Source: Spirochaetota bacterium (GTDB taxonomy: Bacteria > Spirochaetota > Spirochaetia > Treponematales > UBA12059). From it: a stretch of DNA of 32,482 nucleotides. The DNA is taken from NCBI GenBank assembly GCA_022703215.1, contig JAKLEE010000006.1:1-32482 (forward strand). Reading direction: 5' to 3'. The translations under genes and the position numbers were made by a program. The notes under the pieces are model-generated. The model was not told the origin of the DNA and made no database searches. It worked only from the letters and a program-made list of their open reading frames with translations. This document shows, one piece after another, positions 1 to 32,482 of this stretch. Each line of letters opens with the position of its first letter. The stretch's first letter is position 1.

Positions 1-377
1 CGGTTGAGGATGAGTCCCTCGACCAGGGCGCACTCGACGATGCCGCCGGAGACGCGCACCAGCGGTTCCTGCGGGAAGATGAGCTCGCCCTCCCGGGCGG
101 CGTCCACCGTTCCGCGGAAGCGGAAGGCGGCGAGGTAGTCGAGGAAGTCCCTGGCGAAGCATCCTTGCGCCTCGAGCCAGGCGAGGTCCGCTTCCGTGAA
201 GCGGAAAGCCTCGAGATCCGCGAGCAGGGGCTCGAGCCCCGCGAAAACCGAGTAGCCGCCGTGCCAGGGCTGGCGGCGAAAGAACATCTCGAAGACTGCC
301 GGCCGGTCGGCGCCTCCCTTGAAAAAGCCCTGGGCCATGGTCAGCTCGTAGAAGTCGGTGAAAAGGGCGCTCGTCAT
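1..377 (-). CDS. pncB: Nicotinate phosphoribosyltransferase, N-terminal part (cut by window edge)
   Basis: This is the first 125 codons of a gene that runs off the left edge of the window. The translation begins MTSALFTDFYELTMAQGFF, and the TDFYELTMAQ motif is a hallmark of nicotinate phosphoribosyltransferases. The family joins nicotinate and PRPP to make nicotinate mononucleotide in the Preiss-Handler NAD salvage route, in the cytoplasm. Further family-like segments follow, including an aromatic-rich stretch ending in GYSVFAGLE and a later VSGGIVECALVEG. The ATG at 377 overlaps the TGA of pncA by four bases (ATGA), so the two are co-transcribed and probably translationally coupled. PncA makes nicotinate from nicotinamide and PncB consumes it. 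No frameshift is visible in the part present; the catalytic C-terminal half is outside the window. Confidence 0.93.
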   Translation of the reverse strand, partial: MTSALFTDFYELTMAQGFFKGGADRPAVFEMFFRRQPWHGGYSVFAGLEPLLADLEAFRFTEADLAWLEAQGCFARDFLDYLAAFRFRGTVDAAREGELIFPQEPLVRVSGGIVECALVEGLILN

Positions 378-1012
378 GATCGCAACAGCTCCGCGGAGGA
401 GACGAGGCGGACCCCGGCGCTCTCCATGACCTGGAAGGCGGCCTTCTCGGACCCCGCGGGCACGCCGACTGCCCTGACCGCGTCGGAAACCACCCAGGTG
501 TCGAAACCGAGCCGGGCGGCGTCGAGAGAGGAAAACAGCACGCAGTAATCGGTCGCAAGGCCGGCGAGGTACACGCGCTTGACGCCGAGGCCCTGCAGGT
601 AGCCGCGGAGCCCGGTGGGGGTGATGCGGTCGTTCTCGAAGAAGGCGGAATAGGAATCGAGACCGGGATTCGCGCCCTTGCGTATGACGAGGCGGTAGGG
701 CCGGAGGTCGAGGTCCGCGCGGAGCTCGGCGCCCTTCGTCCCCTGGACGCAGTGGTCGGGCCAGAGCACCTGCCTGATGCCGCCGACGTCGGCGGAGTCG
801 TAGACGGCCGAGCCCGGATGGGAGCTCGCGAAGCTGGCGTGGCCGGCCGGGTGCCAGTCCTGGGTGGCGACCGAGAGGGGGAAGCGCGGCGCGAGCGCGT
901 TGGCGATGGCCACCACCTCGTCTCCGCCGGGCACGGCCAAGGCTCCGCCGGGGCAGAAGTCGTTCTGGACATCGACAAGGACGAACGCGGCTTCCGCGAA
1001 ACGATCGGGCAT
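374..1012 (-). CDS. pncA: Nicotinamidase (isochorismatase-fold)
   Basis: 212 residues, the usual PncA length. The enzyme hydrolyses nicotinamide to nicotinate and ammonia. The catalytic triad is readable as Asp14 (in FVLVDVQNDF), Lys112 (in VIRKGANPG) and Cys157 (in LAGLATDYCV). Likely metal ligands are Asp52, His54 and His58 (TQDWHPAGHASF), with His87 in the conserved WPDHCVQGT segment. An open frame extends far upstream, but the ATG at 1012 is chosen because it has a strong GGAGGA ribosome site and lies just before the conserved N-terminal strand. It is first in a two-gene operon with pncB. A palindrome in its candidate promoter (1077-1097) may be a regulatory site. Function is secure from the motifs; regulation is inference. 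Confidence 0.95.
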   Translation of the reverse strand: MPDRFAEAAFVLVDVQNDFCPGGALAVPGGDEVVAIANALAPRFPLSVATQDWHPAGHASFASSHPGSAVYDSADVGGIRQVLWPDHCVQGTKGAELRADLDLRPYRLVIRKGANPGLDSYSAFFENDRITPTGLRGYLQGLGVKRVYLAGLATDYCVLFSSLDAARLGFDTWVVSDAVRAVGVPAGSEKAAFQVMESAGVRLVSSAELLRS

Positions 1013-1058
1013 GGTTCCTCCGTATGCCGGTCTCCCAGTCGGGGGGCGGCGACGGCTG

Positions 1059-1097
1059 ACAGTACCCTTTCCAGGGGCTTTCCGTAAAGTGGAAAGC
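1059..1097 (-). promoter_or_regulatory. Candidate pncA promoter with a palindromic operator
   Basis: Reading toward pncA, a weak promoter TTTACG (1088-1083), 18 bp, TACTGT (1064-1059) can be drawn. A perfect 7-bp inverted repeat, GCTTTCC then a 7-nt spacer then GGAAAGC (1077-1097), covers the -35 box, and a further CTTTCC half-site lies at 1067-1072. This geometry suits a repressor of NAD salvage, but I cannot match it to a known NAD regulator site. Confidence 0.4.
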
Positions 1098-1374
1098 CGC
1101 GTCGACGCAGAGACGCAGAGCCGCAGAGCGGGAGCGCGACAAGGGACGGGGAATTGGGAGAGACCGTTTCGGAAGCCGAGGGCGCAAGCTCCTGTGGCAT
1201 GAGGTTCGGACATCGAGGATGCCCAAGAGTGTAGGAAGAGTTGTCGCTGGAAAACACGCATCAGCTGCCGTCCGCGATACTGTTTTCGCGTCGCGATTTT
1301 TCGCGGCGGAAACGGTCTTCTAAGGCGAACGCTTCGCAAAGGAATCCAAGGCTGCAGGTGTGCCGGTCCCGGGG
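1098..1374. other. Intergenic region with a half copy of the CGGAG inverted-repeat family
   Basis: No gene is seen here. Positions 1101-1135 carry an array of CGCAGAGA/CGCAGAGC units like the left arm of the inverted-repeat elements at 7100, 11657 and 19362, followed by similar purine-rich sequence to about 1165; no matching right arm is present. A hairpin with an 8-bp stem and TTTT loop lies at 1289-1308, past the end of the minus-strand gene at 1375. It lacks a U-tract on either strand, so it is not a standard terminator. Confidence 0.45.
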
Positions 1375-2832
1375 TCAAGCGGCTCCGGACCTGACGCGTA
1401 GCTTCCAGCGCAGGTTCCAGGCGGCCGTGGGCACGCCATCGGACGGGACGGCGAAATCGAGCGCGGCGGAGAGCGAGCCGCCCGCCAGGGGCAGCGCGGC
1501 GGCGAAAGACGCCTCGAGTCCCGGGGGGGCGGCGACGGCCAGGGGGAGCTCGAGCGAGACCGAGGCGGAAACCCCAAGCCCGCCGGCCTTGAAGGCGATC
1601 GAGGGGGCGAGGCGCAGCGAGAGCGAGCCTGAGTCGGCGAGAGCCGCCGCCAGGTCCGGGAGATCGGCCCGGATCCGGCATGAGAATCCAGCTTCCAGGG
1701 CGCCCCCTTCAAAGCCGGCTTCCAAATCCGCGCCGAGGCGGGGCAGATCGCGCGCGGGGCCTTCGCGCGTCACGCCCAAGGCGATCCGCCACGGGCCGGG
1801 GCTCGTCTCGGCGCCGAGGGCGAGATCGAGCTCGCTGGCCTCGCCCTCTTCGCTCGACGAGACGAGCCGCGCGTCGAGGGCTACAGAGTCCGAAGGCTTG
1901 AATGAAAGGTCGGCGCGGAGCAGCAGGGCGTCGCCCCCTCGTCCGGTCGGCGCAGCCCAAGCGCCGGAGCGCGCGGCGGCGGCGGCCTCGAATCCGAAGG
2001 GTCCCGTATGGAAGGCCGCCTCGACGCGGAGCGCCGCCCCTTCAGGTCCGCGGAGCGCGTCGGAGACGCCCGCCGCGAGGGCGGCGCGGGCGGAGGCGCG
2101 GGAGAGCGACGCGTGGAAGGCCAGCGCAAGCGCGGGTCCTTCGGCGGCCACCGCCTCGGCGTCGACCCAGTTACGCGTCGAAGGTCCGGTTTCGACAAAG
2201 CGCCAGGCGAGGAAGCCGATCGAGGCGGCGCGGGCGAGCGGCGCGTTCAGCCAGGCCGCGCAGACCGGTGCCTCGCCCGAAGGCACCCAGACCCCGGCCC
2301 CGAGCGCGTCGCCGCCCAAGGCCAGGCCGGGCCTCGACGATTCGAGCGAGGAATCGAGGGCGAAAGGCCTGTCTCGTGGCGCCTCCAGCCTGAAGCCCTC
2401 GCCCGCCGGATCGAGGAGGAAGCGGGCGAGGCCGGTCAGCTCGAGCGGCCCGATGAGGGCGAAGGTCGAGGAGAGTCCCGCGGCAAGCTCGAGGCCCCGC
2501 CCTTCCCCGCCCGAGACGGCGAGGACGAAGCGCGATACGCCATCCGTCAGCGCGAGGCGCGATTCCGCCGCGGGAAGCTCGACCTCCCCCGGCGCGACGG
2601 GCAGGGCGCCTGACAGGACTTCGGAAAGCTCGAGGACGAAGGGACGGAACCCCGCGTGCGCGGCGGCTGCCGCCTGGGCGGACACGGCGTGCGGCGCGAA
2701 GGCGAACGGCAGGACGGCGAGCAAGGCGAGGACGGGCGCGGGCACCGCGCCGCGGAACCGGCGGAGGGCCTGCGGGTGCCCGACCCGCAGGCGCGGCGGA
2801 AGCGGGCGAAGGGAGAACGATCCGTTTGCCAT
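1375..2832 (-). CDS. Exported alanine-rich protein of unknown function, possible outer-membrane beta-barrel
   Basis: 485 residues from the ATG at 2832; a GTG two codons upstream is possible. I do not recognise a family. The N-terminus has a basic stretch, a hydrophobic core (VLALLAVLPFAFA) and a signal-peptidase-like AVSAQA site at about residue 50, so it is probably exported. The rest is rich in Ala, Leu and Gly, with many short alternating polar and hydrophobic stretches, for example SASVSLELPLAV, and ends in WNLRWKLRVRSGAA. This pattern fits amphipathic beta-strands of an outer-membrane barrel, but that is inference. It follows the MFS gene on the same strand, after a 75-bp gap with its own promoter-like element. 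No ribosome site is visible and the candidate -10 lies 5 nt from the ATG, suggesting a leaderless start. Confidence 0.7.
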   Translation of the reverse strand: MANGSFSLRPLPPRLRVGHPQALRRFRGAVPAPVLALLAVLPFAFAPHAVSAQAAAAAHAGFRPFVLELSEVLSGALPVAPGEVELPAAESRLALTDGVSRFVLAVSGGEGRGLELAAGLSSTFALIGPLELTGLARFLLDPAGEGFRLEAPRDRPFALDSSLESSRPGLALGGDALGAGVWVPSGEAPVCAAWLNAPLARAASIGFLAWRFVETGPSTRNWVDAEAVAAEGPALALAFHASLSRASARAALAAGVSDALRGPEGAALRVEAAFHTGPFGFEAAAAARSGAWAAPTGRGGDALLLRADLSFKPSDSVALDARLVSSSEEGEASELDLALGAETSPGPWRIALGVTREGPARDLPRLGADLEAGFEGGALEAGFSCRIRADLPDLAAALADSGSLSLRLAPSIAFKAGGLGVSASVSLELPLAVAAPPGLEASFAAALPLAGGSLSAALDFAVPSDGVPTAAWNLRWKLRVRSGAA

Positions 2833-2837
2833 GCGCA

Positions 2838-2868
2838 CCTATCGCCCGCGCGACGACGCCACGCTTGC
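2838..2868 (-). promoter_or_regulatory. Conserved start-proximal promoter element, copy 1
   Basis: Reading toward the gene at 2832, the order is GCAAGCGT (2868-2861), a GC-rich spacer, GATAGG (2843-2838), 5 nt, ATG. Nearly the same arrangement precedes the lipoprotein gene at 20357. The plus-strand CCTATCGCCCGCGCGA block differs from the second copy at one base of 16, and ACGCTTGC is identical. GATAGG would serve as the -10 box; the -35 equivalent does not match the TTGACA consensus. Confidence 0.45.
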
Positions 2869-2885
2869 GATCCGGGACGGGGCCG

Positions 2886-2902
2886 GGCGGGAAGCTCCCG
2901 CC
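2886..2902. terminator. Short perfect hairpin after the MFS gene
   Basis: GGCGGGA (2886-2892), loop AGC, TCCCGCC (2896-2902), starting 6 nt after the MFS stop codon. The position fits transcription termination, but no U-run follows on the MFS strand, so it may only protect the mRNA end or act weakly. Confidence 0.35.
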
Positions 2903-2907
2903 TTTCC

Positions 2908-4248
2908 CTACGCCTGGCCGGAACCGGAATCCGGGGACTGTGCGAGACGCTCCGCCCGGACCGGCACAGAGCCCGGTCCCCGCGCGCGGTTCCAGGCGGA
3001 GAGCGCGAAGAGCGCCAGGGCCCCGACCGCGGAGGTGACAGCGATGGGCGCCCAGACGGCGCGCGCGCCGAAGGCGTCGGCGAGCGGTCCGGCCACGAGC
3101 GGCGAGAGCATGCCGCCCGTCACGTAGGCCAGCGAGAGGGCCCCGTTGACGCGGCCTCGGTGGCTCTCCGGGGCTCGCTCGGCGACGAAGGCGTTGCCGT
3201 TCGTGGCGCCGAGGATTTCCCCCAGGGTCCAGAAGGCGGTGAGGCCGAGGAAGGCCGGGACGCCCGCAGCCACGCCGTAGGCGCCGAAGCCGAGCGCGTA
3301 GAACGCCGAGCCGAGGGCGACCGCCGAGAGGCTCGAGAGTCGCCGCGACGCCAGCACGACCAGGGCCGTGGCTGCCACCACCGTGAGCCCGTTGACGCTC
3401 ATGGCCCAGGTGAAGACCTGGGCTCCCCGGGCCTCGCCGAAGCTTTCCTTCAGGGTGAGCGGCAGGGCGAAGCGGTGCTGGTCGTAGACGAAGGCCGTGA
3501 GGACCGAAATCAGGGCGTACGCGACGAGCACCGGGTCGGCGCGGAGCACGGCCAGGGTGCTCGAGCCTCCCTTGGCCGGCGTTCCGCTCTCCGCTCCGCT
3601 CCGGGGGGGCTTCACGTCGGCCTTCGCGGGCTTGTCGGCAGCGGCCGCCGCGAGCTCGGGCACGAAGAGGATGGCGGTCGCGGCGGCTATCAGCAAGGCC
3701 AGGGCATTGCCCGCGAAGAGGGCCCGGGGGGCGTGCACGTAGAGGAAGCCCGCGAGCGCCGGCCCCACGGAAAATCCCACGTTGTTTCCCCAATAGAGGA
3801 GGGAGAAGGCCTCACGGCGGCGCTCCGGCGGCGCGTGGTCGGCCACGAGGGCATTTATGGAAGGCCAGGAGCCGGAAAGCAGGGCGAGCGCCGCCGCCGC
3901 GAGCGCCGGGGTCCAGGGTCCGTAGCCCGCGATCGCGGAGGCGATGAAAATGGCCGCCGCGAGGCTCTGGAGGATCGCGAGGACGCGGCGGCGGCCGAAG
4001 CTGTCGCCGAGCTTGCCGCCCGCGACGGAGCCGAGGGCGGAGAGGCCCGCGACGACCGACATGAAGACGCCGACCGCCGAGCCGGACCAGCCGAGGCGGC
4101 CGGTGAGGATCATGACGAGCAGCACGTGGACGAAGCTGCCCGCGGACACGATCAGGCGGATGAGGAAGAGCGCGTAGATGGCGCGGGGCAGCGGAGGCTT
4201 CCGGGCCGGCTTCGGCGCGGCGGCGCGGGCATCGGTGACTGACGGCAT
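2908..4248 (-). CDS. Major facilitator superfamily transporter
   Basis: 446 residues from the ATG at 4248, an ordinary MFS length. About 12 hydrophobic helices fall into two halves split by a hydrophilic Lys/Pro/Gly-rich loop near residues 205-235. The signature loop between helices 2 and 3 is visible as GGKLGDSFGRRR (residues 77-88). The substrate cannot be told; drug/proton antiporters and sugar-efflux proteins have this layout. The open frame extends to 4398, but that part is low-complexity and overlaps intergenic sequence. ATGs at 4257 and 4248 are the real candidates. I prefer 4248 because the -10-like TAGAAT ends 7 nt before it; a start at 4257 would overlap that box. No ribosome site precedes either. 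Confidence 0.85.
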   Translation of the reverse strand: MPSVTDARAAAPKPARKPPLPRAIYALFLIRLIVSAGSFVHVLLVMILTGRLGWSGSAVGVFMSVVAGLSALGSVAGGKLGDSFGRRRVLAILQSLAAAIFIASAIAGYGPWTPALAAAALALLSGSWPSINALVADHAPPERRREAFSLLYWGNNVGFSVGPALAGFLYVHAPRALFAGNALALLIAAATAILFVPELAAAAADKPAKADVKPPRSGAESGTPAKGGSSTLAVLRADPVLVAYALISVLTAFVYDQHRFALPLTLKESFGEARGAQVFTWAMSVNGLTVVAATALVVLASRRLSSLSAVALGSAFYALGFGAYGVAAGVPAFLGLTAFWTLGEILGATNGNAFVAERAPESHRGRVNGALSLAYVTGGMLSPLVAGPLADAFGARAVWAPIAVTSAVGALALFALSAWNRARGPGSVPVRAERLAQSPDSGSGQA

Positions 4249-4255
4249 GGAGCGC

Positions 4256-4261
4256 ATTCTA
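4256..4261 (-). promoter_or_regulatory. -10 box 7 nt before the MFS start codon
   Basis: TAGAAT reads on the minus strand from 4261 to 4256 and the ATG begins at 4248. Transcription would start at or next to the ATG. No good -35 hexamer is seen at 16 to 18 bp. Confidence 0.4.
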
Positions 4262-4400
4262 CCGGCCCCGGCGGCTGCGCGGACAGGGGGGCGCCGCGGG
4301 CGGGCGCCGCGAGCCTGGAGGTGCGGGGGGCCGGAGGCGACGCCCCGCGTGACAAGGCGAAGCCCTTTTCTTCCCCCGCGGCTCCGCCCCCGTTCCAAGC

Positions 4401-4470
4401 GAGCTCTGTCCCCGTCTCGACCGAGCTCTGTCCCTTGCGCGGCGAGCTCTGTCCCCGTTCCGACCGAGCT
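4401..4470. repeat. Cluster of the GGGGACAGAGC repeat, minus-strand orientation
   Basis: Three copies of GAGCTCTGTCCC(C) start at 4401, 4423 and 4444, with a spacing of 21-22 bp. A fourth truncated copy (GAGCTC) is at 4465. The second copy ends in CCC, not CCCC. They lie between the divergent MFS and glutaredoxin genes, just upstream of the glutaredoxin -35 box. The region 4264-4478 otherwise shows no gene. Confidence 0.85.
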
Positions 4471-4478
4471 CGGAGGTC

Positions 4479-4507
4479 TTGACCGGGTCGGGAGGGGGCG
4501 CTATATT
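4479..4507 (+). promoter_or_regulatory. Sigma-70 type promoter of the glutaredoxin gene
   Basis: TTGACC (4479-4484), 17-bp spacer, TATATT (4502-4507). It is among the closest consensus matches in the window, and in AT-rich surroundings that stand out from the GC-rich flanks. Transcription would begin near 4514, leaving a leader of about 30 nt with a GGAGGA ribosome site at 4531-4536. Confidence 0.8.
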
Positions 4508-4527
4508 ACATATAGTTTTTTATATGT
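4508..4527. promoter_or_regulatory. AT-rich palindrome at the glutaredoxin transcription start
   Basis: A perfect 7-bp inverted repeat, ACATATA then GTTTTT then TATATGT, begins immediately after the -10 box and spans the expected transcription start. Its position suits a repressor operator, plausibly redox- or metal-responsive given the gene it controls, but it matches no operator I can name with confidence. An RNA hairpin in the leader is the alternative. Confidence 0.5.
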
Positions 4528-4543
4528 TTCGGAGGAAAGCGAC

Positions 4544-4771
4544 ATGGCGATTTCCGTCTATACGACCCCAAGCTGCACCTACTGCCGCCTCGTCAAGGAC
4601 TGGCTCAAGCAGCGCAATGTGCGCTTCGACGAATACGACGTGGCCCGCGATCCGCGCCGCGCCGACGAGATGGTCCGCAAGAGCGGCCAGATGGGCGTGC
4701 CCGTCACCGACATCAACGGCCGCATCATCGTCGGCTTCAACCAGGGCGCGCTCGAGGCTGCCCTGCGCTGA
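4544..4771 (+). CDS. Glutaredoxin / NrdH-type thiol redox protein
   Basis: 75 residues, the size of small single-domain glutaredoxins. The translation starts MAISVYTTPSCTYCR, giving a strand-turn redox site Cys11-Thr-Tyr-Cys14. The cis-proline motif is GVPVTDI (residues 51-57), and the C-terminal IIVGFNQGALEAAL matches the family's GF-x-x-x-x-L ending. Such proteins reduce protein disulfides with glutathione, thioredoxin reductase or similar donors; some serve ribonucleotide reductase. CTYC lies between the usual glutaredoxin CPYC and NrdH motifs, so the electron donor is uncertain. The ATG is fixed by GGAGGA 7 nt upstream. The gene stands alone, with its own promoter, palindrome and terminator. 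Confidence 0.92.
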   Translation: MAISVYTTPSCTYCRLVKDWLKQRNVRFDEYDVARDPRRADEMVRKSGQMGVPVTDINGRIIVGFNQGALEAALR

Positions 4772-4843
4772 ACCTCGGGGCTGGTTCCCCGTCCCGTCCG
4801 GCGCGCCGCGTGCCGGTCCGACTAGCAACCACGGATCAACTAT

Positions 4844-4876
4844 GGCTCGCCCCGGACCGGGCGGGCCGTTCTTTTT
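4844..4876 (+). terminator. Rho-independent terminator after the glutaredoxin gene
   Basis: GGCTCGCCC (4844-4852), 6-nt loop, GGGCGGGCC (4859-4867): a 9-bp stem with one G-U pair, followed by GTTCTTTTT. This is the clearest intrinsic terminator near the start of the window. It closes the glutaredoxin unit 72 bp after its stop codon. Confidence 0.85.
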
Positions 4877-4979
4877 GTCCACCTGGCCCGCTTCCAAAGA
4901 CCGGACGAGGGGGCTATGCTTTCCGTGAGATGCCAGAAATACCGGAGACCGGAACGCGCCTCTCGGAACGGAGCGTCGG

Positions 4980-5792
4980 ATGACCGCAGCATACAACGCC
5001 CTGCCGGACCTGCAGCTCGGGATGGCGGCCATCTTCCTCTGCATCGGTGCAGGCTTTCTGGTGCTCAAGATCCTGTTCCGCAAGGCCGGCGGTCCCGGGT
5101 TCTGGGCGCTCGCCTTCCTTTCGAACGCTGGGGGCTTCGCGCTCTGGTCCGGTACCGTCCCGATCGAGGCCGCCGCCTACCTCGTGCTCGGGGAGGTGTT
5201 CCACATACTCGGCTTCTTCCTCCTGGTGGGAGGGGCGCTGTCTTACGGGAAGGTCCGGGTGCCGGCGCGGATCGCCCTGCCCTTCCTGTTGGTCTGGATT
5301 CCGGTCTGGATCATGTCGCTCGCGTATTTCGGCCGGCAGCCCTACCTCGCGGGTCTGTCGCTCAAGCTGCTCAGGGCGCTGGTCCTGCTGATCTGCGGGG
5401 CCGTCCTGATGGCCGGCAGGAAGGACGGCGACGTGGCGGGAAGGCACATCGCGGGTGGCAGTCTGGTCGTCTGGTCCCTCTACATCGTGCTCTCGGTCTT
5501 CGTCAGGATCAACGGCGTGCTGTACTACGGCTTCCTCGTCGGATTGCAGGTCCTCGCCGCGTTCGGCATGGTGGCGATGCTGATCGACAGGATGCGGGCC
5601 GACATCGGCACGATGGAACGGAAGGTGGAGCAGCTCGAAGGCATCCTGCCCATCTGCTCCTACTGCAAGAAGATCCGGGACGGGAACGACGAGTGGCAGC
5701 TCATGGAGGAGTACATAGAAACCAGGTCCAGGGCTGAATTCAGCCACGGCATCTGTCCCGAGTGCTTCGCGAAACACCGGCCGGATCGCTGA
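4980..5792 (+). CDS. Membrane sensor-like protein with a C-terminal CxxC/CxxC module
   Basis: 270 residues. About seven hydrophobic helices fill residues 10-200, then a short charged helix (MERKVEQLEGI) leads to a compact C-terminal module. There Cys226 and Cys229 (PICSYCKKIRDG), Trp239, His256, Cys259 and Cys262 (SHGICPECF) form a four-cysteine pattern. This LPICSYCKKIRD...EFSHGICPxC tail is known from the ends of many spirochaete and deltaproteobacterial signalling proteins (PAS and receiver-domain proteins); its biochemical role is unsettled, with metal or redox sensing plausible. Here it sits directly on a membrane domain with no kinase or GGDEF. A possible -10, TATGCT, is at 4914-4919, and a GGAG precedes the ATG. 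The gene abuts the kinase remnant that follows. Confidence 0.75.
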   Translation: MTAAYNALPDLQLGMAAIFLCIGAGFLVLKILFRKAGGPGFWALAFLSNAGGFALWSGTVPIEAAAYLVLGEVFHILGFFLLVGGALSYGKVRVPARIALPFLLVWIPVWIMSLAYFGRQPYLAGLSLKLLRALVLLICGAVLMAGRKDGDVAGRHIAGGSLVVWSLYIVLSVFVRINGVLYYGFLVGLQVLAAFGMVAMLIDRMRADIGTMERKVEQLEGILPICSYCKKIRDGNDEWQLMEEYIETRSRAEFSHGICPECFAKHRPDR

Positions 5793-6218
5793 CGGACAAG
5801 GCCCGGCACGACGCTCATCCATGGCGACGCGCACTTCTGGAACTTCATGTTCCCGACGGAAAGGGACGGCGACGTGAAGATCATCGACTGGCAGTCGTAC
5901 GAGAACGGCCAGGGAGCCTACGACCTCGCGTACCTGATCGCGCTTCACTGGTTCCCGGAACGGAGGCGGCGGTACGAGGAGGCCGTCCTGGACCGCTACT
6001 TCGGGGCGTTGGTCGCGGGCGGCGTGCGCGGCTATTCCCGGGACGAGCTCTCGCGCGACTACCGGCTGGCCGTCGCGGAGCTCCTCTTCCTGCCGGCCTG
6101 GCAACGGGAGGCGGGCCTGGGCGCGGGCATCTGGTTCAACCACCTGGAACGGATCTTCTCCGCCTTCGAGGACCTGGACTGCCGCGCCCTGCTGCGGGAA
6201 GCCGCCCGCCGAGGCTGA
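5793..6218 (+). pseudogene. 3' half of an aminoglycoside phosphotransferase-like small-molecule kinase
   Basis: The frame directly after the stop codon of the preceding gene reads TTLIHGDAHFWNFMFP and then VKIIDWQSYENGQGAYDLAYLIAL. These are the Brenner HGDxHxxN catalytic loop and the metal-binding DWQ segment of the APH/choline/ecdysteroid-type kinase fold. The C-terminal helical lobe continues to a normal stop at 6218. The N-lobe with the ATP-binding lysine, roughly 150-200 residues, is missing. Between the upstream TGA and the HGD motif there is no ATG, GTG or TTG. The first ATG (5847) lies after the catalytic loop and could not give an active kinase. The fragment is in the same frame as the sensor gene and begins at its stop codon, suggesting that a deletion or insertion replaced the kinase 5' half. 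Confidence 0.75.
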
Positions 6219-6259
6219 CGCCCCGGAATCGGGGGTCGGCCGCTTGCCGGAACGGCGGC

Positions 6260-6289
6260 TTGCCCGGAAGGCTTCCCCCGCCGTATCCT
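6260..6289 (+). promoter_or_regulatory. Promoter with start-proximal -10 (leaderless type)
   Basis: TTGCCC (6260-6265), 18-bp spacer, TATCCT (6284-6289), then 8 nt of pyrimidines and the ATG at 6298. Transcription should begin at or within two bases of the start codon. No ribosome site exists, and the upstream TTG at 6244 would lie inside the promoter. Confidence 0.55.
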
Positions 6290-6297
6290 CCCCTCCC

Positions 6298-7092
6298 ATG
6301 AACTCAGACCAAGTGAAGGCCCTGCTCCTCGACACCGCGGAGTGCTCGACCGACTTCTCCGTGGTGCTCTCGGGCAAGGCGAGCAAGGTGGCGAACGGCA
6401 TCTACAAGCCGGCCACGCGCGAGATAATCCTCCACAACCGCAACTTCGACGACGACATCCAGCTGGTCTACACGGCCCTGCACGAGTACGCGCATCACCT
6501 GGTGGCGGAGCGGCAGAATTTCGTGACGACGGGTCGGCCCCACACCAACGAGTTCTGGAGCGCCTTCCACGAGCTGCTGGAGAAGGCCGAGAAGAAAGGC
6601 CACTACCGCAACGTGTTCGAGTCGGACCCGGCCTTCGGCGAGCTCTCAAGCCGCATCAAGGCGGCCACGGGCGAAAACGGAAAGCTCCTGCTCGAGCTCG
6701 GCGCTCTCATGGTCGAGGCGGAAAAGCTCTGCCGCGATAGGAAGGTGCGCTTCGAGGACTTCGTCGACCGCGTTCTCGGCCTGACCCGCACCACGGCCTA
6801 CGCGTCGATGCGCGCCAGCGCGTATTCCCTGCCCGCGGAGCTCGGCTGGGACGCGATGAAGCACGCGTCGACCCTGCGCGACCCGGAGAAGCGGGCGACT
6901 GCCGTGGACGCCTACCGCGCGGGCAAGGGCCCGGAACAGGTGAAGTCGCTCGTGCGCGCCCAGGCGCCCGAGACCGACCCGGCGGAGCGGCTCGAGAAGG
7001 AAAAGCAGCGCCTCGAGCGGACCATAGCCATGCTGGCGAACAAGCTCGAGCAGGTCACCCGCGAGCTGGAGAACCTCGGCGCCGCCCCCTGA
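6298..7092 (+). CDS. Zincin-like protein (HEYAH) with HTH-like middle and coiled-coil tail
   Basis: 264 residues. The N-terminal part carries His62-Glu-Tyr-Ala-His66 in LVYTALHEYAHHLVAE, the HExxH signature of zinc peptidases. His82 or Glu85 in PHTNEFWSAFHELL could provide the third ligand, as in SprT-like or ImmA-like proteins. Residues about 152-180 (FEDFVDRVLGL then TRTTAYASM) look like a helix-turn-helix, and the segment after it recalls ParB-type DNA-binding helices. Residues about 225-262 are a charged coiled coil. The protein lacks a signal peptide, so it is cytoplasmic. I cannot assign a named family; a DNA-associated or regulatory protease is inference. The ATG at 6298 is chosen over the TTG at 6244 because the promoter overlaps the latter. 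It is monocistronic and convergent with lysO. Confidence 0.72.
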   Translation: MNSDQVKALLLDTAECSTDFSVVLSGKASKVANGIYKPATREIILHNRNFDDDIQLVYTALHEYAHHLVAERQNFVTTGRPHTNEFWSAFHELLEKAEKKGHYRNVFESDPAFGELSSRIKAATGENGKLLLELGALMVEAEKLCRDRKVRFEDFVDRVLGLTRTTAYASMRASAYSLPAELGWDAMKHASTLRDPEKRATAVDAYRAGKGPEQVKSLVRAQAPETDPAERLEKEKQRLERTIAMLANKLEQVTRELENLGAAP

Positions 7093-7099
7093 AAAGATC

Positions 7100-7223
7100 A
7101 CCACGGAGGCACCGAGGCACGGAGACAAGAGGGAGGAATCAAGAAGGATAGGGAAAACCGGGGTCAATCCGAGTCCCCTTTCCACTCCCGCTGCTTCCCT
7201 CCAAGTCTCCGTGCCTCCGTGGT
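7100..7223. repeat. Inverted-repeat element, CACGGAGGCACGGAG family, copy A
   Basis: Left arm 7100-7126 (ACCACGGAGGCAC then CGAGGCA then CGGAGAC); right arm 7205-7223 (GTCTCCGTGCCTCCGTGGT). The arms are complementary except for a 7-nt extra unit on the left. The middle is purine-rich then pyrimidine-rich, so the whole can fold into one long imperfect hairpin. It lies between two convergent genes and may act as a bidirectional terminator. Related elements are at 11657 and 19362. Confidence 0.85.
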
Positions 7224-7242
7224 TGACTTCCTCTGGTGACGA

Positions 7243-8205
7243 TCAGAGGCCGAAGAAGAGGGGCACGAGGACGGGGACGGAGAGGGAGAGCAGCGCCCCG
7301 GAGGCGAAGGCCACCGGCACGCTCGCCGGACCGAGCCCTTGCTCGATCAAGGGCAATGTAACGTCCATCGCCGTGGCCCCGCCCGCGCCGATGGCCGCGT
7401 GCGGGATCCGCGTGCGCGCGAGGAAGGGGATCAGGACCAGGGCTGCCGACTCGCGAAGCAGGTTGGCGAGAAAGGCGGCCGAACCGAGCGCCGGGTCGCC
7501 CAGGTCCGCGATGAGGACGCCCGAGAGGCTGTACCAGCCGAAACCCGCCTGCAAGGCCAGGGCGCGCCCGAGCGGCAGTCCGAAAACCGGCGCCAGCGCG
7601 AAGGCCGCGGCGAGCGACCCGACGGCGGTGGCAAGAGGCACGGCGATGGTTTCGGGGCGGAGCGCCGCCTGCTTGAACGATACGCCGGCTTGCGAGAACT
7701 GCATGCCGACGAAGAACAGAAGCGCGTTGAGGATCCACGCCGTCGCGAGGCCCGTGTCGAGCCCGAGGGGCGGCAGGAGCAGTCCTCCCAGCAACGCGGC
7801 TACCACATAGGCGAGCAGGGCGAGGGGATCGCGGAAACGCTTCAGGAACGGAACGGCGCCATCCGTGCGCCCGCCGTCCCCGGCCCCTGAGCCGAACGCC
7901 GTCCGCTCGAGGCCGGACGGCCTGCGCAAGCGCTCGATGAGAAGCTCGACGGCGCCCACGAATACGATGGTGCCGGCCAAGCCGCCAAGGCTCGAAGCAA
8001 GGGCGAGAAGGCCGATGTCACCGAGCCGCGCCGCCAGGGCCGGGTCGTTGCCGAGGCGGAAGCCCATGAGCGCGAGCAGGGCGCGCAGGACGACGCGCAC
8101 GAGCAGGTCGACCGCCTTGCGCGGCGGGGCGAGCCTGAGCCGGACGGCGAGCGCGCCGACCACGAGGAAGGCGACGAGGACGAGGATCTGCAGGAAGCCT
8201 TGCAT
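7243..8205 (-). CDS. lysO: Lysine exporter LysO family (DUF340) membrane protein
   Basis: 320 residues, hydrophobic throughout with about 8-10 membrane helices. Family hallmarks are NALLFFVGMQFSQAG, FGWYSLSGVLIADLG and GGATAMDVTLPLIEQG, as in the LysO/YbjE lysine exporters. These efflux carriers of the inner membrane keep cytoplasmic lysine, and toxic analogues such as thialysine, from accumulating. A hydrophilic insert (residues about 95-120) links the two halves, as in fused LysO proteins. The ATG at 8205 has no ribosome site but lies 6 nt from a -10-like TAGACT. The gene is single and convergent with the zincin gene. Exact substrate is inferred from family membership. Confidence 0.88.
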   Translation of the reverse strand: MQGFLQILVLVAFLVVGALAVRLRLAPPRKAVDLLVRVVLRALLALMGFRLGNDPALAARLGDIGLLALASSLGGLAGTIVFVGAVELLIERLRRPSGLERTAFGSGAGDGGRTDGAVPFLKRFRDPLALLAYVVAALLGGLLLPPLGLDTGLATAWILNALLFFVGMQFSQAGVSFKQAALRPETIAVPLATAVGSLAAAFALAPVFGLPLGRALALQAGFGWYSLSGVLIADLGDPALGSAAFLANLLRESAALVLIPFLARTRIPHAAIGAGGATAMDVTLPLIEQGLGPASVPVAFASGALLSLSVPVLVPLFFGL

Positions 8206-8211
8206 GCGGGC

Positions 8212-8240
8212 AGTCTAGCAGACGCGGCGGGCTCTGTCCC
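8212..8240 (-). promoter_or_regulatory. lysO promoter whose -35 lies in a repeat copy
   Basis: On the minus strand GGGACA (8240-8235), 17 bp, TAGACT (8217-8212), then 6 nt to the ATG at 8205. GGGACA is part of the first copy of the GGGGACAGAGC repeat and differs from TTGACA at two positions. Confidence 0.45.
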
Positions 8241-8283
8241 CTCCGAGGGGAGCTCTGTCCCCGCGGCGGGGAGCTCTGTCCCC
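8231..8283. repeat. Cluster of the GGGGACAGAGC repeat, three copies in minus orientation
   Basis: Copies are at 8231-8241, 8250-8262 and 8271-8283, 20-21 bp apart. On the minus strand each inner copy is preceded by complementary C-runs, e.g. CCCCTC G GAGGGG, so each unit is a G/C hairpin with an ACAGAGC foot. The cluster fills most of the gap between lysO and the next gene. Confidence 0.85.
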
Positions 8284-8311
8284 GCCGCGGCGGGCGTTTC
8301 CGCGAACCCGG

Positions 8312-8842
8312 CTACGGATAGAAGCGGAGGCCGACGGAAGTGGAGAAACCGTTCAGGAAGCGCGGCGCGGAATCCGCGAGCTCCGCCCTCGCTTCGGACC
8401 CGGTGGTGCCGAGCTCGAGGTAGAAAACTCCGGCGCCCAGGGCGCGGAACTCGAAGCCGAAGGCGCCCCAGCCGCCGAAGCCGTACCCGGCGTCGGAAAG
8501 CTCCGGTCCGGGAAAGGCGAACAGGAGGCCTCCGGTACCGTAGGCTCGGAACACCTCACCGACCCAGTCGCCGTAACCCGCAAGTCCGGCGCGCACCGCC
8601 CAGAAGGGCGCCCAGGCCTCAACACCTCCGGAAAGGAAGGGAATGACAGCCCCGCCGATTTCTACGCGGGCCTGCGCCGATCCGAAGGCGAGCGGGCTGC
8701 CGTATCCGGCCCAGGCGGCGAGGGCGTCGGCCTGTTCGGCCACGGCGATCGAGAAGGACGACCCGGTTCCGAAGCCTTCACCGGCCGCCTGCGGAAGCGC
8801 GATGGCGATGAGTGCCAGGGCCAGTGTCATGGCGCGTTTCAT
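8312..8842 (-). CDS. Small exported protein, probable outer-membrane barrel
   Basis: 176 residues. The N-terminus MKRAMTLALALIAIALPQAAG is a standard signal peptide cleaved near residue 20. The mature part is Gly- and aromatic-rich with alternating residues, for example AFGFEFRALGAGVFYLEL, and ends in STSVGLRFYP. A terminal aromatic residue after alternating strands is typical of small outer-membrane beta-barrels, but no family is recognised. The ATG at 8842 has AAGGAGGAACC just upstream and overlaps the stop codon of the regulator gene by four bases (ATGA). It is the last gene of a three-gene operon with a winged-helix regulator and a membrane protein. Confidence 0.75.
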   Translation of the reverse strand: MKRAMTLALALIAIALPQAAGEGFGTGSSFSIAVAEQADALAAWAGYGSPLAFGSAQARVEIGGAVIPFLSGGVEAWAPFWAVRAGLAGYGDWVGEVFRAYGTGGLLFAFPGPELSDAGYGFGGWGAFGFEFRALGAGVFYLELGTTGSEARAELADSAPRFLNGFSTSVGLRFYP

Positions 8843-9177
8843 GGTTCCTCCTTGCCCGCCGCTCCCCGCTCCGCCGCCCCCGCGGGGGCGACAAACGCGG
8901 CGAGCGCGCGGACATAGCGTTCGAAAGCCGTACGGCCTTCGCTTGAGAGCGAGTAATAGCTTACGGGCTTCCGCCCGGCGTAGGTTTTCCGGACCTCGAG
9001 GTAGCCCGAATCTTCGAGCTTCCGAAGATGGACGGAGAGATTCCCGTCGGTCGCCCCGGTCAGCTCCCGGAGGAGGGAGAACTCCGCGGTCTCGAGCTCC
9101 ATCAGCGCGCTGGCGACCGCCAGGCGGATCCGGGAATGGAGGAGCCCGTCGAGCGCGCGGTAATCGCGCTCACGCAT
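8839..9177 (-). CDS. Winged-helix transcriptional regulator (MarR/ArsR-like, HTH_34 type)
   Basis: 112 residues from the ATG at 9177; a TTG at 9204 would add nine. The sequence RLAVASALMELETAEFSLLREL, then TDGNLSVHLRKLEDSGYLEV and KPVSYYSLSSEGRTAFERYV is a compact winged helix: recognition helix near NLSVHLRKLE, wing near KTYAGRKPVSYY. This matches the short winged-helix proteins often annotated as HTH_34 or MarR-like, which usually repress their own operon. The ATG overlaps the end of the upstream membrane-protein gene by 8 bp and the stop overlaps the downstream gene, so all three are coupled. The palindrome at 9800-9816 is a candidate binding site. Confidence 0.88.
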   Translation of the reverse strand: MRERDYRALDGLLHSRIRLAVASALMELETAEFSLLRELTGATDGNLSVHLRKLEDSGYLEVRKTYAGRKPVSYYSLSSEGRTAFERYVRALAAFVAPAGAAERGAAGKEEP

Positions 9178-9784
9178 GGGCTCGCCCGCGAAGATCCCGG
9201 ACAAGCAGGACCGCGCCGGGCAGAACCTGGCCGAGCAGGACCAGGACGGTGGCGGCGATCAGGGCCGCCGCGCGGCCGAGAAAGGGAATCGAGAGGGCGC
9301 CGAGCCACCAGAGGGCTGCGACGGCACGGAACCACGGCGCGCGGAGCGCGGAGGCGGAGCCCCAGTTGACGAGGCCGAGCAGGGCGCAGAGCGCGGCGAC
9401 GTATGCCGCGTCATCCATCGCGCCGAAGATCCTCGGCACCGCGAGAGCGGCGGCAGCCACCACGAAGCCGGTCCAGAGGGCGGCGACGGCGCGCGAAGCC
9501 GGACTCGATGCCCGGGAGGCTCCCTCGCCCGAACGAGAAATTCGGTACGAAGCTATGAAACCGGCCGCGTAGGCGAGCGCCCAGGGCACGGCGTAGACGG
9601 GCCCGCGGATCCCGGACGCGGCGAGCGAGAGCGACGCGACGGAGGCGGCGAGCACTGCCAGCCCCCAGGCTACCAGGTAGCGGCCGTCGGCGGCGTGCAC
9701 GCGGCGTGCGCCCCGGATGCTTTCCCGGATCAGCTCAAGGCTTTCCTCCGGCTCGAGTCCATCGCCGTCCTCGATCGTTCCCAT
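9170..9784 (-). CDS. Integral membrane protein, partner of the winged-helix regulator
   Basis: 204 residues from the ATG at 9784, which has GAGGAGAG upstream; the frame is open to 9862 but that part contains the promoter. An acidic N-terminal stretch (residues 1-30) with ESLELIRESIRGARRVHA is followed by about six hydrophobic helices in pairs: residues about 40-60, 64-82, 105-125, 130-150, 158-170 and 175-195. It lacks recognisable transporter motifs. Membrane proteins of this size commonly sit beside HTH_34 regulators, with unknown function. First gene of the operon. Confidence 0.78.
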   Translation of the reverse strand: MGTIEDGDGLEPEESLELIRESIRGARRVHAADGRYLVAWGLAVLAASVASLSLAASGIRGPVYAVPWALAYAAGFIASYRISRSGEGASRASSPASRAVAALWTGFVVAAAALAVPRIFGAMDDAAYVAALCALLGLVNWGSASALRAPWFRAVAALWWLGALSIPFLGRAAALIAATVLVLLGQVLPGAVLLVRDLRGRAHA

Positions 9785-9799
9785 TCGTCTCTCCTCTCG

Positions 9800-9827
9800 A
9801 CTTTGCTTTTCAAAGTACATTGTATCA
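9800..9827 (-). promoter_or_regulatory. Extended -10 promoter with palindromic operator
   Basis: On the minus strand TGA-TACAAT (9827-9819) is an extended -10 box. Directly downstream, over the expected transcription start, lies a perfect inverted repeat ACTTTG-AAAAG-CAAAGT (9816-9800). A repressor bound there would block the operon. The encoded winged-helix protein is the obvious candidate. No good -35 is seen, consistent with the TGn extension. Confidence 0.6.
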
Positions 9828-9893
9828 CAGTATTTCGGATTCACCGCTTTCCGCCGGTGCACGCCGCGCGCGGACCGGCGGAGCCTCCCTCGC

Positions 9894-9923
9894 TTGACCC
9901 TCCGCGGGAAGCGCCGCTAAGCT
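9894..9923 (+). promoter_or_regulatory. Sigma-70 type promoter of pyrK-pyrD
   Basis: TTGACC (9894-9899), 18 bp, TAAGCT (9918-9923), then 9 nt to the ATG at 9933. The leader would be only 0 to 3 nt long and no ribosome site is present. Confidence 0.55.
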
Positions 9924-9932
9924 CGCCGCACC

Positions 9933-10700
9933 ATGGTGCGGATCGACACGGAACTTCTCTCGAACCGACGCGTCGCCGAGGGCTACTTCGAGCTCCGCTT
10001 CCGTTGGCCCGCCGCGGCGGGCGCGCCAGTCCCGGGCCAGTTCCTGACGGTCCGCGCGCGGGAGGGAAGCGATCCGCTCCTGAGGCGGCCCTTCGCCTTC
10101 GCCTCCCACGACGGGACGCGCGACGAAGCGACTATCGTCATCCAGGAGCGGGGAAGCGCGACGCGCGCTCTCGCGACGCTGGAGGCGGGAGCGAAGCTCG
10201 ACCTGCTCGGCCCCCTCGGACACGGCTTCGCCTTCCCGGAACGGGGGACAGAGCCGGTGCTGGTAGCGGGCGGCATCGGCGTCGGCCCCATGCTCTTCCT
10301 CCGCGCCGCGCTGGACGCGGCCGGCGTCTCGAGCCGCTTCGTGCTCGGAGCCCGGACCGCGGCCCTGGTGCCGGAAGCCCTGCTGCCTCGCGGCGCGGGC
10401 GTGGAAGTCCGCACCGACGACGGCAGCCTCGGCGCGAAGGGCACGGCCGCGGACGCGGTGACGGCCCTTCTGCCGGAAGCCCGAGCAGCGCTCTACGCCT
10501 GCGGCCCCGCGCCCCTGATGGCGGCCCTGGACCGCATCGCCGCGGAGCGCGGCTGGCCCTATCAGGCGGCCGTCGAGGAATGGATGGCCTGCGGGGTCGG
10601 CGCGTGCATGGGCTGCGCGGTGCCGCTCAAAGGCGGCGGCTTCCTGCGCGCCTGCGCCGACGGACCCGTGCTCGACGGGAGCCTGGTAAAATGGGACTGA
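9933..10700 (+). CDS. pyrK: Dihydroorotate dehydrogenase electron-transfer subunit
   Basis: 255 residues. The order is an FAD-binding domain with RRPFAFAS, an NAD-binding domain with LVAGGIGVGPMLF, and a C-terminal [2Fe-2S] loop with Cys220, Cys225, Cys228 (EWMACGVGACMGCAVPL) and Cys241 (RACADGP). PyrK passes electrons from the dihydroorotate dehydrogenase PyrD to NAD+. It marks the class 1B enzyme, which is soluble and independent of quinones and fits anaerobic or fermentative growth. pyrD overlaps the last 10 bp. The codons for residues about 104-108 (R-G-T-E-P) contain a GGGGACAGAGCC copy (10244-10255), so the dispersed repeat, or a chance match, lies in coding sequence. Confidence 0.95.
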   Translation: MVRIDTELLSNRRVAEGYFELRFRWPAAAGAPVPGQFLTVRAREGSDPLLRRPFAFASHDGTRDEATIVIQERGSATRALATLEAGAKLDLLGPLGHGFAFPERGTEPVLVAGGIGVGPMLFLRAALDAAGVSSRFVLGARTAALVPEALLPRGAGVEVRTDDGSLGAKGTAADAVTALLPEARAALYACGPAPLMAALDRIAAERGWPYQAAVEEWMACGVGACMGCAVPLKGGGFLRACADGPVLDGSLVKWD

Positions 10701-11656
10701 ACGAAGCGACGCGCGCGCCCGGCGGCGCGGCGCAGGAACCCTTCGCCCCGGACCTCTCCGTCAGGATCGGCCCCCTCGTCCTGGCGAACCCCGTAGGTGT
10801 CGCCTCGGGCACTTTCGGCTACGGCGAGGAATACGCGGCGCTCCTGGACCTCGACACGCTCGGCGCCCTCTACACCAAGGCCGTCACGGTGGAGCCGCGC
10901 GCGGGCAACCCGGCGCCGCGCCTCGCCGAGACGCCCTCAGGCCTGCTCAACTCCATCGGGCTCGCGAACCCGGGGCTCGAGGCTTTCATCCGGGACAAGC
11001 TGCCCGCCCTGCGCGCGCGTCGCTGCGCGGCGCTCGTCAACGTGGCCGGCGCCACGGTCGACGACTACGTGCGCGTGGTCGAAGGCATCGAGGCGGCCGG
11101 CGGCGTGGACGGTTACGAACTCAACGTGAGCTGCCCGAACGTCAAGTCGGGCGGCATGGCCTTCGGCACCGACCCCGCCCTGGTGGCGCTCGTCACGGAG
11201 TCGGTCCGCCGCGCCACGAAGCGCACCCTCGTCGTCAAGCTCTCGCCGAACGTGACGGACATCCGCGAAACCGCGCGCGCGGCGGAAGGCGCGGGCGCCG
11301 ACGCGGTGTCGGCCATCAATACCCTGGTCGGCATGGCCATCGACGTGAAGGCGCGGCGGCCGCGACTGGCCATGAAGACCGGCGGCCTCTCCGGTCCCGC
11401 CGTCAAGCCCGTCGGCGTGGCGGCGGTCTACCGGATTTCCCGCGCGGTCAAGATCCCGGTCATCGGGCTCGGCGGCATCATGACGGCCGAGGACGCCCTC
11501 GAATACCTCCTCGCCGGCGCGGACGCCGTCCAGGTGGGCACCGCCACCTTCGCCGACCCGGGTGCCGCGTTCCACGTCCTCGAAGGGATCGAGGCGTGGA
11601 TGCGGGAGCACCGCGTCGCCCGCGTGTCCGACATAAAAGGCCTCCTCGAAGGATAG
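10691..11656 (+). CDS. pyrD: Dihydroorotate dehydrogenase B, catalytic subunit
   Basis: 321 residues, a normal PyrD 1B length. The FMN-barrel motifs are all present: ANPVGVASGTFGYGEEY, Lys63 in LYTKAVT, NSIGLANPG, GYELNVSCPNVKSGG with the catalytic base Cys148, VVKLSPNVTDI, INTLVGMAID, and PVIGLGGIMTAEDALEYLLAGADAVQVGT. Cysteine as the base, not serine, is the class 1 hallmark. It oxidises dihydroorotate to orotate in pyrimidine synthesis, with PyrK as electron acceptor. The ATG at 10691 lies inside the pyrK 3' end; the overlap indicates translational coupling. An inverted-repeat element begins immediately after the stop codon. Confidence 0.96.
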   Translation: MGLNEATRAPGGAAQEPFAPDLSVRIGPLVLANPVGVASGTFGYGEEYAALLDLDTLGALYTKAVTVEPRAGNPAPRLAETPSGLLNSIGLANPGLEAFIRDKLPALRARRCAALVNVAGATVDDYVRVVEGIEAAGGVDGYELNVSCPNVKSGGMAFGTDPALVALVTESVRRATKRTLVVKLSPNVTDIRETARAAEGAGADAVSAINTLVGMAIDVKARRPRLAMKTGGLSGPAVKPVGVAAVYRISRAVKIPVIGLGGIMTAEDALEYLLAGADAVQVGTATFADPGAAFHVLEGIEAWMREHRVARVSDIKGLLEG

Positions 11657-11784
11657 AACCGCGGAGACGCGGAGAAGCGGAGAAGCGGAGGAGAGAACGG
11701 AGAGATGCGTGACATCGGATCAAATCCGAATCATCCATCTTCCGTTTCTCCCTCTTCCTCCCAAGCTCCGTGCCTCCGTGGTTC
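11657..11784. repeat. Inverted-repeat element, CACGGAGGCACGGAG family, copy B
   Basis: Left end GAACCGCGGAGACGCGGAG at 11655-11673, with further AAGCGGAG units to 11690. Right end GCTCCGTGCCTCCGTGGTTC at 11765-11784. The arms are complementary with a few mismatches. The middle again runs from purine-rich (GGAGAGAACGGAGAG) to pyrimidine-rich (TTTCTCCCTCTTCCTCCC), with a central GGATCAAATCC hairpin. It separates pyrD from the pst operon and ends 6 bp before the Pho box. Confidence 0.85.
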
Positions 11785-11790
11785 GCCAAT

Positions 11791-11818
11791 CTAACCAAAC
11801 CCTAACAATCCGCTGACG
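11791..11818 (+). promoter_or_regulatory. Pho box upstream of pstS
   Basis: Three hexamers, CTAACC (11791), CTAACA (11802) and CTGACG (11813), repeat with exactly 11-bp period and 5-nt spacers. PhoB/PhoP-type response regulators bind such 11-bp direct repeats as head-to-tail dimers. The encoded PhoB is the expected ligand, so the operon should be switched on by phosphate starvation. The 125-nt leader downstream has a GC hairpin near 11848-11862 and no gene. Confidence 0.78.
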
Positions 11819-11943
11819 ATGGCCTCACGGGGCTCCGCCATGTTTACGCCCGCCGGGGGCGGGAACGCGCCCGGACGGAGCACCGGGCGGACGCGGGAAA
11901 GCGGCGCCTCCTCCGAACGCCTTTCCCGACAACGGAGGCCATC

Positions 11944-12924
11944 GTGAAGAAATCGCTCGCCATCCTGCTCCTCGCCCTCGTCGCCGCCACGGCGTCCGCG
12001 CAAGCCAAGTATCCCTGGGTCGCGAAGGTCTCGGACGACCCCGACAAGCTGCTCCCCGGCGTCGATCCCGCCAAAGCGACCGGCGCCATCGTCACGGCCG
12101 GTTCCTCGACCGTGTACCCGGTCAGCGAATACATCGCGGAGATCTTCAAGGAAGACGGCTTCACGGGGCAGGTGAGCATCGACTCCATCGGCTCGGGCGC
12201 CGGCTTCGAGCGCTTCGCCAAGACCGGCGAGACCGACATCGCCAACGCCTCCCGCGCGATCAAGTCCTCCGAGGTCGAGTGGGCCAAGGCCCTCGCCCAG
12301 CCCAGGACCCCCATCGAGTTCCGCGTCGGCACCGACGCCCTCGCGGTGGTCGTCTCGAAGAAGAACACCTTCGCGAAGGACGTCACCCAGGCCGAGCTCG
12401 CGCTCCTCTTCTCGAGCGCCGTGAACTGGTCCGACGTCCGGCCGAGCTGGCCGAAGATGCCGGTCAAGCGCTACAGCCCCGGCACCGACTCCGGCACCTT
12501 CAGCTACTTCGTCGAGCACCTGTTCAAGAAGGACAAGGCAAAGCTCCTGGGCGCGAAGAACCTCCAGCTCTCCGAGGACGACAACGTCCTGGTGCGCGGC
12601 GTCGAGGCCGACCAGTACGCCATCGGCTACTTCGGCTTCGCCTACTACCTCGAGAACCGGTCCAGGCTGAACGTCCTGAAGATCGACGGGGTGGAGGCCA
12701 GCGCGGCCACCGTCGACGCGGGGACCTATCCCCTCGCCCGCCCGCTCTTCCTCTACTCCGACGCGAAAATAATCAATGAGAAACCCCAGGTGGCCGCCTT
12801 CCTGACCTACTACCTCTCGAACGTCGACGAGGCGCTCGAGGCCGTCGGCTACTTCCCCGCCCCCGACGCCGAAATCAAGGCCGCGAAGCGGAAGCTGCTC
12901 GAGGCCATGAAGGGCCGCTACTAG
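11944..12924 (+). CDS. pstS: Phosphate ABC transporter, periplasmic phosphate-binding protein
   Basis: 326 residues from a GTG start preceded by GGAGG. The signal peptide MKKSLAILLLALVAATASA is cleaved near residue 19. There is no lipobox cysteine, so the mature protein should be soluble in the periplasm. The phosphate-binding loops are readable: TAGSSTVYPVSEYIAE, DSIGSGAGFERF with NASRAI, and RYSPGTDSGTFSYFVE. It captures inorganic phosphate and delivers it to PstC-PstA. It is the first gene of pstSCAB-phoU and lies downstream of the Pho box. The segment NVDEALEAVGYFPAP near the end is also typical. Confidence 0.96.
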   Translation: MKKSLAILLLALVAATASAQAKYPWVAKVSDDPDKLLPGVDPAKATGAIVTAGSSTVYPVSEYIAEIFKEDGFTGQVSIDSIGSGAGFERFAKTGETDIANASRAIKSSEVEWAKALAQPRTPIEFRVGTDALAVVVSKKNTFAKDVTQAELALLFSSAVNWSDVRPSWPKMPVKRYSPGTDSGTFSYFVEHLFKKDKAKLLGAKNLQLSEDDNVLVRGVEADQYAIGYFGFAYYLENRSRLNVLKIDGVEASAATVDAGTYPLARPLFLYSDAKIINEKPQVAAFLTYYLSNVDEALEAVGYFPAPDAEIKAAKRKLLEAMKGRY

Positions 12925-12928
12925 CCAC

Positions 12929-13858
12929 ATGCACGAAACCTTCCCGGACGCGCGGACCGGCCGCTTGAGCCTGGCGAAGCGCGCGCGGCCCGTCGAGGCC
13001 GCCATCCGCGGCCTCCTCTCCGTCTCGGCCGCCATCTCGGTGCTGACGACCCTCGGCATCGTGGTCACCCTCGGGACGGAGTCCTGGGGCTTCTTCCGCG
13101 AGGTAGGCATCCTCGAGTTCCTGGGCTCGCTCGAGTGGCAGCCGGTCATCGGCGACTTCGGCATCTGGCCCCTGTTCAACGCCACGCTGACGACGAGCTT
13201 TTTCGCGATGCTGGTGGCCCTGCCCCTCGGCCTCATGGTGGCCATCTACCTGGCGGAGTACGCGAGCGACCGGGTGCGCGAGACCCTCAAGCCCGTCCTC
13301 GAGGTGCTCGCGGGCATCCCGACCGTGGTCTACGGCTACTTCGCGCTCGCGACCGTGACGCCCTTCCTCAGATCCCTTTTGGGGACAGAGCTCGTGGGCG
13401 TCTACAACACCTTCTCGGCGGGGATCGTCATGGGCATCCTGATCCTGCCCCTCGTGAGCTCGATGTGCGAGGACGCGCTCTCCGCCGTGCCGCGTTCGCT
13501 CCGCGAGGGCGCCTACGCCATGGGCGCCACGAAGCTCGAGGTTGCCACGCAGGTGGTGGTGCCGGCGGCCTTCTCCGGCCTCGCGGCGGCCTTCATCCTC
13601 GGTCTTTCGCGCGCGGTGGGCGAGACGATGATCGTGGCGCTGGCCGCGGGCGCGGGACCGAAGTTCACCCTCAACCCCTTCGAGCCCGCGGAGACCATGA
13701 CCGGCCATATCGTCCGTATCTCGGGCGGCGACATTTCCTACGACTCCATCGACTACCGGAGCCTCTTCGCCATCGCGCTGGTGCTCTTCCTCGTCACCCT
13801 GGCCCTCAACAGCCTTTCGCGCCGCATCGTGGCGAAGCACGGGGAGGTCTACGAATGA
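12929..13858 (+). CDS. pstC: Phosphate ABC transporter permease PstC
   Basis: 309 residues with six membrane helices and the permease EAA-like loop AVPRSLREGAYAMGATKLEVATQVVVPAAFSGL, plus SRAVGETMIVALAAGAGP, both conserved in PstC. It forms the inner-membrane channel with PstA. The ATG lies 4 bp after the pstS stop. It lacks an obvious ribosome site, so translation is probably coupled. The last codons overlap pstA (ATGA). A GGGGACAGAGCTC copy of the dispersed repeat (13381-13393) is inside the gene and encodes G-T-E-L around residue 152, between membrane helices; the frame is preserved. Confidence 0.95.
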   Translation: MHETFPDARTGRLSLAKRARPVEAAIRGLLSVSAAISVLTTLGIVVTLGTESWGFFREVGILEFLGSLEWQPVIGDFGIWPLFNATLTTSFFAMLVALPLGLMVAIYLAEYASDRVRETLKPVLEVLAGIPTVVYGYFALATVTPFLRSLLGTELVGVYNTFSAGIVMGILILPLVSSMCEDALSAVPRSLREGAYAMGATKLEVATQVVVPAAFSGLAAAFILGLSRAVGETMIVALAAGAGPKFTLNPFEPAETMTGHIVRISGGDISYDSIDYRSLFAIALVLFLVTLALNSLSRRIVAKHGEVYE

Positions 13859-15129
13859 GCGCCGCGAAATCCCGCGCCGCCACCGACGCGCGCGGCGACG
13901 GGAGCTTCCTCCCGAACCTCGGGAAGCGCCAGGCTTACGGCAGGCGCTGGGCGGCCGCCTTCGCCGCGGCCACCATCGCCGCGGTCCTCGTGCTCGGCGC
14001 CCTCGTCGCGAGCATCGTCAACGACGCCTTCGGCCTCGTGGCCATGGAATACACGGTCGACCCCGCGACCCTCGCGCCGGGCGGCGACATCGAGAAGCTC
14101 TCCGACGCGGAGCTCGTCGCCGCGCTGGAGGGCAACCTGAAAAGCCGCCGGCTCCGCGCCCTCGGCAACGAGAAGCCGCTCGCCGAACGCGAGCGCGCCG
14201 ACCTGCTGGCCCTGGTCGAGGACGAGGTGATCGGGTGGGAAGTGGTCGAGACCTTCTCGCTCGCGGAATCGCTCCTCGGCCGCGCCAAGGTGGACGCCTT
14301 CATGGCCGCGGAGCACCCGGAGGCGAAGCTGGTCTTCCGCTCCTGGGTCAACGCGCGCTTCCTCGGCTCTTCGCAGTCGGCCACGGCCATCGACGCGGGC
14401 GTGCGCAGCGCCCTCATCGGCACGCTCATGACCATCCTCATCACCTTGGCCACCGCCTTCCCGATCGGCATCGCGGCCGCCATCTGGCTCGAGGAGTACG
14501 CAAAGGACAACCGGTGGAACCGCTTCATCCGGGTAAACATCTACAACCTGGCGGGCGTCCCCTCCATCATCTACGGCATGCTGGGCCTGGCCATCTTCGT
14601 GCGCGCGCTCGAGCCAATCACGAGCGGGGCGGCCTTCGGCGCCGTGGCGGACCCGACGGGAGCGAATGGCCGGACCATCCTCTCGGCGGGGCTGACCCTG
14701 GCCCTGCTCGTGCTGCCGGTGATCATCATCAACGCGCAGGAAGCCTTCCGGGCCGTGCCGCGCACCCTGCGCGAATCGGGCTACGCGGTCGGCGCCACCA
14801 AGTGGCAGGTGGTGTGGCACCATGTCCTGCCCGCGTCCTTCGACCGCGTGCTCACAGGCGCCATCGTCGCGGTGAGCCGCGCCATCGGCGAGACCGCGCC
14901 GCTCGTGGTGGTCGGCGCGTCGACCTTCCTCACCCAGGACCCGACTTCGGTCTTCTCGAAATTCACCACGCTGCCCATCCAGATCTACCAGTGGACCGCC
15001 CGGCCCCAGGAGGATTTCCACAACATCGCGGCCGCCGCGATCCTCGTGCTGCTCGTCCTGATGCTCTCGCTCAACGCCTTCGCCATCATCCTGCGGAACC
15101 GCCTCCGCGCCAAGAAGAGGTTCGCCTGA
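13855..15129 (+). CDS. pstA: Phosphate ABC transporter permease PstA, long form
   Basis: 424 residues, about 130 more than standard PstA. After the first membrane helix (residues about 31-55), residues about 60-170 form a charged extracytoplasmic insert (from [14 protein letters not shown] to [12 protein letters not shown]). This position and length resemble the DUF3333 N-terminal extension of some PstA proteins. The permease domain follows with six helices, [38 protein letters not shown] and [17 protein letters not shown]. It pairs with PstC in phosphate import. The start overlaps the pstC stop by four bases. Confidence 0.95.
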
Positions 15130-15130
15130 A

Positions 15131-15934
15131 ATGAAGAGAGACAGCGCCACCGATCCCTTCGACCTCGCCGTCGAGACGGGCGAGACGCCCTGGGCGCTCG
15201 AGACCAAGGGGATGAGCGTCGACTACGGCGCCTTCCGCGCCGTGAAGGACCTCACCATGGGCTTCGAGAAGCGGCAGGTGACGGCCATCATCGGCCCTTC
15301 CGGCTGCGGCAAGAGCACCGCGCTCCGCGCCTTCAACCGCATGAACGACCTGATACCCGGCTGCCGGACGGAGGGGCAGGTGCTCTTCCACGGCGCCGAC
15401 GTCTACGCGCCGGAGGTGGACCCCGTCAGGGTGCGGCGCTGGATCGGCATGGTCTTCCAGAAGCCGAACCCCTTCCCCAAGAGCGTCCGCGAGAACATCC
15501 TCTGGGGAGCCCGCATCAACGGATACTCCGGCGACGAGGAGGAGCTCGTGGAGGGCTCGCTCCGCCAGGCCGCGCTTTGGGACGAGGTGAAGGACAAGCT
15601 CGACAAGTCCGCGCTCGCGCTTTCAGGCGGCCAGCAGCAGCGGCTCTGCATCGCGCGCGCCGTGGCGGTCAAGCCCGAGATCCTGCTCATGGACGAGCCG
15701 ACGAGCGCGCTCGACCCGATCTCGACCTCGCGCATCGAGGACCTGCTCGAGGAGCTCAAGGCCCGCTACACCATCATCATCGTGACGCACAACATGCAAC
15801 AGGCGGGCCGGGTCTCCGACCGCACGGCCTTCATGCTGCTCGGCGACTTGATCGAGTACGCGCCCACCAAGGAGCTCTTCCTCAACCCGAAGGACGAGCG
15901 CACCGAGAACTACATTTCCGGCCGCTTCGGCTGA
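15131..15934 (+). CDS. pstB: Phosphate ABC transporter ATPase PstB
   Basis: 267 residues. Walker [10 protein letters not shown] (55-63), Q-loop in [13 protein letters not shown], signature LSGGQQQR (164-171), Walker B ILLMDEP (184-190), D-loop SALD and switch histidine in [10 protein letters not shown] are all intact. [14 protein letters not shown] and the ending [13 protein letters not shown] are typical of PstB. It powers phosphate import through PstC-PstA. It starts one base after the pstA stop codon and is followed 21 bp later by phoU. Confidence 0.97.
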
Positions 15935-15955
15935 AGGCGGGGGAGGGAACAGAGC

Positions 15956-16615
15956 ATGCATTCGCGCATCCAGTTCATGGAGGAGCTTTCGCGCCTCCAC
16001 CACGACATCCTTTCCATGGGCACCCGCGTCGGGGAAAACCTCGCCAAGGCGCTCGAGGCGCTCCGCTCCGGCGACGCCGCGCTCGCGGACGAGGCCCGGG
16101 CGGGCGACGGCGCCGTCGACGCCATGCAGGTGACCATCGAGGATCGCGCCGCCGTCCTCATCGCCACCCAGCAGCCCGTGGCCGGCGACCTCCGCGAGCT
16201 CGTGGCGGTCTTCAAGCTGACCGAGCACCTGGAACGGATCGGCGACTACGCCTCGCACCTGGCCAAAGCGGCCAAGCGGCTCGCGAAGGAGCCCTACCCG
16301 CGCTCACTCGCCCCTCTCGAGAGCATGGCGGAGCTCGAAATAGCGATGATCCGAGACGCGGTCGCGGCCTTCCTCAACCGCGACTCGGAGCTCGCCCGCG
16401 CGTGCGCGCTGAAGGACGACGAGGTCGACGCCAGCCACAAGGCCTTCCTGGAGGAGGCGCTCGACTTCGTCCGCGAAAATCCTGAAAAGGCCCAACAGGG
16501 CATGCGCCTCATCCGCGCCTCGGCCTGGCTCGAGCGCCTCGGAGATCATGTCACGAACATCTGCGAGGCGGTGGTGTTCATGGTCGAAGGCCGGCACGTG
16601 GAGCTGAACGAGTAG
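15956..16615 (+). CDS. phoU: Phosphate uptake regulator PhoU
   Basis: 219 residues, two three-helix repeats. Each carries the PhoU metal-binding signature: TEHLERIGDYASHLAK (first half) and ASAWLERLGDHVTNICE (second half). PhoU links the Pst transporter to PhoR and damps the Pho response when phosphate is plentiful. The ATG has GGGAGGG upstream. It is the last gene of the pst operon; a 275-bp block of short repeats separates it from phoB. Confidence 0.96.
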   Translation: MHSRIQFMEELSRLHHDILSMGTRVGENLAKALEALRSGDAALADEARAGDGAVDAMQVTIEDRAAVLIATQQPVAGDLRELVAVFKLTEHLERIGDYASHLAKAAKRLAKEPYPRSLAPLESMAELEIAMIRDAVAAFLNRDSELARACALKDDEVDASHKAFLEEALDFVRENPEKAQQGMRLIRASAWLERLGDHVTNICEAVVFMVEGRHVELNE

Positions 16616-16640
16616 GGAAACACGGCCGCGTCCCGTCGGC

Positions 16641-16830
16641 GGGGACAGCGCGTCCCGGCGGAGGGACAGAGCCCGTTACGGCGTGCCGGCGGGGCTCCAC
16701 GCGTCCCGGCGGCGGGGACAGAGCCCGTCCAGCGCCCCGCGCGGGGACAGAGGCCATCGAGCCCCACCGAGGGGGACAGAGCCCGGGCGCAGCGGGCGGC
16801 TCCGCGTGTCCCGCGCGGGGACAGAGCTCG
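16641..16830. repeat. Six-copy cluster of the GGGGACAGAGC repeat between phoU and phoB
   Basis: Copies begin at 16641, 16663, 16714, 16743, 16772 and 16817, all in plus orientation and unevenly spaced (22, 51, 29, 29 and 45 bp). Several are preceded by GTCCC, e.g. CGTCCCGTCGGCGGGGACAG, so GTCCC pairs with GGGAC to form a hairpin with an AGAGCCCG foot. No gene is seen in 16616-16890. The block precedes the phoB promoter. Confidence 0.85.
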
Positions 16831-16838
16831 GCGCGCGC

Positions 16839-16867
16839 TTGCGGAGCCGCGCCGCGCCCGGCATCAT
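16839..16867 (+). promoter_or_regulatory. Candidate phoB-phoR promoter
   Basis: TTGCGG (16839-16844), 17 bp, CATCAT (16862-16867), with transcription expected near 16874 and a CGGAGGG ribosome site before the ATG at 16891. It lets phoBR be transcribed apart from pst. No Pho box is seen here. Confidence 0.5.
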
Positions 16868-16890
16868 GGAGGACGTCGGAGGGACGCAAC

Positions 16891-17586
16891 ATGGGCAAGG
16901 CGACGATACTCGCCATCGAGGACGATCCGGACATCCGCGAGCTGCTCGCGTACGCCTTCGGCAGGGAAGGCTGGACCCTCGTCGAGGCGGAGAGCGCGGA
17001 GGAGGGCCTCAAGGCGGCGCGCCGCTCCAAGCCCGACCTGATCGTGCTCGACGTGATGCTGCCGGGCATGGACGGCCTCGAGGCCCTCCGCCGCATGAAG
17101 GCCGACCCCGAGCTCGCGCCCGTGCCGGTGATCCTCGCGACGGCGCGCGGCGAGGAAGCGGACGTCGTCTCGGGCCTCGAGCTGGGCGCCGACGACTATG
17201 TGCCCAAGCCCTTCAGCCCGAAAGTGCTCGTGGCGCGCATCAGGACCGCCCTCCGCCGGGCGGAGGCGCCCCGCGACGCCGCGCCGGCGGGGCCGCTCCG
17301 CGTCCACGGGCTATCCGTCGACGCGGAGCGCCACGAGGCGCTCGCGGACGGGGTCCCCCTGGATCTTTCCGCGACGGAGTTCGCCCTGCTCGAGCTCCTC
17401 TGCCGCAGCCCGGGCCGCGTGTATTCGCGGCAGCGCATCATCGACGCGATCAAAGGCCCCGACTATCCGGTGACGGACCGCTCGGTGGACGTGCAGGTGC
17501 TCTCGCTCAGGCGCAGGCTCGGGGACAAGGGCGAGCTCGTGGAGACGGTGCGCGGCGTCGGCTACCGTTTGAGGGCCGAGGCGTGA
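16891..17586 (+). CDS. phoB: Phosphate regulon response regulator PhoB (OmpR family)
   Basis: 231 residues. The receiver domain (1-120) has acidic residues Asp11/Asp12, phospho-acceptor Asp54 in LIVLDVMLPGMDG, and the conserved Lys in YVPKPFSP. The C-terminal winged helix (about 135-231) shows LSATEFALLELLCRSPGRVYSR, then DRSVDVQVLSLRRRL and TVRGVGYRL, typical of the OmpR/PhoB class. When phosphorylated by PhoR it should bind the 11-bp Pho box before pstS. It overlaps phoR by four bases (GTGA). Confidence 0.94.
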   Translation: MGKATILAIEDDPDIRELLAYAFGREGWTLVEAESAEEGLKAARRSKPDLIVLDVMLPGMDGLEALRRMKADPELAPVPVILATARGEEADVVSGLELGADDYVPKPFSPKVLVARIRTALRRAEAPRDAAPAGPLRVHGLSVDAERHEALADGVPLDLSATEFALLELLCRSPGRVYSRQRIIDAIKGPDYPVTDRSVDVQVLSLRRRLGDKGELVETVRGVGYRLRAEA

Positions 17587-19409
17587 GGCGGCGCCCGCTC
17601 GCGGGCCGGGTCGGCGCGGCCCTGTCCCTGGCCGCGCTCGCGGGCGTGGCGGCCTTCGGCGCGCTGTCCTTCGCGGTATCCCGCTCGGTCTACGCCGACT
17701 CGAACCGCTTCGCGCTGGCGGAGTCGGCGCGCGCGCTCGCGAACCTGGCCCCGGAGGCTTTCGCCGAGCCGGCCCTGGCGGGAGCCTGGGCGGCCCGCGC
17801 CGCGTCGGGTTCCGGCTTCCGCCTGACCCTGGTCGCGGCGGATGGTCAGGTCATCGCCGAAACGCGCGCCGACGCCGCGGCGATGGAGAACCACGCGGAC
17901 CGGCCCGAAGTGGGGCAGGCCTTGGCCGGCGGCTCCGGCTGGTCGACGCGGCGTTCCGCCACCACGGGAGTCGAGACGCTCTACGCGGCCGCTCCCGTCC
18001 TGCGGGGCGGCTCGGTCGTCGGTGCGCTCCGGCTTTCGTTCGCGGCGCCCGAGCTCGCGGCGCGGCTCGCGCCCTTCGCGCTGGCCTTCCTGGCGGCCGC
18101 GGCGCTCTCCGGCGCCGCCTGGGCGCTCGCCGCGCGAGCCGTTGGCAAGGCCCTCGTCGCGCCGGTGGCCGCCCTCGCGGCGGCCGCGGACGACTGGGCG
18201 GCTGGCAGGCTTTCGCGCCGCGCCGGCCGCGCCGGCATCCCCGAGCTCGACGCGCTGGCCGGAGCCCTCGACGGCATGGCCGCCGAGCTCGACGCGCGCA
18301 TGCGCGAATCGGAGTCCCGCGGGCGCGAGCTCCTGTCCATCCTGGACGGCATGGGCGAGGCGGTGCTCGCCGTCGACGCCGGGCTCCGGGTGCGCAGGCT
18401 CAACCCCGCCGCCCGGAAGCTCCTCATTACCGGCTCCGGAACGGACAGCGCCGGACGGAGCCTGCTCGAGGCGCTCGGCAGCACCGCGCTCGCCGATCTG
18501 GCCTCGTCCTGCGTCGGAAGCGCGGAGCCGATGGAAGGGGAACTCCAGCTCTACAGAGGCGAGCGGCGCCACTTCCTCGTGTACGCCGCCCCGCTCGGAG
18601 CCCCCGACGGCCGCGTGGAAGGCGCCGTGCTCGTCCTCAACGACATCACCCGGCTCCGCGCCCTCGAGCAGGTGCGCACCGACTTCGTCGCCAACGTCAG
18701 CCACGAGCTCCGCACCCCGATACAGCTCGTCAAGGGCTTCACCGAGGCCCTGCGCGACGGCGCCGTCGACGACCCGGCCGAGGCGCGCCGCTTCCTCGGC
18801 ATCGTCTCGCGGCACGCGGCGCGGCTCGAGGCCATCATCGACGACCTGCTCAGCCTCGCACGGCTCGAGCAGGCGAACGGCGACTCCCTCGGCATCGGGC
18901 GGACCAAGGTCCTGAGTCCTATCGCCGACGCCGTCGCCGCGCTCGACTCGCGTTCGCCCGGCTCCGGCTCGCGGGTTTCTCTCGAGTGCCCCGAGGGCCT
19001 CGAGGCGGACGTGAACCCGGGCCTGCTCGAGCAGGCGGCGCTGAACCTGGTCGACAACGCCCTCAAGTACGCGCCTCCGGACACCAAGGTGGAGCTGTCC
19101 GCCCGGGACGAGGGCGACCGGCTCGTCATCGAGGTGGCCGACCGCGGACCCGGCATCCCGTCCAAGGATGCCGAGCGCATCTTCGAGCGCTTCTACCGCC
19201 TCGACAGGGGCCGGAGCCGCGAATCGGGCGGGACCGGACTCGGGCTCGCCATAGTCAGGCACATCGCGCTCGCGCACGGCGGCACCGTCTCGGTCCGCCC
19301 CCGCGCGGGCGGAGGCTCGGTCTTCCGCCTCGAATTCCCCCTGCGAATCAAAGACGAAGAGGACCACGGAGGCACGGATGAGGTCGCCTGCGCGGAGCGC
19401 GGGCACTGA
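17583..19409 (+). CDS. phoR: Phosphate regulon sensor histidine kinase PhoR
   Basis: 608 residues from a GTG that overlaps the phoB stop. Two membrane helices (residues about 8-32 and 160-185) flank an extracytoplasmic sensor domain. A HAMP-like linker, a PAS domain (about 250-355, LSILDGMGEAVLAVDAGL), the H-box with His374 (FVANVSHELRTPIQ), the N-box with Asn492 (LNLVDNALKYAP), VADRGPGIP and GGTGLGLAIVRHIA follow. It phosphorylates PhoB when phosphate is scarce. The kinase domain ends normally at VFRLEFPLRI. The last 15 residues (about 594-608, HGGTDEVACAERGH) are encoded by the left end of an inverted-repeat element that begins at 19362, so the tail appears to be acquired. Confidence 0.92.
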   Translation: MRRRPLAGRVGAALSLAALAGVAAFGALSFAVSRSVYADSNRFALAESARALANLAPEAFAEPALAGAWAARAASGSGFRLTLVAADGQVIAETRADAAAMENHADRPEVGQALAGGSGWSTRRSATTGVETLYAAAPVLRGGSVVGALRLSFAAPELAARLAPFALAFLAAAALSGAAWALAARAVGKALVAPVAALAAAADDWAAGRLSRRAGRAGIPELDALAGALDGMAAELDARMRESESRGRELLSILDGMGEAVLAVDAGLRVRRLNPAARKLLITGSGTDSAGRSLLEALGSTALADLASSCVGSAEPMEGELQLYRGERRHFLVYAAPLGAPDGRVEGAVLVLNDITRLRALEQVRTDFVANVSHELRTPIQLVKGFTEALRDGAVDDPAEARRFLGIVSRHAARLEAIIDDLLSLARLEQANGDSLGIGRTKVLSPIADAVAALDSRSPGSGSRVSLECPEGLEADVNPGLLEQAALNLVDNALKYAPPDTKVELSARDEGDRLVIEVADRGPGIPSKDAERIFERFYRLDRGRSRESGGTGLGLAIVRHIALAHGGTVSVRPRAGGGSVFRLEFPLRIKDEEDHGGTDEVACAERGH

Positions 19410-19612
19410 ATCACTCCACTCCGAAAGCGGAGCGAAGCGACGCAGGAACGGAGATAAGAGGGAGAACACAGGGATGAGGGTAAAACGGATTTGGGATTTT
19501 CTTGAATTTTCACCTCTCCTCCATCCTTCCTCCTTTACTGCGCCGCTTCGCGTCGCTTCCGGAATGAAAGGGATTGTCGCGCGATTATCGCGCGCTACCT
19601 CATCCGTGGTTC
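19362..19612. repeat. Inverted-repeat element, CACGGAGGCACGGAG family, copy C, overlapping the phoR 3' end
   Basis: Left end GACCACGGAGGCACGGATGAGGT (19362-19384); right end ACCTCATCCGTGGTTC (19597-19612). The right end's complement equals the left end minus a 7-nt unit and one base, as in copy A. At about 250 bp it is twice as long as copies A and B. It contains an inner inverted pair (around 19436-19460 and 19537-19560), purine- then pyrimidine-rich halves, and a palindrome CGCGCGAT-T-ATCGCGCG (19579-19595). No gene is seen in 19410-19628. Confidence 0.82.
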
Positions 19613-19628
19613 AATTCCTCGACGGGGC

Positions 19629-20357
19629 TCACGGGACGTAGAGGCAGGCGGTTGCGCGGCCCTCCCGGTCTACGGAGACAGTGAGCGCGAGGCCGGGAGC
19701 CAGGAAGCGCCGCACGCCCGGCGGAAGGTACGCCACAGCCTTCCCGTCTGCGTCCGGCGCGAGGGAGGCCCCAGCCGGGCTTTCGTCGACGAACAGGCCC
19801 GGCAGGCCGGCGAGGGCGACGGGGAAGAGCTCTGGCGCGTCCAGGTCGGTCACGCGGAAGGCGCCGTCCGCCAGGCGGGCCGCCACGAGAGCGGGCTCGA
19901 GCGTCCAGGGATCCGGCAGCCTGGACGAAACCTCGCGCTCCAGCCGCGACCAATCCACGGACGCCGCAAGGCGCCTGTCGCGCGCGGCCAGGATGGCGCA
20001 GACGCTGGCCGCCCAGCCGCCCGCCGCCGAGGGAGCGAGCGTCCCGCCGGCCAGGCAGTGCGGCCAGACCGAGCCGAGGGGCCTCAGCGGCAGCGGATTC
20101 CCGGCGACGGCCGCGCGCAGGAATACGGGCAGGACCTCCGCCGTCCCGACCTCGAACTCCGCGGTGCAGCCCGGAGCGAGCCAGGCCCGGAATCCGTCCG
20201 CCTCGAGCTTCCAGCCGGACACGGTGCCGCCCGCGGCCCAGGCCTCCGGCAAGGGGGGCGCGACGAGGTCAGCCCGCCCGGGCGGGAAGAGGCGGCAGCC
20301 GGCGAGGATCGCGCAGGCCGTGGCTAAAAGGAGAAATGCACGAGCACGGTATCGCAT
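19629..20357 (-). CDS. Putative lipoprotein of unknown function
   Basis: 242 residues. The N-terminus MRYRARAFLLLATACAILAGC ends in a lipobox (Leu18-Ala-Gly-Cys21), so the protein is probably lipid-anchored in a membrane. I recognise no domain in the mature part, which is Ala/Leu/Pro-rich. It has Cys residues near 64, 101 and 119 and ends in DREGRATACLYVP. It is divergent from the 474-residue protein gene, with only 67 bp between the two start codons. No ribosome site is present; the candidate -10 GGTAGG ends 5 nt before the ATG. Confidence 0.78.
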   Translation of the reverse strand: MRYRARAFLLLATACAILAGCRLFPPGRADLVAPPLPEAWAAGGTVSGWKLEADGFRAWLAPGCTAEFEVGTAEVLPVFLRAAVAGNPLPLRPLGSVWPHCLAGGTLAPSAAGGWAASVCAILAARDRRLAASVDWSRLEREVSSRLPDPWTLEPALVAARLADGAFRVTDLDAPELFPVALAGLPGLFVDESPAGASLAPDADGKAVAYLPPGVRRFLAPGLALTVSVDREGRATACLYVP

Positions 20358-20362
20358 GACGG

Positions 20363-20392
20363 CCTACCGCCCGCGCGATGCGCGACGCTTGC
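20363..20392 (-). promoter_or_regulatory. Conserved start-proximal promoter element, copy 2
   Basis: Reading toward 20357: GCAAGCGT (20392-20385), GC-rich spacer, GGTAGG (20368-20363), 5 nt, ATG. It matches the element before the gene at 2832 with one base less spacing. The TTGC on the opposite strand also serves as -35 for the divergent gene. Confidence 0.45.
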
Positions 20393-20417
20393 CGCAGGGA
20401 GCGATTTCGCTCATACT
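20389..20417 (+). promoter_or_regulatory. Promoter of the 474-residue protein, start-proximal -10
   Basis: TTGCCG (20389-20394), 17 bp, CATACT (20412-20417), then 7 nt to the ATG at 20425. Transcription should begin at about the ATG; no ribosome site is visible. Confidence 0.55.
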
Positions 20418-20424
20418 CTCCCGC

Positions 20425-21849
20425 ATGGACGCTCCCGCCGCCTTCGCCCGCTCCCTGGAGGAACGCCTCGACGCGCGCGCAGGCCACCTCGACCGACTGG
20501 AGCTCAAGAAGCTCCGCGACGCCTTCAAGCTCTTCCAGACCGCCTTCCAGGGCATCCATGCCGTCCTGCTCCGCAAGGGAGTCATCCAGGAAGATCCGTA
20601 CAAGTACGAGATCAAGATCTCCGAGGTCGGCGTCCCGAGCGAGAGCCCCTTCACCGAGAACGAAAAGCTCGAGGCCATGAGCATCCGCCTCTCGCAGTTC
20701 GAGAGCTACCTCGACTTCCTCAACAACTACTACCAGTTCTCCGTCGAGTTCCTCGGCATGGGACGCATCAAGCGCCTCCTGCAGCTGACCCGCTACTTCA
20801 ACTTCACGCAGTTCACCGAAACCTCGAACCAGCTCAACACCCGCTACTTCGCCGAGATCGTCGCACAGGTGCGCAAGGGCTCAGACCAGCTCTCTTCGGG
20901 CATACTCGGCGAGGCCCTGCTCCAGCTCGACCGCGCGACGCGCGAGATCCTCGGCATCCTCAAGGCGCTGACCGACTGGCACAAGGAGCGCTGGAAGCTC
21001 GAGCTCAGGAAGGCGGCGGGCGATTCGCTCCAGGGCCTCGAGCGCGACTGGATCGTCACCCACCCGGACGAGACGGTGAGGAAGCTGCGCCAGATCTGGA
21101 CGGAGGCCGCGGGCGACAAGCCTTTCTACCCCGAGCTGGCCCAGGACGTCCTCGCCGAGGACTGGTCGAGCGAGGCGGAGTCGCTGCGCGACGCCGTCAT
21201 GAAGCGGCTGGAGGTACCCGAGGAGAAGAAGTCGGCCCAGGAGGAGCGCAACTTCAAGCTCATCATCCTGGACGGCGTGCGTTCCGTGGCGTCGTCCGGG
21301 CTGCAGCTCGAGGACTCCCTCCAGAAGCTCATGGAGAACCACACCCTGCTCCGCTCGGCCGACCGGTCCTTCGCCGTGCGGCTCGGCCGGGCCTGGCGAC
21401 GCCTGACCGGGGCGCCGGAGCCCGAGGTCACCTACGAGATCGAATTCGTCGAGCAGGCCACGAGCGAGCGCAAGACCGAGAAGGTACCCTTCGTGCGCTT
21501 CCACGAGGAAGCCTCGCGCAAGGCCGCGCTCTACCGCTCGATCTCGTCGCGGAGCTCGGCGGCCTACAAGCGGCTCGAGTCCGCCACCGAGGAGCAGGCC
21601 TTCAACTACCTCGAGCGCAATCTCGAGGAAGTGCAGAAGCTCCACAAGACCATGACCGCCCTCGACGAGTTCTTCAAGGAACGCCTCGCGGAGACCGAGT
21701 TCAAGGACAAGGTCAGGGGCATCAAGGTGGAGCTCTCCTCGATGAAGAACGCCATCATCAAAGCCAACCAGAAGCGTTACGAGTACATCGCGCAGCGGGA
21801 GGAACTCGAGCAGTTCAGGAAGCTCGGCATCCACGCCGACCAGGCCTGA
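20425..21849 (+). CDS. Conserved coiled-coil protein, spirochaete (Treponema-like) type
   Basis: 474 residues, no signal peptide or membrane helix, so cytoplasmic. It is highly charged and predominantly helical. Distinctive motifs are RLELKKLRDAFKLFQTAF, KGVIQEDPYKYEIKISEV, IRLSQFESYLDFLNNYYQF and IKRLLQLTRYFNFTQFTE; I recall very similar strings in conserved hypothetical proteins of treponemes. The C-terminal 120 residues are a coiled coil (NYLERNLEEVQKLHKTM to YIAQREELEQFRKL). Function is unknown. The ATG at 20425 is chosen because the frame upstream is the antisense of the lipoprotein gene and a promoter lies right before it. It is the best clue to the host phylum in this window. Confidence 0.85.
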   Translation: MDAPAAFARSLEERLDARAGHLDRLELKKLRDAFKLFQTAFQGIHAVLLRKGVIQEDPYKYEIKISEVGVPSESPFTENEKLEAMSIRLSQFESYLDFLNNYYQFSVEFLGMGRIKRLLQLTRYFNFTQFTETSNQLNTRYFAEIVAQVRKGSDQLSSGILGEALLQLDRATREILGILKALTDWHKERWKLELRKAAGDSLQGLERDWIVTHPDETVRKLRQIWTEAAGDKPFYPELAQDVLAEDWSSEAESLRDAVMKRLEVPEEKKSAQEERNFKLIILDGVRSVASSGLQLEDSLQKLMENHTLLRSADRSFAVRLGRAWRRLTGAPEPEVTYEIEFVEQATSERKTEKVPFVRFHEEASRKAALYRSISSRSSAAYKRLESATEEQAFNYLERNLEEVQKLHKTMTALDEFFKERLAETEFKDKVRGIKVELSSMKNAIIKANQKRYEYIAQREELEQFRKLGIHADQA

Positions 21850-21963
21850 CGAGGCGCCGGGAAAACGCTCGCGGGACCGTGCGCGACGGGGCTCTTCATG
21901 GTAGTGTTAGGGGAGCCGAGCCGGCCTTCCACGACACCCGGCCGGTCCGGAGGTTCCGCCCCC

Positions 21964-23589
21964 ATGAAGCGCACGACCGTCGCGGCCCTCGCCGCCTTCC
22001 TTCTCATCGCCGCCACCGCGGCCCTTTCCGCGCAGGAGCGCACCGAGCTCGTCGTCTCCTGCCCCTCAGGCGGCATCGGCTTCGACCCGCATTCGGCCAT
22101 CACGGCCACCGAGGCCCAGATCTTCACGGCCATCTACGAAGGCCTGTTCACCTACGACCCCGCCACGCTCGAACCTGTCAAGGCCGCCGCCGGCGCCTTC
22201 TCGCGCTCGCGCGACGGGAAGGTCTATACCTTCACCATCGCGGCGGACGCCCGCTGGTCGAACGGCGACAGGCTCACGGCCGCCCACTTCCGCGACGCGT
22301 GGCTCCGCATGCTCGAACCCGAGCGCAAGGCCGACTATGCGGCCTTCTTCGACGTCATCGCGGGCGCCAAGGATTACAGGACCGGCAAGCTCGAGGACGC
22401 GGCGAAGGTCGGCATCGTAGCGAAGTCGGACTCCGTGCTCGAGGTCAGGCTCGAGAACCCGGCCGCCTACTTCACCCGCCTGCTCTGCCACCACAGCTTC
22501 TCGCCCGTGCATCCCTCCATGCTCGCCCTGGACGACTGGGAAGGCGTCGCCGCGGCCGGCGAACTGCCGGTCAACGGCCCCTTCGCCGTCGCCGCATACA
22601 CCGAGGACGAGCTCCGCGTGGCCCGGAATCCGCTCTACCGCGACGCCGCGGCGGTCCGGCTCGACGCCATCCGCTTCCCCTTCATCGACGAGGACGCGGA
22701 GGTGAGCCGGCTCTACAACAACGGCGAGATCCACTGGGCCACCGGCAATTTCGACTACGACTCCCTCCTGGCCAAGGAGGACGTCCAGGCCCACCCGATG
22801 TTCGCCACGCACTACTGGTTCTTCCGTTCCGACTCGGGTCCCTGGGCGAATGCGGACCTGCGCCGCGCCCTCGCGCTGCTGCTGCCCTGGGACGAAATCC
22901 GCGACGAGGAGCTCTACGGCATCGTGGCGGAAACCCTGGTGCTGCCCTTCGAAGGCTATGAGGCTCCCGAGGGCATCGTCGAGGCGGATTTGGACGAGGC
23001 GATGGCGCTGTTCGAAAAGGCCGGCTACCCCGGCGGGCAGGGCCTTCCCGCTATCCGCTTCATGATCCCCGACGGCGAGGACGCCCGCCGCATCGCCTCC
23101 CTGATGGGCGACGCCTGGAAGGAGCTCGTCGCGCTCGAGTACCGGGTAACCGTGGTCCCGCCCGCTCGCTTCTTCGAGAAGGTCAAGTCGGAGGACTACG
23201 ACATCTCGCTCACCAGCTGGATCGGCGACTTCGCCGACCCGCTGGCCTTCCTCCAGATGTGGGTGTCGGATTCCAACCTGAACGACGCGCGCTGGAAGGA
23301 CGCCGAGTTCGACAGGCTGATCGCGGAATCCAACACCCAGGACGGCGCGAAGCGCGCGGCGACCCTGGCGAAGGCCGAGGCCCTGCTGCTCGGGAGCGCC
23401 GCGGTCATGCCGATCTACCACAGCCTCGCCATCAACCTGGTCAACCCGGAGGTGGTCGACGGCTGGTTCGACAACGTGCTCGACATCCATCCCTTCAAGG
23501 CGATGGGCTTCGGCTCGTGGCGGCCCATGCCGGGCGTCGCCTCGGGCGGCGCGTCAACCGGACCGGCTTTCGAGCTAGCCTCACGCTGA
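21964..23589 (+). CDS. ABC transporter substrate-binding protein, family 5 (peptide/OppA type)
   Basis: 541 residues, typical for the family. Signal peptide MKRTTVAALAAFLLIAATAALSA, cleaved near residue 23. The mature protein has the family-5 landmarks: ITATEAQIFTAIYEGLFTYDP, YTFTIAADARWSNGDRLTAAHFRDAW, NGPFAVAAYTEDELRVARNPLY and LTSWIGDFADPLAFLQMW. It should bind oligopeptides or similar ligands in the periplasm. No permease or ATPase gene is nearby, so it is an orphan that must share a transporter encoded elsewhere. The ATG at 21964 starts the signal peptide and has GGAGG about 10 nt upstream; an in-frame ATG at 21898 would add 22 non-signal residues. Confidence 0.9.
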   Translation: MKRTTVAALAAFLLIAATAALSAQERTELVVSCPSGGIGFDPHSAITATEAQIFTAIYEGLFTYDPATLEPVKAAAGAFSRSRDGKVYTFTIAADARWSNGDRLTAAHFRDAWLRMLEPERKADYAAFFDVIAGAKDYRTGKLEDAAKVGIVAKSDSVLEVRLENPAAYFTRLLCHHSFSPVHPSMLALDDWEGVAAAGELPVNGPFAVAAYTEDELRVARNPLYRDAAAVRLDAIRFPFIDEDAEVSRLYNNGEIHWATGNFDYDSLLAKEDVQAHPMFATHYWFFRSDSGPWANADLRRALALLLPWDEIRDEELYGIVAETLVLPFEGYEAPEGIVEADLDEAMALFEKAGYPGGQGLPAIRFMIPDGEDARRIASLMGDAWKELVALEYRVTVVPPARFFEKVKSEDYDISLTSWIGDFADPLAFLQMWVSDSNLNDARWKDAEFDRLIAESNTQDGAKRAATLAKAEALLLGSAAVMPIYHSLAINLVNPEVVDGWFDNVLDIHPFKAMGFGSWRPMPGVASGGASTGPAFELASR

Positions 23590-23600
23590 AGGAGCCTCCC

Positions 23601-24587
23601 GTGCGCAAGGTCTTCTCCTCGCTCATCTACGCTTTCGTCGCCCTGCCCGTGCTGCTCGGGGCGCTCTTCCTCGCGGGCGCCTCGCCGCGCCTGCTCGATC
23701 GCGACACCTGGACCGAAGCCCTCGGCGACGAGCGGCTCTGGACCGCCGTCCGCGCCTTCGAGCCGCCGGCAGCGGAGCTCGAGCGGGCGGCCGCCGAGCT
23801 GCCCTCCGGCGCGAGGGTCGATGCGCGCCTCCTGTGGAACGCCGCGCGCGAGGAGCTGCCCTGGGACGATCTCAGGGTCCAGACCCTCAATACCTTCACG
23901 GACTTTTGGGACGAAGCCCGGGGCGCCGGGAACGACGACATGGTCCGGATCGAGCCCTTCCGGCTCATCCTCGAAAACAGGGCCGACAGGATAGCGGCGA
24001 ATTATGCGGCCGGCCTCGCGCCTGCCGCTCCCGGAACCGCGAGCGATCCGACGGATCTTACGGTACTGCCGGCCGGCGCGAGCGCGCAGGCCGTGGCGCG
24101 CGCGCTCGAGGCGGCGCTCCTCGAGGGCATAGGACGCATCCCCGACTCGGTGCCCATCGAGGTCGCGGGCTCCCCCGTGGCCGACCTGGCCGCGGCCCGC
24201 CAGGGTCTCGGGACCGCTTCGCGCGCGTCGCTATTCGCGGGTGCCGCACTCTGGATCGGCCTCGCGTTCGCGGCGTACGGAGCCTGGTCGCGGAGGATCC
24301 GCTGGCTCGGCACCACGCTGGCGATACCCGGCGGCATCGTGCTCGGAACGGGGCTGCTCCTCCGCCTGCCCCTCGAGGCGGCGCTCTCGGGCGCCCTCCG
24401 CTCTCCGGAACTGGCCGCCATGCTGAGCGGCCCGGCCGCCGAGGGGCTTGCCGCCTGGGCGCGGGAACTGGCCTCGCTCGTGTCGAACGGCTTCATCGTA
24501 TCGGGCGGCGTAGCGAGCGCGATCGCGGCGGTCGCCCTCGGGGCCTCGCGCCCGATCGAGGCCGCCGAGCGCGGGGAGGACGAGTGA
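23601..24587 (+). CDS. Membrane protein of unknown function
   Basis: 328 residues from a GTG with AAGGAG upstream, 11 bp after the binding-protein gene. One N-terminal membrane helix (about 5-27, SLIYAFVALPVLLGALFLAG) is followed by about 180 extracytoplasmic residues. Three more hydrophobic segments (about 212-230, 236-256 and 297-318) come before a short charged tail. Family is not recognised. It shares an operon with the solute-binding protein upstream and the TK1-like protein, whose GTG overlaps its stop by four bases. Confidence 0.75.
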   Translation: MRKVFSSLIYAFVALPVLLGALFLAGASPRLLDRDTWTEALGDERLWTAVRAFEPPAAELERAAAELPSGARVDARLLWNAAREELPWDDLRVQTLNTFTDFWDEARGAGNDDMVRIEPFRLILENRADRIAANYAAGLAPAAPGTASDPTDLTVLPAGASAQAVARALEAALLEGIGRIPDSVPIEVAGSPVADLAAARQGLGTASRASLFAGAALWIGLAFAAYGAWSRRIRWLGTTLAIPGGIVLGTGLLLRLPLEAALSGALRSPELAAMLSGPAAEGLAAWARELASLVSNGFIVSGGVASAIAAVALGASRPIEAAERGEDE

Positions 24588-25699
24588 GCCCGGACGAAAC
24601 CTCGCCCCTGTCCCTGCTCCGGAGCCTCGGCTTTCCCGAGCTCACCCTACACCGCGCCTTCGGGCACTTCGACTTCACGCGCTCCGGCAGGCGCATCCTC
24701 GTAATCGGGCCGATGGGTTCGGGAAAGACCGAGTTCTCGGCCCGCATGTGGCGCGACAGCCGCGTAGCCCTGCGAAAGGGCCCCGCGGTGGCCGCGCGCA
24801 CCAGCACCGACGGCGCGGACCGCCGCGAGCTCTTCTTCGTGCGCTCCGTGCTCGACCTCGGGCGCTTCAAGGACTACCCGACGGACGCCCTGGCCTACCG
24901 CGGCGGCTTCGAGCGCCTCGGCGAGCGCATCGCGAGCGTGCGCGATTCCTTCGAGCTCGAGAGCGTCATCGCGTCCCATCCGGAGGTAGGCACCTTCGTG
25001 GTCGACGAGGCCGCCTTCTATGACGAACGCATCGCCTACCTGATGCGGAACGAGTCGGAACGGCGCGGCCTCGTGTTCGTGCTGCCCACCCTGGTGCTCA
25101 ACTTCCGCAAGGAGATTTTCAACCAGACCGCGCGCCTGCTGCTCGACACGGCGACCGACGTCTTCCCCCTGACCGCCTACTGCGAGCACCCCGACTGCGT
25201 CGCTGACTCGCTCTACACCTACCGCTATTACCTGGTGGACGGGGTCGAGTGCCCCGCGCTCTACTTCGACCCGCTGATCATCGTTGGCGGCGACTCCACG
25301 CGCGACGACGGAAGGGAGCCCAACTACTGCACGCGCTGCGACGCGCACCACCACCTGCCGGGCAAGGAATACACCTTCTTCACGCTGAAGCCGCTCGGTG
25401 AGCTGGCGGCGCGCGGCGACGCCAAGCCGCTCCTTGCCGAACTCGCCGCCATCGCCGGGGATATCGGACGCTCGCGCCTCGCCGCGTCCCTGCGCAAGGC
25501 CCGGAACGACGCGGGCGACGTCCCGGACCTCGACGCGCTCCGGGTGCCCTGCATCGCCGAACGGGCGCTCGTGTACCTCTTCGCGGAGCAGAACCTCCTG
25601 CCGGTGGACCTGCTCCGGAGCATTGTCGACGACCTCGGGCTCGACCGCGAGTTCCTCCGGAAACGGCTCGCCGACAACCGGAGGCCCGTGGAGCTCTAG
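24584..25699 (+). CDS. Thymidine kinase (type II)-like P-loop protein
   Basis: 371 residues. A Walker A loop GPMGSGKTEF (42-51) and a Walker B-like FVVDEAAFYDER (about 136-147) have the spacing of TK1-type thymidine kinases, which read G-P-M-x-S-G-K-T and D-E-x-Q-F-x. A four-cysteine zinc-ribbon-like set follows: Cys200 and Cys205 (AYCEHPDC), Cys249 and Cys252 (YCTRCDAH). It is longer than classical TK1 (about 190-230) because of N-terminal and C-terminal extensions (after 270). The lasso tyrosine is harder to place, and Ala-Phe replaces the usual Gln-Phe after DEA. A true thymidine kinase or a diverged nucleotide-binding relative are both possible. Starts GTG, overlapping the upstream stop. 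Confidence 0.72.
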   Translation: MSPDETSPLSLLRSLGFPELTLHRAFGHFDFTRSGRRILVIGPMGSGKTEFSARMWRDSRVALRKGPAVAARTSTDGADRRELFFVRSVLDLGRFKDYPTDALAYRGGFERLGERIASVRDSFELESVIASHPEVGTFVVDEAAFYDERIAYLMRNESERRGLVFVLPTLVLNFRKEIFNQTARLLLDTATDVFPLTAYCEHPDCVADSLYTYRYYLVDGVECPALYFDPLIIVGGDSTRDDGREPNYCTRCDAHHHLPGKEYTFFTLKPLGELAARGDAKPLLAELAAIAGDIGRSRLAASLRKARNDAGDVPDLDALRVPCIAERALVYLFAEQNLLPVDLLRSIVDDLGLDREFLRKRLADNRRPVEL

Positions 25700-25760
25700 C
25701 AATCTTCCGCCCGCCGTCGCGCGGGCGTACGCGCGCGGGGCAGCCTTCGGAGGACCAGGG

Positions 25761-25784
25761 CGCGGCCGCTTTTTTCCGGCCGCG
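25761..25784. other. 8-bp GC hairpin with a T-run loop
   Basis: CGCGGCCG (25761-25768), CTTTTTTC loop, CGGCCGCG (25777-25784). The T-run is in the loop, not after the stem, so it is not a normal intrinsic terminator. It lies between the TK1-like gene and the candidate TAGGAT -10 box (25800-25805) of the chemoreceptor gene. The rest of 25700-25862 holds that gene's leader. Confidence 0.45.
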
Positions 25785-25862
25785 CACCCCGCTTCGTGCT
25801 AGGATGATCAGTGCCTCCACAACTCAAAAGTGGTCCAAATCAAGAGCTGACGGAGACGAGCG

Positions 25863-27509
25863 ATGGGCATGTTCGCGTCCCTGCTTTCGGAAGAGTCCAA
25901 GCGCGGAGAGCGCGCCTCGTATTTCATCCGCTGGGGCATGATCGTCTTCCTCGCGGTCATGGCGGGCATCCAGCTCGCCGACCCCGTCCAGGCGGATGCC
26001 GGCCGCTGGGGCTTCGTCAACATCGCGGCGGCCGTCGCCTGGAACCTCGGCATACTCCCCCTGGTCATCCGGAAGCGCTACCCGACCTGGCTCCGCTGGG
26101 TTTCGGTCAGCATCGACGTCCTGCTCGTGAGCGCGAGCATCCTGACCACGACGCTCTTCATGCACCCGTCAGGCGCCTCGACCACCGCCATATCGCTGCT
26201 CTACCCCGTGGTGATCCTGGTGGCCGCGTACCGCCACGATCGGCGCCTCGTCGTCTACGCCACATTGCTCGCCCTCGCGAGCTACAACGCCGTCTACTGG
26301 AGCACCGCCTCCTCCATCCCACCCGAACTTTACGAGTACGCTCCGCACGCGAAGTCGTCCGGACAGTTCTACCGGAGCATGTACATCCTGCTCTTCGGCG
26401 CGGGACTCCTCTACATCCCGTCGACGATAGAGCGACTGCTCAAGCGGCAGCAGACCGCCTTCGACGCCGCCACCGAAAAGTACCAGGCCATGGCGGCCAC
26501 GCTCCTCGGCGAGGTCGGCAAGCTCAGGGAAACGGGTTCACGCCTCTCGGCCGAGATGGGCGCGGCCCACGCCGCCGTTCACGGCATCGGCGCCATGCTC
26601 GAGGATTCGCGGTTGAAGGTGGCGGGGCAGATCGAGCTGGGCAGGCGGCTCGCGGGCCTCATGGATTCGATGAACGCGTTTTCGGCCGAGCTCGAGCTCC
26701 TGATCCGCGAGCAAGCCTCTGCCGTAACCGAGACCGCCGCCTCGACCGAGCAGATGATCGGCAACATCGGCTCGATCGAGCGCCACGTGGGCGAGACCAA
26801 GTCCGGCGTCGAGTCGCTCATGACGAACAGCGAGGAAGGCCGGGCCAAGCTCGACGAGGTGCTCTCGGCCATCGAGGCGATCGCGGAAAAGAGCCGCGGC
26901 ATGCTGGACGCGGTGGAGCTCATTTCGGGTATCGCCGGAACCACCAACCTGCTGGCCATGAACGCGGCCATCGAGGCGGCGCACGCCGGCGACGCCGGGC
27001 GCGGGTTCTCCGTGGTCGCGGACGAGATCCGCAAGCTGGCGGAACAGACCGCCTCGCAGTCGCGCGAGATCGCCGCCGAGCTCGGGGCCATCAAGGACTC
27101 GATCGACAGGGCGGTGGCGTCGTCGGGCAGCGCGAGTTCGTCGTTCCAGCTGGTGCTCGAGGGAGTCAGGGCGGTGGCGGACCACATGACCGAGGTCGGA
27201 CACGCCATGCGCGAGCAGGCCGCGGGCTCGGCCCAGATATCCGAGGCGATGCGGGACATGCATGAGGCGACCGCGAAGGTGCGTGAAGGCGCCCTGTTCC
27301 TTCGGGAGAAATCCGGCACGCTTTCCACGGCCTCGAGCGACCTGTCCGAGGGCAACGCCGCCATCAGCGCCGACATGGAGGGCGTTGCGGTCGAGAGCGC
27401 CCGCATCGAAGCCGCAACCAAGACGGTACTGGAGCTCGCGGAGGCGAACGAGCGCTTCGTCGGGCGCATCGGCGCCGAGGTCGGCGCGTTCAAGGTCGTT
27501 TCCGACTAG
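25863..27509 (+). CDS. Methyl-accepting chemotaxis protein, multi-pass membrane type
   Basis: 548 residues. Residues about 20-195 hold six membrane helices with short loops and no large periplasmic domain. The cytoplasmic part begins with a coiled coil and no HAMP domain is evident. The signalling hairpin tip reads [43 protein letters not shown] around residues 355-398, the diagnostic MCP signature that docks CheA and CheW. A tip with this sequence is certain to be chemoreceptor-like. The stimulus must be sensed in or through the membrane domain, for example membrane energy or a lipophilic ligand; that is inference. The ATG has GGAG upstream and a leader of about 55 nt. Confidence 0.92.
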
Positions 27510-27528
27510 GACGCGGCGGGACGAAGCC

Positions 27529-28410
27529 TCAGGGGAAAAGTCGGCGCTCGAGATCCTTGAGCTTGCCGCCCGAACCGAGCGTCGACTCGAGCGCGGCCAG
27601 GAAGAGGAAGGGCGTCACGCCTGAACGCGCGGCCCGTTCGGCCAAGAGGGCCAGCTCGTCAAAGTCCCCGACCTTGAGCCTGGAGGCTGCCACCGCCAAA
27701 GCCGCCCGGCCGGCCTCGGCCGGCGAAAAGGCGATGGAGGCGCGCAGCGTCGCGGCAGCGGTCAGCGCCGCCGCGGCACGTTCAGGGCTGGCTTTCGCAG
27801 ATCGGGTCCAGGAGGCCACAGCCTCCACCGCATCGAGCCCGATGCCGTTCCGCATGGCGAGAGCCGCCGACACGTAGAAGCCGGCGGACTTGGCGGCGGG
27901 CGGCCAGTCGGGACCGAGCGAGCGTGCGAGCGCGGTCCAACGCTCGGCGTCGGCCTCGAGGGCCTCGGCAGCCGTCTCGGGCGAGGCGCTCTTCGCGGCG
28001 GCTTCCCTCAGGCGGATGTGGAACGCCTCGGCAGGCGCCCCGGCCTCGATGGCCGGAGCGGCCGCGGCGAGCAGCCGATACCGCACGGGAAAAAAGCTCG
28101 AAACCTCGCGGGAAGTCTCGAGCCAGCGTCCGAACGACTCTATGGCGGCGGAGCCCGGTCCGGTCCGCGTATCCGCACCCGCACCTGCACTCGTATCCGC
28201 ACCCGCGCCCGCGCCCGCACCCGAGAGGGATCCGCCGCTCCGGTCGGTCAAGCCGCTCCCCGGAGCCGCCGGCGGGGAAGCGGCGCCTGGCGGGGCGCCG
28301 CCGGGCGTCGGGATCTTCGTGCCGCCCGATCCGCCCTGAGCCGCCAGCGCGGCGGCGAAAAACAGGGAGAGGCAGAATGTCACGGCCTTATGCCAGTCGA
28401 TTCGCTTCAT
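27529..28410 (-). CDS. Exported protein of unknown function with Ala/Gly-Asp-Thr repeat linker
   Basis: 293 residues from the ATG at 28410. A signal peptide (about 1-28, KAVTFCLSLFFAAALAAQ) is followed by a Pro/Gly/Ala-rich linker (about 30-85) with repeated GAGAD-T units, encoded by hexamer-like DNA repeats near 28169-28222. The remaining 200 residues are Ala-rich and helical, ending in TPFLFLAALESTLGS and LKDLERRLFP. No family is recognised. It is the last gene after the ECF sigma factor and CBM48 protein on the same strand, 54 bp downstream of the latter, and may belong to the same unit. Confidence 0.72.
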   Translation of the reverse strand: MKRIDWHKAVTFCLSLFFAAALAAQGGSGGTKIPTPGGAPPGAASPPAAPGSGLTDRSGGSLSGAGAGAGADTSAGAGADTRTGPGSAAIESFGRWLETSREVSSFFPVRYRLLAAAAPAIEAGAPAEAFHIRLREAAAKSASPETAAEALEADAERWTALARSLGPDWPPAAKSAGFYVSAALAMRNGIGLDAVEAVASWTRSAKASPERAAAALTAAATLRASIAFSPAEAGRAALAVAASRLKVGDFDELALLAERAARSGVTPFLFLAALESTLGSGGKLKDLERRLFP

Positions 28411-28464
28411 GACCTTGAAAACCTCCGAACTCCGGATCGTACACAAGGGCGGATGGGCGCGCGC

Positions 28465-28956
28465 TTACAACGAGATGGTCGAGACGCCACCGCCGAGACC
28501 GTCATCGAGAGCCTGCCCGGCCTCGGGATCCGGCATCCAGCGCTCGCCGTCTATCAGGAAGATATAGGCATACGAGGCGCCCTTGCGGAGCGGCACCGTG
28601 ATGGACCAGGTTCCGGACGCGTCGCGCTCGAGGGCGTAGCCTTCGCCCGTCCAGTCGTTGAAATCGGCGGCCAGGCGGACCTCGTTCGCCTCGGGGGCTT
28701 CCAGCACGAAACGCACCTGCGTTGAGGCGCGGTCGCCGATGACGGCGAGGGTCGCCAGCGAAGACAGCACCGCGACAAGCGCGGCGGCCGCGACGTAACG
28801 CACGAGCCTTGAACGGACGAAGGCCGGGAACGCGAGTACGGCGGGAGCGCGGTCGGGAGCGCCGAGGACGCGCAGCCTGGCCATGACGGCCTCGGCGCTC
28901 CGGGCGGCCCGTTCGGGTTCTCGCTCGAAAAGCTGTTCGCGCTCGGACTGCTTCAT
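28465..28956 (-). CDS. Membrane-anchored CBM48 (glycogen-binding E-set) protein, candidate anti-sigma factor
   Basis: 163 residues. A basic and acidic cytoplasmic stretch (1-50, EREQLFEREPERAARSAEAVMARL) precedes one membrane helix (51-74). The extracytoplasmic part (79-163) is an isoamylase N-terminal/AMPK-beta type carbohydrate-binding module: VRFVLEAPEANEVRLAADFNDW, then WSITVPLRKGASYAYIFLIDG and the ERWMPDP segment. The ATG overlaps the sigma factor stop (ATGA). This size and gene order match membrane anti-sigma factors, but no zinc-binding HxxxCxxC motif is visible, so the anti-sigma role is inference. Such a protein could sense glycans outside the membrane. Confidence 0.75.
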   Translation of the reverse strand: MKQSEREQLFEREPERAARSAEAVMARLRVLGAPDRAPAVLAFPAFVRSRLVRYVAAAALVAVLSSLATLAVIGDRASTQVRFVLEAPEANEVRLAADFNDWTGEGYALERDASGTWSITVPLRKGASYAYIFLIDGERWMPDPEAGQALDDGLGGGVSTISL

Positions 28957-29555
28957 ATACCACCTCTACCCTTCGCGGGACTCTCCGGTTGCGGGCGCTT
29001 TTCGAGCAGGGCCGCCAGTTCCTTCCTGGCCCGGAAGAGGCGCGACTTGACCGCCTCTTCCCCGAGTCCGAGAGTCTCGGCCACCTCAGCCACCGGAAGG
29101 CCGCCGAAATAGTAAAGCTCGACGGGAGCCCGGCGCTCGGCGGGAAGGGCGCCGAGCGCGGAACGAAGCGCCTCGGCGTCGAGGGCGGCAAGCGCGAACT
29201 CCTCCGGTCCTTGACTTCTCGGATCCGCGAGCTCGTCGAGCGTATCCTCGCCGTCCGCGGCGCGCGCGAAACGCGGCAGGCCGGCGCGGACCTTGTAACG
29301 GCTTCGAACGCGGTTGGCGGCGATGGCAAACAGCCAGGATCGGAAGCTTCGCTCCAGATCGAAGGAGCGCAAGGAGCGGAATGCGCGCACGAACACGTCC
29401 TGCACGGCGTCCTCGGCGTCCTCTCGGTCGCCGAGCCGGGCCGCGCAGAAGCGGTAGACTGCATCGGAATAGCGGTCCACGAGGCCCCTGAAGGCTTCCA
29501 CCTCGCCGGCGAGCACGCGCGAGGCGAGGTCGGCGTCATCCGACCCGGTTTCCAT
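28953..29555 (-). CDS. RNA polymerase ECF sigma factor (RpoE-like)
   Basis: 200 residues from the ATG at 29555. Region 2 spans about 24-90 with VYRFCAARLGDREDAEDAVQDVF and RSFRSWLFAIAANRVRSRYK. Region 4 spans about 130-182 with LPAERRAPVELYYFGGL and VAEVAETLGLGEEAVKSRLFRARKEL, a helix-turn-helix for -35 recognition. It is a two-domain extracytoplasmic-function sigma factor. The frame extends to 29708, but that part overlaps a repeat and the divergent gene's upstream region. It is cotranscribed with the CBM48 membrane protein by a four-base overlap. A -10-like TATATC lies 8 nt before the ATG. Confidence 0.93.
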   Translation of the reverse strand: METGSDDADLASRVLAGEVEAFRGLVDRYSDAVYRFCAARLGDREDAEDAVQDVFVRAFRSLRSFDLERSFRSWLFAIAANRVRSRYKVRAGLPRFARAADGEDTLDELADPRSQGPEEFALAALDAEALRSALGALPAERRAPVELYYFGGLPVAEVAETLGLGEEAVKSRLFRARKELAALLEKRPQPESPAKGRGGI

Positions 29556-29563
29556 GGAGGAGA

Positions 29564-29569
29564 GATATA
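29564..29569 (-). promoter_or_regulatory. -10 box 8 nt before the sigma factor start
   Basis: TATATC on the minus strand (29569-29564) is followed by 8 nt of pyrimidines and the ATG at 29555. No convincing -35 hexamer is seen, so an alternative sigma factor or weak promoter is possible. Confidence 0.4.
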
Positions 29570-29616
29570 GCACGCGGACGGCGGAAAAATCAGGGGCGGG
29601 GCATGGCGCCGGTTTC

Positions 29617-29666
29617 AAGCTCTGTCCCCGATTTCCCTGTCCCCGATTTCCCTGTACCCGATTTAC
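29617..29666. repeat. Three tandem 15-bp units related to the GGGGACAGAG repeat
   Basis: CTGTCCCCGATTTCC (29622-29636), an identical unit (29637-29651) and CTGTACCCGATTTAC (29652-29666), preceded by AAGCT. The first copy includes the GCTCTGTCCCC core of the dispersed repeat. They occupy the shared upstream region between the sigma factor and the divergent gene at 29760. Confidence 0.85.
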
Positions 29667-29759
29667 GGCAACCGGAAGCGCCTGGCAGTGGTAACCCACG
29701 GCGTACACCTACCGGATGCCGCGCCCCGCGCGGAAAGCCGGACCTGCGGAGGTATGAAC

Positions 29760-30221
29760 ATGAAGAAGCTGATGATCGTCATCGCGTTGCTTGCCGCCGG
29801 AACCATGGCCTTCGCCATGGGGGCCCGCGAAGACATGAGCGAGGAGGAGGCCCTGGCCCGCATCGACGCGAAGATCGCCGAGCTCGGCCTGACGCTCGAG
29901 GACGCGGGCGCGGCGAAAGAGGCCTTCCTCGCCATCGAAGCCGCGGGCGTCCGCTTGCGCGAGGCTCTCAGCCTGACGGAAGAGAGCCTGGAGGAAGGGC
30001 TGCGCGCCGGGGACATGCTCCAGCTCGCAGAGCAGGTCCGGGAACGGATCAAGACCGGCGACAGCGCCGAGCAGCTCAAGGAGATGATCCGCGAGCGCAT
30101 CCGCACCGCGACCAGGGCTGGCGGCAACGGGAACGGCCAGGCGCCCGGCGGCGCAGAAGGAGCTGGCGCCGCAGCTGGCCCCGCGGCTGGTGCCGGGCCG
30201 GGCGTCGGACTCAGGCCGTAA
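29760..30221 (+). CDS. Small exported helical protein, unknown function
   Basis: 153 residues from the second of two close ATGs: GGAGG lies 7 nt before 29760 but only 1 nt before the ATG at 29754. Signal peptide MKKLMIVIALLAAGTMAFA, cleaved near residue 19. The mature protein is acidic and helical (EEEALARIDAKIAELGL, EQVRERIKTGDSAEQLKEMI), with a Gly/Ala/Pro tail. It recalls small periplasmic stress proteins in general character only; no family is assigned. It is divergent from the ECF sigma operon and is a reasonable candidate target, by position. An intrinsic terminator follows. Confidence 0.75.
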   Translation: MKKLMIVIALLAAGTMAFAMGAREDMSEEEALARIDAKIAELGLTLEDAGAAKEAFLAIEAAGVRLREALSLTEESLEEGLRAGDMLQLAEQVRERIKTGDSAEQLKEMIRERIRTATRAGGNGNGQAPGGAEGAGAAAGPAAGAGPGVGLRP

Positions 30222-30249
30222 ACGGACTCGGCGGTTTCACCTCGGGCGG

Positions 30250-30281
30250 AAGGCCGTCGCGCGCGGGAGCGACGGCCTTTT
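30250..30281 (+). terminator. Rho-independent terminator after the small exported protein
   Basis: AAGGCCGTCGC (30250-30260), 8-nt loop, GCGACGGCCTT (30269-30279), an 11-bp perfect stem ending in TTTT. It lies between convergent genes and its last base touches the stop codon of the AlaX gene. Confidence 0.85.
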
Positions 30282-31474
30282 CATGCTCCGCCGAGCAGGG
30301 CGGCCGCCATCGTCAAGAAAGCCTCGAGCGCGGCCGCGTCGGAAAAGGCGGCCTGGACCTGGGTCGGTCCTCCGCCACCCTTCCCTCCAGAAGCCGCGAT
30401 CACGGGCTTGAGGCGCTCGCCGAGGCGGGATTCGACCGAGGGCGCTGCCGCCACCGCCTTCAAATCCGCCATCGAGGCTCCGATTACCGGGGAACCGAGC
30501 CTGAGGCTGATGGCCTTGACGGTCTCCAGAATTTCGGCGAACGGCCGATCCGCCCACCGGAAAACGCGGCAGCCACTTCCTTCCTCCCCGGCATCCTTGG
30601 ACGCGAGCTCCGCCTCGAGCGCCGCGCGTTCGCGCACCATCGAAGCGCGAGAAGCCTCGAGCGCGGAAAGCCGTTCCTTCTGCTGGAGAGCCTTTTCGGG
30701 CAGCTCTGTCTCGGAGCAGCCGAAGGTACGGGCCAATTCGCGGCCGAGCCCAGACAGGCGCTTCCAGTCGGCGAGCGCGCGGTCGCCGGCCAGGAAGTAG
30801 ACGCGGGTCATGCCCTTGTACTTTTCGGCCTTGATAATCCGGAACGCGCGGATCCGTCCCGTGTGCGCCAGGTGGGTGCCGCAGCAGGGCGAAAAGTCGA
30901 GGCCGTCGATCTCGACGATGCGCAGGACCGACTCGCCCGCGGGCGGCTTCTTGCGGAGGGGGAAGTCTTCGACGTTCCCGGGCGGACAGACGTGTACGCG
31001 CACCGGATACTCGTCGAGGATGACGCGATCGATCTCGGCTTCGACCGCCGCGATGTCGGTCGCGTCCATGGCGGGGAGGTCGACGTCGATGGAGGAATAG
31101 TCCTCGCCGAGGTGGAAGGAAACGGTGGCTCCACCGAGGAGGCGCAGCGTGACGGCCGAAAGCAGGTGCTGGGCCGTGTGCTGCTGGGCGTGATCGCGGC
31201 GTCGCGCCGAGTCGAGCAGGCAGTTCACCGATTCCGCGCCTTCGGGCAGGGGCCGCTCGAGAACCAGCGCGATCTCGTCCCCCAGCTCCACCGCGTCCAC
31301 GATGGGAATGCCGTCGACGAAGCCACGGTCGGCGGGCTGACCGCCGCCTTCGGGGTAGAATACCGAATCGGCGAGGACCACCGCCGGTCTCCCGTCCATA
31401 TCGAGGCGCCGCGTGACCCGGGTGACGATTTCGTCGAGTCCCGGCCGTTCGTAGTAGAGCTGCGTGGTTGCCAT
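30281..31474 (-). CDS. Alanyl-tRNA editing protein AlaX, long form with DHHA1 domain
   Basis: 397 residues. The N-terminal part has FYPEGGGQPADRG, as in alanyl-tRNA synthetases. Editing-site zinc ligands are His99 and His103 (QQHTAQHLLSAV), with Cys197 and His201 (FSPCCGTHLAHTG). A coiled region (EKALQQKERLSAL) and a C-terminal DHHA1-like domain with ASGGKGGGGPTQVQAAF follow. It removes wrongly attached Ser or Gly from tRNA-Ala in trans; no aminoacylation domain is present, and the length fits AlaX-L. The frame is open to 31594, but the ATG at 31474 is chosen because a strong promoter ends 6 nt before it. Confidence 0.93.
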   Translation of the reverse strand: MATTQLYYERPGLDEIVTRVTRRLDMDGRPAVVLADSVFYPEGGGQPADRGFVDGIPIVDAVELGDEIALVLERPLPEGAESVNCLLDSARRRDHAQQHTAQHLLSAVTLRLLGGATVSFHLGEDYSSIDVDLPAMDATDIAAVEAEIDRVILDEYPVRVHVCPPGNVEDFPLRKKPPAGESVLRIVEIDGLDFSPCCGTHLAHTGRIRAFRIIKAEKYKGMTRVYFLAGDRALADWKRLSGLGRELARTFGCSETELPEKALQQKERLSALEASRASMVRERAALEAELASKDAGEEGSGCRVFRWADRPFAEILETVKAISLRLGSPVIGASMADLKAVAAAPSVESRLGERLKPVIAASGGKGGGGPTQVQAAFSDAAALEAFLTMAAALLGGA

Positions 31475-31480
31475 GGCGGC

Positions 31481-31510
31481 ATGATAACGCGCACAACGTC
31501 GAGGGGTCAA
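31481..31510 (-). promoter_or_regulatory. Sigma-70 type promoter of the AlaX gene, leaderless type
   Basis: On the minus strand TTGACC (31510-31505), 18 bp, TATCAT (31486-31481), 6 nt, ATG (31474). Both boxes are good, and transcription should start at the A of the ATG. No ribosome site is possible. Confidence 0.7.
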
Positions 31511-31935
31511 AGGTTGCTTCGCGCGAGCGCGGCGAGGGGCATTATCCAAGCCGGCTTGAGCGGGTCCTGGTGAGCTGAAACACACCCCACTCACGCAAGC
31601 TCGCTTTCGGGGCCGCGTTTCCGCTCAGCACCCGCCGCTCGACCATCCTCGAACAAGAGGTAGCCGGGTTTGCGCCAGCACTCCGCTGATCCGGCGAAGC
31701 GCCTCGCGGGACCCGGCAGCGCATGCTCGCGTTCCTTCTTCCCCCGGAAATGCGGCGTGCTGGGCACCCGACCCAGCGAAGCGCCTCGCGAAATCCGGCG
31801 GCGCGGGGGGTGGCGCGGGGAAACGCACTTCCGAAGCGCGGCGGAGGGAGCGTGTTTCCCCGCGACAGAACCCCCGCGGACCGGTTATGGGAAGGTTCTT
31901 CGCCGCGCGGCGTGGAGGGTAGGGAGCTAGGCCCG
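31511..31935. other. Non-coding stretch with two copies of a 15-nt motif
   Basis: No convincing gene is seen; the open frames here are high-GC shadows. GCGAAGCGCCTCGCG occurs identically at 31694-31708 and 31776-31790, 82 bp apart, each followed within 10 nt by CCGGC. The motif is itself nearly palindromic. It may be a decayed repeat element or an unrecognised RNA; nothing more can be said. Confidence 0.4.
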
Positions 31936-32482
31936 CTAGCGGATGTCGAAGTAGCGCCGCTCGATGGCAGCCACCCGGTCCGCCGCGTCCTGCCACCAGG
32001 CACTCTCGGGGAACTCGTCGCGGACGCGCTTGTAGGCGGCATGAGCCTTTCGGATATCGCGCAGGGGACCGGGTTCCTCGTAGACGCGGCCGAGCAGGTA
32101 CCAAGGCTCGTCGCCCGAGTTCGGATAGAGCGACACGAGGCGCTCGAGGCTCCGGCGCGCATTCTCGAGGCGGCCTGCGGCCATTTCGTCGCGGGCGAAG
32201 CGGAGCAGGTCGCCGTGCGAGTCAGAGGCAGGCGCGTTGGCGGCGGCACTCGGGGAAGCCGCGGCGGGGACAGAGCCCGCAGTGGGGACAGAGCCCGCAG
32301 TGGGGACAGAGCCCGTGCTAGCGGCGCCGGGAACCACGCCCGAAGCCGCAGTGGGGACAGAGCCCGTGCTTGCGGCGCCGGGAACCACGCCCGAAGCCAC
32401 GGCGGGGACAGAGCCCGCGGCGGCGGCCGGGGGAACCACGCCCGAAGCCGCGGCGGGGACAGAGCCCGCGCTTGGAGTGACA
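31936..32482 (-). CDS. TPR-like protein with a repeat-encoded Ala/Val/Pro/Ser-rich region (cut by window edge)
   Basis: The frame is open to the right edge, so the start lies outside. The visible part has 181 codons. The C-terminal 90 residues resemble tetratricopeptide/YfiO-like units: DLLRFARDEMAAGRLENARRSLERL, YPNSGDEPWYLLGRVYEE, IRKAHAAYKRVRDEFPESAWWQ, ending AIERRYFDIR. This suggests a protein-protein interaction domain, as in envelope lipoproteins, but no signal is visible. Before it lies a low-complexity region of GSVPTA and ASGVVPGAAST units, encoded by tandem copies of the GGGGACAGAGCCCG element. The copies are spaced 18 or 51 bp, all multiples of three, so the frame stays open. Confidence 0.8.
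   Translation of the reverse strand, partial: VTPSAGSVPAAASGVVPPAAAAGSVPAVASGVVPGAASTGSVPTAASGVVPGAASTGSVPTAGSVPTAGSVPAAASPSAAANAPASDSHGDLLRFARDEMAAGRLENARRSLERLVSLYPNSGDEPWYLLGRVYEEPGPLRDIRKAHAAYKRVRDEFPESAWWQDAADRVAAIERRYFDIR
32266..32468. repeat. In-frame minisatellite built from the GGGGACAGAGCCCG repeat
   Basis: GGGGACAGAGCCCG begins at 32266, 32284, 32302, 32353, 32404 and 32455. The first three are 18 bp apart; the rest are 51 bp apart with a unit containing GGGAACCACGCCCGAAGCC. All spacings are multiples of three. The tract lies in the coding sequence of the last gene and encodes 6- and 17-residue repeats. Confidence 0.9.

Follow-up and report, generated by a model that had tools for sequence, protein, structure and literature searches.

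Does a membrane protein that carries a CBM48 module control the ECF sigma factor encoded beside it, and if so, what would the module sense? The question is raised by the 32,482-nucleotide stretch of DNA analysed here (the window), which is contig 490 of a draft genome of 2.97 Mb that is 87% complete. From this stretch alone, the original prediction had proposed that an ECF sigma gene and an overlapping gene for a membrane-anchored CBM48 protein form a sigma/anti-sigma pair.

The domain search of the sigma protein returned Sigma70_r2 (E 7e-17) and Sigma70_r4_2 (E 4e-16), and the sigma70-ECF superfamily model matched it with an E value of 4e-32. The protein consists of regions 2 and 4 only in about 200 aa, which assigns it to the ECF (group 4 sigma70) factors. 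Consistent with this class, a regulator gene is adjacent, its start overlapping the sigma stop as ATGA, and predicted promoters with an AAC-type -35 signature lie at two places. The product of the overlapping gene scored 36.3 bits against CBM_48 in Pfam (cut-off 22.4; E 7e-9), and both this score and its beta-sandwich fold place it in the CBM48 family. The architecture and coordinates of the two genes and their ATGA overlap, all predicted earlier, were confirmed by the reading frames, the domain matches and the structural model (Table 1). Two promoter-like sites, zinc-bearing relatives and a wider conserved operon were found in addition.

Table 1. Positions of the genes, protein parts and promoter-like sites of the locus within the window.
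Feature	Position	Strand	Basis or remark
ECF sigma factor gene, 200 aa	28953-29555	minus	start ATG at 29555; Sigma70_r2, Sigma70_r4_2 and sigma70-ECF matches
Gene of probable CBM48 anti-sigma factor, 163 aa	28465-28956	minus	CBM_48 match, zf-HC2 homologues, model
Residues 14-30, amphipathic cytoplasmic helix, motif adxVMaxl	28867-28917	minus	model; equated with class I helix 4
Residues 45-76, membrane helix, alanine-rich start	28729-28824	minus	model, conservation; A57 invariant
Residues 78-163, extracytoplasmic CBM48/AMPK-beta-like module	28468-28725	minus	Pfam, fold; W102 and W140 at AMPK-type ligand positions
P0003, exported all-helical repeat protein, 293 aa	27529-28410	minus	third operon gene; downstream homologue in relatives and distant loci
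P0004, exported helical protein, 155 aa	29754-30221	plus	divergent from sigma; homologues likewise divergent in family
Promoter-like site GCAACC-N16-GGTA(GA)	28967-28992	minus	inside sigma 3' end, 36 nt before CBM48 start codon
Promoter-like site GCAACC-N16-GGTA(AC)	29668-29693	plus	about 60 nt before start of divergent exported gene

In the AlphaFold model of the CBM48 protein, a short helix (14-30) is followed by a long membrane helix (45-76) and a beta-sandwich (78-162), the latter with pLDDT mostly >85. The best PDB fold matches of the sandwich were the AMPK beta subunit and CBM48 enzymes, with a TM-score of 0.88 on 1z0m. Because the positive residues R48, R50 and R53 lie near the N-terminal end of the membrane helix, an N-in topology is expected; together with the model, this bears out the predicted arrangement, in which a short segment in the cytoplasm leads through one membrane helix to an extracytoplasmic CBM48. 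Ahead of the single cytoplasmic helix the model has 13 residues only, and class I helix 1, which binds sigma4, and the three-helix bundle are absent from it. A candidate for class I helix 4 is the helix with the family motif, which is found again in most of the 49 sigma-linked homologues, and this helix may bind sigma2. Judged by model and motif, the window protein is one that retains only the last anti-sigma helix, the helix-4 equivalent. To our knowledge, a single cytoplasmic helix would be the smallest membrane anti-sigma segment. In class I pairs the sigma2-binding element is helix 4 and the sigma4-binding element helix 1, with helix 2 not critical (PMC7406223). Covariation between the sigma factors and helix 4 over the 49 pairs showed no preference for sigma2 over sigma4. 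As the sigma4-contacting helix of class I factors is missing from the window protein, its inhibition could be weak.

Taken alone, the window CBM48 protein matched no known anti-sigma domain in the domain searches, and the Hx3Cx2C/HxxxCxxC zinc motif is indeed absent from it, as the original prediction had noted. In its closest outgroups and sister families, the CBM48 protein begins with a canonical zinc anti-sigma domain, MM-x-C...HxxxCxxC (C..Hx3Cx2C), and in the sister families this domain stands before the same membrane helix and CBM48. The zf-HC2 model matched 10 of the 26 close homologues (best E 8.5e-8). The window protein and 13 family relatives lack the motif; in the sigma tree of the 49 linked pairs, the 14 zinc-less family members formed one clade (100/100), nested in a zinc-bearing spirochaete clade (99/93), and L039, another member of the window's family, retains the motif. 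The sigma tree shows what appears to be a single loss of the zinc domain inside the family. Since the zinc-less clade is nested among zinc-bearing members and L039 still has zinc, the window protein is best read as descending from a zinc anti-sigma factor and having become shorter. Other zinc-less N-termini were found in the Nitrospirota loci L140 and L145 and in L191, L194 and further lineages, those of L191 and L194 being short. The absent motif had been taken to indicate a different type of anti-sigma factor. This part of the original prediction did not hold, because the absence is a derived loss in a zinc-bearing family, and because the motif is missing from about 44% of the class I anti-sigma domains known (PMC7406223).

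Strong homologues of the CBM48 protein (E below 1e-19) were found in 26 spirochaete genomes at 27 loci, with 59 relatives searched. Wherever the contig is long enough, in 25 relatives, a sigma orthologue lies directly upstream of the CBM48 gene, and a P0003 homologue lies directly downstream of the anti-sigma gene in every locus whose contig extends to it. Such repetition in 26 genomes shows that the pairing of sigma and CBM48 is not due to chance. A collection scan and a phylum-wide search extended the trio of sigma, CBM48 protein and P0003 family to Nitrospirota (L140, L145) and Kiritimatiellales (L148), and further spirochaete lineages were also positive. Conservation of the gene pair, which had been named earlier as a check, was thus observed within the phylum and beyond it. 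The closest named records are both from uncultured organisms, JADFDI010000010 (Spirochaetes bacterium QR_Bin.15) and JAFGNN010000057 (Spirochaetales bacterium Zod_Metabat.547), and no plasmid copies of the system were found. The phylum also has many exported proteins of about 250 aa that carry two CBM48-like domains (L212-L224, L226, L230); their genes are not linked to sigma genes, and they were set aside. In Nitrospirota, a lipoprotein-like CBM48 gene lies immediately before the sigma gene (L140:3944-4354 and L145:3878-4252), near copper-type ATPase and methionine-rich genes.

The two exported proteins, P0003 downstream and P0004 divergent, had been described as belonging to no recognised family, and this was upheld: both have signal-like N-termini, and neither matched a Pfam family. 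The model of P0003 consists of all-helical repeats, with pLDDT of about 98 over the helical part, and its fold search gave no significant PDB match. P0004 represents a second family of helical exported proteins. In the profile search, it matched a gene inside the same operon in the Nitrospirota contig L140 (2e-14), and because this homologue sits within the operon, P0003 and P0004 are both part of the system. In many other families, an exported beta-rich frame of about 300 aa overlaps the P0003 homologue by 1 nt. The L140 gene in this position matched the porin model BBP2_2 (9e-11), and the other beta-rich frames after P0003 homologues gave no match at the cut-off. Homology between the barrel-like genes of Spirochaetota and Nitrospirota was not supported, as they agree only in position, export and beta-rich character, and no such gene is present in the operon of the window or of its family. 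Metal resistance was also considered as a function; there are copper-type genes next to the Nitrospirota loci, and in L035/L036 the locus is followed by a Metal_resist gene. The window has neither, so that this is a lead only.

An unbiased de novo dyad search of the 420 bp upstream of sigma genes gave GCAACC-N16-GGTATA as top pattern, found in 14 independent groups versus at most 4 in shuffled sequences. When all loci were scanned for GCAACC-N16-[GC]GTA or GCAAC-N17-[GC]GTAT, the signature was counted 41 times in the 65 kb that surround the genes (from -1300 to +1200 relative to the start of the CBM48 gene) versus once in 276 kb of flanks. Known ECF promoters have AAC in the -35 element, which the signature resembles. 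It takes two placements, one directed toward the divergent exported gene and away from sigma, the other before the CBM48 start within the sigma 3' end; with the strict pattern, the latter lies 33-36 nt before the CBM48 start in 20 loci. The window has two such sites, where 0.005 would be expected per 2.5 kb, and they are two of the three GCAACC-N16-GGTA matches in the whole draft genome. Their -10 elements, GGTAAC and GGTAGA, differ from the family consensus GGTATA. Coding constraint was rejected as the origin of the GCAACC site before the CBM48 gene, because the site is kept at or past the sigma stop codon in L134, L135, L144 and others. Given its distance of 33-36 nt, the predicted transcript start falls at the CBM48 start codon, and the transcript from this site may be leaderless. 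We conclude from this distribution that, very probably, the sigma factor transcribes the gene of its own inhibitor as well as those of the two exported helical proteins.

Away from the locus, matches to the exact signature are few, and the candidates are lipoprotein genes in congeners (L113/L114; L108-L110), which are too weak to claim a wider regulon. In two of these congeners (L113:1127-1152, L114:1089-1114), a lipoprotein-like gene (about 608 aa) has its start codon 38 nt after the signature and is a candidate for a more distant target of sigma. In another family (L060, L062), the divergent gene under the same signature encodes an unrelated exported protein, with a weak TOBE-like match in L062, suggesting that the target gene changes and the promoter stays.

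A dispersed repeat was also observed in the window. GGGGACAGAGC (GCTCTGTCCCC) occurs 17 times there, where 0.07 would be expected, and the draft genome has 93 copies versus 0 of the reversed control. It is located at 4403-4456, 8231-8283, 10244, 13381, 16714-16827, 29619 and 32266-32465, often in short tandem arrays, and one array (29619-29664) occupies part of the gap between the sigma gene and the divergent P0004 gene. The open frame 31936-32481 at the window end contains the repeat, and the encoded protein has the repeats GSVPTAASGVVPGAAST; apparently the DNA repeat has become part of coding sequence.

The computed architecture, conservation, zinc-bearing homologues, promoter signature and common fold are best explained by a self-contained ECF sigma/anti-sigma unit with its own promoters, in which the CBM48 protein would be the inhibitor, and we hold this explanation with high confidence. 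The cytoplasmic N-terminus of the CBM48 protein would keep sigma at the inner membrane, in the window protein by one helix, fewer than the two of CnrY. One helix would span the membrane and present the CBM48 domain on the periplasmic side. A periplasmic signal read by CBM48 would then release sigma, most likely by intramembrane proteolysis, which we infer from the single alanine-rich membrane helix with its invariant A57 and from the site-2 protease encoded in the genome (Peptidase_M50, 3e-55). Free sigma would activate promoters of the GCAACC-N16-GGTATA type, and thereby its own inhibitor with P0003 on one side and P0004 on the other.

The zinc-bearing homologues, the conserved pair and the shared promoter signature make it very probable that the CBM48 protein acts as anti-sigma factor of the adjacent sigma, as originally predicted. 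It could otherwise be an unrelated envelope protein that is merely co-transcribed with sigma, as the window protein alone has no known anti-sigma domain; the zinc anti-sigma domain of its homologues, the sigma linkage across phyla and a promoter of its own with the same signature argue against this, and we consider it very improbable. Less remote, though still improbable, is that the window version has decayed and no longer inhibits, with sigma controlled by its own transcription. The N-terminus has been shortened from about 75 to about 45 residues, leaving one cytoplasmic helix, and the zinc domain and sigma4-binding helix are gone. However, three congeners (86-88% identity) keep the reading frame, the ATGA coupling, the membrane helix, the helix-4 motif and CBM48 intact, the short N-termini of L191 and L194 are likewise linked to sigma genes, and CnrY inhibits with two helices only (PMC7406223).

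With the CBM48 protein as the probable inhibitor, there are two candidates for what its outer domain reads, a glycan on the two-tryptophan face or the exported partner proteins. W102 is conserved in 58 of 58 sigma-linked homologues and W140 in 51 of 58; we take them to be the equivalents of W100 and W133 of AMPK beta1, the ligand tryptophans, and their conservation favours a carbohydrate face that has been kept. Position 132, presumably Lys126 of AMPK beta1, is mostly Asn among the homologues and Ile in the window, so that glycan binding may be lost there. The alpha-glucan sensing proposed at first was therefore upheld in part: both ligand tryptophans are conserved, but position 132 is Ile and no glucan-metabolism or polysaccharide gene was found linked to the operon. 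That missing gene suits a CBM48 that serves the same anti-sigma factor as a protein-interaction domain without sugar, reading P0003/P0004 or, elsewhere, the barrel-like protein, as in outer-membrane surface signalling. The P0003 family is the most constant partner, the beta-rich exported frame follows it in many other families, with one BBP2_2 match, and AMPK-type modules also form protein contacts. On the other side, pure scaffolding would not need ligand-site tryptophans kept over such great distances, and the operon of the window's family has no barrel gene. A sugar-free protein contact is a serious possibility, if somewhat short of an even chance, and between glycan and protein ligands the balance is nearly equal, with a slight lean to glycan.

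Taken jointly, an AMPK/glycogen-type CBM48 may have been recruited as the periplasmic glycan sensor of a widespread, undescribed ECF system, with an envelope-spanning module of sigma, CBM48 anti-sigma, helical periplasmic proteins and barrel-like outer-membrane protein, and with single-helix inhibition in the window lineage; that all these parts hold together is doubtful. The analysis provides a probable cognate inhibitor, a promoter sequence and a core regulon for a sigma family of many uncultured spirochaetes and Nitrospirota, so that tests of the system can begin at once. Should CBM48 sense a glycan, a sugar module of the energy-sensor type would be tied to envelope gene control; if it senses protein partners, a new signalling line from outer to inner membrane would result. 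The series from zinc domain through long zinc-less domain to single helix offers a natural test of the minimal size of an anti-sigma domain.

No CBM48 anti-sigma factor was found in a full-text literature search of partial coverage, in line with the original statement that none was known; an ECF group number for the family may exist. The system resembles the class I membrane pairs (RseA, RsiW, RskA, ChrR type; PMC7406223) in a sigma gene overlapping the gene of an N-in single-pass anti-sigma factor, in the Hx3Cx2C motif of its relatives, and in the ECF-type AAC -35 promoter and autoregulation, here predicted. It differs from them in that the window outer domain is CBM48 and only the helix-4 equivalent is kept, helices 1-3 being gone. 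The SigI/RsgI biomass sensors of Clostridium thermocellum also combine a single-pass anti-sigma factor with a carbohydrate-binding module outside, and the RsgI modules are CBM3, CBM42 and others, with CBM48 not among the listed sensors (PMC12203970). RsgI, however, is built with an N-domain of its own and a periplasmic domain that cleaves itself; neither was matched here, and no RsgI-type Pfam match was found in the 26 members. SigI is not an ECF factor; the window sigma is of the ECF type. CnrH/CnrY/CnrX of Cupriavidus metallidurans, in which CnrX is a metal sensor, shares a minimal helical anti-sigma segment and a co-encoded exported helical partner; unlike the window protein, CnrY binds sigma by two helices and lacks a CBM48, and no sequence relation between the two systems was found. 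In FecI/FecR/FecA surface signalling, as in the related families here, sigma, a membrane anti-sigma factor and a barrel-like outer-membrane gene stand in one operon; a FecR domain was found in none of the 26 members, and no TonB-dependent receptor among the neighbouring genes. The CBM48 modules of AMPK beta and GlgB share the fold and both ligand tryptophans, but they are cytoplasmic and bind glycogen, whereas the window module is membrane-anchored, faces the periplasm and is encoded next to a sigma factor. Overall, the system very probably works like the membrane-bound ECF/anti-sigma pairs.

Follow-up and report, generated by a model that had tools for sequence, protein, structure and literature searches.

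The window, by which we mean the whole 32,482-nucleotide stretch analysed here, ends together with contig C490 of a 2.97-Mb MAG (G000), and the contig terminates within a repeat array in the linker of a gene for a TPR protein. The following features lie at this end.

31936 to 32481, minus strand: 3' part of the TPR-protein gene, an open frame running off the end of C490, which is the end of the window
about 31936 to 32220, minus strand: encodes the TPR domain
about 32242 to 32481, minus strand: encodes the linker
32266 to 32315, plus strand: 18-bp tandem array with motif copies at 32266, 32284 and 32302
32295 to 32472, plus strand: 51-bp tandem array with motif copies at 32302, 32353, 32404 and 32455

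The C-terminal part of the protein matched the Pfam model TPR_6 with 31.2 bits, above the cut-off of 26.3, in agreement with an earlier note on this sequence that had called the protein TPR-like. Six exact copies of GGGGACAGAGCCCG start on the plus strand at 32266, 32284, 32302, 32353, 32404 and 32455, spaced 18, 18, 51, 51 and 51 bp, and the translated linker contains GSVPTA and ASGVVPGAASTGSVPTA units. The six in-frame copies, their spacings and the GSVPTA and 17-residue units described in the earlier note were thus borne out by both coordinates and translation. Tandem Repeats Finder resolved the linker into an 18-bp array of 2.8 units and a 51-bp array of 3.5 units, both within the size range of minisatellite units (about 10-60 bp in tandem). 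Pairwise identity among the three full 51-bp units is 82-92%, and the two 18-bp units do not differ.

We compared this linker with those of two MAGs of the same genus (G001 and G002) and one of a sister genus (G008). The G002 orthologue, from an independent MAG, is a continuous frame of 551 amino acids on a 109,879-base contig, and its linker carries five copies of GCTCTGTCCC with spacings of 90, 51, 39 and 45, all read in the same SVP frame. The G001 contig also ends inside the linker, which holds at least one copy, and the G008 orthologue has none. Across the orthologous linkers the copy number is therefore at least six in G000, five in an irregular arrangement in G002, at least one in G001 and zero in G008. 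Because the linkers of G000, G002 and G001 carry the word and that of G008 does not, we see the seeding within this genus, with arrays that vary from species to species. Linkers throughout the TPR family are of low complexity and rich in A, P, S and T; reading the other family members by eye, we saw no comparable word array in their linkers. The earlier proposal of a variable-length linker is upheld by these differences between species in copy number and arrangement, and the same unit number in related species, which the earlier note had named as evidence against its idea, was not seen in the compared orthologues, which differ in both number and spacing.

An array that stands at a contig end in G000, in a linker where the G001 contig ends as well, could be an artefact of assembly or binning. 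We consider this very improbable because the independent MAG G002 has a continuous 551-amino acid gene with five copies and because the frames are locked. The exact copy number in the G000 linker is unproven, and a search of the G000 assembly with the G002 domain, run without a positive control, found nothing of the upstream half of the TPR gene. An 18-bp array of units of the type GGGGACAGAGCTCGG(A/a)(T/A)C also opens another contig of this MAG (C268; L001, 11-169), and contigs seem to break at word arrays such as this one.

Copies of the linker motif also occur elsewhere in the genome. From an alignment of one copy per cluster we obtained the consensus (G/A)GGGACAGAGC followed by a weaker T, C and G; the flanks are otherwise flat, and no conserved base was found 5' of the word in this alignment. 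The dispersed unit, (R)GGGACAGAGC(T), is 12-14 bp long and non-palindromic. There are 93 exact matches to GGGGACAGAGC in the 2.97-Mb MAG and none to the reversed word, and the two same-genus genomes hold 96 and 102 copies. The word occurred at least once in 40 of the 58 genomes searched; many others had few or none. Chance or codon habit as its source is ruled out by the reversed-word control together with the use of six reading frames described below. Within the window, 21 matches were found at up to two mismatches (shuffled mean 1.27, largest 5), and the following lie outside the TPR gene.

4381 to 4471, minus strand: intergenic cluster A, three copies (13 at the syntenic place in G002, two in G001)
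8223 to 8290, minus strand: intergenic cluster B, three copies (five in G002, three in G001)
10244 to 10257, plus strand: single intragenic copy in the GTE frame, kept in G001 and one substitution away in G002
13381 to 13394, plus strand: single intragenic copy in the GTE frame, kept in G002 and one substitution away in G001
16627 to 16830, plus strand: intergenic cluster C, four copies of GGGACAGAGC (four in G002, two in G001)
29616 to 29629, minus strand: intergenic copy D, one copy (four in G002, one in G001)

Outside the TPR gene the exact 14-mer occurs in the window only at 8228, 16714 and 16772; the remaining intergenic copies are one or two bases off, mostly with CTCG or CTCC at the end. 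Intergenic and coding copies belong to one motif family, as had been claimed earlier. Beside copy D, at 29622-29664, lies a 15-bp array of about three GGGGACAGGGAAATC-like units, which are a sister variant of the motif. The stretches 7094-7232 and 11733-11788 represent a second family of dispersed repeats and match dozens of places in G001 and also some in G002 with about 70-94% identity.

Copies inside genes are common. Outside the linkers, 29 of 89 copies in the G000 regions and 48 of 164 in the G002 regions fall inside called genes, and 47 of 89 and 107 of 164 are intergenic, where non-coding sequence amounts to 11-13%; in these location counts the gene caller labelled the six linker copies of the window 'edge' and those of the G002 linker 'between genes'. 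A further 146 coding copies from regions fetched from seven relatives are spread over all six frames (48, 30, 25, 22, 13 and 8). All regions used for these coding counts had been chosen for holding the motif or a RAYT. Because the word is read in six frames, it is the DNA word that recurs and not a peptide. The spacing of neighbouring copies is divisible by three for 36 of 37 intragenic pairs (both TPR genes, those of the window and of G002, having been added by hand) versus 43 of 111 intergenic pairs. Such spacing only within genes indicates that the frames are real and that the lengths are held by selection.

The idea of a variable linker extends beyond the TPR gene. An SNF2 helicase with SSVP units has one copy in G001, two in G000 and six in G002, and its flanks align; a repeat-rich protein has six GTE units at 36 bp in G002 and three in its G000 counterpart. 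In a family-2 glycosyltransferase of G034, an 18-residue insertion with two GQS copies is absent from the 65% identical orthologue of G053. The in-frame length differences in the helicase and the glycosyltransferase are true ones. Other readings of the word are GQS at the end of an SMC-like protein, GDR in a membrane protein and ALSP at the end of a putative MtnA, the names of all three proteins coming from reading of their sequences. Nine 21-bp copies reading LPEGQSK precede the lipoprotein-like start of an MsrA-like protein in G002 (L097, 8290-9159; C1:108290-109159); this array could belong to the 5' untranslated DNA or form a new N-terminus.

An ordinary minisatellite, made by slippage in a linker and resembling the intergenic word by chance, would suit the evident tandem duplication and the A/P/S/T-rich linkers of the family. 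However, the 14-base identity with a word that has 93 exact matches against none reversed, the presence of the same word out of tandem in the G002 and G001 linkers, and its use in other frames in other genes all speak against such a chance resemblance. The frame and orthologue data already refute this reading, and we give it almost no credence.

The arrangement of the copies was compared with that of known repeat elements. A complementary (palindromic) arm within 20 nt on the 5' side was present at 1 of 253 copies, and four of five word-bearing stretches folded no better than their shuffles. Neighbouring copies in G000 and G002 are direct in 148 cases and inverted in two, and the spacings of intergenic arrays take many values from 13 bp upward. 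A classic REP, REPIN or MITE is ruled out by the lack of a palindrome, the lack of conserved flanks and the direct order. A longer conventional mobile element, of the MITE or Rickettsia type, might still insert in genes and leave words behind; two-copy in-frame insertions such as the 18 residues in the G034 glycosyltransferase, absent in G053, would fit, as would inverted pairs just upstream of three RAYTs in genus g5. Set against these are a conserved unit of just 12-14 bp with flat flanks, the 148 direct versus two inverted neighbours and the near absence of an arm (1 of 253), and we regard such an element as quite improbable.

A search of G000 with the PF01797 profile returned three genes. 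One of them, on the 9.1-kb contig C531, encodes a protein that scored 54.2 bits against PF01797 (cut-off 23) and 83.4 bits against NCBIfam NF047646 (REP-associated tyrosine transposase; cut-off 80), and ten copies of the word lie on the same contig. By eye, this predicted RAYT shows the expected features, a putative HuH motif NHYH and YLDENPV (L021), the latter being where we take the catalytic tyrosine to lie. No RAYT was found adjoining the window in G000, where the contig stops in the array. In G002 the TPR gene lies about 8 kb from the RAYT of contig C1; no G000 counterpart of this RAYT was found, and the C531 contig is not syntenic with its surroundings.

We then considered 40 proteins from many genera, of which 30 were taken as RAYT-type by reading of their sequences; eight judged IS200-type by sequence and two short frames with stops were left out of the RAYT count. 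A sense copy of the word lies within 350 bp upstream of 15 of the 30 RAYT-type proteins, mostly about 70-145 nt before the domain, and of none of the eight IS200-type proteins; L081 was scored as without an upstream copy, though only 22 bp of its upstream DNA is present. In motif-rich regions, 36 of 393 gene starts had an upstream sense copy (Fisher 9e-8 versus the RAYTs), a strict comparison because the background was drawn from regions rich in the motif. On the RAYT tree, much of which is weakly supported, the upstream-copy label is clustered, with 5 changes versus 10.2 in shuffled labels. In the flanks of 11 RAYT loci, 20 copies fall in the 300 nt upstream and one downstream, and flanking of the RAYT by two inverted REPs was not found at these loci. 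Three RAYTs of genus g5 (L193, L194 and L196) are directly preceded by a pair of inverted motif copies separated by 31-33 nt, and one of these pairs forms a long, REPIN-like hairpin. Two genomes of the same order, G042 and G056, have 28 and 21 Y1_Tnp matches, many near contig ends; these genes are perhaps an expanding IS200-like family.

Copies of the word also crowd around RAYTs over longer distances, in what we call halos. G015 contains 98 copies of RGGGACAGAGCT and none of the reversed word. The distance to one of five RAYTs is at most 10 kb for 54 of these copies, at most 20 kb for 73 and at most 50 kb for 89, against expectations of 2.6, 5.3 and 13.2; the 20-kb surroundings of the five genes make up 5.4% of the genome. 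Random points placed on these contigs never gave 73 in 2000 sets; the largest value was 63, owing to the strong clumping of the copies. Counted by cluster, 29 of 58 clusters in G002 (100 of the 102 copies being used) lie within 50 kb of three RAYTs against 4.2 expected, and 4 of 23 in G034 and 5 of 23 in G050 lie within 10 kb of one RAYT against 0.1 expected in each; binomial values for the halos treat clumped copies as independent and are too optimistic. When 9-mers were counted with no prior word, most RAYT loci yielded the GGGACAG family, and this family was absent from the 9-mer counts of five control stretches of G034.

The 3' part of the word differs by RAYT (AGC, ACC, ACA or AGG, and GGGACACTC at one RAYT of G009). 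Within G002, three RAYT loci have 27 AGC and one ACC copies, versus two AGC and 27 ACC copies at two others (Fisher 8e-13), and G022 has one RAYT with each of these two kinds of variant. RAYT halos of the variant GGGACAGACC comprise 15 and 12 copies on contigs C16 and C19 of G002 (L104 and L110), and a RAYT of the low-GC relative G009 is ringed by 20 copies of GGGACACTC (L217; C63:299130-319129). No such word was found at the RAYT loci on C11 of G002, at 2112 and 3456 kb in G034, at L215 of G009, at two of the five G008 loci or at two of G055 (L229, L230, L223 and L224 being among the wordless loci), and in G017, which has 67 copies, the profile search gave no RAYT match. Two other RAYT regions of G009 (L213 and L214) contain frequent unrelated 9-mers, ACCTGGTAC 23 times and CCTGGCACC 56 times.

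Strand use was also recorded. In G034, where GC skew places the origin near 0, a hand count gave 34 of 47 copies in the sense of the leading strand, or about 20 of 29 by cluster. This bias is weak and was discarded as an indication that insertion is coupled to the replication fork. In G015 both strands are used equally on either side of the RAYT (p 0.52), with no side bias.

The word is well kept at some of these sites. Two RAYT regions are syntenic between G015 and G010, and there the word is retained at 16 and 14 of the 19 aligned places in each, compared with 10.7% and 19.5% for other 10-mers of the same regions; the flanks are about 69-77% identical. Retention was less marked in comparisons of the window region, at 8 of 9, 9 of 13 and 6 of 13 places with backgrounds of 35%, 41% and 32%; anchoring alignments on the word inside arrays may somewhat inflate such conservation counts. 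Ten aligned places carry the word in just one of the species; at eight of them the difference is one to four substitutions with no gap, and at two it is a gap. Word sites are maintained as DNA words in some halos, through selection or biased conversion, and the data fit both; the retention in G015 and G010 suits selection on the sites just as it suits a drive.

The halos could also be functional arrays of sites bound by the RAYT, which would then be a DNA-organising or regulatory protein, or by some other protein. Selection would keep these sites, the copies in genes would be among them, and the linker array would be an incidental duplication of one. The retention in G015 and G010 relative to other 10-mers, the crowding of copies into the limited intergenic DNA of G000 and G002 and the gain of sites mostly by substitution argue for this possibility. 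However, tandem arrays of many periods with fast, species-specific turnover, the loss of same-genus coding sites by single changes and the modest conservation in the window region argue against it, and we regard it as rather unlikely.

We favour the interpretation that the linker array is a coding, tandemly grown form of a short RAYT-cognate word, produced by RAYT-linked seeding and local tandem duplication, and we think it probably correct. Many RAYTs of the order have the word at a set upstream place and further copies over about 10-50 kb on both sides. The halo copies stand in both orientations, between genes and within genes in every frame, and the variant differs among RAYTs. In this genus there are local tandem arrays, and spacings in multiples of three occur inside genes only. 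As a member of the HuH single-strand nuclease family, the RAYT would act close to its own gene and on single strands, where it may copy, convert or favour its cognate word. The word would then persist where a protein tolerates it, in linkers, loops and termini, and slippage or unequal exchange could multiply the word with its spacer. In the window the outcome would be a linker with at least six copies in a TPR protein. Set against this interpretation are the search results for G000, with no RAYT beside the window, and for G017, with no RAYT match, as well as the RAYT loci at which no such word was found. The earlier suggestion that a mobile or amplifying element seeded the linker therefore stands in part. 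A RAYT-linked, frame-locked word family agrees with it, but no conventional mobile element was found; the 12-14 bp unit, the lack of a palindrome or conserved flanks and the gain of eight of ten sites by substitution argue against one.

We also put forward, tentatively, that the RAYT-type nuclease is a local sequence drive in cis, writing or favouring its own 12-bp word on both strands around itself. As a possible consequence, which we hold just as tentatively, each RAYT would be ringed by a halo of its own word, in and between genes and in any tolerated frame, and nearby proteins would gain linkers. Among open-licence papers we found nothing like such halos.

RAYT/REP systems (REPtrons, BIMEs and REPINs) resemble the present one in having an NF047646-family RAYT, a short repeated word upstream, about 100 copies per genome and variants that go with the type of RAYT. 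REPs are described as palindromes of 20-50 nt after GTAG or a similar tetranucleotide, mostly intergenic and genome-wide (PMC8266576). The word, unlike these, is 12-14 bp long, has no palindrome, lies in halos and is often inside genes; none of the four REP features (a palindromic 20-50 nt unit, a GTAG-type tetranucleotide, extragenic position and genome-wide spread) was found for it, and REPIN-like inverted doublets were not found in G000 and G002, the inverted pairs being those upstream of the three g5 RAYTs. A RAYT has been described as always lying between two inverted REPs (PMC2817692). Clusters of REPINs in tandem are also known, and their local amplification is attributed to the host (PMC3116915; PMC8049555).

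Rickettsia palindromic elements likewise are repeats through which unrelated genes gain in-frame peptides, and those within genes are described as about 150 bp long with one conserved peptide (PMC10969869). The word differs from them in its length of about 12 bp, its six reading frames and its RAYT halos, and no 150-bp unit with a single peptide was found. Bacterial intragenic minisatellites are similar in their tandem units, here of 18 and 51 bp, with copy numbers that differ among relatives; the word differs from these in having a core that recurs in intergenic arrays and in coding arrays elsewhere whose periods differ. DNA uptake sequences and Chi-type words are short and oriented, occur in coding and non-coding DNA, are gained by substitution and kept, and are spread genome-wide. 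The likeness is that of a short oriented word, whereas the copies described here crowd around single genes.

The means by which RAYTs disperse their repeats have been called unknown (PMC8266576). Halo variants specific to individual RAYTs within one genome are a natural experiment on which part of a RAYT selects the word and over what distance it acts, and on whether insertion, conversion or selection accounts for the gain of copies. The halos also show how a DNA word, selfish or organising, can end up in the protein linkers of many unrelated genes, in any frame.
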